From: Candidatus Methylomirabilota bacterium
Lineage (GTDB): Bacteria; Methylomirabilota; Methylomirabilia; Rokubacteriales; CSP1-6
NCBI GenBank assembly: GCA_036001065.1
Contig: DASYUQ010000203.1
Location: 1 to 47,049 of the forward strand
DNA: 47,049 nucleotides
Direction of reading: 5' to 3'
Shown: positions 1 to 47,049 of the stretch, piece by piece
Position numbering within the stretch: the stretch's first letter is position 1
Layout of the letters: the number at the start of each line of letters is the position of its first letter
The notes under the pieces: model-generated
The model's input: the letters and a program-made list of their open reading frames with translations, nothing else
The model's database searches: none
What the model was told of the DNA's origin: nothing
Program-made: the position numbers and the translations under genes

Positions 1-146
1 CCGGGATCATCCTCGGGCGGTGGCGGCGCCGGCCCCTGCTGCGGCTCTCTCACGAGCAGCTGGTCGCCTTCAGTCCTGACGAGAACGTGACGGTCACCCG
101 CACTCACGATTTCCGGTATCCATCTCACGTCGTATCGTTTCCCCAT
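1..146 (-). CDS. Hypothetical protein, N-terminal part, cut by window edge
   Basis: The reading frame starts at ATG 146-144 and stays open to the left edge, giving 48 residues. It begins MGKRYDVRWIPEI and becomes proline-rich near the cut (a PAPPPPEDD stretch). A purine-rich GGGAGGG lies about 10 nt before the ATG and supports this start. The gene lies downstream of two tRNA genes on the same strand. I do not recognise a family. The beginning is charged and not hydrophobic, so there is no sign of a signal peptide. Confidence 0.45.
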   Translation of the reverse strand, partial: MGKRYDVRWIPEIVSAGDRHVLVRTEGDQLLVREPQQGPAPPPPEDDP

Positions 147-299
147 TTGTCGGCCGCCCTCCCTTTTAGGCCCGCCTCACTTCCGCTGCACCAGCTGCTG
201 CACCAAACCTGTCCGCAAGTGGCCGTTTCGTGTCCTCATCACTCTGAGCGCTCGTTGACCGAACCGCGCGAGAAGTCGCGAAAATACGAGGGAGAAAGG

Positions 300-375
300 T
301 GGTGGCCCCAACGGGATTCGAACCCGTGTTTCAGCCTTGAGAGGGCCGTGTCCTAGGCCTCTAGACGATGGGGCC
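300..375 (-). tRNA. tRNA-Glu (anticodon CTC)
   Basis: The cloverleaf reads cleanly on the minus strand. The acceptor stem GGCCCCA pairs with TGGGGCC, the discriminator is A, and CCA is encoded at 302-300. The T arm carries GGTTCGAATCC. The anticodon loop is CTCTCAA, with CTC at positions 34-36 on a CGGCC/GGCTG stem. It follows tRNA-Gln on the same strand by 21 nt, so the two are probably co-transcribed. Confidence 0.95.
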
Positions 376-396
376 GCTGAGCTGGAGCGACTAAAA

Positions 397-470
397 TGGC
401 TGGGGGAGGAGGGCTCGAACCCCCATTACCAGGGCCAGAACCTGGCGTCCTACCATTAGACGATCCCCCA
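397..470 (-). tRNA. tRNA-Gln (anticodon CTG)
   Basis: The acceptor stem TGGGGGA pairs with TCCCCCA, the discriminator is G, and CCA is encoded at 399-397. The anticodon stem CCAGG/CCTGG holds the loop TTCTGGC, giving anticodon CTG. The T arm has GGTTCGAGCCC. A strong promoter lies immediately upstream. Confidence 0.95.
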
Positions 471-483
471 CCACCGAGTGGTC

Positions 484-512
484 ATTCTACGCGGGGCGTC
501 GGAGGGCGTCAA
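484..512 (-). promoter_or_regulatory. Promoter of the tRNA-Gln/tRNA-Glu unit
   Basis: On the minus strand TTGACG (512-507) and TAGAAT (489-484) are separated by exactly 17 nt. This is close to the housekeeping sigma consensus. Transcription would start near 477, a few nucleotides before the mature tRNA-Gln 5' end at 470. Confidence 0.75.
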
Positions 513-525
513 CCCCGCCAGAGAA

Positions 526-658
526 CCGATGACGCGATGACAAGCCAGTATTCATGCGGGTTGTCACCACATTCGGACGACAAGTTGTCACCACGTCTGA
601 AACGATGCCCAAAGCAACGACAACGCGCTCCCAGAGCGGCTTGTCATCGTGTCATCGG
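526..658. repeat. 133-bp inverted-repeat (MITE-like) element
   Basis: Arms 526-546 and 638-658 are 21-nt inverted copies with one mismatch. The interior holds two direct copies of TTGTCACCAC (561 and 584) and other TTGTCA/TGACAA motifs. Such repeated motifs look like transposase-binding ends of a non-autonomous element or a remnant of IS ends. It fills most of the gap between the HU gene 3' end and the tRNA promoter. No coding potential is seen. Confidence 0.5.
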
Positions 659-673
659 TCTGCGCGAGCCGTT

Positions 674-946
674 TCAGCGGACGGCGGACTTGAGCAAGCG
701 GCTGGGCTTGAAGCGCGGCGCCTTGGTCGCGGGGATGCGGATCACCTTGCCGGTGCGCGGGTTCCGGCCGTTCCGCTCGGCGCGGCGGGTGACCATGAAC
801 GTGCCGAAGCCGCCGAGGGTCACCTTCCGGCCCTTCCGGAGCGAGTCGAAGACGCAATCGACGAACGCGTTGAGGGCGCGTTCCGAGGACACCTTCGAGC
901 CGGCGGAGGCCTTCGCCATGGCGGTGACGAGATCGGCCTTGGTCAC
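674..946 (-). CDS. HU family DNA-binding protein
   Basis: A 90-residue histone-like protein that bends DNA and helps organise the nucleoid. The typical order is visible: an alpha-helical dimerisation part (TKADLVTAMAKA onward), GRKVTLGGFGTF near residues 39-50, and the DNA-binding beta arm with RNGRNPRTGK around 58-67. Length matches the HU/IHF family. I cannot tell HU from an IHF subunit with certainty. The start is GTG at 946, with no convincing Shine-Dalgarno. TAGAAG lies 6 nt before it and TTGACT 18 nt further up, so the mRNA is probably leaderless. Confidence 0.93.
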   Translation of the reverse strand: MTKADLVTAMAKASAGSKVSSERALNAFVDCVFDSLRKGRKVTLGGFGTFMVTRRAERNGRNPRTGKVIRIPATKAPRFKPSRLLKSAVR

Positions 947-952
947 AGGCCA

Positions 953-982
953 CTTCTACTCGACGCGAGTCGGCGAAGTCAA
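953..982 (-). promoter_or_regulatory. Promoter of the HU gene, leaderless type
   Basis: Minus-strand TTGACT (982-977) and TAGAAG (958-953) are 18 nt apart. The GTG start of the HU gene lies only 6 nt after the -10 box, which places the transcription start at or next to the start codon. Confidence 0.6.
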
Positions 983-1010
983 GTGAGCGACCGGTCCGAG
1001 CGTCGAGCGC

Positions 1011-4000
1011 TCACGCGAGGAGCTGCTCCACCCCGCGTAGCAGCGCCTCCGCGGTGAACGGCTTCGCGAGGACGGGCGCCTTCGTCTCCTCCAGGAACTT
1101 CCACGCGTCGGGATTCGCGGTGTCGCCCGTCACGAACAGGAAGCGGCCGGTCAGCTCGGGCCGCGCGACGGTGGCCGCGCGATAGAACTCCTCGCCGCTG
1201 CCGTCGGGCATGCGCATGTCCGACACGATGAGGTCGTAGCCCGTCGTGTGCACACGCTCCAGGGCCGGTCGGCCACCGTCCGAGACGTCCACCCGCCAGC
1301 CGGTCTGCGTCAGCAGCGTCGTGACCAGATCCACGATGTCGAGCTCGTCCTCGACCACGAGGGCGTGGCGGCCGGCGCCGATCGAGCGGGGCGCGGCGGC
1401 GCCGGGAGCGGCCGGCTCTGCCGCCGCGCGGCGGCGGCCGACGGCCGGGAGCTCGACGGTGAAGACGGTATGGCCGGGGCGGCTCTCGGCGACGAGGCGA
1501 CCGCCGTGCTGCTCCACGATGCCGTAGGACACGCTGAGGCCGAGCCCGGTGCCCTTGCCCACCGGCTTGGTGGTGAAGAACGGATCGAAGATCCGCGGCA
1601 GCACCTCGGGCGGGATGCCGGGGCCGTTGTCGCCCACCTCCACCACCGTCCGCTCGGCGCCGCCGTCGGCGCGGGCGCGCGTGCGGACCCAGATCCGACC
1701 ACCCGCCTGGCTCCCGAGAATGGCCTGCTCGGCGTTCAGGACGAGGTTCAGGAAGACCTGCTGGAGCTGATGGGCATCTCCCGACGCGTAGAGCGGCTGC
1801 ACCTCGTGCTCGACGTCGAGGCCGATGCTCGACAGGCGAAGCTGGGCCGTGCGCAGGTCCAGGATCTGCCCCACGATGTGCGTCACGTCCACCGGACCGC
1901 GCGTGGGCTCGCGCTGGCGCGAGAAGAGGAGGAGCCCCTGGACGATCTTCGCCATCCGATCGCCCTGGGAGACGATCAGCTCGACCGGGCGGCGGATGTC
2001 GGGCGGCAGGTCCTTGGTGAGCATGAGCTGGCCGTGCCCGATCACGACCGAGAGCGGGTTGTTCAGCTCGTGGGCGACGCCGGACACGAGCTGGCCCACC
2101 GCCGAGAGCTTGGCCACCTGGACGAGCTGCGCCTGCGTCTCCTGAAGCTCCCGGAGATGGGCCTCGAGCCGCTCGTAGAGCCGGCTGTGCTCGATGGCGA
2201 GCGCGGCCGGCGCGGCGAGGATCGTAAGCTGCTCGAGGTCGGCCTCGGTGTAGCGCCGGGCGGGGTCGTGCACCCCGACCGACAGCGCTCCGATCACCTC
2301 GTCGCGGATCAGGAGCGGACAGGCGATCACCGCGTGAACGGGCCGCTCGCCCTGGCGCTCGATCACGTAGGCGAGGCGCTCGGGCCATGCCTGATAGTCG
2401 TTGACGAGCACGGTCTCCCGGCGGCTGGCCGCCAGCCCGAGCCCGCCCGACCCGAGCGGGATCTCGACACCGGCCTCGCCCTCGAAGAGGCGGTAGCCGG
2501 CGCGAATGACGAGGGTGTCGCCGCTCTCGGACATGAGGGCGACGGTGGCGCGGTCGGAGTCGAGCAGCTCGGCGGCCTTGCGGGCGATGAGGCTGAGCCG
2601 GTCCTCGAGGCTGAAGGATCCGAGGATCTGCTCCACCACCTCGCGCACGGAGTCGACCTGCCGGAGTCGCTGGCGCGTCTGCTCGTAGAGCCGGGCGTTG
2701 TCGAGGGCGAGCGCGGCCTGGTCGGCGAACGCCTCCGCGAGGGCCACCTCCTCGTCGGTGAAGGCGCGCCCGAGGAGGGCGCCGAGGGTGAGGGCGCCGA
2801 TGATCTCGTCGCCCACACGGAGGGGCACGCCGACGACGGAGCGGGCGCCGGACTGCACGAGGACCTGGCGCAGGTCGTCGGTCAGTAGCAGGGCGGGATC
2901 GGTGAGCGCGTCCGTGTACCGCACGGTGCGGCCCTCGACGACAGCCCGGCCCGCGGCGCCGAAGCCGGGAGGAAGCGCGGCACCGAGATGCTCGGCGGTG
3001 GACCCGGCGCCGGCCACGGCACGGAGCGAGCCGTCGGGCAGCTTCAGGCGGAGGCGGGCGAAGCTCGCGCGGAACATGGGCAGCACGCTGTCGACGATCC
3101 GCCGGCCCACCTCCGCCACGTCGAGGCTTCCCGTGAGCATCCTCGCCAGGCGCGCCAGCTCTTCCGCCTCGCGGCGGCGCCGGGTCGATTCCACGTAGAG
3201 CCGCGCGTTCTCCAGGACCAGGGCCGCCTCGTCGGCGAACGCCTGGGCCAGCCGGACGTCGGCCTCGTCGAAGAGGCGGCCGCGCGCGTCGCCGAGGGAC
3301 AGCGCGCCGATCATGCGGCCCCGGACCATGAGCGGCACCGCCAGCTCCGCCTGGATCCCTTCCTGGTAAAGCCGGGCGCGCATCTCGGGCGAGACGCGCG
3401 CGTCGATACGGAGATCGGCGCTGGCCACCGGACGCTCGTCGCGCACGGCGAGGCCGGCGAGCGCGGTGCCCCGCGGGAAGGGCGGACCGCTGGGCGCCAT
3501 CTGCCCGAACGCGCCGAAGGAGACCCAGGCCTCCAGCTCCCCCGCCTCTCCGAGCCGGAACAGGATGGCCGAGCGGACCGCGAAGAGGGCCTGCAGGCTC
3601 TCGACGATCTGGCGCGCGACCACGTCGGGGTCGAGGCTCTGGGCGAGGGCGCGGCCGACGCGGGCCAGCTCCTCCGCCTCGCGCCGCCGCTGCTCGACGA
3701 TCGCGAAGAGGCGCGCGTCCTCGAGGGCCACCGCCGCCTGGTCGCCGAAGGCCTCGAGCAGGCTCGCCTCGGCGCCCGAGAAGTCGCGCACGGTCTCGTC
3801 GGCGACCGACAGCACCCCGATGATGTGTCCCTTCACGCGCAAGGGCACGGCGAGCACCGCCCGGTTGCCGGCGGCGACGATGCGCCGGCGCATGTCGTCG
3901 GGGAGGTCCAGGCCCGGCTCGCTCAGCACGTCGCGGCACCACGCGGGGGCGCCGGAGGCGGCGGCGCGCGCCATGATGCCGACCCCGCGCGGAAAGAGAT

Positions 4001-6290
4001 GATCGACCTCGAAATGGTGCTGGGCCCGGCCGCCCCAGGCGACGGCCCGCATCGAGCCGCTGGGCTCCAGGAGGTAGAGCGCCGACGAGACGGCGCGGAA
4101 CAAGGGGAGGACGCTGTCGACCACGCGCCGGCCCACCTCGCTCAGGTCCAGGCTCTCGGCGAGCATGCGCGCCACCCGCGTCAGCTCCTCCGCCTCGCGG
4201 CGCCGCGCCGTCACCTCGGCGAACAGCCGGGCGTTTCCGAGCGCGAGCGCGGCCTGGTCGGCGAAAGTCTGGGCCAGGCGAACCTCGTCCGACGTGAACG
4301 TGTGGCCCTCCCGATGTCCCACCGCCAGCACCCCGATCACGGCGTCCTTGACGACCAGCGGCACGGCGAGGGCGGCCCGGAACGACGCTCGCCCGACGCG
4401 AGCGCGCGCCTCTGGGGTGAAGACGACGCGGTCGTCGGTGAGGAGGTTCGGCGTGGTCAGCAGGCGCCGCTCGCGCACGGCGAGCCCGACGAGGCCGTGC
4501 TCGGACGGGAACGACAGGGGCCGGTCGGCGTGAGCGCCGACGTCGCCGGACAGCGCCAGCGCGGCCAGATCGCCGGTGTCGGGATCGACGCGATACAGTC
4601 CCGAGGCGCACGCGCCGAGCAGGGCGAGGATGTTGTCGGCGATCCGGGGCGCCACCAGGTCCGCATCGAGCGCCTGGGCCAGGACGCGGCCCATCTCCGC
4701 CACCGCTTCCGCCGCCGCGCTGCGCGCGCGAGCCTCGGCGAAGAGGCGCGCATTGCGGACGGCTACCGCGGCCTGGGAGGCGAACGTCAGGAGCAGCGCG
4801 AGGTCGTCGGCACCGAACGTCCGGCCCCGCTCGAGGTTGAGCGAGAGCACGCCCACCAGCTCGTCACCCGCCACCACCGGGACGCCGGCCAGCGCGCGCA
4901 GGTCGTGGCGGATGGCCCAGTCGGGCACGAGGACGCGCGCATCACTGGCGACGTCGGGCACGAACAGCGGCTCCCGGTGGCTCGCGATCCATCCGGCCCC
5001 GCCCTGCTCGAAGCCCACCATCATCGGCAGCTCGAAGTCGACCACCGAGGGATCGATCGTCCAGGCCCGTCGCACCAGCCGGCGCTCGGCCACCTCCGCT
5101 CCCCAGAAGACCACCACCTGGGCGCCGGTGAGCCGCACGAGGGCGTCCGTGATCTGCTGGAGCAAGCGCTCGAGATCGAGCTGCTGCGAGAGCGACAGGT
5201 TGATCTCGGCCAGCGCCTCCAGGCGCCGCTGCCGCGCCTCGAGCGCGCCCTCGGTGGCCTCGCGCTCGTCGATCGCCCGGTTGAACTGGTCGGCGAGCTC
5301 GGCCAGCTCGTCACTGCCGCGCACGGCGACCGGCGTGGGCTGCCCCGCGGCAAGCCGACGGGCGGCGCCGGTGAGGGAGTGCACCGCCCGCGTCATCTGA
5401 AGCCCGATCAGCCACGCGACGAGGAGCGCGAGGAGGGTGACGGCGGCGAGACCCGAGAGGTTCGTGTAGAGACGGCCCTCGACCGGGTCGGCGGCCATCG
5501 CGGCCGGAATCGTGGCGAGCACCACCCAGGGCGTCCGGGACAGGCCGGAGATGCCGACGAGGTAGGCGGCGCCGGCGGGAGACGTCCACTCGGCGGCGCC
5601 TCCCCGCGGGCGCGCGAGACGCGCGGCGTCCGCGCCGGCGACGAGGCTCGTCCCGCCGGCGACGGTCGCCGCCGCCGAGCGGGCGACGAGCGCGCCGTCG
5701 GGGGCCACGACGGTGACGCCGGCGGCGCCGAGCGGGAACACGTCGAGGAAGGTCGAGAGGGCGGCCGAGTCGAGCTCCACCACCGCGACGCCGCGCGGGG
5801 CCCGCGTGGCGTCCTGCACGGCGAGGGCGATGGGCACCACGGACCGGCCATCGATCGGGCTCGGCTGCGGGCCGCCGACGACCGGCTCGCCGCTGCGGAG
5901 AGCCTCGTGAAGCAGCGCCCAGCGCGGGAGGGGCGGGCGCGACCGTCCGCCGATGCTGCTCGCGAGCACCGTCCCGTCGGTGGAGAGCGCGAGGAAGGCG
6001 CGGACGAAGGGATGCGTGGCCTGGACCCGCCGGGCCAGCGCGGCCAGCCGGTCGGTCTCGATGCGCTCGACGTCGCGGAGGGCGGCCAGCGTCTCGAGGT
6101 TCTCGATCTGGCCGGTGACGACCTCGTCGAGCTGCCGCGCCACGCCTTGCGCGGTCAGGAGCAGCCGCTCCTGGGCCCGTTCGCGCGCCTCGCGCTGCTC
6201 GTGCCAGAACTTGACGAGGGCGCCCGCTACCAGCGGCAGCAGCACCGCCAGCACGAGGGTTACGAGCTTCGCTCGGATGCTCCAGCGCAT
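1011..6290 (-). CDS. Hybrid sensor histidine kinase with six GAF domains
   Basis: A 1759-residue membrane-bound hybrid kinase. Visible order: transmembrane segment (about 9-27); extracytoplasmic sensor region (28-275); second transmembrane segment (277-299); HAMP; six GAF domains ending near residues 514, 690, 861, 1030, 1200 and 1371, each closing with an (N/D/E)ARL(F/Y)-like helix; HisKA with the phospho-accepting His in GVAHELNNPL (about 1407); HATPase with DNGPGIP and GTGLGLS; and a C-terminal receiver with phosphorylatable Asp in VSDMRMP (about 1691) and the Lys of AKPF. GAFs 3-5 share near-identical RRREAEELAR linkers, suggesting tandem duplication. The start is ATG 6290, directly before the first membrane helix. 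The frame is open further upstream, but that part is not protein-like. Signal and output partner are unknown. Confidence 0.93.
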   Translation of the reverse strand: MRWSIRAKLVTLVLAVLLPLVAGALVKFWHEQREARERAQERLLLTAQGVARQLDEVVTGQIENLETLAALRDVERIETDRLAALARRVQATHPFVRAFLALSTDGTVLASSIGGRSRPPLPRWALLHEALRSGEPVVGGPQPSPIDGRSVVPIALAVQDATRAPRGVAVVELDSAALSTFLDVFPLGAAGVTVVAPDGALVARSAAATVAGGTSLVAGADAARLARPRGGAAEWTSPAGAAYLVGISGLSRTPWVVLATIPAAMAADPVEGRLYTNLSGLAAVTLLALLVAWLIGLQMTRAVHSLTGAARRLAAGQPTPVAVRGSDELAELADQFNRAIDEREATEGALEARQRRLEALAEINLSLSQQLDLERLLQQITDALVRLTGAQVVVFWGAEVAERRLVRRAWTIDPSVVDFELPMMVGFEQGGAGWIASHREPLFVPDVASDARVLVPDWAIRHDLRALAGVPVVAGDELVGVLSLNLERGRTFGADDLALLLTFASQAAVAVRNARLFAEARARSAAAEAVAEMGRVLAQALDADLVAPRIADNILALLGACASGLYRVDPDTGDLAALALSGDVGAHADRPLSFPSEHGLVGLAVRERRLLTTPNLLTDDRVVFTPEARARVGRASFRAALAVPLVVKDAVIGVLAVGHREGHTFTSDEVRLAQTFADQAALALGNARLFAEVTARRREAEELTRVARMLAESLDLSEVGRRVVDSVLPLFRAVSSALYLLEPSGSMRAVAWGGRAQHHFEVDHLFPRGVGIMARAAASGAPAWCRDVLSEPGLDLPDDMRRRIVAAGNRAVLAVPLRVKGHIIGVLSVADETVRDFSGAEASLLEAFGDQAAVALEDARLFAIVEQRRREAEELARVGRALAQSLDPDVVARQIVESLQALFAVRSAILFRLGEAGELEAWVSFGAFGQMAPSGPPFPRGTALAGLAVRDERPVASADLRIDARVSPEMRARLYQEGIQAELAVPLMVRGRMIGALSLGDARGRLFDEADVRLAQAFADEAALVLENARLYVESTRRRREAEELARLARMLTGSLDVAEVGRRIVDSVLPMFRASFARLRLKLPDGSLRAVAGAGSTAEHLGAALPPGFGAAGRAVVEGRTVRYTDALTDPALLLTDDLRQVLVQSGARSVVGVPLRVGDEIIGALTLGALLGRAFTDEEVALAEAFADQAALALDNARLYEQTRQRLRQVDSVREVVEQILGSFSLEDRLSLIARKAAELLDSDRATVALMSESGDTLVIRAGYRLFEGEAGVEIPLGSGGLGLAASRRETVLVNDYQAWPERLAYVIERQGERPVHAVIACPLLIRDEVIGALSVGVHDPARRYTEADLEQLTILAAPAALAIEHSRLYERLEAHLRELQETQAQLVQVAKLSAVGQLVSGVAHELNNPLSVVIGHGQLMLTKDLPPDIRRPVELIVSQGDRMAKIVQGLLLFSRQREPTRGPVDVTHIVGQILDLRTAQLRLSSIGLDVEHEVQPLYASGDAHQLQQVFLNLVLNAEQAILGSQAGGRIWVRTRARADGGAERTVVEVGDNGPGIPPEVLPRIFDPFFTTKPVGKGTGLGLSVSYGIVEQHGGRLVAESRPGHTVFTVELPAVGRRRAAAEPAAPGAAAPRSIGAGRHALVVEDELDIVDLVTTLLTQTGWRVDVSDGGRPALERVHTTGYDLIVSDMRMPDGSGEEFYRAATVARPELTGRFLFVTGDTANPDAWKFLEETKAPVLAKPFTAEALLRGVEQLLA

Positions 6291-6350
6291 ACGCGGGGGC
6301 CGCGCGCTCAGTATAGCGTGGCGGCGCTGGCGCGCGCGCTTGGACCGAGC

Positions 6351-6383
6351 CCCCTCTCCCCCGAGAACCCCGGGGGAGAGGGG
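6351..6383. terminator. GC-rich hairpin downstream of the NIPSNAP gene
   Basis: A perfect 12-bp stem (CCCCTCTCCCCC at 6351-6362 with its complement at 6372-6383) encloses a 9-nt loop. It starts 11 nt past the NIPSNAP stop and lies before the histidine kinase start. There is no T-run, so it may be a weak or Rho-assisted terminator or a REP-type palindrome. Confidence 0.45.
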
Positions 6384-6394
6384 AGGTTGGGAGG

Positions 6395-7030
6395 CTACCG
6401 CATCTTCGAGAACGACGCCGGGTTCAGGATCACCGAGCGCATCTCGGCCAGCAGCGGCGAGGCCTTGGCCACGAAGCCAGCCCACTGGGGGTCCTGGAGC
6501 GCCTGGCTTCGGACGTCTCGACGGTGGTTCAGGTCGCGATAGGCCCACATGTGCACGACCTCGTTGAGCTGGGAGACTTCCGTCTGCCAGACGCCGACCG
6601 GCTTCGAGTACTTCTGGCGGACGGGCTGGATCTCCTTGAAGAGCCCGAGCCACTCGGCGAGCTTGCCCACCTGGGCGCGATACGTGCGGAGCTCGTAGAT
6701 GAGCCCCGTCTCGACGGGCGGCTCGAACGGCAGGACGGTGGAGAGAATCTTGTTCTCCTGGGCGAGGAGGAACCCCCGCGTCTGCGGGATGTACTCCTTC
6801 GTCCACGCCTCGTTCTTCGACAGCTCCTGGCGCAGCCGCTCGCGCTCGTTCAGATCGGCGTAGCTCCAGAGGTGCACGAGCTGGTTGAGGGTGCCGGTCT
6901 CGGTGGTCCAGAAGCCTTCCTGCTTTCCGTAGTTGTCGCCGCGGATCTTGCGGCCAACCTCGCCGGAGAGCTTGAGGTAGTCCCCCTGGGTGCCCGGTCG
7001 CAGCGTGTACGTGCGCAGCTCGAAGATCAT
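6395..7030 (-). CDS. NIPSNAP family protein, two tandem domains
   Basis: A 211-residue soluble protein with two copies of the NIPSNAP ferredoxin-like fold. Repeat 1 begins IFELRTYTLRPG and repeat 2 begins IYELRTYRAQVGK near residue 113. Each contains a (V/H)HLWSY or VHMWAY core followed by DLN(E/H)R. The biochemical role of bacterial NIPSNAPs is poorly defined, and they often sit near catabolic genes. The start is ATG 7030, because AAAGGAG stands 6 nt upstream and homology begins at once. The open frame continues upstream to 7105 without support. The gene is divergent from ubiD, with a direct repeat and promoter between them. Confidence 0.9.
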   Translation of the reverse strand: MIFELRTYTLRPGTQGDYLKLSGEVGRKIRGDNYGKQEGFWTTETGTLNQLVHLWSYADLNERERLRQELSKNEAWTKEYIPQTRGFLLAQENKILSTVLPFEPPVETGLIYELRTYRAQVGKLAEWLGLFKEIQPVRQKYSKPVGVWQTEVSQLNEVVHMWAYRDLNHRRDVRSQALQDPQWAGFVAKASPLLAEMRSVILNPASFSKMR

Positions 7031-7111
7031 TGCCGCTCCTTTCGCGGGGGTATCTCGATGGGCGGCCCCAATACTGCGCCGGGCGCTGCGGGCCGTCAAG
7101 GTCACCGGCGG

Positions 7112-7165
7112 TGTCGGAACGCAAGACCTGACCCCGCGCGATGTTGGAATGCAAGACCTGACCCC
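7112..7165 (+). repeat. Two 24-bp direct repeats upstream of ubiD
   Basis: Copies 7112-7135 and 7142-7165 begin exactly 30 bp apart and differ at two positions, both C/T. They share the core GCAAGACCTGACCCC. The second copy contains the putative -35 box of ubiD. Confidence 0.8.
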
Positions 7166-7172
7166 ATATACT
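7144..7172 (+). promoter_or_regulatory. Promoter of the ubiD-ubiA-ubiE unit
   Basis: TTGGAA (7144-7149) and TATACT (7167-7172) are separated by 17 nt. The ATG at 7180 follows the -10 box by 7 nt and no Shine-Dalgarno is visible, so the transcript is probably leaderless. The -35 box lies inside the second 24-bp repeat. Confidence 0.6.
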
Positions 7173-7179
7173 CCTCGCG

Positions 7180-8634
7180 ATGGCTTTTGCCGACTTGCGC
7201 GAGTTCGTTGGGCACCTGGAGAAGGCGGGGCAGCTCCGGCGCGTCACCGCGCCCGTCTCCCGTGATCTCGAGATCACCGAGATCACCGACCGCGTGTCCC
7301 AGGGGCCGGCGGCGGCCAACGTCGCCCTCCTCTTCGAGAACGTGCAGGGCTTCTCGACGCCGGTGCTGATCAACGCGTTCGGATCCGCCCAGCGGATGGC
7401 GGCCGCCCTCGGCGTGGAGCAGCTCGACGACCTCGGGGCCCGCGTGGCCAAGCTCCTGGACCTCCGCATGCCCGGCACCTTCTTCGAGAAGCTGCGGAAG
7501 CTCGGGGACCTCTTCGATCTCGCCAAGGCCGGCCCCAAGCGCGTGAGCTCGGCGCCGTGCCAGGAGGTGGTGGACACGGCGAATCCGTCGCTGGCCCAGC
7601 TCCCGATCCTCACGTGCTGGCCGGGCGACGCCGGCCGCTACATCACGCTGCCGCTGGTGTTCACGCGGGACCCGGTGACCGGGGCCCGCAACGTCGGCAT
7701 GTATCGCCTCCAGGTCTTCGACGACCGCACCCTCGGCATGCACTGGCAGATGCACAAGGGCTCGGCCGAGCACGAGCGCGTGGCCGTCGAGACCGGGCGG
7801 CCGCTGATGGAGGTGGCGATCGCGCTGGGCGGCGACCCGGTCGCGATCTACTCGGGCTCGGCGCCGCTGCCGCCCGGCGTGGACGAGATGGTCTTCTCGG
7901 GCTGGCTCCGCGGCGCGGGGGTGCCGATGGTGCGAGCGAAGACGGTGGACGTGGACGTGCCGGCCGGCGCCGAGTACGTCCTCGAGGGCTACGTCGACCC
8001 CACCGAGCGCCGCGTGGAGGGCCCCTTCGGCGATCACACCGGCTACTACTCGCTGGCGCGCGAGTACCCGGTCTTCCACCTCACCGCCGTCACGCGACGC
8101 GGGCGTCCCCTCTATCCGACGACGATCGTCGGCCGCCCGCCGCAGGAGGACTACTGGCTGGGCAAGGCCACCGAGCGGCTGTTCCTGCCGATCATCAAGA
8201 TGATGCTGCCCGAGGTCGTCGATCTGAACATGCCGGCCGAGGGCGTCTTCCACAATCTGGTGATCGTGTCGATCAAGAAGCGCTACCCGGGCCACGCCCG
8301 CAAAGTGATGATGGCGCTGTGGGGAATGGGACTCATGGCCCTGGCCAAGACGATCGTCGTCGTCAGCGACCACGTGAACGTCCACGATCTGTCCGAGGTC
8401 GCCTGGCGCGCCACCGGCAACATCGACCCCAAGCGCGACCTGATGATCCTGGAGGGTCCGATGGACGACCTCGATCACGCGGCGCTGCGCCACCGCTACG
8501 GCGGCAAGCTGGGGGTCGACGCCACCGACAAGGGGGCGCTCGACGACATCGTCCAGCCGTGGCCGGACGAGATCGTGATGAGCGAGGAGATCCGAGAGCG
8601 GGTGACGCGCCGCTGGAAGGACTACGGGTTCTGA
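7180..8634 (+). CDS. UbiD family decarboxylase (menaquinone-type)
   Basis: A 484-residue prenylated-FMN-dependent decarboxylase of the UbiD family. Family hallmarks include GRYITLPLVFTRDP and ARNVGMYRLQ in the first half, and EGPFGDHTGYYS near residue 280 around the active site. Length is usual for UbiD (about 480-500). With a UbiA prenyltransferase overlapping its end and a UbiE methyltransferase next, the likely role is decarboxylation of the prenylated aromatic intermediate in menaquinone synthesis, possibly MqnL of the futalosine route. No flavin prenyltransferase (UbiX) lies in the window. An aromatic acid decarboxylase of catabolism is an alternative that context makes less likely. Confidence 0.9.
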   Translation: MAFADLREFVGHLEKAGQLRRVTAPVSRDLEITEITDRVSQGPAAANVALLFENVQGFSTPVLINAFGSAQRMAAALGVEQLDDLGARVAKLLDLRMPGTFFEKLRKLGDLFDLAKAGPKRVSSAPCQEVVDTANPSLAQLPILTCWPGDAGRYITLPLVFTRDPVTGARNVGMYRLQVFDDRTLGMHWQMHKGSAEHERVAVETGRPLMEVAIALGGDPVAIYSGSAPLPPGVDEMVFSGWLRGAGVPMVRAKTVDVDVPAGAEYVLEGYVDPTERRVEGPFGDHTGYYSLAREYPVFHLTAVTRRGRPLYPTTIVGRPPQEDYWLGKATERLFLPIIKMMLPEVVDLNMPAEGVFHNLVIVSIKKRYPGHARKVMMALWGMGLMALAKTIVVVSDHVNVHDLSEVAWRATGNIDPKRDLMILEGPMDDLDHAALRHRYGGKLGVDATDKGALDDIVQPWPDEIVMSEEIRERVTRRWKDYGF

Positions 8635-9491
8635 GCCTGGCCGGCACGAAGGTCGCGCACGTCCTCGACGCGATCAAGTTCGAGCACACGGTCTTCGCGC
8701 TGCCCTTCGCCTACATCGCGATGGTGCTGGCGGCGCGAGGCTGGCCCGGCTGGTGGACCGTCGTCTGGGTCACGGTGGCGATGGCAGGCGGGCGCACATG
8801 CGCGATGGCCACCAACCGAGTCATCGACCGATTCCTCGACGCGCTCAACCCGCGCACGGCGGCGCGCCACCTGCCACGCGGCGTGCTGCGCGCCTGGGAG
8901 CTGAAGGCGCTGGCGGCGGCAGGCGCCGCCCTCATGGTCGTCGCCGCCGGGATGCTGAACCCCCTCTGCCTGGCGCTGGCGCCGCTGGCGCTCGTGTTCC
9001 TCCTCGGCTATTCCTACACGAAGTACGTCACGTGGACGTCCCACTGGATCCTGGGCTTCACCGACGGCATCGCCGCCGGCGGGGGCTGGATCGCCGTCAC
9101 CGGGCGCCTCGATCCGCCGGCGCTCACGCTGTGGTTCGCGCTGACCGTGTGGATCGCCGGCTTCGACCTGATCTACGCCTGCCAGGACGTCGACTTCGAC
9201 CGCGCCCACGGGCTTCACTCCGTGCCCGCGCGCTTCGGCATCGCCGCCGCGCTCACCATGGCGCGCCTCAATCACGCGCTGACGGCGGTGGCCCTCGCCG
9301 CGCTCGGCTGGATGACCGGCCTCGGCCCGCTCTACTGGGTCGGCTGGCTCGTCATCGTGGCGCTCCTCGCGTACGAGCACTCGCTGGTGCGCCCCCACGA
9401 TCTCTCGCGACTGAACATCGCGTTCTTCAACGTCAACGGCTACATCGCGGTGATCGCCTTCATCGCCGTCCTCGCCGGACTGGAATGGTAG
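8631..9491 (+). CDS. UbiA family prenyltransferase (MqnP-like)
   Basis: An integral membrane prenyltransferase that attaches the isoprenoid tail to an aromatic quinone precursor. It has about eight or nine hydrophobic helices, the first Asp-rich motif NRVIDRFLDALNPRTA near residue 62, and the second motif QDVDFDRAHGLHS near 184. The start is uncertain. The conserved first helix (KFEHTVFALPFAY) lies upstream of the first in-frame ATG (8721), so initiation is probably at CTG 8631, which overlaps the ubiD stop by 4 nt in the manner of translational coupling. Context points to menaquinone synthesis by the futalosine route. A ubiquinone-type 4-hydroxybenzoate transferase is less likely. Confidence 0.88.
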   Translation: MSLAGTKVAHVLDAIKFEHTVFALPFAYIAMVLAARGWPGWWTVVWVTVAMAGGRTCAMATNRVIDRFLDALNPRTAARHLPRGVLRAWELKALAAAGAALMVVAAGMLNPLCLALAPLALVFLLGYSYTKYVTWTSHWILGFTDGIAAGGGWIAVTGRLDPPALTLWFALTVWIAGFDLIYACQDVDFDRAHGLHSVPARFGIAAALTMARLNHALTAVALAALGWMTGLGPLYWVGWLVIVALLAYEHSLVRPHDLSRLNIAFFNVNGYIAVIAFIAVLAGLEW

Positions 9492-9567
9492 TGCGAGCCG
9501 CAGGGCGGCCAGGGGCGGGGGCCCCTGCGCCCGAGGCGAGCCTGGGGACACTCGTGCGAGCCGAGCC

Positions 9568-10260
9568 GTGAGCAAAGCGCGCGACGTCCGCGTGATGTTC
9601 ACGCGCATCGCCGCCCGCTACGACCTGATGAACTCCCTCATGACCGCCGGACGCCACCACGCCTGGCGCCGCCTGGTGGCCCGGGCGGTGGCCGCCGCGC
9701 CGCCCGGCCTCGTGCTCGACCTGGCGACGGGCACGGGGGACCTGGCGCTGGCCATCCATGACCGCCGCCCAGAGCGTCTGGTGGTCGGCGCCGATTTCTC
9801 CGAAGGGATGCTCCGCCAGGCCCGCCCCAAGCTCAGCGCGCGGCGCGCAACGCGCATCCTCTTGCTCGCCGCCGACGCGCTGGCCCTGCCCTTCGCCGAC
9901 AAGACGTTTGCCTGCGTCAGCTCGACCTTTCTCCTGCGCAACCTGGAACATCTCGGGCGGGGCCTGGAAGAGATGCGGCGGGTGACGCTGCCGGGCGGAC
10001 GGGTCGTCGCCCTCGACATCGTACGGCCGGCGATCCCGCTCTGGGGCACGCTCTTCGGCTTGTACTTCCACCGCGTCGTCCCCGCCATGGGCGCCCTGGT
10101 GGCCGGTAACCGCCACGCCTACACGTACCTGCCGCAGTCGGTCGACCGGTTCGTCACGCCGGCCGAGCTGGCCCGGATGATGGCACAGACGGGACTGCGC
10201 GACGTCACGTATCGCACCCTCGGCCTGGGGACGGTCGCCCTCCACATCGGCATCGCCTAG
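9568..10260 (+). CDS. ubiE: UbiE/MenG-type quinone C-methyltransferase
   Basis: A 230-residue SAM-dependent methyltransferase. Motif I is DLATGTGDLAL near residue 50, followed by the acidic-loop segment GADFSEGML and the UbiE-type ALPFADKTF and RVTLPGGRVV segments. It most likely methylates demethylmenaquinone, the last step of the pathway represented by the two genes before it. The start is GTG 9568, giving SKARDVRVMFTRIAARYDLMN, the normal UbiE beginning. It lies 76 nt after ubiA, so it is probably in the same unit. The stop codon is followed immediately by an inverted-repeat element. Confidence 0.9.
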   Translation: MSKARDVRVMFTRIAARYDLMNSLMTAGRHHAWRRLVARAVAAAPPGLVLDLATGTGDLALAIHDRRPERLVVGADFSEGMLRQARPKLSARRATRILLLAADALALPFADKTFACVSSTFLLRNLEHLGRGLEEMRRVTLPGGRVVALDIVRPAIPLWGTLFGLYFHRVVPAMGALVAGNRHAYTYLPQSVDRFVTPAELARMMAQTGLRDVTYRTLGLGTVALHIGIA

Positions 10261-10383
10261 TGCCGGTCCAATTAACTTCGCCATACTTCGTTCTCGGTCG
10301 GCGCCGGTCCTCGACGTACAACCGCGTACGCCTCCGGCCGGCGCCTCCCTCGGGCCTCGTCTGGCTCGTTACTTGGACCGGCA
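10261..10383. repeat. 123-bp long imperfect palindrome after ubiE
   Basis: The ends 10261-10276 and 10368-10383 are 16-nt inverted copies with one mismatch. Pairing resumes inward: GGCGCCGG against CCGGCGCC, then GTAC against GTAC, around a small loop near 10321. The whole element can fold into one long hairpin. It starts at the base after the ubiE stop and lies between convergent genes, so it may serve as a terminator, although its length and ends look like a MITE. The rest of the gap to 10441 holds only two ACTAGT palindromes. Confidence 0.55.
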
Positions 10384-10441
10384 CCGCGGGCACCCGTTGG
10401 GGCATCGCCGGAACTAGTTGGAGGCGCACTAGTCGGGCCGG

Positions 10442-11287
10442 TCAGCCCAGCGAGGCCAGGAACCCGGCGAGCACCTCGACGAACGCCTGGGGGGCGTCGA
10501 GCACGAGATGATGATACGCGCCCGGAATCCCCACGAGCGTGGCGTGCGGGATTGCCGCCCGCATCCGCTCGGCCAGCTCGGGCGCCAGGATCGGGCTCCA
10601 TTCGCCCCGCACGATCAGCGTCGGCGCGCCGATGCGCCCGAGCAGCGCCCACGTGTCCGCGGGCCGACGTAGCCGATTGCAGTCGGGGTCGAACCGGTAC
10701 GTCCACCCGCCAGGGCGCGGGACGACGCCCGCCCGGGCCAGATGCGCGAGCAGCGCGGGCTCGGCAACGGTCTCGCGGGGAAGCAGGCGGAACACGGCCA
10801 CAGCCTCCTCGAGTGTCGGATGGAGGCGGAGGGCCCGGTGGCCCCGCTGGCGCAGGCGATTCAGGCGCTCCTCGGGGATCGATGGCCGCGAATCGATGAT
10901 CACCAGCGCCCTCACCCGCTCCGGGTGCCAGGCCGTGAACGCCATGGCGTTGTGGCCACCCATCGAGTGCCCCACGACGACCGCGCGCGGCCAGCCCAGC
11001 GCGTCCAGCACGCCGCGCAGGTCGCCGGCGAACTGCTCGGTGCCGTACACGGGGGGATTCGGCCAGTCGCTCTCGCCGTGGCCACGTTGATCGAGCGCTA
11101 CGACGTGAAAGCGGTCTGCGAACGCGGGTGCGACACGGTCGAACCAGTGGGCGTGGGCCGAGCCCCCGTGAAGGAAACAGATCGCGGGCTGACCGGGCGC
11201 CCCCCACTCCAGCAGGTGCAATCGGAGCCCATCGACGCTCAGGGTTCGGCTCCGGGCCGATTCACAGCCGAATTGTAATTTTGTCAC
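10442..11287 (-). CDS. Alpha/beta hydrolase
   Basis: A 281-residue soluble alpha/beta-hydrolase-fold enzyme. The oxyanion-hole segment ICFLHGGSAHAHWF follows the first strands. The nucleophile Ser is in GHSMGGH near residue 107, and the catalytic His is probably in GAYHHLVLD close to the C terminus. The best acid candidate is the Asp or Glu in the strand TLIVRGEWS. Substrate cannot be read from sequence; haloalkane dehalogenase, epoxide hydrolase and ester hydrolase subfamilies share this layout. The start is GTG 11287, with TACAAT 6 nt upstream and no ribosome-binding site, so it is probably leaderless. It is divergent from the next gene. Confidence 0.88.
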   Translation of the reverse strand: MTKLQFGCESARSRTLSVDGLRLHLLEWGAPGQPAICFLHGGSAHAHWFDRVAPAFADRFHVVALDQRGHGESDWPNPPVYGTEQFAGDLRGVLDALGWPRAVVVGHSMGGHNAMAFTAWHPERVRALVIIDSRPSIPEERLNRLRQRGHRALRLHPTLEEAVAVFRLLPRETVAEPALLAHLARAGVVPRPGGWTYRFDPDCNRLRRPADTWALLGRIGAPTLIVRGEWSPILAPELAERMRAAIPHATLVGIPGAYHHLVLDAPQAFVEVLAGFLASLG

Positions 11288-11293
11288 CGCGTG

Positions 11294-11299
11294 ATTGTA
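11294..11299 (-). promoter_or_regulatory. -10 box of the hydrolase gene, leaderless type
   Basis: TACAAT on the minus strand ends 6 nt before the GTG start at 11287. No good -35 hexamer is seen at the expected spacing. The same window also contains weak plus-strand TTGTAC (11295) and TAAGAT (11318) that could drive the divergent gene. Confidence 0.5.
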
Positions 11300-11358
11300 C
11301 TGGATGCAGGATGTTGGTAAGATTTTTATTGGATCGAGTACATCACGTCGCTACTGTC

Positions 11359-12783
11359 ATGACCGAAGGAATGAGCGAAGTTCCCACGCAGTCCGCGAGC
11401 CGCCACCTTCTCGATGGCGGCTACGCGCTGTTGCTGTTGGCGGTCGCCATCGTCTTCGGTTACGGGCTGCTCCTCCCCACCTCTCTCCGGGCAAGGACCC
11501 TGCCCTTCAAGGAAGCGGCGTTCAGTCTGACCACGGGGCGCGTCGAAGCGCCGCGCCCCGTCCGCACGTGGCCGGCGCGCGTCATCGGTCGGATCATGGA
11601 CGCCGAGCGCAAGCCGCTCGCCGGCGCCTCGGTGACGGCCGCCGGCAAGGAGAGCCGCGTGAACGCCGAGGGCACGTTCGCGCTCGACGCGCCGCCGCCA
11701 CCAGACACCCCGTTGGTGGTCAAGCTCCCCGGCTACGAGAGGGTCGTGGTGCAGCCCACCCACGGGTCGATCGAGGTGGTGCTGAAGCCGCAGATGGTCA
11801 AGGCGGCCTACCTCACCTACTACGGCGTGGCCGACCGCGGCATCCGCGGGCGCGTGCTCGAGCTGCTGGCGAGGACGGAGCTCAACGCCGTCGTCATCGA
11901 CATCAAGGGTGACCGCGGCTGGATTCCCTACCGGACGGAGGTGGCGGCAGCCCGGGCGGCCGGCGCCCAGGGCCCGGTGATCATCAAGGACTTCGACGGC
12001 ATGATCGCCGATCTCAAGGCGCGCGGCATCTACACGATCGCCCGCGTGGTGACGTTCAAGGACAACGTCCTGGCCAATCACCGCCCCGATCTCGCGATCA
12101 TCGACGCGCGCACCGGGCGCCCCTGGGCCGACAACGAGAAGCTGGCCTGGGTCGACCCGTTCCAGGAGGAGGTCTGGAGCTACAACCTCGCCATCGCCAA
12201 GGAAGCCGCGCGCAAGGGGTTCGACGAGATCCAGTTCGACTACGTCCGCTTCCCGACCGATGGCCGGATCTCGGCGGCGCAGTACTCGAAGCCCAACACC
12301 CGCGGGACGCGACTACCGACGATCGTCGCGTTCCTGGAGCGCGCCCGGCGCGAGCTGGGCGCCCTGGGCGTCTTCGTCGCCGCCGATTTCTTCGGCTACA
12401 CCGCCTTCAACGAGAACGACACGGACATCGGGCAGCGGATCGAGGAGCTGGCGCCACACCTCGACTACATCTGCCCCATGGTCTATCCGTCGGGCTACCA
12501 CCTGGGGATCCCGGGCTATCCCAATCCCGTCGATCACCCGTACGAGGTCGTCTACGAGAGCGTGAAGCTCATCCGCAAGCGTGCCGGGGGGGCCCAAGTG
12601 CGGCCGTGGCTGCAGGACTTCAAGGACTACGCCTTCGACCGGCGCGTCTTCGGTCCGGTCCAGATCCGCGCCCAGATCCAGGGCGCCAACGACGCGGGGG
12701 CGCTGGGCTGGATGCTGTGGAACCCCCGCAACGACTACACCGGCGCGGCGCTGCGCCCGAAAGGATCGCTCGCCGCCAAGTGA
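11359..12783 (+). CDS. Putative glycoside hydrolase (DUF4015), membrane-anchored
   Basis: A 474-residue protein with an N-terminal membrane helix (about residues 20-42, GYALLLLAVAIVFGYGLLL). A short carboxypeptidase-regulatory-like beta domain follows (about 73-148, VIGRIMDAERKPLAGASV), then a TIM-barrel-like DUF4015 domain from about 150 to the end. Features of that domain include LNAVVIDIKGDRG, GFDEIQFDYVRFPTDG and YICPMVYPSGY. DUF4015 proteins are predicted to act on extracellular polysaccharide, but the activity is not established. The start is ATG 11359, with an alternative ATG at 11371. The stop overlaps the start of the deacetylase gene, so the two are translationally coupled and probably act on the same envelope polymer. 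Confidence 0.87.
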   Translation: MTEGMSEVPTQSASRHLLDGGYALLLLAVAIVFGYGLLLPTSLRARTLPFKEAAFSLTTGRVEAPRPVRTWPARVIGRIMDAERKPLAGASVTAAGKESRVNAEGTFALDAPPPPDTPLVVKLPGYERVVVQPTHGSIEVVLKPQMVKAAYLTYYGVADRGIRGRVLELLARTELNAVVIDIKGDRGWIPYRTEVAAARAAGAQGPVIIKDFDGMIADLKARGIYTIARVVTFKDNVLANHRPDLAIIDARTGRPWADNEKLAWVDPFQEEVWSYNLAIAKEAARKGFDEIQFDYVRFPTDGRISAAQYSKPNTRGTRLPTIVAFLERARRELGALGVFVAADFFGYTAFNENDTDIGQRIEELAPHLDYICPMVYPSGYHLGIPGYPNPVDHPYEVVYESVKLIRKRAGGAQVRPWLQDFKDYAFDRRVFGPVQIRAQIQGANDAGALGWMLWNPRNDYTGAALRPKGSLAAK

Positions 12784-13733
12784 TCCGCCTCCTCGCCGTC
12801 ACCTCGCTGCTCGCCGCCGCTCTGGCCCCCCCCGCCCTCGCCCAGTCGCGGATGCCCAACGAGCTGGGCCGCGTCATGATCCTCGAGTACCACAAGATCG
12901 ATTACCCCGAGGAGCGCTGGACCCGCACCCCCGAGAACTTCCGCCGGGACCTCGAAACGCTGTACGCCCGCGGCTACCGTCTGCTCGCCCTCAACGACCT
13001 GCTCGACGCCCGCATCGCGCTGCCCGCCGGCATGACGCCGGTGGTGCTGACCTTCGACGACTCCTCGCCAGGCCAGTTCCGCTACCTCGAGCGCAACGGT
13101 ACCCTGGAGATCGACCCGAAGTCGGGCGTCGGCATTTTGGAAACGTTCTTCCGGGAGCGCCCGGACTTCGGGCGGGCGGCGACGTTCTTCGTCCTGCCCG
13201 GCGCCAGCCGCCCGAACCGGCTGTTCGATCAGCCGGAGCACGAGGGCCGCAAGCTGAAGCACCTCGTCCGGCAAGGCTACGAGATCGGCAACCACACGCT
13301 CTGGCACGCGAACCTGGGCAAGTACGAGGAGGCGACCGTGCGTGCCCAGATCGCCGAGGCGCAGGTGTGGATCCAGCGCCACGTCCCTGACTACCGCCCG
13401 CGCACGCTCGCGCTGCCGCACGGCGTCTATCCCCGGGAGGTCGGCTGGGCGCTGCGCGGCACCGCCAAGGGCGCCACCTACAGCCACGACGCCATTCTGA
13501 TGGTCGCCGGCGGCGCGGCGCCCTCGCCGTTCTCGCGCGGGTTCGACCCGGCCCGGCTGCCCCGCATCCAGGCCCTCGAGCGGGACCTGGCCTACTGGCT
13601 GGCGTACTTCGACCGCAACCCGGACGAGCGCTTCGTGAGCGACGGCGATCCCGCGACGGTGACGGTTCCCGCGAAGTGGCGCGAGCGCCTCCGCACGTCC
13701 ATGCCCCGCGCCCTCCGCGTCATTGAACGCTAG
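12780..13733 (+). CDS. Secreted polysaccharide deacetylase (NodB-like)
   Basis: A 317-residue carbohydrate esterase family 4 type protein. The first residues form a signal peptide (IRLLAVTSLLAAALAPPALAQ). The metal-binding motifs of the NodB fold are present: LTFDD near residue 90 and the His pair in GNHTLWHANL near 171. Such enzymes remove acetyl groups from N-acetylated sugars in peptidoglycan or exopolysaccharide. The start is GTG 12780, forming a GTGA overlap with the stop of the DUF4015 gene. An open frame extends upstream but would lose the signal peptide. Confidence 0.9.
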   Translation: MIRLLAVTSLLAAALAPPALAQSRMPNELGRVMILEYHKIDYPEERWTRTPENFRRDLETLYARGYRLLALNDLLDARIALPAGMTPVVLTFDDSSPGQFRYLERNGTLEIDPKSGVGILETFFRERPDFGRAATFFVLPGASRPNRLFDQPEHEGRKLKHLVRQGYEIGNHTLWHANLGKYEEATVRAQIAEAQVWIQRHVPDYRPRTLALPHGVYPREVGWALRGTAKGATYSHDAILMVAGGAAPSPFSRGFDPARLPRIQALERDLAYWLAYFDRNPDERFVSDGDPATVTVPAKWRERLRTSMPRALRVIER

Positions 13734-13761
13734 CGCGCCCCCGTCGCGAGGTCGAGGGAGG

Positions 13762-16134
13762 CTACGGGTAGATGAGATACGATGCCCGCCGATTCAAGAA
13801 GCTCTCGCGCTCCATCTCCGCCCAGCCCACCAGCCGGTCCAGCGGCTCGCTCCTGAGGAAGGCCCACATCGTCGGCCGGTGGACCAGGAGAAGCTGGATG
13901 TTCTCCGGCCTGAACTGGTCGCGATGCTGAGTCCGTAGCGCGCTGGCCAGCGCGAAGGCGACGGTCACGGGGCGGATCGCCTCGCGATCGGTGACGACGA
14001 GCCGCACGCCCCAGCAGGTGACGCGGGCGTAGCTGTCGTCGGTGGGCGTGAACATCACCGGCTCGAAGCGGAGGCCCGGCAGACGCTGGGCGTTCAGGGC
14101 GTCCGCGAGCGCGTGGGGATCGATCCAGGGCGCCCCCACCAGCTCGAACGGCGTGTCCGTTCCCCGCCCGACCGAGAGATTGGTCCCCTCCAGCAGCCCG
14201 ATCCCGGAGTAGAGGAGCGCCTGCGTCACCGAGCGAATGTTCGGGGACGGGTTCACCCACGGCAGTCCCGTCTCGTCGTACCACCGCGACCGCTCCCAGC
14301 CGGCCACGGGCACGACGGTGAGCGAGACGGCAAGCTTGCGCTCGGCGGCCACCAGCCGCGCGAACTCGCCGATCGTGAGGCCGGTGCGCACCGGCAACGG
14401 ATGGGGGGCGGTGAACGACCGGAGATCGGGATCCATCACCGGCCCCTCCACGATACGACCGGTGATCGGGTTGGGCCGGTCGAGCACGATGACCGGGATG
14501 CCCCGCCGTGCTGCCTCTTCCATCACGTACACGAGCGTCGTGAGGTAGGTGTAGTACCGCACGCCGATATCCTGGACGTCGAAGACCAGCACGCTGACCC
14601 CCCGGAGCATCTCGGACGTCGGGCGGCGGGAGGGGCCGTACAGGCTCCAGATCGGGGTCCCCGTCAGCGCGTCCCGCCCGTGCGGCACCTCCGCGGTCGC
14701 GTCGCCCGTGAGGCCGTGCTCCGGCGAGAAGATCGCCGCCAGGCGCACGCCCGGGGCCGACGCGAACAGGTCGATGGCCCGCCGCCCCCGCGCGTCGATC
14801 CCCGTCTGGTTGGTGATGAGCCCGACGGCGTGGCCCTGAAAGGGCGCGAAGTTCTGCGCGACGAGGACGTCGAGCCCGGTCCGCACGACCCCGGCGGCGC
14901 GGGACGGGAGCATCAGCCGGGCGCCGCTGCCGGTGTCGCCCTCGTCGGCGGCCGGCCCGGTGGCGCTGGCCACCGGCACGGGCAGAGATGGGGGCATGAA
15001 CAGCGCGGCGCCGACCGCCGCCGCCACGCGTATCCGGAGCTCGCGGATCCTGGCGGCGCCGCCTCCGCTCGGATGCACGCGGTTGGTTAGCACGATCATG
15101 TAGGTCCGGGTCGGCGGGTCGACCCACACTGCGGTGCCGGTGAACCCGGTGTGCCCGACCGATTCCGGCGGAAAGAACGGCGACATCGCGCGGGAAAACG
15201 ACGAGGACATGTCCCAGCCGAGCGCGCGGGCGCCGTCGACGTCGGGCGCGCGCGCCCACATCGTGTGGACGGTGGAGTCGCGCAGCACCCGCCGGCCGTC
15301 CAGCTCCCCACCGTTGAGGAGCATCCGGCAGATGCGGGCCAGGTCGGCCGCCGTCGAGAACATGCCGGCGTGACCGGCGACGCCGCCGAGCAAGCGAGCG
15401 CGCGGGTCGTGGACCTGGCCCTGGAGCAGCGCGCCGTTCTGGAAGTCGGTCGGGGCGACCCGCGCCCGCATCGCCCCGCTGGGGCGAAACGCGGTGTCGC
15501 GCAGCCCCAGCGGGCGGACGAGGATGTGCTCGAGATAGCGGTCGAGGGGCTCCCCGCCCACGCGGCGAACCACTTCGCCGAGGAGGATGAAGCCGGTGTC
15601 GCTGTACTGGAAGCCAGTGCCAGGTGAATAGTCGAGCGGCCGCTGCGCCAGCGCCCTGGCGGCGGCCGGGAATCCGCCGTTGAGGGTCCCGTTGGCGGGC
15701 AGCGCGGGGAAGCCCGCGCTGTGCGTGAGGATCCGATGGATCGTCACCTGCTCGAACGACCGGCCGCGGAACTCGCGGAGATAGCGGCCGAGCGGCGCGT
15801 CGAGCTTGAGGGCGCCGCGCTCGACGAGCGCCATGACGGCGACGGTCGTCCCCAGCGGCTTCGTCAGCGATGCGATGTCGAAGATGGTATCGGCCGTCAT
15901 GGGCACCGGCGCGGGGACGAGGGTGCGCCAGCCCCAGGCGCGGTGGTACAGCGTCTCGTCGCCGCGCCCCACCAGCACCACCACGCCGGGAATATCGCCC
16001 GACGCCACGGCGTCGCGCGCCGCCTCGTCGACCCCGGTGAAGTCGGGCATGTCGGCGAAGACCTGGGAGGACCCGGTCAGCGCAAGCGAGACGACGACCG
16101 CGATCAGGAACCGAACGCCGTGAGCCGAGCGCAC
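13762..16134 (-). CDS. Class C beta-lactamase-fold hydrolase fused to NamZ-type exo-muramidase (DUF1343)
   Basis: A 790-residue exported two-domain protein. A signal peptide (about 1-28, ending SSQVFA) is followed by a serine hydrolase domain of the AmpC/EstB type (about 33-370). This domain has nucleophile motif SLTK at 89-92, YSDTG near 178 and HTGFTG near 330. The second domain (about 415-790) is DUF1343, now known as the exo-beta-N-acetylmuramidase NamZ, with GLITNQTG, FSPEHG, DVQDIGVRYYTY, LDRPNP and GTNLSVGRGTD. NamZ releases terminal MurNAc from peptidoglycan fragments, and the N-terminal domain may be a peptidase or esterase for the same fragments. The start is GTG 16134, leaderless. 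It is convergent with the deacetylase. Confidence 0.9.
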   Translation of the reverse strand: MRSAHGVRFLIAVVVSLALTGSSQVFADMPDFTGVDEAARDAVASGDIPGVVVLVGRGDETLYHRAWGWRTLVPAPVPMTADTIFDIASLTKPLGTTVAVMALVERGALKLDAPLGRYLREFRGRSFEQVTIHRILTHSAGFPALPANGTLNGGFPAAARALAQRPLDYSPGTGFQYSDTGFILLGEVVRRVGGEPLDRYLEHILVRPLGLRDTAFRPSGAMRARVAPTDFQNGALLQGQVHDPRARLLGGVAGHAGMFSTAADLARICRMLLNGGELDGRRVLRDSTVHTMWARAPDVDGARALGWDMSSSFSRAMSPFFPPESVGHTGFTGTAVWVDPPTRTYMIVLTNRVHPSGGGAARIRELRIRVAAAVGAALFMPPSLPVPVASATGPAADEGDTGSGARLMLPSRAAGVVRTGLDVLVAQNFAPFQGHAVGLITNQTGIDARGRRAIDLFASAPGVRLAAIFSPEHGLTGDATAEVPHGRDALTGTPIWSLYGPSRRPTSEMLRGVSVLVFDVQDIGVRYYTYLTTLVYVMEEAARRGIPVIVLDRPNPITGRIVEGPVMDPDLRSFTAPHPLPVRTGLTIGEFARLVAAERKLAVSLTVVPVAGWERSRWYDETGLPWVNPSPNIRSVTQALLYSGIGLLEGTNLSVGRGTDTPFELVGAPWIDPHALADALNAQRLPGLRFEPVMFTPTDDSYARVTCWGVRLVVTDREAIRPVTVAFALASALRTQHRDQFRPENIQLLLVHRPTMWAFLRSEPLDRLVGWAEMERESFLNRRASYLIYP

Positions 16135-16140
16135 GGTGCG

Positions 16141-16146
16141 ATCTTA
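16141..16146 (-). promoter_or_regulatory. -10 box of the beta-lactamase/NamZ gene
   Basis: TAAGAT on the minus strand ends 6 nt before the GTG start at 16134, which predicts a leaderless transcript. The -35 region (CTAACA at 16169-16164, 17 nt away) is poor. Confidence 0.5.
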
Positions 16147-16184
16147 CCACTGATATATCCTTGTGTTAGGGTTAGAGGCGTCTT

Positions 16185-17081
16185 ATGCAGTGTGTGTTCG
16201 TCACCGGGGCGACGGGGTTCGTGGGGCGGGCCGTCATCCAAGCCCTTCGAGCCGACAGGTACACGGTCCGCTGTCTCGTTCGCCGGGGGTCCGAGCGCGA
16301 CCTGCAGGGACTGGGCGCCATCGAGCGCGTGGAGGGCGACGTCCTGGTTCGGCGCGGCCTGGAGGAGGACATGGCGGGCTGCCAGGCCGTCATCCACCTC
16401 GTCGGCATCATCCGCGAGCGCCCGGCGGTCGCCTCCACCTTCGAGCTGGTGCACACGCAGGGCACCATCAACATCATCGAGGCGGCCGCCGCGGCCGGTG
16501 TCCGCCGGTATCTGCACATGAGCGCGCTGGGCACGCGGCCGGGCGCGCGGTCGCGCTACCACCAGACGAAGTGGGCGGCGGAAGAGGCGGTGCGCGCCAG
16601 CGGGCTCGGCTGGACGATCTTCCGCCCGTCGATAATCTACGGCCGGGGCGACGCCTTCATCACGATGCTGGCACAGCTGGAGCGGCGGCTGCCGGTGGTG
16701 CCGGTCATCGGCACCGGCCGCCAGCGATTGCAGCCGGTGCCGGTGGAGCACGTGGCCGAGGGTTTCGCGGGCGCGCTGGTCCTGCCGGGGACGGAGAAGC
16801 AGACGTACGAGGTAGGCGGGCCGGATACGGTCACGATGGTCGAGCTGCTCGATATGATCGCCGCCGCCCTCGGCCGGCGGCGGGTCCGGAAGGTCTATAT
16901 CCCGCTGAGCGTCATGCGTCCCCTGGCCCGCGTCCTTCATCCGCTGCCCGGATTTCCGGTGACGCCCGACCAGCTCCTCATGCTCCAGGAAGACAACGTG
17001 TGCGATCCGGCCCCCTTCTACTCCACGCTCGGCATCCGGCCCGTGCCGCTCGCGACCGGCATCGGCCGGATGCTCGAGTGA
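16185..17081 (+). CDS. NDUFA9-like NAD(P)-binding SDR family protein
   Basis: A 298-residue atypical short-chain dehydrogenase with an N-terminal Rossmann motif VTGATGFVGRAV (residues 5-16) and CLVRRG where cofactor selectivity is set. It also has VIHLVGIIRE, YHQTKWAAEE with the Tyr-x-x-x-Lys pair near 125, and FRPSIIYGRGD. The resemblance is to complex I subunit NDUFA9-like and sugar-epimerase-like proteins that often bind nucleotide without a known reaction. The start at ATG 16185 gives the motif at the usual distance. It is divergent from the NamZ fusion and probably in one unit with the next gene, 10 nt away. Confidence 0.88.
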   Translation: MQCVFVTGATGFVGRAVIQALRADRYTVRCLVRRGSERDLQGLGAIERVEGDVLVRRGLEEDMAGCQAVIHLVGIIRERPAVASTFELVHTQGTINIIEAAAAAGVRRYLHMSALGTRPGARSRYHQTKWAAEEAVRASGLGWTIFRPSIIYGRGDAFITMLAQLERRLPVVPVIGTGRQRLQPVPVEHVAEGFAGALVLPGTEKQTYEVGGPDTVTMVELLDMIAAALGRRRVRKVYIPLSVMRPLARVLHPLPGFPVTPDQLLMLQEDNVCDPAPFYSTLGIRPVPLATGIGRMLE

Positions 17082-17091
17082 GCCGATCGAC

Positions 17092-17541
17092 GTGCCCTTC
17101 CGGACCCGACCGGGGCAGCCGCGCGACCTCCTGGCCCTGGTGGACAGCGAGCTGCGGGAGCGGATCGAGGACGCGGTCGACCAGGTGAGCCTCGACGTGA
17201 TGGTGCAGACGCGTCGCGCGCGCGGGCTGCCGGCGCCAGCGGTGGACAGCGCGCGCGATCGGAAGGAGTTCAGCGCCGGCGTCCGGAAGTTCCTCGAGCG
17301 GCTGCGCACCGTGCTCTTGCCCGAGCTGGCCGCGGAGCGGCAACGCAAGGCCGAGGAGGCCCTGGCAGGCGCCGCCGGAGAGGACCCGATCCCTCGCCTG
17401 GTCAGTGTCCAGGCGGTGCTGGCCAAGGAGCTGCCCGACTACTGGCAGCGCTTCGAGGTCGTCCGCGTGGCGTACACCTCGGAGCAGGTCGAATCAGGCC
17501 GCGAGCGCCGGGGGCTGCTGGGCCGGCTCTTATCCCGCTGA
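17092..17541 (+). CDS. Hypothetical protein, mostly helical
   Basis: A 149-residue protein I do not recognise. It is rich in Glu, Arg, Leu and Ala, with long predicted helices (for example DLLALVDSELRERIEDAVDQV and LPELAAERQRKAEEALAG) and a slightly more hydrophobic segment near 115-130 (WQRFEVVRVAYTSEQV). No signal peptide or membrane helix is seen. The start is GTG 17092, 10 nt after the SDR stop, which suggests co-transcription. Confidence 0.65.
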   Translation: MPFRTRPGQPRDLLALVDSELRERIEDAVDQVSLDVMVQTRRARGLPAPAVDSARDRKEFSAGVRKFLERLRTVLLPELAAERQRKAEEALAGAAGEDPIPRLVSVQAVLAKELPDYWQRFEVVRVAYTSEQVESGRERRGLLGRLLSR

Positions 17542-17704
17542 GGGATGTGCGGGCTGGCAACGACAGGGCCGCCCGCCAGAGCGCAGGCCCGATGTCGATC
17601 GAGTCTCTCGCCCGGGTGGGGCCGCCGATCACGCCGAGGACCCACGCGGAGCAGATCGCCAAGACGACCCGGCTCCAACGGGAAGAGGCGGCCGACTCCC
17701 CTGA

Positions 17705-17998
17705 CTACGCGGCGTCGCTGATCCGGCTGACCTCGGTGATGACCTCGGGTGCCGCTGACTTCCAGGCGGCCAGGGCCCAGAGGTTCTCCAGGTCCTCGAG
17801 GGAGCGGCGCCAGCGGCCGTAGCCCTCCAACATAGCGGCCCGGACGGCCGCCATCTGACCCTCGACTTCGTCCAGACGCTTCCGCAGCGCCGGGTTGCGG
17901 GCGGCGATAGTCTCCAGACAGCCCCCGGGCACGGCGCCTGCCAGGCGGTCCAGGAGACCGCTCGCCTCCTCGTTCAGGACCTTCTCGAGTCGGTTCAT
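17705..17998 (-). CDS. Hypothetical helical protein
   Basis: A 97-residue protein, MNRLEKVLNEEASGLLDRL at its start, made of heptad-like Leu/Glu/Arg helices with one AVPGGCLETIAARNP turn. GGGAGGTG lies about 6 nt upstream of ATG 17998 and supports this start over the longer frame to 18049. It is divergent from chrB across a palindromic operator candidate, so the two may share regulation. No function can be assigned. The 163-nt gap to its left (17542-17704) holds nothing I recognise. Confidence 0.6.
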   Translation of the reverse strand: MNRLEKVLNEEASGLLDRLAGAVPGGCLETIAARNPALRKRLDEVEGQMAAVRAAMLEGYGRWRRSLEDLENLWALAAWKSAAPEVITEVSRISDAA

Positions 17999-18040
17999 CG
18001 GGACACCTCCCACCACCCCCGGCAAACCCGGGGCCCATAT

Positions 18041-18058
18041 ACTCGTCACGTGATGAGT
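18041..18058. promoter_or_regulatory. 18-bp palindrome, candidate operator of the chr operon
   Basis: ACTCGTCACGTGATGAGT is a perfect palindrome apart from one base pair, centred on CACGTG. It is flanked by CATAT on the left and TTATATG on the right. It lies in the divergent gap between the hypothetical gene and chrB, next to a plus-strand TATACT (18038) and a minus-strand TTGACA (18068-18063). ChrB proteins are known regulators of chromate operons, so this is a plausible autoregulatory site. Confidence 0.45.
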
Positions 18059-18124
18059 TATATGTCAAGCGATCGGCCTGGGGGAGCTTGCCTTGATGTA
18101 ACACTTGATGTACTCATGTAACCA

Positions 18125-19075
18125 ATGATGCAGGACACGACCTGGCTCGTCTTGATCGTGAGTCTGCCCCGCGAGCCCTCGAGTCTGAGAGTGCGGGCGT
18201 GGCGGCGGCTCCGCGCGCTGGGCGCGCTGGCCCTCAAGAACGGCGTCTGGGTCCTGCCCGCCAGCGCCGAGAGCACGGAGCAGTTCCAGTGGCTGGCCCA
18301 GGAGGTTGGGCGCGACGGCGGTGACGCCACTCTGCTCCGCGTCGAGCGCGTCGAGAACCTGAGCGAGGAGGACATCGTCCGGCGCTTCCGCCAGGCGCGC
18401 GAGGCGGACTACCGCGCGCTCGGCGAGCGCTACCGCCGGCTCCTGCGCGCGCTCGACCGCGCGCGGCGGGCGTCCGAGCGCGCGCGCGCCCACGAGGAGG
18501 CGGCGCGCCTGGCCCGCGAGCTGAGCCGCCTGCGCGAGATCGACTACTTCGAGGCGCCGGCGGGCGTGGAGGTGCTCCGGGCCAAGGAGGCGGTGGACGC
18601 GCGGCTGGCCTCGCCGGCGCCTCCGGCCCCGCCCGCCGGGCGGCTGCGCGAGCTGCAGGGCCGCACCTGGGTCACCCGCCCGCGGCCGCACGTCGACCGT
18701 CTGGCCTCGGCCTGGTTCATCCGGCGGTTCGTCGATCCCGAGGCCCGCTTCGTGTTCGCCGCGCCGGAGGACCGGCCTCCCGACGCCGTGCCCTTCGACA
18801 TGGTAGGGGCGGAGATCGGTCATCACGGTGACCGCTGCACGTTCGAGACCCTGCTGGTCATGAGCGGGCTCCAGGACCCGCGCCTGGGCGCCCTGGCCGA
18901 GATCGTCCACGAGGCCGACCTGCGCGACGGCAAGTTCCCGCGTGAGGAGGCCCGCGGGCTGGACCTGACGATTCGCGGCCTGCTGGCCGCCACCCCCGAC
19001 GATGACGCGGTGCTGGCCACCGGCTTCACGCTCTTCGAGGGCCTACACGCCGCGCTAGGAGGAGCCGGACGATGA
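18125..19075 (+). CDS. chrB: Chromate resistance regulator ChrB
   Basis: A 316-residue ChrB-type protein. The N-terminal part (about 1-100) is the PaaX-like domain seen in chromate-responsive regulators, with SLPREPSSLRVRAWRRLRAL and LKNGVWVLP. A charged helical linker (100-145) follows. The C-terminal ChrB domain (about 178-310) has RPHVDRLASAWFIRRFVDP, GAEIGHHGDRCTFE and EIVHEADLRDGK, which contain likely metal-ligand His, Asp, Glu and Cys residues. In characterised systems ChrB senses chromate and controls the operon. The gene heads a unit with a chrA fragment, a possible SOD fragment, a second ChrB domain and an MFS transporter. Start is ATG 18125 or 18128. Confidence 0.9.
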   Translation: MMQDTTWLVLIVSLPREPSSLRVRAWRRLRALGALALKNGVWVLPASAESTEQFQWLAQEVGRDGGDATLLRVERVENLSEEDIVRRFRQAREADYRALGERYRRLLRALDRARRASERARAHEEAARLARELSRLREIDYFEAPAGVEVLRAKEAVDARLASPAPPAPPAGRLRELQGRTWVTRPRPHVDRLASAWFIRRFVDPEARFVFAAPEDRPPDAVPFDMVGAEIGHHGDRCTFETLLVMSGLQDPRLGALAEIVHEADLRDGKFPREEARGLDLTIRGLLAATPDDDAVLATGFTLFEGLHAALGGAGR

Positions 19076-19464
19076 GCACCACCACCATTGGGTTTCATGG
19101 CTGGCACCACGCCACGGACCTGGGCGTGGCCGGGGCCATGCTGGGGGCGTTGATCGCGACGTACTTCACCTTCATGCCCTGCTTCCTCTGCATCTTCCTG
19201 GGCGCCCCCTACGGGGAGCAGAGCCGGGGGAACCGCCTTCTGGCCGGGGCCCTGGCCACGATCACGGCCGCGGTGGTGGGCGTGGTCCTCAACCTGGCGA
19301 TGTGGTTCGCGCTCCACGTGCTGGTGCCCGGCGGCCGCCTGGACGCCTTCGCGCTGGTGGTGGCCATGGCGGCCTTCGTCGCCCTGCAGCGCTTCGGGTG
19401 GGACATCGTCCCGGTCGTCCTCGGCGCCGCCGGGCTGGGCCTGATCTACCGGATGATCGGATGA
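19072..19464 (+). pseudogene. C-terminal fragment of a ChrA chromate transporter
   Basis: A 130-residue membrane protein that matches, as far as I recall the family, only the C-terminal end of a CHR domain: TFMPCFLCIFLGAPYGE, then NRLLAGALATITAAVVGVVLNLAMWF, then two more hydrophobic stretches. Full ChrA proteins have about 400 residues and half-size ones about 200, so most of the transporter is missing. Translation signals are intact: AGGAGGAG precedes an ATG that overlaps the chrB stop (ATGA). A short unrelated start (STTTIGFHGWHHATD) replaces the lost part. It could be a deletion product still translated, or a small membrane protein with a new role. Chromate export by it alone is unlikely. 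Confidence 0.65.
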
Positions 19465-19494
19465 CGCGCTCGAGAAAAGACTGAGGAGGCCGTG

Positions 19495-19593
19495 ATGCAT
19501 CACCAGATCCTTCCGATTCCCTGTAAGCCGTGGACGCTACACTGGCTGCCCGAGCGGCTGGCCCCCGGGACCCGCGAGGAGGTCGCCCCATGA
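19495..19593 (+). pseudogene. 32-residue ORF, probable N-terminal stump of a superoxide dismutase (ChrC-like)
   Basis: GAGGAGG stands 7 nt before ATG 19495, and the ORF ends in a TGA that overlaps the next ATG (ATGA). The product begins MHHQILPIPCKPWTLHWLPERL. From memory this resembles the first residues of Fe/Mn superoxide dismutases encoded in chromate operons, where the conserved VSHYENNYG should follow. Here only a short Arg/Glu-rich tail follows. This looks like the remnant left after an internal deletion. The identification rests on about 20 residues and is tentative. A real small protein cannot be excluded. Confidence 0.4.
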
Positions 19594-20027
19594 AGTGGGT
19601 CACCCGAGAGAAAGCGAGAGTGGATCGCATCGCCTGTCCCTGGCTGGTCAGCCGCTTCGTCGATCGTGAGCCCGTCTTCCTCTTCGTGCCGCCCACCGAG
19701 GTGAGGCGGGTGGCCGAGCGGGAGGGCGCGATTCCGTACGACGTGCCGGATGTCGAGCTGGGCCACCACGGCGACCGGTGCTCGTTCGATGCCTTCCTCG
19801 AGAAGTACGGGCTCGAGGATCCCGCGCTGCGGGCGCTGGCCCGGATCGTCCGCGGCGCGGACACCGACGCCCGGCATCTGGCGCCGGAGTCCCCCGGTCT
19901 CTACGCGGTCGCCTCCGGCTTCCGGACGATCGCGGCCGACGACCACGACAACATGCGGCTGCAGTTCCCAGCGTACGACGCGCTCTACGCCTACTGCCAG
20001 GCGCGGGTCCGTGGCGGCACCGCCTGA
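19590..20027 (+). CDS. Chromate resistance protein, stand-alone ChrB C-terminal domain
   Basis: A 145-residue protein consisting only of the ChrB C-terminal domain. It parallels the second half of the upstream ChrB: KARVDRIACPWLVSRFVDREP, then VELGHHGDRCSFDAF, then RIVRGADTDARHL. The shared GHHGDRC block and the Cys in IACPW are candidate metal or oxyanion ligands. It lacks the N-terminal DNA-binding part, so it is more likely an enzyme or binding protein of chromate tolerance than a repressor. GAGGAGG is 10 nt before ATG 19590. The start overlaps the SOD stump, and the stop lies inside the next gene. Confidence 0.85.
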   Translation: MKWVTREKARVDRIACPWLVSRFVDREPVFLFVPPTEVRRVAEREGAIPYDVPDVELGHHGDRCSFDAFLEKYGLEDPALRALARIVRGADTDARHLAPESPGLYAVASGFRTIAADDHDNMRLQFPAYDALYAYCQARVRGGTA

Positions 20028-21174
20028 AGTCATCGCCGTCTTCGCGGCGAAGACCGCCCGCACGTTCTGCTACGGCTTCCTGGGGATCGTGCTCCCCGTC
20101 TATCTCGGCGAGCTGGGTGTCGGCCCGCTGGGGGTGGGCACCGCGGTGACGCTGACCCTCGCCGCCAGCGCGGCCCTGACGTGGATGGTGCGGAGGCCGG
20201 CCGAACGCTACGGTGCGCGCGTCGCCCTGCTGGGGCTCGTGGTCCTGAGCGCCCTGTCGGCGCTCATGCTCCTGGCGTCGCGGAGCCCGTGGGTGGTCGT
20301 GGCCGCGGCGATGCTCGGCAACGTCGCCGTCGGGACCGGGGAGACCGGCCCGTTTCTGACGATCGAGCAGGTCGTCGTCGCGCGCGCGGTGACGGGCGTC
20401 CGCCGGACGACGCTCCTCAGCGTCTACAACCTGCTGGGCTACGGCGCGGCGGCGCTCGGCGCCGCCGCGGTCCGAGGCGTGGCCGGGTACGATGCCCTGT
20501 TCCTGCTCTTCCTCGCCGGCGCCGCCCTGCAGGCGATCGCCTACCGGTTCCTCCCCCCCAGGGCCCGCGCCGCGGCCGCGCGGCCCCACGGTCCCCTCAC
20601 CTCGGCGCCGCTGATCCGCCGGCTGGCCGCGCTCTTCGCGCTCGATTCCTTCGCGGGGGGCTTCGTGCTGCAGTCGCTGGTCGCGTACTTCCTGCACGTG
20701 CGGTTCGGGCTCGACCTGGCTGCGCTCGGGCTCATTTTCTTCGTCGCGCAGCTCCTGACCGCCGCCTCCCTCCTGCTCGCCGCTCGGTGCGCCGCGCGGT
20801 TCGGCCTCCTGGCCACCATGGTGGTGTCGCACCTGGCCTCGAACGTCTTCCTCATCGGGATGGCGGCGGCCCCCAGCGGAGCGGTGGCCGTCGCGCTCTT
20901 GCTCCTCCGGCAGCTGCTCTCGCAGATGGACGTCCCCACCCGGCAGGCTTACGTCATGGCCGTCGTCGAGGACCACGAGCGCGAAGCGGCTGCCAGCACC
21001 ACCAATCTCGCGCGGACGCTCGCGCAGGCGATCACCCCGGCGCTCACCGGCTGGACGATGCAGGCGCTGGCGCTGGCGGCGCCCTTCGTGCTGGGCGGGG
21101 GCTTGAAGATCGTCTACGACGTGCTCCTCTACTTCACCTTCAAGGACGTGAAGCTGAAGAGCGAGACGCAGTAG
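20011..21174 (+). CDS. MFS transporter
   Basis: A 387-residue membrane protein with about twelve hydrophobic helices in two halves, split by a charged loop near residues 180-200 (PPRARAAAARPHG). VRRPAERYGARVALLG after the second helix is the usual MFS loop 2-3 signature region. The start is GTG 20011, which overlaps the preceding gene by 17 nt. A much longer open frame upstream is a shadow of that gene. It is last in the chr operon and may export chromate or another oxyanion in place of the damaged ChrA. Substrate is inferred from context only. Confidence 0.87.
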   Translation: MAAPPEVIAVFAAKTARTFCYGFLGIVLPVYLGELGVGPLGVGTAVTLTLAASAALTWMVRRPAERYGARVALLGLVVLSALSALMLLASRSPWVVVAAAMLGNVAVGTGETGPFLTIEQVVVARAVTGVRRTTLLSVYNLLGYGAAALGAAAVRGVAGYDALFLLFLAGAALQAIAYRFLPPRARAAAARPHGPLTSAPLIRRLAALFALDSFAGGFVLQSLVAYFLHVRFGLDLAALGLIFFVAQLLTAASLLLAARCAARFGLLATMVVSHLASNVFLIGMAAAPSGAVAVALLLLRQLLSQMDVPTRQAYVMAVVEDHEREAAASTTNLARTLAQAITPALTGWTMQALALAAPFVLGGGLKIVYDVLLYFTFKDVKLKSETQ

Positions 21175-21225
21175 CGCGGCCCCGGTCGGGGATGAGCCCG
21201 CGAGCCCCGTGATGCTCGACGCGGA

Positions 21226-21370
21226 AGTAGCACGCGAGCGGGGTGGGGACCGATCCTGCGAGAGCCGTAGCTTCTGGACGCCGTGGCGGCTCGGGTGACG
21301 GAATGGGCGCTTGGCGGCGTTGCCAGCGTGCTCGAGCAGGATCGGTCCCGACCCCGCTCGACTTGCTACT
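21226..21370. repeat. 145-bp inverted-repeat element between convergent genes
   Basis: The arms 21235-21259 and 21336-21360 are 25-nt inverted copies with one mismatch (core GGGACCGATCCTGC). Outer flanks AGTAGCA and TTGCTACT extend the pairing to 21226 and 21370. The right end overlaps the stop codon of the GspE gene. The inner part contains further GAGCC/GGCTC pairing. It may act as a two-way terminator or be a non-autonomous mobile element. No target-site duplication is evident. Confidence 0.55.
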
Positions 21371-23657
21371 TGATCGCGGCGGCTTTGACTTGTCGGTGGT
21401 CGGTGAGGCCGCTGAGCGTCTTGAGGATGCCGTCCTGGACGAGGGTGGTCATGCCCTCGGCCTTGGCCTGCGCGAGCATTTCGGGGACGCGCGCCTTGGT
21501 CTGGATGAGGCGTTTCATCTCGTCGGAGGCCAGGAGCAGCTCGTGGATGCCGGCCCGCCCGCGGTAGCCGGTCTTGTTACAGCTCGGGCAGCCCTTGCCC
21601 CGATAGAGCTTGAACTTGTCGTCGTACTTGGGGCCGAGCGCCTCGAACTCCTCTTTGCCGTAGGCTTGGGCCAGCGCCTCGTACTCCGCCCGCTCCGGAT
21701 GGTACGGCCCCTTGCAGTCCTCACAGATGCGCTTGACGAGCCGCTGGGAGAGCACGCCGAGCAGCGCGTCGGCGAAGTTGAAGGAATCGAGACCCATGTC
21801 GAGCAGGCGCACGACGGTCTCCACCGCGCTGTTCGTGTGCAACGTGCTCAGAACGAGGTGGCCGGTCAGCGAGGCTTCGATGCCGGTGGCGGCCGTCTCC
21901 TCGTCGCGCATCTCGCCGACCATGATGACGTCCGGGTCGGCGCGCAGGAAGGCCCGCATGGCCGCCGCGAAGGTGAAGCCGATCTTGGTATTCACCTGGA
22001 CCTGGCGCAGCCCGTACTGCGTGATCTCGACGGGGTCCTCGGCCGTCCAGATCTTCCGATCGGGCTTGTTGATGTAGCCCAGGACCGAATGCAGCGTGGT
22101 CGTCTTGCCCGATCCGGTGGGCCCCACGCAGAGGATGAGTCCGTAAGGCTTCTGGGCGACGGCCTTCAGCTCTCTCAAATTTCGCTCGGTCATGCCCAGC
22201 TTGTCGATGGGGATCGGCTCGTTGGACGCCAGGATGCGCATGACCACGTCCTCGTTGCCGCCGGCGGTCGGCACGGTGGCCACGCGGAGCTCGATCTCCC
22301 GGTTGTCGGGGAGCTTGAACTTGATCTTGCCGTCCTGGGGCTTGCGGCGCTCGGCGATGTCGAGCTGGGCCATGATCTTGATCCGGGCCACGATCGCCCG
22401 CCGGTAGGCGCCGGGGATCTTCTGGTACTCCATGTTGGAGCCGTCCACCCGGATGCGGATGACGGTGTCGCGCTGGGACCCGTAGGGCTCGATGTGGATG
22501 TCCGACGCGCGGGCCTTGTGGGCGTCGACGACCATCTGGTTGGCGAGCCGGATGATCGCGCTGTCGTTCTCGTCGACCTCGGCGCCGCTGATCTCCTCCC
22601 GTTCGACGGTGTCCTCGGCCTTGAGGTCGCCGAGGATCTCGCCGATCGTGCCCTTGGCCGCCAGCTCGCCGCCGGCGGTGGAGAGGAACTCGAGGATGTC
22701 CTTCCGCAGCCCGACCGCCAGGTTGATCTTGTGGCGCGGCAGGAGCTGGTGGATCGCGTCGACCTTCTGGATGTCCTGGGGATTGTCGACGAGAACGGTG
22801 AGGCCCTGGTCGTCGCGCCGGAGTGGCAGCCACAAGGCCTTCTTCAGATACTCGAGCTTCAGGTCCCGCATCAGGTCGGAGGGCGGAGCGATCTTGTCGT
22901 CGAACTCGACGAAGGGGCAGCGGTAGAACTGGCTGAGCGCCGTCCCCAGCTCCGCCTTGGGGACCTTGTACTGCTCGAACAGGACCGTCTCCACATCGGT
23001 CTGCTTGCGGCGGGCCTCGGCGATGGCACTGTTGAGCTCGTCCTGGGTGATCAGCTCCTGGGCCAGGAGGTAGTCGAACTTCCCCGCCCGCTTCTGGGCC
23101 AACTGGAACTGGTTGTTGAGGGCGATGCCCAGCGTCTTGGCCAGGCGCACCACGCTGGTCTCGTCGTCCTTGGTGAACCGGGCGCCGCGCTTTCGGTTGA
23201 GGAGCTGGATGACGCCGACGGCGCGGTTCTCGTGCATGATGGGCAGCGCCAGGACCTGCTTGGTCCGGAACCCGGTCTTCTGGTCCCAGCTGCTGTCGAA
23301 GCTGAGCGTGGGCGCGATGCGCGTCAGCTCGGCGCCGTCGTAGGCGTCGGTGATGTTCACCGGGCGGCGCGCCGACGCCACGTACCCGGCGATGCTCTTC
23401 TCGCTGATGGGCACGCGGATCTCACGGACCTCGCCCACGTCGCCGGCCACGAATCTCGAGTAGAGCTCTTTCTTGTCCTGGTCCACCGCGTAGAGCGTCA
23501 TACGCTCGGCCTCGATGAGACCCAGGATATCGCCCTGCAGTTCGAGGAAGATGCTGTCGAGGCTCTTGGCCGAGTGGATGCGGTCCACGAGCTGCACGAG
23601 CTTCTGCTCGTAGGCCAGCTTCTCCTGGAGGGCCTGGACGCTCTCGAGCTGAGCCAC
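21366..23657 (-). CDS. GAF-domain GspE/PilB-type secretion or pilus ATPase
   Basis: A 763-residue hexameric motor ATPase of the GspE/PilB family with an extra N-terminal GAF domain (about residues 20-185, ending ALNNQFQLAQKR). A GspE N-terminal domain (about 190-330, FDYLLAQELITQDEL) and the ATPase core follow. The core has Walker A GPTGSGKTTT near 515, MVGEMRDEETA near 580 and HTNSAVET. A zinc tetracysteine site is formed by CEDC near 645 and CPSC near 690. It would power type IV pilus extension or type II secretion. No partner genes are nearby, so the GAF domain may provide signal control of a separately encoded machine. GTG 23657 is the start, with TAGACT 10 nt before it. Confidence 0.92.
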   Translation of the reverse strand: MAQLESVQALQEKLAYEQKLVQLVDRIHSAKSLDSIFLELQGDILGLIEAERMTLYAVDQDKKELYSRFVAGDVGEVREIRVPISEKSIAGYVASARRPVNITDAYDGAELTRIAPTLSFDSSWDQKTGFRTKQVLALPIMHENRAVGVIQLLNRKRGARFTKDDETSVVRLAKTLGIALNNQFQLAQKRAGKFDYLLAQELITQDELNSAIAEARRKQTDVETVLFEQYKVPKAELGTALSQFYRCPFVEFDDKIAPPSDLMRDLKLEYLKKALWLPLRRDDQGLTVLVDNPQDIQKVDAIHQLLPRHKINLAVGLRKDILEFLSTAGGELAAKGTIGEILGDLKAEDTVEREEISGAEVDENDSAIIRLANQMVVDAHKARASDIHIEPYGSQRDTVIRIRVDGSNMEYQKIPGAYRRAIVARIKIMAQLDIAERRKPQDGKIKFKLPDNREIELRVATVPTAGGNEDVVMRILASNEPIPIDKLGMTERNLRELKAVAQKPYGLILCVGPTGSGKTTTLHSVLGYINKPDRKIWTAEDPVEITQYGLRQVQVNTKIGFTFAAAMRAFLRADPDVIMVGEMRDEETAATGIEASLTGHLVLSTLHTNSAVETVVRLLDMGLDSFNFADALLGVLSQRLVKRICEDCKGPYHPERAEYEALAQAYGKEEFEALGPKYDDKFKLYRGKGCPSCNKTGYRGRAGIHELLLASDEMKRLIQTKARVPEMLAQAKAEGMTTLVQDGILKTLSGLTDHRQVKAAAIK

Positions 23658-23667
23658 GCTATTTTCC

Positions 23668-23673
23668 AGTCTA
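23668..23673 (-). promoter_or_regulatory. -10 box of the GAF-GspE gene
   Basis: TAGACT on the minus strand ends 10 nt before the GTG start, which predicts a leader of only a few nucleotides. The gap from the upstream hcmA stop is 27 nt, so the box lies almost against that gene. Confidence 0.4.
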
Positions 23674-23684
23674 GCAGAAGACCG

Positions 23685-25367
23685 CTAAAAAACGGGGCGT
23701 TCTACATAGGTCCCCCAGACGCGGCGGAGACGGGCGACGATCTCTCCCAGCGAGGCTCGAGCCCTCACCAGCTCGATCGTCACCGGCATGAGGTTGACCG
23801 AAGGCTCTGGCGCCTCGCGCTCGAGCCGGTCCAGGAGCGCCGCCACTCGTCCGGCGTCCCGCCGGGCGCGGACGTCGCGTAACCGCTCGATCTGGCGTGC
23901 TTCCACGTCCCGGGCGACCTGGTGGATCTCGAGCCCGCCGGGCTCCGGCGGCTCCACGTATTTGTTCACGCCGATGACGGTCTCCTCGCCGGAGGCCTTG
24001 CGGCGCGCGAAGTCGTACGCCGACTCGGCGATCTCGCGCTGGAAGTAGCCCTCCTCGATCGCCTTGAGCGTCCCGCCCATCGCGTCCACCTTGCCAAGGA
24101 TCTCGAAGACGGCCGCCGCGAACTGGTTGGTGAGCGCCTCCACGTAGTAGGACCCGCCCAGCGGATCCACCACGTTGGGCACGCGCGTCTCCTCCGCGAT
24201 GATCTGCTGCGTGCGGAGGGCGATCTTCATGGCCTGCTCGGAGGGGATCGCGTAGGCCTCGTCCAGGCCGTTGGTGTGGAGCGACTGGGCGCCGCCGAGG
24301 ACGGCCGACAGCGCCTGCAGCGCCGTGCGCACGATGTTGTTGAGGGGCTGGGCCTTCGTCAGGGTGGCCGCCGCCGTCTGGCAGTGGAAGCGCAGGCGCA
24401 TGGACTCCGGCTTGGTGGCCCCGAAGCGCTCCTTCATGAGCTTGGCCCAGATCCGGCGCGCCGCCCGGAATTTCGCCACCTCCTCGAAGAAGTCGGCCTG
24501 GGCGACGAAGTAGAAGGCCAGCCGGGGCGCGAACGCGTCCACGGGGACGCCAGCCCGCGTCACCTCCTCGACGTAGGCGATGGCGTTGGCCATCGTGAAC
24601 GCCACCTCCTGGACGGACGTCGCGCCCGCCTCCGAGATGTGGTAGCCGCTGATGTTGATGGGGTTGTAGCGGGCCATCCGCTCGGCGCCGAAGACGATCA
24701 TGTCGCGGACCAGCCGCAGCGAGGAGCGGATGGGGAAGATCCACTCCTTCTGGGCGACGTACTCCTTCAGGATGTCGGCCTGGGTCGTCCCCGAGAGCCG
24801 GTGGGCGTCGTATCCGCGGGCCTCGGCCAGCGCGACATACATGGCCAGGAGGATCCAGGCCGTGGGGTTGATCGTCATCGACACCGAGATGCGCTCGAGG
24901 TCGATCCCCTCGAAGAGCGCCTCCATGTCCTCGATGGTGTCGATCGCCACGCCCTCGCGCCCGACCTCGCCCAGCGCCCGGGGATCGTCCGAGTCGTAGC
25001 CCATCAATGTTGGCATGTCGAAGTCGACGGACAGTCCCGTTTGTCCTTGTTCGATCAGGTATCGGAAACGGCGATTGGTGTCGCTTCCGGTCCCATAGCC
25101 GGCGATCTGCCGCATCGTCCACAGCCGGCCCCGGTACATGGTAGGGTACGGCCCCCGCGTGAACGGATAGCGGCCGGGCAGGCCGATCTCCTCGAAGGGG
25201 GTGGCGGCGATGTCCTCGGGGCTGTAGGCGCGCTTGACCGGCAAGCCGGACGCGGTTCGGTACTCCGCTCGACCCTCGGGCTGGCGGGCGAGGAACTCCC
25301 GCAGCTCGCTGGCCTCCCATTCGCGGCGCCGGGCCGCCGCCCGCTCGATGGCTTCAGGGTCGAACAT
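23685..25367 (-). CDS. hcmA: Coenzyme-B12 acyl-CoA mutase large subunit, 2-hydroxyisobutyryl-CoA mutase type
   Basis: A 560-residue large subunit of a split methylmalonyl-CoA mutase family enzyme, without its own B12 domain. Landmarks are [16 protein letters not shown], the acyl-CoA pocket, and [14 protein letters not shown]. Substrate-determining positions match 2-hydroxyisobutyryl-CoA mutase rather than methylmalonyl-CoA mutase: Ile88 in RQIAG (Ile90 in HcmA, Tyr in methylmalonyl mutase), Asp115 in VDFDMPT (Asp117 in HcmA) and Gln206 in VAQKEWIFP (Arg in methylmalonyl mutase). It likely interconverts 2-hydroxyisobutyryl-CoA and 3-hydroxybutyryl-CoA. It is last in the unit hcmB-ligase-hcmA, overlapping the ligase by 14 nt. 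The MeaB-like chaperone that often accompanies it is not in the window. Confidence 0.8.
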
Positions 25368-26805
25368 GGCTCGTCCTCTCTCGGTACAGGTCGCGATCGT
25401 CGATCACGCGCCGGGCCTTGAACTCCGCGCGTGGGATCTCGCCCGCCGGCACCAGCTCGATCACCGGGCGCACGCCGAGCCGGGCCCGGAGGCGCTCCTC
25501 CATGGTCGCGCGCAAGCGCTGCTGAGCGTCCGCGGCCGCGTGCGTCGCCGCGTGCTCGGCGCGGATGAGCAGCTCGTCCATCGCCTCGCGGCGCGAGATG
25601 ATCACCCGGAACTCGCCGCCGAAGCCGTCGATGGCGCGGAGCGTATCCTCGATGGCGCCGGGATAGATGTTCTCGCCCCGCACGATGAACATGTCGTCGA
25701 TCCGGCCGTAGAGCCCGTCCGGCAGCCGCGGATAGGTACGGCCGCAGGGGCACGGCTCGTCGGTCCAGCGGGCGAGATCGCCGGACACCAGACGGATCAT
25801 CGGCTGCGAGGTGCGTTCCAGGTGCGTGTAGACGGGCGTGCCCTCGGCGCCGAACGGCACCGGCTCGAACGTCGCCGGGTCGCAGAGCTGGGTGTAGACG
25901 AGATCCTGCCAGAGGTGCATGCCGGTGCGGCGGCGACACTCGCCGTTCGTCATCCACGGCGTCATCTCCGCCATGCTGCCCATGTCGATGCAGATCCCGT
26001 CGAACGTCTCCTCGATTCGGCGCTTGGTGGCCGGGATGCCCGCCCCCGGCTCGCCCGAGAAGAAGAGAATGCGGAACCCGAATTCCCGCGGGTCGATGCC
26101 CTGGCGGCGCGCCGTCTCGGCCAGGTGGAGCGCGTAGGAGGGCGTGCCGTAGAAGGCGGTCGGTGTGAGGTCACGCGCCCAGCCCACCGCCATCAGCGTC
26201 TGGCCGGCCAGGCCGGCGCCGAACGGAAACATCGTGGCGCCGAGGCGCTCGCCGCCCTTCAGCGCCCCCCAGGACCCCAGATAGAGGCTGAAGAACGAGC
26301 AGACCATGATGCGATCGGCAGGGCGCAGCCCGGCGCTCCAGAGAATGCGCGCATGGGCCTCGCCCAGGCGGTCCCAGTCGTCGGCGCCGATGCCGAAGAC
26401 CGTGGGGCGTCCGGTGGTGCCGCTGGTGCCGTGGATGCGCGCCACCTGATGGGGCTCGATGCAGAGCGCGTCGCCGAACGGCGGCCGGGCGGCCTGCGCC
26501 TCGCGCAGCTCCGCCTTCTGGAGCACCGGGAAGCGCGCGAGATCGTCCAGGCTCTCGAGCGTGTCGGGCGACACTCCGGCCGCCTCCCACTTGCGACGGT
26601 AGAAGGCGCTCCGCTCCCACGCATAGCGGACCTGCCGCCGGAGCTTGCCCAGGATGATCGCGTCGCGCTCGGCCGGGTCCCCGCACTCGAGCTCCGGCAA
26701 CCAGTGTTCGACGCTGGGATCGGGCCGGTACGTCGCGTCGTAGCGCGGCGGCCACACGCGCAGATCCACGCCGCGTGTGCGCGCCAGCGCGGCCAGGTCG
26801 ATCAT
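25354..26805 (-). CDS. Phenylacetate-CoA ligase family acyl-CoA synthetase (Hcl-like)
   Basis: A 483-residue adenylate-forming CoA ligase of the PaaK type. The phosphate-binding loop is HGTSGTTGRPT near residue 130. Further motifs are SGDLARW, the Cys-rich EPCPCGRTYPRL, GRIDDMFIVRGENIYP, and the C-terminal EIPRAEFKARRV with the catalytic Lys. It sits between the two subunits of the mutase with overlapping start and stop codons on both sides. It therefore probably activates the free acid that the mutase uses, 2-hydroxyisobutyrate if the mutase assignment is right. Phenylacetate as substrate is less likely because no paa genes are nearby. Confidence 0.85.
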   Translation of the reverse strand: MIDLAALARTRGVDLRVWPPRYDATYRPDPSVEHWLPELECGDPAERDAIILGKLRRQVRYAWERSAFYRRKWEAAGVSPDTLESLDDLARFPVLQKAELREAQAARPPFGDALCIEPHQVARIHGTSGTTGRPTVFGIGADDWDRLGEAHARILWSAGLRPADRIMVCSFFSLYLGSWGALKGGERLGATMFPFGAGLAGQTLMAVGWARDLTPTAFYGTPSYALHLAETARRQGIDPREFGFRILFFSGEPGAGIPATKRRIEETFDGICIDMGSMAEMTPWMTNGECRRRTGMHLWQDLVYTQLCDPATFEPVPFGAEGTPVYTHLERTSQPMIRLVSGDLARWTDEPCPCGRTYPRLPDGLYGRIDDMFIVRGENIYPGAIEDTLRAIDGFGGEFRVIISRREAMDELLIRAEHAATHAAADAQQRLRATMEERLRARLGVRPVIELVPAGEIPRAEFKARRVIDDRDLYRERTSHVRP

Positions 26806-27212
26806 CGCTCCGATCGCGCCGCCGCCGCCCCCCGCACGCGCCGCACGACTTCCTCGGGTGGCGTGTCCTGCAGCACCACGTCGCGGACGCCCATCGCCTT
26901 GAGGGCGGGCACGTCCTCGTCCGGGATGACGCCGCCCACGACGAGCGCGATGTCCTCGGCATCGGACTCGCGCAGGAGCTGGAGCAGGCGGGGGATGAGC
27001 GTCATGTGGGCGCCCGAGAGCAGACTGACGCCGACGACGTCGACGTCTTCCTGGACGGCCGCCGCCACGACTTCCTCCGGCGTGCGGTGAAGACCGGTGT
27101 AGATCACGTCCACCCCGCCGTCGCGGAGGCAGCGGGCGACGATCTTGGCGCCGCGGTCGTGCCCGTCGAGGCCGACCTTGGCGATGAGTACGCGGAGGGG
27201 ACCGTCGCTCAT
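26802..27212 (-). CDS. hcmB: Cobalamin-binding small subunit of the acyl-CoA mutase
   Basis: A 136-residue B12-binding domain with the base-off signature DGHDRG (His18 is the lower cobalt ligand), the SLLSGAH segment, and VVGGVIPDED. The length and the opening AKVGLDGHDRGAKIVAR agree with HcmB-type stand-alone subunits. It must assemble with the large subunit encoded two genes downstream. First gene of the unit; TACAAT lies 8 nt before the ATG, suggesting a leaderless transcript. Its stop overlaps the ligase start (ATGA). Confidence 0.88.
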   Translation of the reverse strand: MSDGPLRVLIAKVGLDGHDRGAKIVARCLRDGGVDVIYTGLHRTPEEVVAAAVQEDVDVVGVSLLSGAHMTLIPRLLQLLRESDAEDIALVVGGVIPDEDVPALKAMGVRDVVLQDTPPEEVVRRVRGAAAARSER

Positions 27213-27220
27213 GGAAGCGT

Positions 27221-27226
27221 ATTGTA
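27221..27226 (-). promoter_or_regulatory. -10 box of the hcmB-ligase-hcmA unit
   Basis: TACAAT on the minus strand ends 8 nt before the hcmB ATG. No recognisable -35 hexamer or ribosome-binding site is seen, so a leaderless mRNA is likely. Confidence 0.5.
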
Positions 27227-27274
27227 CGCCGGAGTGCCGGGGGACCGGACGGCGCGCGGAGGCGGCTCGCCAGG

Positions 27275-27353
27275 TCGGAGGGGGCGGACGTTACGGCCCC
27301 CTCCGAGGCCTCTCCCAGGAAGGATTACGCGGGCGAAGCCCACGCTCGAACGG
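27275..27353 (+). repeat. Dispersed two-hairpin repeat, copy A
   Basis: Hairpin 1 pairs TCGGAGGGGGC with GCCCCCTCCGA around a 10-nt loop. A CTCTCCCAGGA spacer follows, then hairpin 2 (GCGGGCGAAGCCCACG), and the end CTCGAACGG. Similar units occur at 35282, 35363 and, inverted, at 44741. It lies in the 160-nt gap between hcmB and the DCC gene, which otherwise holds nothing I recognise. Confidence 0.75.
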
Positions 27354-27372
27354 TGCTTACTCAGCCGCGCGC

Positions 27373-27747
27373 CTAGCGGGGCCGGCCGGCGGCACAGCTG
27401 ATGCGCATGCGGTTGCGGGCGACCCAGGCGTAGAGGCGACGCGACAGGGGGCGGACGCCCGGCAGATCGAAGAGCCGGGCCAGCCAGCGCCAGCGCGGGA
27501 TCCGGACCAGGATCTCCGGCACGGCGTCGGCGCCGCTGAGCACGCGGCCGTCGGGCAGCACGAGCTGCATGGCCGTCAGGCACGCCGTGTCGTCGATCTG
27601 GGGAAAGCGCGCGCGACGCGCCGGAGACTGGCAGGGCAGGATCTCGAGCTCGCTGGCGCCGCCCGCCAGCGCCCGGCGCATGAGCCAGAGCGCGCTGGCC
27701 CGGCACATGGAGCACTCGCCATCGTAGATCAGCACCGCCGACGCCAT
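27373..27747 (-). CDS. DCC family thiol-disulfide oxidoreductase (DUF393)
   Basis: A 124-residue protein of the DCC/DUF393 family. The signature YDGECSMC is at residues 8-15 with a redox CxxC pair, followed by the usual helices and VRPLSRRLYAWVARNR near the end. Members are thought to be thioredoxin-like oxidoreductases, but partners are not defined. The ATG at 27747 places the signature next to the N terminus as in the family. The frame is open upstream to 27789 but overlaps the membrane protein gene. It is last gene of a minus-strand run that also encodes two Sec-containing redox proteins. Confidence 0.85.
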   Translation of the reverse strand: MASAVLIYDGECSMCRASALWLMRRALAGGASELEILPCQSPARRARFPQIDDTACLTAMQLVLPDGRVLSGADAVPEILVRIPRWRWLARLFDLPGVRPLSRRLYAWVARNRMRISCAAGRPR

Positions 27748-27773
27748 GACCGCCGACCCTGGCAGGGCTCGCG

Positions 27774-27968
27774 CTACCGCTGGCCCCACCCCCGTAACGT
27801 CCGATAATAGAGGATAAGCCCGACCGTCACCGCCGCCGAGACGGCGGCCTGCACGAGATCGGACGTGGGCGCCCCGCCCAGATAGCGGCGCAGGCGCCAG
27901 CCGGCAAAGAACGAGAAGAAGAGGATGCCCGCCGCGATGAGAATCCGGTGAGCCGTGATCAGGCGCAC
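27774..27968 (-). CDS. Small membrane protein, two helices
   Basis: A 64-residue protein with two hydrophobic segments (about 8-22, ILIAAGILFFSFFAG, and 41-55, AAVSAAVTVGLILYY) joined by a basic loop (WRLRRYLGG). I do not recognise the family. It starts at GTG 27968, 12 nt after the aminotransferase stop, and is followed 26 nt later by the DCC gene, so it belongs to that run. Confidence 0.6.
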   Translation of the reverse strand: MRLITAHRILIAAGILFFSFFAGWRLRRYLGGAPTSDLVQAAVSAAVTVGLILYYRTLRGWGQR

Positions 27969-27980
27969 GGCCGCGGCCGG

Positions 27981-29360
27981 CTAGGCGCCGAGGACCGCCC
28001 GGACGGCGTCGCGCGTGATCTCGACGATCCTATCGACGTCGGCCGCCGTCACGACGAGCGGCGGCGCATAGTAGACGGTATCCCCCGGCGCGGGGTGGGG
28101 GCCGCCCACCGCGCGGGTGCGCGTCACCATGCCGCGCTTCATCATCTCGGCCTGCAGGCGCGGGGCGACCTTGCGGTCGGCGGGGAAGTTCCTTTTGGTC
28201 GCCCGATCCTCCACCAGCTCGAGCGCCGCCAGCAGCCCCTTACCTCCTCGGATATCGCCGACGTGCGGATGGCTGCCGAACGTGGCCCGGAGCCCATCGT
28301 GGAGGCGGGCGCCCATCCGCGCCGCGTTCTCCCCCAGCCGCTCGCGGTCCATGATGTCGATGTTGGCGAGCGCCACCGCGCAGCAGGTGGGATGGCCGGA
28401 GTAGGTGTAGGCGTGCATCCACCGGTCCTCGGGCTTGACCGAGTCCATCGCGTCTTTAATGGCGCGGCTCACCATGATCCCGCCCAGCGGCAGATAGCCG
28501 GAGGTGACGCCCTTGGCGAAGGCGCGGATGTCGGGCTGCACGTTCCAGTGCCCGGTGGCGAACCACCGGCCCGTCCGGCAAAAGCCCGTGATGACCTCGT
28601 CGGCGATGAAGAGCACCTCGTGCTTGGTGCAGATTTGCCGCACCAGCGGGAAGTAATCGTCCGTGGGGTAGATCACGCCGCCGCCGCCGTGGATCGGCTC
28701 GGCGATGAAGGCCGCGACGGTCTCGGGCCCTTCGCGCAGGATCGTCTCCTCCAGCTCCCGCGCCGCCGCCTGCCCCACGGTCTCGCCCGGCCTGGCGCCC
28801 TGAAAGCGGTAGGGGTAACAGGTCTGAATGTGCACGAAGCCCGGCACGCGCGGCTCGAACATCTTCCAGTAGGCGGCCATGCCGGTGGCGCTCATGGCCT
28901 GCAGCGTGAGGCCGTGATAGCCCTGCTGGCGCGCGATGATCTTCACCTTGCCGGGCTTGCCCATCGCCTTCCAGTAGAAGCGCACGGTCTTGAAGGCCGA
29001 TTCGTTGGCCTCGGCGCCGCCGGAGGCGAAGAAGACGGCGTGCACGTCGCCGGCCAGCTCCACCAGGCGGCTGGCCAGCGTGATGGCGGGAATACTGGAG
29101 GACCCTACGTAGCCGGAGAAGTACGCGAGGTCCTTCATCTGGGCGGCGGCCGCGTCGGCCAGCTCCGCACGCCCGTGGCCGACGTTGACGTTCCACAGCC
29201 CACTGAGGCCGTCGATGTACTGCCGACCGCCGATGTCCTCGACGGTGGCGCCCCGCCCCCGCACGTAGATCATGGGCTCGGCGTTGTCCACCGGGTGGTG
29301 CAGCGGATGGATCAGGTGCTCCTGGTCGGCCTTGATGAGCTCGGCGGCGGTCAGCGCCAT
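27981..29360 (-). CDS. Class III pyridoxal-phosphate aminotransferase
   Basis: A 459-residue omega-aminotransferase. Family motifs are GLSGLWNVNVGHGR, SGGAEANESAFK, the PLP-binding FIADEVITGFCRTGRW, and the Schiff-base Lys in AFAKGVTSGYLPLGG near residue 282. Such enzymes move the amino group of beta-alanine, 4-aminobutyrate, diamines or related amines to pyruvate or 2-oxoglutarate. The exact donor cannot be told. The start is ATG 29360, with GGAGGAGTCG directly upstream. It overlaps the end of the preceding cyclotransferase gene by 10 nt. Confidence 0.9.
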   Translation of the reverse strand: MALTAAELIKADQEHLIHPLHHPVDNAEPMIYVRGRGATVEDIGGRQYIDGLSGLWNVNVGHGRAELADAAAAQMKDLAYFSGYVGSSSIPAITLASRLVELAGDVHAVFFASGGAEANESAFKTVRFYWKAMGKPGKVKIIARQQGYHGLTLQAMSATGMAAYWKMFEPRVPGFVHIQTCYPYRFQGARPGETVGQAAARELEETILREGPETVAAFIAEPIHGGGGVIYPTDDYFPLVRQICTKHEVLFIADEVITGFCRTGRWFATGHWNVQPDIRAFAKGVTSGYLPLGGIMVSRAIKDAMDSVKPEDRWMHAYTYSGHPTCCAVALANIDIMDRERLGENAARMGARLHDGLRATFGSHPHVGDIRGGKGLLAALELVEDRATKRNFPADRKVAPRLQAEMMKRGMVTRTRAVGGPHPAPGDTVYYAPPLVVTAADVDRIVEITRDAVRAVLGA

Positions 29361-29704
29361 CGACTCCTCCAATCGCCCTCGGGTATGGGAAGCGCGCGCT
29401 GCCGTGGACCCTGATACCAGTAGATCCATGCGCGCGCGCGGCGCCCGTCGGCGCGTGTCACCGTGGTGAGGCGACGCTCGAAATTGTACCCTTCCTCCCG
29501 ATCGATCGGGCCCAGAACTTCGCGACCGTGCAGGCGGTAGAGCTCGCCCCGCACGCTCCCCGGGCCGGGGACGAGGCCGGGGTAGTCGCGCAGATCCAGC
29601 AGCTGCGCCGTCACCCGCGCCTCGCCCAGGAGGGTGGCGGCCCCCGTCAGGAGCCGGTGCCGCGCGAATCCGCTCATCAGCGTACCGTAGGCGAACAAGA
29701 GCAC
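29351..29704 (-). CDS. Gamma-glutamylcyclotransferase-like protein
   Basis: A 117-residue GGCT/AIG2-fold protein starting with LLFAYGTLMSG, the diagnostic substrate-loop motif. The catalytic acid of the family is probably a Glu in the DREEGYNFERR segment near residue 65. Related enzymes release 5-oxoproline from gamma-glutamyl compounds such as glutathione fragments. GTG 29704 is chosen because homology begins there; ATG 29764 would add 20 basic residues overlapping the peroxiredoxin. It lies between the peroxiredoxin and aminotransferase genes on the same strand. Confidence 0.83.
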   Translation of the reverse strand: MLLFAYGTLMSGFARHRLLTGAATLLGEARVTAQLLDLRDYPGLVPGPGSVRGELYRLHGREVLGPIDREEGYNFERRLTTVTRADGRRARAWIYWYQGPRQRALPIPEGDWRSRWR

Positions 29705-29747
29705 GGACGCACCGGGGCGGGGCCGGGTCCTGCGCTCCGAACGCCCG

Positions 29748-30277
29748 CTACTTCGATTTCGCAAGGCGGGAAACCGCCTCGAGCGTGCGGCTGGTCTCGA
29801 CCGCCAGGCTGCCGGTCTCGACGAACCGGACGCGGCGGGTGCGATCGATCACGAAGGTCACGCGCCGGTCGAGGTTCCACGTGTCATCCCAGACGCCGAA
29901 CAGCCGCCCCACCTCTCCCTGGCGGTCGCTGAGCAGGCGAAACGGCAGCCTGAGCTCGCGGTTCCAGGCCAGGTTCCGCTCCGGCGGGTCGGCGGAGACG
30001 CCGACGATCTCGGCACTCAGCGCCGCGTACCTGGGTCCGTCGTCCCGGAACCGGGAGAATTCGAGATCTCAGCCGCCGGTGTGAAGGCCTTGACGTAAAA
30101 GGCCAGCACGACGAAGTCGCGGCCGGCCAGGGCCGCGGACAGGCGGAAGGGCTTGCCGTGCTGATCGACGAGGGTGAAGTCGGGCGCCAGCTCGTCGGGC
30201 TTGAGTGGGACTTGGCGTGGCGCAGCGCCCACCGCGCCCATCAGCACCGCGGCGGCCAGCAGGAGCCCTGGGGACAA
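29748..30277 (-). pseudogene. Selenocysteine-containing peroxiredoxin, interrupted by a 2-nt frameshift
   Basis: Read 30277-30080 in one frame and the rest in another, this encodes about 175 residues of an AhpC/TSA-type peroxiredoxin. Parts are a signal-peptide-like start (GLLLAAAVLMGAVGAAP), LAPDFTLVDQHGKPFRLS, then LAFYVKAFT. After a 2-nt surplus (CACAC near 30080) comes GG, TGA, DLEFSRFRDDGPRYA and an open frame with VGVSADPPERNLAW and LPFRLLSD. The TGA (30071-30069, codon 69) stands where peroxiredoxins have the peroxidatic Cys of TPGC. Removing AC gives AFTGGU. The family reduces hydroperoxides. The start is TTG 30277 or a later codon. The frameshift may be an assembly error or real decay. 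It follows the Sec oxidoreductase gene by 21 nt. Confidence 0.72.
30043..30056 (-). promoter_or_regulatory. Candidate SECIS hairpin of the peroxiredoxin gene
   Basis: On the minus strand TCCC (30056-30053) pairs with GGGA (30046-30043) around the loop GGTTCC, which can close further. The loop starts 17 nt after the TGA, inside the window known for bacterial SECIS elements, and carries the G and U residues that SelB prefers. Confidence 0.5.
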
Positions 30278-30298
30278 CCCGTATCAGAACGAGGCCCC

Positions 30299-30949
30299 TC
30301 AGGGGCCGGCGCCGGCGGCCTGCAGAACAGCCCCCAGGAAGTCGGGCTCGGGCAGCGCGCCCTCGAAGTGGACGCGATCGTTGATGACGACCTTGGGCAC
30401 CGCCATCACCTGATAGGCGCGGCTGAGGTCGGGGAACTCCGTCGCCTCGATCGCCGTCGCGCGCACGCGGTCGGAGGCGACCGCCATGTGGTGCGCCAGG
30501 CGCACGGCCCGGGGACAGTAGGGTCAGGTCGGCGTCGAGAAGACCTTGATGTCGACGTCCGCCGTCAGCCCGGCCAGCGCGGTCCGGGTCTCCTGGGAGA
30601 GGGCGGGCTCGCCGGTAGAGGCGACCACGATGGCGTCGATCAGGTTGCTGAACTCGTAGCCGGTGGGGACGCCGTAAAAGCGGATTCCGAAGTCCCGCGC
30701 ACCCTCCACCACGATCGCGGGGACCCTGTCGATCCCGTACTGGGCGGAGCGCTCGCGATCGATGGCGAGGTTCAGCACCTCGACGGAGATCTTGTCGCTC
30801 AGCGTGACGACTTCGCGCACGAGCTGCTCGTTCTCTGCGCAGAGATCGGCCGCTTCCAGCGACTGCGAGAAGACGACGAGCTTCACGGGGTCACGGAGCT
30901 GGGCGAAGGCCTGGCGCACTTCCTTCTCGTTCTGCGGGTTGAGGAACAT
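30299..30949 (-). CDS. Selenocysteine-containing glutaredoxin-like protein disulfide oxidoreductase (UPYC)
   Basis: A 216-residue protein with two thioredoxin folds when TGA 30526-30524 (codon 142) is read as selenocysteine. The first fold (about 1-110) has degenerate redox residues (SLEAADLCAE) and RVPAIVVEG with the cis-Pro. The second has DIKVFSTPT, then Sec, then PYCPRAVRLA, and later VMAVPKVVIND with the cis-Pro. Sec142 and Cys145 form a UxxC motif in place of the family's CPYC. The frame before and after the TGA is the same, and the second half alone has no proper start. A likely job is thiol-disulfide exchange, perhaps as reductant of the adjacent peroxiredoxin. TATAAT 6 nt before the ATG suggests a leaderless mRNA. 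Confidence 0.88.
30491..30505 (-). promoter_or_regulatory. Candidate SECIS hairpin of the disulfide oxidoreductase gene
   Basis: GTGCGC (30505-30500) pairs perfectly with GCGCAC (30496-30491) around a CTG loop. The stem starts 18 nt after the last base of the TGA, so the apex lies about 25 nt downstream, within bacterial SECIS spacing. Confidence 0.5.
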
Positions 30950-30955
30950 GGCCCG

Positions 30956-30961
30956 ATTATA
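30956..30961 (-). promoter_or_regulatory. Perfect -10 box before the Sec oxidoreductase gene
   Basis: TATAAT on the minus strand, 6 nt before ATG 30949, partly overlaps the TAA stop of the upstream thiamine-diphosphate gene. It suggests a separate leaderless transcript for the redox genes. The -35 region is poor. Confidence 0.6.
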
Positions 30962-32438
30962 CCGTCGAGCGCACGCGGGCGCCGACCAGCGCCGGCGCGC
31001 GGCTTTCGAGCGCGCGCTGGAGCGCCTCCCGGAGGGCCTCCTCGTCGCCGGCCGTGGCCACGGCGAGGCCGGCGCGGCGGGCCGCGCCCTCGGCGGAGAC
31101 GGCCAGCGCGGCGGCGCTCAGGACCACGACCACGATCGGCAGCGCCAGGCGGGCCGCGGTCCCGAGCTCGGGCGCCATCTCGGCGAGACCGGGCGGTCCC
31201 GTGAAGCAAACGACGCGACGCTCGCGGTGGGCGAGCTGGGCGGCGATGGCCGCCGGGAGCGCGAAGCCCGTCGTGGCCAGTCGGTTGGAGGCGAGGAACT
31301 CGTTCGGGGCGTCGGCGTCCCAGGCGGCGGCCACGGCGAGCATCTCCTCGCCGGCATCCACGACGGCGATCGTTCCGCCCGCCGCCATCTGGCGGGCGAT
31401 CTCGGCGGCGCGTCGGAAAGAAAGGCCGGGCCCCGGGACCGCTTGGTGGGGGCGCCGGGAGCGCTTGAGCCGGTCCAGCTCGGCCACGTCCCAGTCGGCG
31501 CGGACGCAGCCGCGCAGCCGGGGCGCGAGCTCCGCGATGACGAGGCCGATCTCGCCGACCACCTGCGCGACCGGCCGATACGGCGCGCCGGCGGGCGGTG
31601 CCTCCCCCACGTGCAGGACGTTCGCGCCCACCGGCCAGCCATGCACCTCCACGGCCTCCACACCGAGGGTCACGATGAGATCGGCGCGGGCGAGGAGCGC
31701 CCCCGCAGTCTCCTCCTCCGCCATCAGCCCGAGATTCAGCGGATGCCGATCGGGCAGCACGCCCTTGGCCTTGCAGGTGACGAGCACGGGAGCGGGCACC
31801 GCCTCGGCGAAGGGCCAGAGCCACTTGGCGCCCTCGGCGGCTCGACACTGGGCCCCGGCGACGATCACGGGCCGAGCGGCGGCGACGAGGACGCGGGCGG
31901 CGGCGTCGAGAGCCCGGGCGTCCGGGGGCGGCAGGGGCGCCGGCGGCGCGGTGGTGGCGACGCCGAGCGCCGAGCGCCGGGCGGCGCCCGCCGCCAGATC
32001 GAGGTGCACCGGGCCGCGCGGCGCAGCCAGCGCGAGACGACTGGCCTGAGCGACTGCCGGCCCCGCCGAGGCGGGGTCGACGCCGAGACTCGCCTTGGTG
32101 AGCGGCGCCAGGAGGTTGCGGGCCCGGGGGGCGCCTTCGGTCAGCGCGATCAACGGCGCGCGATCGTGGCGGGCGTGGGCGATGCCGGGGATCGCGCTCT
32201 CGAGCTCCGGCCCGCTGCCGGCCAGGACCGCGCCCGGCGCGCCGGCCAGCTCGCCCGTCACCGCGGCCATGATGCACGCGGCGGCGGTGCCCTCGGCCCA
32301 GACCACCTCGAGCCGGCGCTGGCGCGCCGCCTCCGGCAGGCTCTCGCTGGCGCCTGCACCGGCGGCTCCGAAGACCCGCGGAGTCCCCGCTCTCACGAGG
32401 CCGTCGACGAGGACGTCGGCGACCGTGGCGCGGCTCAT
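30957..32438 (-). CDS. Thiamine-diphosphate enzyme family protein with degenerate cofactor motif
   Basis: A 493-residue protein with the three-domain layout of acetolactate synthase-like enzymes. The pyrimidine-binding domain has VFGAAGAGASE and a Glu49 in VWAEGTAAAC matching the activating Glu. A central domain has ARPVIVAGAQCR. The C-terminal PP-binding domain carries the ASNRLATTGFALPAAIAA segment. The diphosphate/Mg motif is altered: where active enzymes have GDG followed about 27 residues later by Asn-Asn, this has TGPPGLAEMAPELGTA and then LSAAAL. It may be inactive, regulatory, or bind another ligand. ATG 32438 lies 8 nt after the stop of the aminotransferase gene, so the two are probably one unit. 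Confidence 0.85.
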   Translation of the reverse strand: MSRATVADVLVDGLVRAGTPRVFGAAGAGASESLPEAARQRRLEVVWAEGTAAACIMAAVTGELAGAPGAVLAGSGPELESAIPGIAHARHDRAPLIALTEGAPRARNLLAPLTKASLGVDPASAGPAVAQASRLALAAPRGPVHLDLAAGAARRSALGVATTAPPAPLPPPDARALDAAARVLVAAARPVIVAGAQCRAAEGAKWLWPFAEAVPAPVLVTCKAKGVLPDRHPLNLGLMAEEETAGALLARADLIVTLGVEAVEVHGWPVGANVLHVGEAPPAGAPYRPVAQVVGEIGLVIAELAPRLRGCVRADWDVAELDRLKRSRRPHQAVPGPGLSFRRAAEIARQMAAGGTIAVVDAGEEMLAVAAAWDADAPNEFLASNRLATTGFALPAAIAAQLAHRERRVVCFTGPPGLAEMAPELGTAARLALPIVVVVLSAAALAVSAEGAARRAGLAVATAGDEEALREALQRALESRAPALVGARVRSTV

Positions 32439-32445
32439 CCCCCTG

Positions 32446-33615
32446 CTACGTCCCCAGGCGTTCGAAGAGGGGACGCATCCGCTCAAGCGCGCCGCGCAGG
32501 TTGGCCTCCGAGTTGGCGTACGAGAACCGGAGATACCCCTCCCCGTACTCGCCGAAGGCCGTGCCCGCCAGCGCGGCGACCCCGGCCTCGTTCAGCAGCC
32601 GCTCGGCGACCTCGCTCGACGAGCGCCGGGTCCCCTTGATGTTCGGAAACACGTAGAAGGCGCCGCGAGGCCGCGCGCACCTGACGCCGGGCAGCTGGTT
32701 GAGACCGTCCACGATCAGGTCCCGGCGCCGCTTGAACTCGGCGACCATGCGGGCCACGGGCGTCTGGTCCCCCTGGAGCGCCGCGATGCCGGCGAGCTGC
32801 ACGAACGAGGCCGTGCACGACGCCGAGTTGACCATGAGGCGCGTGATCTGCTCGGCCAGCGGCACCGGCATCACGCCGTAGCCCAGGCGCCAGCCCGTCA
32901 TCGCGTAGGACTTGGAGAAGCCGTCCAGCAGGACGGTCAGCTCCCGCAGGCCCGGCAGCCCCATGATCGACACGAACTCGCCTTCGTAGAGGAACTGGCG
33001 GTAGATCTCATCGGCCAAAATGGGGATGCCGCGACGACGCGCAACGTCCGCAACGAGCTCGAGCTGACCGCGGTCGAGCACGCCGCCGGTGGGATTCTCG
33101 GGCGAGTTGATGATGATCAGCCGCGTCTTCGATGAGACCTTGCGTTCGAAGAGGTCGAGATCGAAGCCGAAGCCGGTCTCCTCGCGCAGCGGGATGGGGA
33201 CCGGCACGCCGCCGACGAAGTTGATGACCGATTCGTAGATGGGAAATCCCGGGTTGGGGTAGATCACCTCGTCGCCGCGGCCGACCAGCGCCAGGATGGT
33301 GAAGAACATGATCGGCTTGGCGCCCGGCGTCACCACCACCTCCTCGGGCGACACCGGCACCCCGCGCGTCTCGGTCACGTGCTTGGCGATCGCCTCGCGC
33401 AGCTCCGGCAGCCCGGCCGACGGTCCGTAGTGCGTCGCCCCCCCGTCGAGCGCCTGCTTGGCGGCCTCCTTGATGTGGGCGGGAGTGTCGAAGTCCGGCT
33501 CGCCGATCTCCAGATGGATGATGGTCCGCCCCTGGCGCTCCAGCGCCTTCGCGCGGGCGAGCACTTCGAACGCCGATTCGGTGCCGAGCCGGGCCATGCG
33601 CTGGGCGAAGTCCAT
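32446..33615 (-). CDS. Class I/II pyridoxal-phosphate aminotransferase
   Basis: A 389-residue fold-type I aminotransferase of the aspartate aminotransferase group. It has IIHLEIGEPDFDTP near the N terminus, HYGPSAGLPELR, NSPENPTGG, and the PLP Lys in LDGFSKSYAMTGWRLGY near residue 234. The last part has PRGAFYVFPN and the substrate-carboxylate Arg in GYLRFSYANSE. It probably transaminates aspartate, alanine or an aromatic amino acid; sequence alone does not decide. GGAGGAGATCCC precedes ATG 33615. It is divergent from the SUMF1-like gene. Confidence 0.92.
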   Translation of the reverse strand: MDFAQRMARLGTESAFEVLARAKALERQGRTIIHLEIGEPDFDTPAHIKEAAKQALDGGATHYGPSAGLPELREAIAKHVTETRGVPVSPEEVVVTPGAKPIMFFTILALVGRGDEVIYPNPGFPIYESVINFVGGVPVPIPLREETGFGFDLDLFERKVSSKTRLIIINSPENPTGGVLDRGQLELVADVARRRGIPILADEIYRQFLYEGEFVSIMGLPGLRELTVLLDGFSKSYAMTGWRLGYGVMPVPLAEQITRLMVNSASCTASFVQLAGIAALQGDQTPVARMVAEFKRRRDLIVDGLNQLPGVRCARPRGAFYVFPNIKGTRRSSSEVAERLLNEAGVAALAGTAFGEYGEGYLRFSYANSEANLRGALERMRPLFERLGT

Positions 33616-33660
33616 GGGATCTCCTCCGGGTGAGGCGCTTTCCGCGCGACATTATATATG

Positions 33661-33666
33661 TAGACT
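33661..33666 (+). promoter_or_regulatory. -10 box of the SUMF1-like gene
   Basis: TAGACT ends 8 nt before ATG 33675 and follows an AT-rich ATTATATATG stretch in an otherwise GC-rich gap. No ribosome-binding site is present, so a leaderless transcript is likely. Confidence 0.5.
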
Positions 33667-33674
33667 CGACCCCG

Positions 33675-34316
33675 ATGGACTTCGTCCCCCTCGCCGCCGG
33701 CGCCTTCGCGATGGGCTCGGACGACGGGCACCCGAGTGAGCGGCCCGTGCACGTCGTCTGGCTCGACGCGTTCCTCATCGCGCTCACGCCGCTCACGAAC
33801 GCCGACTACGCCGAGTTTCTGGAATCCACCGGAGCGCCGCCGCCGGCGTTCTGGGGCCAGCCGGGCTTCTCGCACCCGCGCCAGCCGGTGGTCGGGCTCT
33901 CGTGGCCCGAGGCCGTCGCCGTCACGGCGTGGGCGGGCGCGCGCCTGCCCACGGAGGCGGAATGGGAGAAGGCGGCGCGCGGTGGCCTCGACGGCGCCCG
34001 CTATCCCTGGGGCGACGACAAGCCCGCCGTCCGCTTCGGGCGCCTGCCGGAGGTCGGAGCGACGCCCGTCAACCCGCTGGGACTCACCGACCTGTCCGGC
34101 GTCTGCCACGAGTGGTGCGCCGACTGGTTCGACGACGCGTACTACGCGCTTTCGCCCCAGCGCAACCCAGGGGGGCCGGCCACGGGCACGCGGCGGGCCA
34201 GCCGGGGCGGCGCCTGGCGCCACGCGGACCCCTGGAGCCCGGTCGGGCACCGCTCCTCCCTGCCGCCGCATCTCCGGTACTCCGACTACGGCGTCCGCCT
34301 CGCGCGGGATGCATGA
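33675..34316 (+). CDS. SUMF1/formylglycine-generating-enzyme family protein
   Basis: A 213-residue FGE-sulfatase-fold protein. Landmarks are GAFAMGSDDGHPSERPVH near the N terminus, PVVGLSWPEAVAVTAW, RLPTEAEWEKAARGG, YPWGDD, GVCHEWCADWF and RASRGGAWR with YGVRLAR at the end. Members activate sulfatases, form C-S bonds (EgtB-like) or serve other roles. The WEWTxD-like region reads HEWCADW, and I do not see the full Cys pair of true formylglycine-generating enzymes, so the activity is open. The start is ATG 33675. A longer frame from 33630 only adds promoter DNA. Confidence 0.87.
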   Translation: MDFVPLAAGAFAMGSDDGHPSERPVHVVWLDAFLIALTPLTNADYAEFLESTGAPPPAFWGQPGFSHPRQPVVGLSWPEAVAVTAWAGARLPTEAEWEKAARGGLDGARYPWGDDKPAVRFGRLPEVGATPVNPLGLTDLSGVCHEWCADWFDDAYYALSPQRNPGGPATGTRRASRGGAWRHADPWSPVGHRSSLPPHLRYSDYGVRLARDA

Positions 34317-34322
34317 GTCGGC

Positions 34323-34328
34323 TAGAAT
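34323..34328 (+). promoter_or_regulatory. -10 box of the duplicated membrane protein gene
   Basis: TAGAAT ends 6 nt before ATG 34335. It starts 7 nt after the stop of the SUMF1-like gene, suggesting a separate, leaderless transcript even though the genes are in tandem. Confidence 0.5.
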
Positions 34329-34334
34329 CTCCCC

Positions 34335-35279
34335 ATGGCGCGCGCCAGCGCTCCGATTCTGAGAGAGGGTGTCGTCGGGGGGCTGATCGGCGCGGCGGTC
34401 GTCGCCCTGTGGTTCCTCCTCTTCGACTTCGCGCGCGGCAAACCGCTCCTGACCCCCGCGCTCCTGGGGGCCGCCGTCTTCTACGGCGTCAACAACCCGA
34501 TCGGCCTCGAGATCGCGCTGGCCCCGGTGGTGGGCTACACGATCATCCACCTGCTGGCCTTCGTCGCCTTCGGCATCATCGCGGCCAGCGTCATCGCGGC
34601 CAGCGAGCGCGAGCCCACCCTCGTCATCGCGGTGGTCATCCTCTTCGCGGCCTTCGAGACGTTCTTCCTCGGCGTCGTCAGCGTGCTGGGCCGGGCGGTG
34701 ACGGACGTCCTCGCCTGGTGGGCGATCCTCATCGCCAACTTCCTCGCCGCCGTCGCGATGCTCTGGTACTTCCTGCTCCGCCACCGCGCGCTGCCCCGCC
34801 TCCTGGTCGGGTCGTGGGCGGGCGTGCTGCGCGAGGGGATCACCGCCGGGATGATCGGGGCGGCCGTCGTCGCCGTCTGGTTCCTGGCCATCGACGCCGT
34901 CCAGGGCGAGCCGCTCCGCACTCCGCGCCTGCTCGGCGGCGCCTTCCTCAAGATCTGGTCCGGGCCGCCGGGGATCCTCCTCTACACCATCGTCCACGGC
35001 CTGGCGTTCGCGCTGTTCGGCGTCGTCGCTGCGGTGCTCATCGCCGGCGCCGAGCGCGAGCCGATGTTCGTCTTTGCGCTGATGATCCTCTTCACGGCCT
35101 TCGAGGTCTTCTTCTTCGCCGCGCTGGTAATCGGCGCCACGTGGGTGCTCGACGAGCTCAGCGCCTGGACGGTCTTCGTGGGAAATCTGCTGGCGGCGGC
35201 CTCGATGCTGGCCTACTTCTTCAAGAACCATCGGACGTTGGCGCGCCGGATGGCCGCGGCCTGGGCCGAGGAGGATTGA
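34335..35279 (+). CDS. Membrane protein with internal duplication
   Basis: A 314-residue integral membrane protein with two similar halves of about 150 residues, each with four hydrophobic helices. Half 1 begins REGVVGGLIGAAVVALWFLL and half 2, near residue 163, begins REGITAGMIGAAVVAVWFLA. Later both carry ASEREPTLVIAVVILFAAFE or AEREPMFVFALMILFTAFE. The repeat indicates an ancestral duplication with fusion. I do not recognise a named family and cannot assign a function. Confidence 0.75.
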   Translation: MARASAPILREGVVGGLIGAAVVALWFLLFDFARGKPLLTPALLGAAVFYGVNNPIGLEIALAPVVGYTIIHLLAFVAFGIIAASVIAASEREPTLVIAVVILFAAFETFFLGVVSVLGRAVTDVLAWWAILIANFLAAVAMLWYFLLRHRALPRLLVGSWAGVLREGITAGMIGAAVVAVWFLAIDAVQGEPLRTPRLLGGAFLKIWSGPPGILLYTIVHGLAFALFGVVAAVLIAGAEREPMFVFALMILFTAFEVFFFAALVIGATWVLDELSAWTVFVGNLLAAASMLAYFFKNHRTLARRMAAAWAEED

Positions 35280-35281
35280 AT

Positions 35282-35355
35282 TCGGAGGGGGCGGACGTTA
35301 CGGCCCCCTCCGAGGCCTCCCCCAGGACCGATTGCGCCGGCAAAGCCGGCGGATT
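35282..35355 (+). repeat. Dispersed two-hairpin repeat, copy B
   Basis: The first hairpin (TCGGAGGGGGC with GCCCCCTCCGA, same loop as copy A) is followed by CTCCCCCAGGA and then hairpin GCCGGCAAAGCCGGC. It starts 2 nt after the stop of the membrane protein gene, in a convergent gap. Confidence 0.75.
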
Positions 35356-35362
35356 CACCACA

Positions 35363-35438
35363 TCGGAGGGGGCGAGCCGCCCCCTCCGATGCCTCCCCAC
35401 TTCTCTTCGTTGCGCCGGCAAAGCCGGCGCTCGAACGG
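35363..35438 (+). repeat. Dispersed two-hairpin repeat, copy C
   Basis: It directly follows copy B, in the same orientation. The first hairpin has a shorter loop (TCGGAGGGGGC, GAGC, then the complement). The second is identical to copy B (GCCGGCAAAGCCGGC) and ends CTCGAACGG as in copy A. Confidence 0.7.
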
Positions 35439-35461
35439 CCGTCATTCCGGGACGGTCCCGC

Positions 35462-36211
35462 TCACCAGAGGGCATCGGGCAGAGGCAGGCCGCGGAACGC
35501 GTCGACGGGCATGGGGGCCGGCGGCGTCACCCCCAGCCGGTCGGCCAGCACGTAGAGCTGGCGGAGGTGCTGGGCGGCGTGCCAGGCGGTGCGCTCCAGC
35601 AACTCGTGTCCCGACTGCGGGCCGTAGTAGGTTTTCACGACGCCCGCGTATTCCCCGGCCGCCGCGCCCTGGAACCAGCCCTGCAGCCGCGCCCTGACCA
35701 GCGCCCCGTAGCTGCCGAGCGCGGCGCCGTCGCGAATCCCGGCGGGCGCCGTCTCCTGGAACCACGACTCGGGCAGCGCGCCGAGATCCATGGCGTCGAT
35801 GAACGCCAGGCTCAGCCGGAAGACGTGGTAGCCGAGGTCTCTTAGACTGCGATCGCGCTCGGGAGGCTTGAAGTCCAGGTGCGCGTCGGGGAGCGCGCGC
35901 AGCAGCCTCTCGGTCGATTCCAGGATTTGATCGAGCCGGGCCGCCAGCTCGGCCGGCGGCAGCTTCGCCGCCGCTTCGTACGCCACTCCCAGCAGGCGCG
36001 CGTACTCCGGCGGGTTCCAGCCGTGCACCGCCTGGTCGCCGACGGCGACGGCGGGCACCCGGGGCACCCCCAGCCGCTTCAGCTCGGCCAGCGCCGTCGG
36101 GTCGCCTTCCACGTTCACCGGGTCGAACTCGACCCTCCAAGACGCCAGCAACTCCTTCGTCTTGGCGCACGACGATCAGCCGGGTCGGTAGTACAGTCGC
36201 GGCTTCATCAT
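35462..36211 (-). CDS. Selenocysteine glutaredoxin-DinB fusion protein
   Basis: A 249-residue protein when TGA 36178-36176 (codon 12) is read as selenocysteine. Before it is MMKPRLYYRPG, after it SSCAKTKELLASW, giving GUSSC, a UxxC motif (Sec12, Cys15) where glutaredoxins have CxxC. The glutaredoxin fold continues with VEFDPVNVEGD and GVPRVPAVAVGD, whose cis-Pro is present, to about residue 78. The rest (about 85-245) is a DinB-type four-helix domain with potential metal His residues in LGYHVFRLS and TAWHAAQHLRQLY. DinB domains include thiol transferases, so a low-molecular-weight-thiol redox role is plausible. Start at ATG 36211 or 36208, overlapping the stop of the ABC binding-protein gene. 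Confidence 0.88.
36137..36165 (-). promoter_or_regulatory. Candidate SECIS hairpin of the glutaredoxin-DinB gene
   Basis: CCAAGACG (36165-36158) pairs perfectly over 8 bp with CGTCTTGG (36144-36137) around a 13-nt loop, AAGGAGTTGCTGG, which can form a small inner AG/CT pairing. The loop starts 19 nt after the TGA. This is the strongest of the three hairpins. Confidence 0.65.
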
Positions 36212-37199
36212 TCGATCACCTGATCGGCCCTCAGCAGCAGCGACGGCGGAATCGTGAGGCCGAGGGCCTTGGCGGTCTTGAGGTTGATCACCAGCTCGAA
36301 CGTCGTCGCCTGCTCAATTGGAAGATCCCCGGGGTTGGCACCCTTCAGGACTTTGTCCACGTGAATCGCAGCCCGCCGGTAAAGGTCGCGAAGACTGGGT
36401 CCAGAGGCCATGAGGCCTCCAGCATCTGCATACTCCCGCTCCGGATATATGGCCGGGAGACGGGCTCTCATCGCAAACTCCACGACCTGTTGTCGGTGAG
36501 TATGGACGAGGGTATCGGCTAGCGTGACGAGCGCGTCAGAACGTGCAGTGCGGATCGCTGCCCAGGCCGACTCCCAATCTCCTGGCTGTCGCACCTCCAC
36601 CGGCTGAAGGCTCATACCCAGTGTTCGGGTCGCCGCTTGCAATCTCCCGAGTTCCGGGACCAGCGAGGGATTGAGAGGATTCCAGAGGACGGCGAAGCGA
36701 GAACTCTTGGGCGCGGCTTCCTTGAGTAGCTCAGCCGCTTGACGACCAGTTCTGCAACAATCGTCAGTCCGGTAATGTTCCCGCCCGCCTTGGCGAGGCT
36801 GCTCAGGAGCCCGAATTCGACCGGATTGCCAGTGATTGCCACGATAGGCAGGCTGGCGGTTGCTCGCTTGGCGGCCAGAGCCGCGGGCGTTCCCCGCGTG
36901 AAGAGAACGTCAACCTTGAGCCTGAGGAGCTCTTCGGCGAGATCGGAAAGCTTCTCAGCCCTGCCCTCCGCCCATCGCGCCTCGATGGTCATCGTGTGCC
37001 CGTCTGAGTAACCGAGCTGGCGCAGGCCCCGGCGGAACTCATCGACGAGGTGAGCCTCGGAGGTCGCGCCGCCGCCTGAGAGGTAACCAATCCGCGCCAC
37101 CTTCCCCGCCTTATACTCCTGCGCCTCGGCGGCCAGCGGCGCGGCCAGAAGGCTGAGCGCCAGCCCTGCGACGGTGACGGCCGAGCGTGCGACCTTCAC
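36208..37199 (-). pseudogene. ABC transporter substrate-binding protein (TrpX-like), single-base frameshift
   Basis: Two overlapping frames together encode about 330 residues of an ABC_sub_bind (TrpX/DUF534-like) periplasmic protein. The first (37199 to about 36736) has a signal peptide (VTVAGLALSLLAAPLAAEAQ), then VARIGYLSGG and VDVLFTRGTPAALAAK. The second (from about 36735) continues with AELLKEAAPKSSRFAVLWNP and ends TAKALGLTIPPSLLLRADQVIE, the usual C terminus. One base is missing near 36735 (AAGCGGCTGAG). This could be decay or an assembly error. GTG 37199 is preferred because GGAGG precedes it by 5 nt. Its DNA is visibly less GC-rich than its neighbours, which hints at transfer. No permease or ATPase genes are nearby. 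Confidence 0.8.
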
Positions 37200-37272
37200 G
37201 TTCACCTCCGGCTTGATCTGCGAGGGAGGCCACGAACCTATCGCGCGATCTGCGAGGCGTCAAGCCGAGATG

Positions 37273-37602
37273 CTTCACGCGGGCCCGGAGAAGAGGCCGG
37301 CGACCGGTGCGCGGTAGCTGCGCAGCGGCCGGGGCCCGGGGAGGCCTCGCCGCGACCCGTTCCCGCCGCGGGGGCCGCCCTCGCGCGCTGATGGGAAATC
37401 ACGACGCGACATTCGCCGCCGGCCTCGTGGTCGCGCTGCTTCACGCGGGCGCCATGAGAAGATGCCGCCGACCGGTGCGCGGTAGCCACCGCGACGGCCG
37501 GGGCCGGGGAGGCCCCGCCGCGACCCGTTCCCGCCGCGCGGTTCGCCCTCGCGCGCTGATGGGAAATCACGACGCGACCATCGCCGCCGGCCTCGTGGTC
37601 GC
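37273..37602. repeat. Tandem duplication, two units of about 166 bp
   Basis: Unit 1 starts at 37273 and unit 2 at 37439, both with CTTCACGCGGG. They share long blocks such as GACCGGTGCGCGGTAGC, CGCGACCCGTTCCCGCCGCG and GATGGGAAATCACGACGCGAC. The open frames on both strands are repetitive and look non-coding. It fills the 435-nt gap between the binding-protein gene and the enoyl-CoA hydratase gene. Confidence 0.75.
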
Positions 37603-37631
37603 GCGGGGCCTCCCCGGCCCCGGCCGTCGCG
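37490..37631. repeat. 142-bp element with perfect 29-bp inverted ends
   Basis: Arms 37490-37518 and 37603-37631 are exact inverted copies over 29 nt (inner part GGCCGGGGCCGGGGAGGCC). It covers most of the second tandem unit and ends 3 nt before the stop codon of the enoyl-CoA hydratase gene on the minus strand. It could form a very stable hairpin at that gene's 3' end. Confidence 0.6.
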
Positions 37632-37634
37632 TGA

Positions 37635-38423
37635 CTACCGCCCGCGGAACGTCGGCGTCTTCTTGTTGACGAACGCCGTCACCCCTTCACGGAAGTCGTC
37701 GGTCCGGCCGCAGGCGGCGATCGCCTGCGCCTCCAACTCCATCTGCGTCTCCAGACTCTCCCAGGTGGACTGGTGCAAGAGGCGCTTGGCCCCACCGAAT
37801 GCTTTGGTCGGGCCCTGCGCCAGCCCCAGCGCGAGCGCCTCGACGGTCGCCCTCAGCTCGGCGTCCGGCACCACCCGGGTCACCAGCCCCCACTCGTGAG
37901 CCTCGCGGGCCGAGAGCACGCGGTTGGTGAAGTAGAGCTCCATCGCGCGCCGCAGCCCGGCCAGCCGCGGCAGGAAGTAGGACGACGAGCCGTCGGGCGT
38001 CGCCGCGATCTTCGAGTACGCCATCGTGAAGCGGGCGGACTCGGCCGCGATGACGAGATCACCCGACAGCGCGAAGGAGAACCCTCCGCCGGCGGCGACG
38101 CCGTTGACGGCCATGATCACGGGCTTGTCGCTCCGGCAGAGGCGCGAGACGGCGCCGTGCAGATACGTCGTCAGCTCCTTGACCAGCGCGCCGATCCGCT
38201 CCAGATTGTCGGCGAAGTCCTTCACGTCGCCGCCCGCGCAGAAGGCCCGGCCCGCGCCCGTGATCACGACGCAGCGGACCTCCGGGTCGTCGTCCACCTC
38301 GAGGACGGCATGGAAGATGTCCCGCCCCAGCGCCAGGTTCAGCGCATTGTAGGCGTCGGGACGGTTGAGCGTGAGGGTCGCCACGTGGTCCCGGCGTTCG
38401 AGAATCAGGTGCTCGTAGCCCAT
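37635..38423 (-). CDS. Enoyl-CoA hydratase/isomerase family protein
   Basis: A 262-residue crotonase-fold protein. The first oxyanion-hole segment is GAGRAFCAGGDVKDF near residues 56-70 and the second is NGVAAGGGFSFALSGD near 107-122. In SKIAATPDGSSSYFLPRL the usual catalytic Glu positions are not clearly both present; the Asp of PDG may take one role. Hydratase, isomerase or another crotonase reaction is possible. Length matches the family. ATG 38423 overlaps the stop of the giant kinase gene (ATGA), and GGAGGAA is 6 nt upstream, so it is co-transcribed with it. Confidence 0.9.
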   Translation of the reverse strand: MGYEHLILERRDHVATLTLNRPDAYNALNLALGRDIFHAVLEVDDDPEVRCVVITGAGRAFCAGGDVKDFADNLERIGALVKELTTYLHGAVSRLCRSDKPVIMAVNGVAAGGGFSFALSGDLVIAAESARFTMAYSKIAATPDGSSSYFLPRLAGLRRAMELYFTNRVLSAREAHEWGLVTRVVPDAELRATVEALALGLAQGPTKAFGGAKRLLHQSTWESLETQMELEAQAIAACGRTDDFREGVTAFVNKKTPTFRGR

Positions 38424-41400
38424 CAGCGTTCCTCCGGTCCGTTCGTGCTCGCGCGCTTCCGCGCGACCTGCGCGATCGCCTCCACGATGTCCTCGATCTT
38501 CAGCGGCTTCGAGAAGATCGCCTCCACTCCGTGGGCTCGGCGCTCCTCGGGCGACAGCTCGACGCCGAACCCGGTAACGACGAACACCGGCACCTCGGGC
38601 GCCGCCTCCTTGACGGCCCGGGCGACCTGCCAGCCCGAGACGCCGGGCATGGCCAGATCGGTGAAGACGACATCGAACGGCTCGGCCCGGAAGCGGGCGA
38701 TGGCGGTGGCGCCGTCGGTGAGCACCACCGCCTTGTGCCCCACCGTCTCCAGCACGTCGCCGATGACCTCCCCTACCGTCTCCTCGTCGTCGACGACGAG
38801 ACAGCGGAGCACGCCGGCGGGAAACGACGGGGCCAGCACCGGCCCGCGCGCTTCGGCGGTGTCGGTGGGCGGGAAGCGCAGGCGGAAGGTCGAGCCCCGT
38901 CCCTTCTCGCTGTGAACGACGATGCTGGCGCCGTGGCGCGAAAGGATCCCGTAGGTCATCGACAGCCCGAGCCCCGTTCCCTGCGGCCCCTTGGTCGTGA
39001 AGAACGGGTCGAAGATCCTGTCGCGGATCGTCGTGGGGATGCCGACGCCGGTATCGCTCACCGTGACCGCGATCTCGCCGTGCCCGACGGCGGTCGTCAG
39101 CGTCAGCACGCCGCCGTCGGGCATCGCGTCCACCGCGTTGAGGATCAGGTTCGTCAGCGCCTCGCGGAGCTCGACGGGGTCGCCGGCGACTTTCGGGAGG
39201 GCGGCCAGATCGTTGCGCACCTCGAGCGGCACGCCGCGGCTCACGGCCTCATCGCGCCACCGCGACTGCGTGATTTCGAGCGCCTCACGCACCACCTCGT
39301 TCAGGTCGACAGCGACGAACGGCTCGTCGCGCCGGATCCGTGTGAACTCCTGGAGGCGCCGGACCGTCTGGGCGCCGTCGAGGGCCGCGCGCTCGATCAC
39401 CTGGAGCCACTGGCGGAGCTGCGGGTTCTGGACCCGCTGCAGGACGAGCTGGGCGCGCCCGAGGATCGAGGCGAGCAGGTTGTTGAAGTCGTGGGCGACG
39501 CCCGACGCCATCTCGCCGAGGGCGCGAAGCTTCTCGGTGCGCACGAGCTGGTCCTGGGCGGCGGCCAGCTCGCCGTACGCGCGAGTGCGCTCTTCGAAGA
39601 GCCGCGCGCTCCGGAGCGCGAGCGCGGCGAGGTGCGCGATGTTGGTCAGAAGCCGCTCGTCGCGCTCGGTGAAGGGGCGCTCCCCACCGCGGAGCGCCAG
39701 CACGCCCAGGACGCGGTCGCCCGCGACCATCGGCACGCCGAGCCAGCGCCCGAGCTCGGCGGAGGTCCGGATGGGCTCGACGCCGTGCCGCGCGCACTCG
39801 GCGGCGTAGTCGTCGGTCCGAATCGCGCGCCCCGTTTCGCGCACGACCGACATCAGCCCCGACGCGCGCTCCGGGTCGTGGAGCGGGGGCTGCGCGTCGG
39901 GCACGCCGCCCGCGAGCCGGAGCACGACCTCGAACTCGTGCCGCTCCTCGTCGTGGAGCGCGACGACCATGTTGCGGGCGTCGAGCACGCGCGCGACCTG
40001 GGCGTGGATCGCGTCGATCAGCGCCGCCCGCTCGAGCTGGCCCGTGACGGCCTGCGACAACTCGAGGAGGACCGAGAGCTCCTGGACCTGCCGACGGTTC
40101 TCCTCGAAGAGCCGCGCGTTGTCGATCGCCACGCCCGCGTGGTTGGCGATCGCCTCCATCAGCGCCAGCTCGCTCTCGGAGAACTCGCACGCGCGCTCGT
40201 ACCAGATCAGGCCGAACCCGCCGATCACTCGCTCCTTGGCGACGATCGGCACGAAGAGCTGGCTCCGGTGCGGCAGCACGTCTCGCACGACCGCCGAGGC
40301 GCGGGGATCCGCCGCCACGTCCGACGAGGAGAGGGGCCGCCTCGTGCGCGCCGCCTCCGCCAGGAACGGGTCCTGCACGAGCGAGAGCCGGATCGTGCGG
40401 AGCTTCTCCAGGTGCTCCGGCGGGAGGTGGTAGCCGACGACGGGCTCCAGCCACTCCCCGTCGCCCTCACGCAGCCAGACGCCGCCGGCATCCGCGTCGA
40501 CGGCCCGCGCGACGCGACGGAGGAAATGGCGCAGCAGGGCCTGGAGGTCGAGCGTCGAGGAGAACGTGCGGCTCACGGCGAGCAGCGTCTCCGTCTGCCG
40601 CAGCTTGACCTCGCTCTGGCGGGCCAGCTCCGCGTTTTCCATCACGAGGCCCACCTGCGCGGCGACGCCCTCGATGAGGCGGGCCTCGGAGGGCTGAAAC
40701 TGGCGTCCCGGCCGCCACCAGACGACGAACAGCGCGCCGATCGGCTCGCGGCGCGCGGTCGCCGACGCCAGGAGCACCGAGTGCGGTGGGAGCGCGCTCA
40801 ACCAGTCGCGATCGAAGCGCGGATCGTTCAGGGTGTCGGAGCTCCACACGGCGCGGCCTTCGCGCCACGCCGACAGCAGCTCGGGGACCCGCGCGAGCAC
40901 GATCGGCCGCGTCGTGAACCACGCGAGGAGTTCCGGCGGCACGTGGTAGCCGCCCAGCGGCGCCAGCGTCTCCTTCCGCTCGTCGAGGAAGTACGCGCCG
41001 ACCATGTCGGCGCCGAATGCCAGCGCGACCTCCCTCGCGACCTGCCGCATCCGCTCGGCGGCGGGCCCCGGCCGCGAGAGGATCTGGCCGACGTTCATGA
41101 GCGTCGTCGTCTCGCGGAGGCGCTCCTGGACCTCCGTGTAGAGGCGGGTGTTCTCCAGCGAGAGCGCGAGCTGGCCCGCGATCGTCATCGCGAGGTCCAC
41201 CTGCGACGGCTCGAAGGGCACCGGCCGCTCACAGTGGTCGAGCGTCATCACGCCGATGACCTGGTCCTGCCGGATCATCGGCACGACGAGGTAGGACTTC
41301 AGGCCGAAGGTCTCGAGCCACTCGCGCGGCACGAGGTCGCTCTCACGCGCGTCGTTCACGACGACCGGGCGGCGCGTCTCGCGGGCACGCGCGTTCGCCG

Positions 41401-44400
41401 GGATCTCGAGGAACGGCCGCGAGGCCACCGCCTGGAAGGCGACCCACTGCGCGGGAGCCTTCCGTCCGTCGGCGTATTGCGACACGAGCGGCGTGACCTG
41501 GCCGCCCTCCCACAGCACGAGCGAGCAGCGGTCGACGCGGCACACCTGGGCAATCTTGATCGCGACGCGCTTGAGCAGTCGCTTCGTGTCGAGCGTGGAG
41601 TTGAGGATCTCGACGACCTCGAGCAGCGCGCCCGTCTCCTCCAGGCGCCGCGCGGTCTCCGAGTAGAGCCGGGCGTTCTCGAGCGCGATCGCGGCCTGCG
41701 CCGCGAGCGAACCGAGCAGGGACGCCGTCTCCGGGGTGACCGGCGAGGGCACGGCGCGGTGGACCGCGAACGCGCCCAGCACGCTCTCGCCGATGGCGAT
41801 CGGGTACGCCGTGACGTAGCGGAGGCCGCGGCGGACGAGCCGGGCGCCGTCCGCCACCCGCGGGTCCTTCGCGGCGTCGGCCCAGAAGATCGGTTGCCGG
41901 TGGAGCGCGACCCAGCCGATAGAGCCCTCGCCAAGGGCAACCTCGCGCTCGAGCTTGCCGGCGACTGCCGGGTCGCCGTGGACCAGCCAGCGCGAGAGGC
42001 GGCGGTTCGCCGGGTCGAGCACCCACACGCTCACGTAGGGCGCGTCGAAGAACCGCGCGACCGCCGCGGCGATGTTCGTCAAGACTTCGTCGATCTTGAG
42101 CGACGAGGAGACGAGGCGGTTCACCTCCTCGAGCGCCGCGAGCCGCTCGGCGCGCTCCCGCGCCTCGCGGTAGAGCCGCGCGTTCTCGAGCGCGATCGCC
42201 GCCCGGCCGGCGAAGGACTTCAAGACCTCCAGGTCCTCCTGGAGGAACGGCGCTGCGCCATTGCCCGTCCGGTGCAGGGCGATGACGCCGAGGAGCCGGT
42301 CCTGGACCGTGAGGGGGTGCGCCATCGCCCGCCGGACGCCGACGTCCTTTCCCCTTGGGCGCGCGAGCAGCGAGCTGGGGTAGTCGTTGACGATGAGCCC
42401 GTGCCCGAGCTGCGCGGAGGACCCGACCACGCCCTGGCCGAACGGGACCGTCACGCGCTGGAAGGGGCTCCCCTCGGTCCACGCGCGCGGGACGAGGGCG
42501 CGTCCGTCCTCCATCAGGTAGATCACGCCGTTGGCGTCGAAGAGGCGCGTCGCCCGCTCGACGACCATCCTGAGCAGCGGATCCGGGTCCAGCTCGGCCG
42601 CGAACTCGCGCTCGATCTCGGCGAGCGTCGCGATCTGCGCGCGCCGCGCGGTCTCGAGCGAGAACAGGCGGGCGTTCTCCAGCGCGAGCGCCGCCTGGTC
42701 GGCGAACGCCTGGAGCAGCTCGATCTCCGCCTCCGTGAAGACGCGGCCGACGCGGTCGGCGAGCGCCAGCGTGCCGATGAGGCGGGCCTTCACCCGGAGC
42801 GGGACCGCGACGAGGGAGCCGTCGCCCGCGGCGCGGATCGCGTCCCGCAGATCATCGGTCAGGACGAGGACGGGGTCGCTGAGGATGTCGGCAGACGCCA
42901 CGGTCCGCCCCTCGGCGACGGCACGCCCGGACACGCTGACGCCAGGGGGCAGCAGGTGGCCGACCCGCAGCGTCTCGCGGCTCGTGCCACCGACCGCGAG
43001 CAGTGTGAGCGAGCCGTCGGACTGGAGGATCCAGAGCCCGGACGACCGGGCGGCGAAGAGCGTGAGAACGCTCTCGACGATGCGGTTGCCGACCGCGCCG
43101 ACCTCGAGGCTCTCGGTGAGCGTCTTCGCCAGGCGCGCCAGCTCCTCGGCCTCGAGCCGCCGGCGCGTCGCCTCGGCGGTCTGGCGCGTGGCCTCGCGGT
43201 AGAGCCGCGCGTGGTCGAGCGCGATCGCGGCCTGGTCGGCGAACGCCTCGGCGATCTCCCGGTCGCGCGCCGTGAACGCTCGTCGCGCACGGAAGGTCAA
43301 CACGCCGATCGTCCGGTCGCCCACCCTCAGCGGCACGCCGAGGAACATCGTGTAGCCGAGCCGTCGGTCCGCGTCGAGATGCTCGGGGACGACGTCCGGG
43401 ACGCTCTGGATCTCACAGATCAGCGTCCGGCCGGTCGCCACCACCTTACCGCTCAGGCTCTCGCCCACCCGCATCCGCGGACGGACCATCGTCTGCGACG
43501 CCGTGCCGGCAAGACCGGCGAGGACGAGGTCCTCGCCGTCGAGCAGCCGGAAGCCGGCGTTGTCCACGTCGAGGAGCCGCGCCGCCTCGTCGGCGATCGA
43601 CGAGAGCAGCGTCTCCGTCGGCGCCATGCTCCCGATCTTCGTGTTGATCTCGAGGAGCGCGCTGAGGTACGCGCGTCGGGCGCTCTCCTCCGAGTACCGG
43701 CGAGCGTTGTTGATCGCGTTCGCGGCGTGGAGGGTGAGCGAGCCAAGCACGCTGAGTTCCTCGCCGGTGTACTCATGTCGCTCGCGCACGCCGACCGACA
43801 GCGCCCCGAGCACCCGGTCGCCGATCAGGAGTGGAACGATCGCGGCCGACGCCGTGCCCTCCGCACGGAGCTCCTCGACGTTGCGCGTGCGCGGGTCGTT
43901 GAGGACGTCGGACACCGTCAGGGGCTCGCGCGTGGCGACAACCGTTCCGACGAGCCCCTCGCCGACGCGGACCCGGCGCGGCCCCTCCACCGACGCCCGC
44001 GCGCCGACCGACGCCCGCAGCGAGACGTGCTCACCGTCGTCCTCGACGAGCCAGAGCCGCGCGACGCTCGAGTCGAACAGCTCGGCGGCCGCGTCCACCA
44101 CGCGCTGGAGCACCTCGTCCAGCGACAGCGTCGCCGTGAGCGTCTGCGCGAGCCGCGTGAGCGTCTCCAGGCGCCGGGTCGTCGCGCGAGTCTCCACGAA
44201 GAGGGCGGCGCGCGCGACGGCTTGGCCGACGTGGTGGGCGACCGCCTGCAGGAGCGCCAGCTCGTCGCCGTCGAACGTGCGCGGCTCCCTGGAGATCAGC
44301 GCCATGACGCCCCAGATCCGGTCGTCCACGGTGATCGGCAGCGCGAGCTGGGTGTGATAGCCGCCGGCGGCGACTCGCTCGCGCACCGCGGGCGTCAGCA

Positions 44401-45616
44401 CGCGCGAGCGCGTCAGGTCGGTCACGACGAGATGGCCCGCGCGCACCGCCTCGCCGACGTGGCTCTCGTCCAGCGGCCGCACGCGCAGCTCGGCGGCGTC
44501 CTTCGGCGAGAGGCCCCGGTGAGCGACGAGCGCGAGCGCCCGTGCCGCGGGGTCGAAGCGGAAGAGTCCGCCGACCGCCATCCGCGCGACGCCGCAGACG
44601 ACCTCGAGCGTGCGCTCGGCGGCGACCACGAGGTCGTCGCCGCTGCCCGTCGCGACCGCGACGGCGTAGAGCGCCTCGAGCTCTGGGCGTAGCGGTGCCG
44701 TGGGAGCGAGTGGGACTGACTTCGTTTCAAGCGCGGGCTTCGTTTCGAGCGCGGGCTTCGCCCGCGCAACCGATCCTGGGGGTGGCTCGGAGGGGGCCGT
44801 CGCGGCCCCCTTCGATGACCACACGGACCCCGCGGCGACAGCCACGCCGACCGCGGCGACGAGCGAGAGGGCCCACCAGAACCAGAACCACTGTTCGGCG
44901 GCGCGCCGCTTCCCCTCGGAGACCAGCGCCCAGAGACTCCCGCCGGCCGCCCCGGCGAGCGGCCGCACGAGCCACAGCTCGCCGTTGACCACGACCTTTC
45001 CCGCCCGCGCTGCGTCCAGCCAGCCGCGCGCGGGGACGCCGGGCAGCGTTCCGCCGATGGCCAGGTCGCCGGCCACCACCACGACCGCCGGCCGCGACGG
45101 CAGCGCCGCGAGGAGCCGCTCGAGCGACTCGACGCGTCGGCCGACCACGACCATCCCGGCGGGCAGCGGTGCCAGGCCGAGGAGGTAGGCGCGGTCGTTC
45201 ACGACGGCGACGCGCGCGACGGCCTCGGTGGGCCGCGGGATCCCGAGGCCCTCGACGCGCGGCACCGGGGGCACCTGGACGAGCGGCGCGCCGCTCGCGT
45301 CGACCACCAGGAGCAGGTCGGCGACCCGCTCCAGCGTGAGCGCGAGCATCCGGGGCGAGGCGCCGCGCGCCAGCGTCGCCCAGTCGCTCTTGAGTGCGCC
45401 CTCGACGATCGCCGGGTCCTTCGCGAGGATCCCGGCCTCGCGGCGCAGCTCGTTCTGCGTCGCGTTGACGAGCGCGCCGAGGGCCGCGAGGGTATCGCCC
45501 ACCGCGGCCTCGTAGCGCTCCGTCGCACGCCGCGAGAGCGCAAGCCCGCCCGTGCCCCAGACGACGACGAGCGCCAGGAGCACCAGGGCGAAGCGCGCGA
45601 GGCCCGGACGCCGCAC
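38423..45616 (-). CDS. Giant hybrid sensor histidine kinase with ten GAF domains
   Basis: A 2397-residue membrane-bound kinase. Order: transmembrane helix (about 7-25); extracytoplasmic sensor region (to about 240); second helix (about 242-264); a linker encoded by a dispersed repeat (about 267-300); ten GAF domains ending near residues 472, 640, 805, 982, 1147, 1317, 1490, 1664, 1834 and 2005; HisKA with the phospho-accepting His in GVAHDFNNLL (about 2040); HATPase with DTGVGIP and GTGLGLS; and a receiver with Asp in FTDLAMPG (about 2320) and Lys in FSKPL. The GAF series suggests many-input or cooperative small-ligand sensing, but no ligand can be named. GTG 45616 lies 8 nt after the pyruvate kinase stop; an open frame further upstream is only a shadow of that gene. 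Confidence 0.92.
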   Translation of the reverse strand: MRRPGLARFALVLLALVVVWGTGGLALSRRATERYEAAVGDTLAALGALVNATQNELRREAGILAKDPAIVEGALKSDWATLARGASPRMLALTLERVADLLLVVDASGAPLVQVPPVPRVEGLGIPRPTEAVARVAVVNDRAYLLGLAPLPAGMVVVGRRVESLERLLAALPSRPAVVVVAGDLAIGGTLPGVPARGWLDAARAGKVVVNGELWLVRPLAGAAGGSLWALVSEGKRRAAEQWFWFWWALSLVAAVGVAVAAGSVWSSKGAATAPSEPPPGSVARAKPALETKPALETKSVPLAPTAPLRPELEALYAVAVATGSGDDLVVAAERTLEVVCGVARMAVGGLFRFDPAARALALVAHRGLSPKDAAELRVRPLDESHVGEAVRAGHLVVTDLTRSRVLTPAVRERVAAGGYHTQLALPITVDDRIWGVMALISREPRTFDGDELALLQAVAHHVGQAVARAALFVETRATTRRLETLTRLAQTLTATLSLDEVLQRVVDAAAELFDSSVARLWLVEDDGEHVSLRASVGARASVEGPRRVRVGEGLVGTVVATREPLTVSDVLNDPRTRNVEELRAEGTASAAIVPLLIGDRVLGALSVGVRERHEYTGEELSVLGSLTLHAANAINNARRYSEESARRAYLSALLEINTKIGSMAPTETLLSSIADEAARLLDVDNAGFRLLDGEDLVLAGLAGTASQTMVRPRMRVGESLSGKVVATGRTLICEIQSVPDVVPEHLDADRRLGYTMFLGVPLRVGDRTIGVLTFRARRAFTARDREIAEAFADQAAIALDHARLYREATRQTAEATRRRLEAEELARLAKTLTESLEVGAVGNRIVESVLTLFAARSSGLWILQSDGSLTLLAVGGTSRETLRVGHLLPPGVSVSGRAVAEGRTVASADILSDPVLVLTDDLRDAIRAAGDGSLVAVPLRVKARLIGTLALADRVGRVFTEAEIELLQAFADQAALALENARLFSLETARRAQIATLAEIEREFAAELDPDPLLRMVVERATRLFDANGVIYLMEDGRALVPRAWTEGSPFQRVTVPFGQGVVGSSAQLGHGLIVNDYPSSLLARPRGKDVGVRRAMAHPLTVQDRLLGVIALHRTGNGAAPFLQEDLEVLKSFAGRAAIALENARLYREARERAERLAALEEVNRLVSSSLKIDEVLTNIAAAVARFFDAPYVSVWVLDPANRRLSRWLVHGDPAVAGKLEREVALGEGSIGWVALHRQPIFWADAAKDPRVADGARLVRRGLRYVTAYPIAIGESVLGAFAVHRAVPSPVTPETASLLGSLAAQAAIALENARLYSETARRLEETGALLEVVEILNSTLDTKRLLKRVAIKIAQVCRVDRCSLVLWEGGQVTPLVSQYADGRKAPAQWVAFQAVASRPFLEIPANARARETRRPVVVNDARESDLVPREWLETFGLKSYLVVPMIRQDQVIGVMTLDHCERPVPFEPSQVDLAMTIAGQLALSLENTRLYTEVQERLRETTTLMNVGQILSRPGPAAERMRQVAREVALAFGADMVGAYFLDERKETLAPLGGYHVPPELLAWFTTRPIVLARVPELLSAWREGRAVWSSDTLNDPRFDRDWLSALPPHSVLLASATARREPIGALFVVWWRPGRQFQPSEARLIEGVAAQVGLVMENAELARQSEVKLRQTETLLAVSRTFSSTLDLQALLRHFLRRVARAVDADAGGVWLREGDGEWLEPVVGYHLPPEHLEKLRTIRLSLVQDPFLAEAARTRRPLSSSDVAADPRASAVVRDVLPHRSQLFVPIVAKERVIGGFGLIWYERACEFSESELALMEAIANHAGVAIDNARLFEENRRQVQELSVLLELSQAVTGQLERAALIDAIHAQVARVLDARNMVVALHDEERHEFEVVLRLAGGVPDAQPPLHDPERASGLMSVVRETGRAIRTDDYAAECARHGVEPIRTSAELGRWLGVPMVAGDRVLGVLALRGGERPFTERDERLLTNIAHLAALALRSARLFEERTRAYGELAAAQDQLVRTEKLRALGEMASGVAHDFNNLLASILGRAQLVLQRVQNPQLRQWLQVIERAALDGAQTVRRLQEFTRIRRDEPFVAVDLNEVVREALEITQSRWRDEAVSRGVPLEVRNDLAALPKVAGDPVELREALTNLILNAVDAMPDGGVLTLTTAVGHGEIAVTVSDTGVGIPTTIRDRIFDPFFTTKGPQGTGLGLSMTYGILSRHGASIVVHSEKGRGSTFRLRFPPTDTAEARGPVLAPSFPAGVLRCLVVDDEETVGEVIGDVLETVGHKAVVLTDGATAIARFRAEPFDVVFTDLAMPGVSGWQVARAVKEAAPEVPVFVVTGFGVELSPEERRAHGVEAIFSKPLKIEDIVEAIAQVARKRASTNGPEER
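44741..44815 (-). repeat. Dispersed two-hairpin repeat, copy D, inside a coding region
   Basis: On the minus strand this reads TCGAAGGGGGCC, loop, GGCCCCCTCCGAG, CCCCCAGGATCGGTTGCGCG, GGCGAAGCCC, CTCGAAACG, the same layout as copies A-C. It lies in frame in the ten-GAF kinase gene and encodes its low-complexity linker. An 18-nt piece of its end is duplicated at 44723-44740, giving the repeated KPALET peptide. Confidence 0.7.
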
Positions 45617-45624
45617 CGCCGCGC

Positions 45625-47049
45625 TCAGCGACGCTCGCCCACGCGGTGGAGCTTCAGCAGGTTCGTCGTCCCTGAAACCCACATGGGCGAGCCGGAGATG
45701 ATGACGAGGACATCGCCCGGCGTGACCGACCCGTCGCGCAGCAGCGTCGCTTCGACCTCCTCGATCATCTCGTCGGTCGTCTGGACCTTGCGGATGAGCC
45801 GCGAGTCCACTCCCCATGACAGGGCGAGCCGCCGTTGGACCTCGACGAACGGCGTCAGCGCGATGATCGGCACCCTCGGGCGCGCGCGGGAGATGAGGCG
45901 CGCCGAGGAGCCCGACTCCGTGAATGCGACGATCGCGTGCGCCCCGAGCGCGTGCGCGGCCTGGGAGGCCGCGTCCGAGAGCGCCTCGGGGAAGCCGGCG
46001 TCGTGGAGCGGCCGGCGCGGGGCCTCGATCGCCAGCACCGCCCGCTCGGCGCGCACGGCGACGCGGGCCATGACCTCGACCGCTTCTGACGGATAGCGGC
46101 CCGTCGCCGTCTCGGCGGACAGCATGAGCGCGTCGGCGCCGTCGAAGATCGCCGTCGAGACGTCGGAGACCTCCGCCCGCGTCGGTCGGAGGTGGGTGAC
46201 CATCGACTCCAGCATCTGCGTCGCCACGATCACCGGCGCGCCCGCCTCCCGCGCCTGCCGGACGATCTCCTTCTGGAGATGGGGCACGTCCTCGATCGGG
46301 ACGTCGACGCCGAGGTCGCCGCGCGCCACCATGACCGCCGCGACCGATCGCAGGATGCCGGGGAGGTTCACGATGCCCTCGTGGCGCTCGAGCTTGGCGA
46401 CGATCGGTACGTCGGCACCGAGCTCGTGCAGAAAGGCACGCACCTCCGCGATGTCCGCCTCCGACCGCACGAACGAGACGGCGACGAAGTCCACGCCGTA
46501 CGCCAGGCCGAAACGGAGATCCTCGCGGTCCTTGTCCGTGAGGCACGAGACGGGCAGCGGCACGCGCGGGAGCGAGATCCCCTTATGATCGCTGAGACGC
46601 CCGCCGACGACGACGCGGCAGCGCACCTCCTCGGGCGACGCCTCCTCGACGCGGAGCTGGATCATCCCGTCGTCCATCCAGATCTGGTCACCCGGGTGCA
46701 CGTTCGCGAGGTACTCGGGGTGGTTCAGCGACGCGCGCTCCGCCGTGCCCACGACGGGCTTCGCGCAGAGCGTGAAAATCTGGCCGGGCTCGAGATCGAC
46801 CCGCGCGCCGCCCGCGGGACCGAAGGTGCCGAGCCGGATCTTCGGCCCCTGCAAATCTTGAAGGATCGCGATCGGTCGGCCCCAGCGAGTCTCGCCCTCG
46901 CGGATGAGCCGGATGACCTCGGCGTGCTCGGCGTGGGTGCCGTGGGAGAAGTTCACGCGGGCGACGTCCATGCCCGCGGCGACGAGGCGGTCGAGCTCGG
47001 CCCGGCTGCTGCTGGCAGGACCGAGGGTGCAAACGATCTTGGTCCGCCG
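45625..47049 (-). CDS. pyk: Pyruvate kinase, lacking only the extreme N terminus
   Basis: The frame is open to the right edge. The first visible residues, RRTKIVCTLGPASS, are the normal beginning of pyruvate kinase, so perhaps only the initiator Met is missing. About 474 residues are seen, the full length of the family. Landmarks are MDVARVNFSHG (active-site Arg, Asn, Ser), DLQGPKIRLG, the catalytic Lys segment VPIVAKLERHEGI, MVARGDLGVD with metal ligands, and ATQMLESM followed by RPTRAEVSDVSTAIFDG. It converts phosphoenolpyruvate and ADP to pyruvate and ATP. It precedes the giant kinase gene by 8 nt, so the two are probably co-transcribed. Confidence 0.95.
   Translation of the reverse strand, partial: RRTKIVCTLGPASSSRAELDRLVAAGMDVARVNFSHGTHAEHAEVIRLIREGETRWGRPIAILQDLQGPKIRLGTFGPAGGARVDLEPGQIFTLCAKPVVGTAERASLNHPEYLANVHPGDQIWMDDGMIQLRVEEASPEEVRCRVVVGGRLSDHKGISLPRVPLPVSCLTDKDREDLRFGLAYGVDFVAVSFVRSEADIAEVRAFLHELGADVPIVAKLERHEGIVNLPGILRSVAAVMVARGDLGVDVPIEDVPHLQKEIVRQAREAGAPVIVATQMLESMVTHLRPTRAEVSDVSTAIFDGADALMLSAETATGRYPSEAVEVMARVAVRAERAVLAIEAPRRPLHDAGFPEALSDAASQAAHALGAHAIVAFTESGSSARLISRARPRVPIIALTPFVEVQRRLALSWGVDSRLIRKVQTTDEMIEEVEATLLRDGSVTPGDVLVIISGSPMWVSGTTNLLKLHRVGERR

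Follow-up and report, generated by a model that had tools for sequence, protein, structure and literature searches.

A putative selenoprotein joining a UxxC glutaredoxin to a DinB domain in Rokubacteria

Introduction

A 2026 inventory of bacterial selenoproteins counts 119 families, including Grx, UXX-star and several fusions (PMC13188914). The Grx entry (PF00462, UxxC; PMC13188914, Table 1) resembles the gene described here, Grx-DinB, in its glutaredoxin domain and in having selenocysteine (Sec) first in UxxC; it carries the glutaredoxin domain identifier alone, whereas Grx-DinB adds a DinB fusion. UXX-star and the HUGP/GUXX-star fusions (NF041212, NF045501) are also glutaredoxin-like Sec domains, some of them fused to others, but Grx-DinB scored far below their cut-offs (27.7 vs. 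66 bits and 22.8 vs. 325, respectively). Membership in UXX-star or GOS_C (NF045500) was dropped because no such model passed. By profile, the glutaredoxin domain of Grx-DinB was closest to the YruB and NrdH models and fell below both cut-offs. The 2008 GOS 'Grx-like' UxxC group could hold fragments of Grx-DinB.

STL/DinB enzymes hold a metal with three His residues and transfer low-molecular-weight thiols (PMC5815605). Grx-DinB has the four-helix bundle and three His of the DinB/YfiT STL superfamily (B. subtilis BstA-H, mycothiol S-transferase), but it carries an N-terminal Sec redox domain, and no selenoprotein member of the superfamily was found in the literature. Its general layout is also like that of GST, which has a Trx-fold N domain and a helical C domain; the helical domain is different, being DinB in Grx-DinB, and overall TM-scores reach only ∼0.3. 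An earlier note on this DNA had suggested a new family. In favour of this, no DinB-containing selenoprotein is among the 119 families of the 2026 inventory (PMC13188914). A literature search for DinB together with selenocysteine gave nothing relevant, but priority is unproven and an earlier mention is possible.

Rokubacteria, which GTDB places in Methylomirabilota, are soil and groundwater bacteria known mainly from metagenomes. According to PMC13188914, a groundwater MAG study reported 63 selenoprotein genes in one Methylomirabilota MAG.

Results and Discussion

The window, which is the whole stretch of 47,049 nt analyzed here, contains Grx-DinB on its minus strand (35462-36211), as judged from the frame, Pfam domains and homologues. 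Rereading of the frame 36211-35462 confirmed the earlier observation that it runs on continuously from ATG ATG AAG: it is open apart from a single internal TGA at 36178-36176, which is codon 12 counted from that start. With U at codon 12 the N-terminal peptide reads MMKPRLYYRPG-U-SSCAKTKELL, and Cys15, the resolving Cys of UxxC, is encoded at 36167-36169. The product of 249 aa ends at a TGA terminator at 35464-35462. Standard annotation had been expected to begin past the active site, and under standard rules the sole long in-frame ORF is indeed 35462-36151 (TTG start, 229 aa), from which the active site is left out.

We compared codon 12 among homologues in two sets of genomes. A first scan of an independent collection with one genome per species gave 44 relatives, one being a fragment; in the other 43, codon 12 was Cys in 34 and TGA in nine, the latter from seven Rokubacteria and two Alphaproteobacteria (L031 and L036). 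In 95 genomes from the phylum of the window, codon 12 was spanned by 51 matches, every one with the in-frame TGA (its position was directly read in 47 of these loci); none lacked it, and the lowest identity was 30%. Within the window's own family, 49 of 57 genomes had a match. The earlier note placed the TGA at the first Cys of a glutaredoxin CxxC, and took a lack of homologues with Cys or Sec at codon 12 to count against its reading; the position is Cys in the 34 homologues, and the loci read overall comprised 34 full-length Cys and 56 TGA loci, the sets partly overlapping. In a quick tree the Sec/Cys state requires two changes, one for the Rokubacterial Sec clade and one for the two Alphaproteobacteria, which their long branches make hard to place. 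The latter sit among Cys relatives, and the genome of L031 has tRNA-Sec near selB. Sec could thus have arisen on two occasions or been retained from an ancestor. DinB-only paralogues are present in a few Rokubacteria (G022, G024, and G026); three paralogues of this kind, without the glutaredoxin domain (L125, L126, and L127), come from one Rokubacterial genus.

Homology had been claimed in the same frame on both sides of the TGA, and Pfam detected a domain on each side. Glutaredoxin (PF00462) covers residues 6-61 (36029-36196, minus strand) with an E-value of 4e-12, and PDB Grx/NrdH entries were matched by both profile and fold. The four-helix DinB (S-transferase-like) domain (PF12867/PF05163) lies at residues 93-219 (35555-35935, minus strand), where DinB_2 gave an E-value of 5e-8; the DinB model matched residues 98-232 (E-value 3.5e-6). 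The Glutaredoxin and DinB_2 matches were above the gathering score. Invariant in a 33-sequence alignment were C15, H129, H211 and H215, residue 12 as either Sec or Cys, and Pro53, which sits where glutaredoxins usually have their cis-Pro. His129 (35825-35827) would be the first His of a putative metal triad completed by His211 and His215 (HxxxH, 35567-35581), whose spacing equals that of H160/H164 in YfiT (PMC5815605). An AlphaFold2 model built with the 33 sequences had a pLDDT of 92.7 and a pTM of 0.86. Foldseek matched its DinB half to DR0053 (6iz2) and YfiT (1rxq) with a probability of 1.00, and its N-terminal half to NrdH-type redoxins. Grx-DinB therefore has the PF00462 match, CxxC/UxxC motif and cis-Pro by which a glutaredoxin is recognized, as well as the four-helix fold and three-His site of DinB/STL proteins.

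A bacterial SECIS-like hairpin follows the TGA at 36137-36165 (minus strand). As the earlier note had it, a perfect 8-bp stem (CCAAGACG/CGTCTTGG, 36158-36165 with 36137-36144) begins 11 nt past the TGA and its loop 19 nt past it. The fold has an energy of -15.2 kcal/mol, which was matched by 20 of 200 shuffles (z-score -1.5). By single-sequence folding the window hairpin is thus not significant, and the RNA argument therefore rests on the alignment; its conservation across relatives is remarkable. We aligned 38 distinct TGA sequences over a length of 45 nt counted from the TGA. In the helix, which is longer in relatives, 87.8% of cells were paired and 21 cells had changed on both sides. Two-sided changes occurred in five pairs, a number attained by 3 of 500 shuffles; the pairing percentage and the covariation score were each attained by none of the 500. 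Sliding the helix partner lowered pairing to 35-52%. The hairpin is absent in Cys homologues: across 19 distinct Cys sequences these columns were 26.8% paired, with no covariation. The published bSECIS model calls for a loop of 3-9 nt, a G in the first two loop positions, a spacing of 16-37 nt and an MFE of at most -7.5 kcal/mol (PMC13188914). A check with a bacterial SECIS predictor had been recommended, and these constraints were passed by 36 of 38 distinct Sec sequences vs. 11 of 33 Cys sequences. A search with Rfam SECIS_1 found no match in the genome and none in the controls either, and is hence uninformative.

The earlier note also proposed a search for the Sec machinery in the source genome, which was successful only in part. 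The window's MAG (4.46 Mb, 239 contigs) encodes a SelD well over the cut-off, of Sec type with UGA at the catalytic position (SCAGUASK). Whole-assembly searches gave no SelA, no SelB over the cut-off and no tRNA-Sec. Weak SelB matches fell below the family cut-off and were taken as other translation GTPases; the best tRNA-Sec candidate scored 43 bits against a cut-off of 47, and the candidates were rejected as overlapping ordinary Ser, Leu, Arg, Gly, His and Tyr tRNAs (ARAGORN). The same-genus relative G052 has tRNA-Sec, selA and selB clustered on its contig C80, and in relatives the tRNA-Sec, with anticodon TCA, stands beside selA and selB. Positions 9000-9570 of that contig align at 95% identity with 7117-7686 of contig C80 of the window's MAG (G000). 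The latter contig stops at 7824, ∼0.75 kb (in G052 coordinates) short of the selC-selA-selB cluster, where the G052 tRNA-Sec starts at 10457. The stretch examined downstream of G052 selB did not map to G000. The earlier note counted missing Sec machinery in the source genome against its reading, and the absence of selA, selB and tRNA-Sec looks at first like such a case. As the contig ends just before the relative's cluster, however, selC-selA-selB most likely fell into an assembly gap. SelB was over the cut-off in 51 of the 57 family genomes and tRNA-Sec in 46; in the first scan, SelB was found in 9/9 Sec genomes vs. 10/24 Cys genomes tested.

These comparisons establish, at the level of prediction, the recoding, the UxxC motif, the domain pairing and the conserved His triad of Grx-DinB, which we regard as a real, if predicted, selenoprotein. 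Three other readings of the TGA were considered. If it were a true stop, the functional product would be a DinB-only protein made from a downstream start, with the glutaredoxin half as a remnant; the in-frame TTG downstream of the TGA and the existence of DinB-only paralogues speak for this. However, both halves are kept in frame in ∼50 genomes with Gly11, Ser14 and Cys15 retained, and Rokubacterial codon 12 is always TGA, while the other stops and the motif loss expected of remnants were not seen, making this reading highly improbable. A suppressor tRNA or a changed genetic code that inserts a standard amino acid at UGA would fit the missing tRNA-Sec of the window's assembly, but we consider this extremely improbable: Grx-DinB itself terminates with TGA, the TCA-anticodon tRNA-Sec of relatives adjoins selA and selB, and the conserved hairpin is confined to TGA genes. 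The probability of a sequencing or assembly error is negligible, since dozens of genomes assembled independently, and two Alphaproteobacteria, carry the same TGA, even though the window's assembly is fragmented and the adjoining ABC gene appears frameshifted. We concluded that UGA at codon 12 is, on comparative grounds, almost certainly decoded as selenocysteine.

The function of the predicted selenoprotein can be proposed less firmly. SelB and tRNA-Sec would decode the codon-12 UGA, guided by the hairpin, and the product would join an N-terminal U-x-x-C glutaredoxin to a C-terminal three-His DinB domain. The DinB domain might bind both a low-molecular-weight thiol and a divalent metal; reduction of the mixed disulfide, or dethiolation of the substrate, might fall to the Sec/Cys pair. 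We tentatively infer a combined thiol transferase and oxidoreductase, whose activity could perhaps be that of a metal-dependent thiol S-transferase or a dethiolating oxidoreductase. Canonical glutathione synthetase (TIGR01380) was detected in none of 30 Rokubacterial genomes, with E. coli and Caulobacter as positive controls. The thiol partner there may therefore not be glutathione, which argues for another reductant of Rokubacterial Grx-DinB. The lack of this synthetase is also compatible with a selenoprotein that is no thiol transferase or dethiolase and serves instead in CoA-thioester metabolism or in the handling of selenium or a metal, liganded by Sec or the His triad; metal-ligand roles have been proposed for UXX-star selenoproteins (PMC13188914), and an enoyl-CoA hydratase gene is the usual upstream neighbour in Rokubacteria. 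Such roles seem rather unlikely to us, as the resolving Cys and Pro53 are retained like those of redox-active glutaredoxins and loci of Cys homologues had no match to enoyl-CoA hydratase.

A UGA-decoded Grx-DinB selenoprotein, with a putative transferase/oxidoreductase role, is very probably the best explanation overall. It is conceivable, and somewhat doubtful, that the Sec-glutaredoxin and the metal-dependent DinB transferase form one enzyme of an undescribed family, a GST-like arrangement reached independently and using a non-glutathione thiol; the phylum showed no Cys form. With Grx-DinB the selenoproteins seem to gain a further family, one in which selenium use is tied to a DinB-type domain. 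Most of the sampled Rokubacteria carry the gene, whose active site is lost under standard annotation. Its Sec and Cys forms amount to a natural experiment on the reasons for which one phylum retains selenium in this enzyme when Proteobacteria mostly do not.

The enoyl-CoA hydratase gene lies at 37635-38423 (minus strand) in the window; in 38 of 52 Rokubacterial loci, which partly repeat the same genomes, a homologue lies upstream of Grx-DinB on its strand and is itself frequently preceded by a GAF/histidine-kinase gene. Proteobacterial neighbours differ from the Rokubacterial ones. The analysis was hampered by long antisense ORFs at ∼70% G+C, and several without a Pfam match were discarded. 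The neighbours are a weak hint to function.

A second selenoprotein gene, 5 kb from Grx-DinB, is predicted at 30949-30299 (minus strand), its TGA (30526-30524) standing for U in FSTPT-U-PYC. Its presence in the window, like the Sec-type SelD of the genome, speaks for recoding in Grx-DinB. The second gene scored 263 against TIGR02187 PDO_seleno_TRX (protein disulfide oxidoreductase; cut-off 185), and by this match it is assigned to the already known PDO selenoprotein family with UPYC. Its downstream fold was not significant alone. Just upstream of Grx-DinB, an ABC_sub_bind gene (36208-37205, minus strand) is split into overlapping frames at 36612-37205 and 36208-36642, which cover profile positions 16-122 and 157-293; this looks like a frameshift or a pseudogene. 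Just downstream, the intergenic stretch 35282-35435 consists of G+C-rich repeats, with similar stretches at >40 places in the genome. Similar repeats also occur in the G052 selB ORF, upstream of the GTPase domain.
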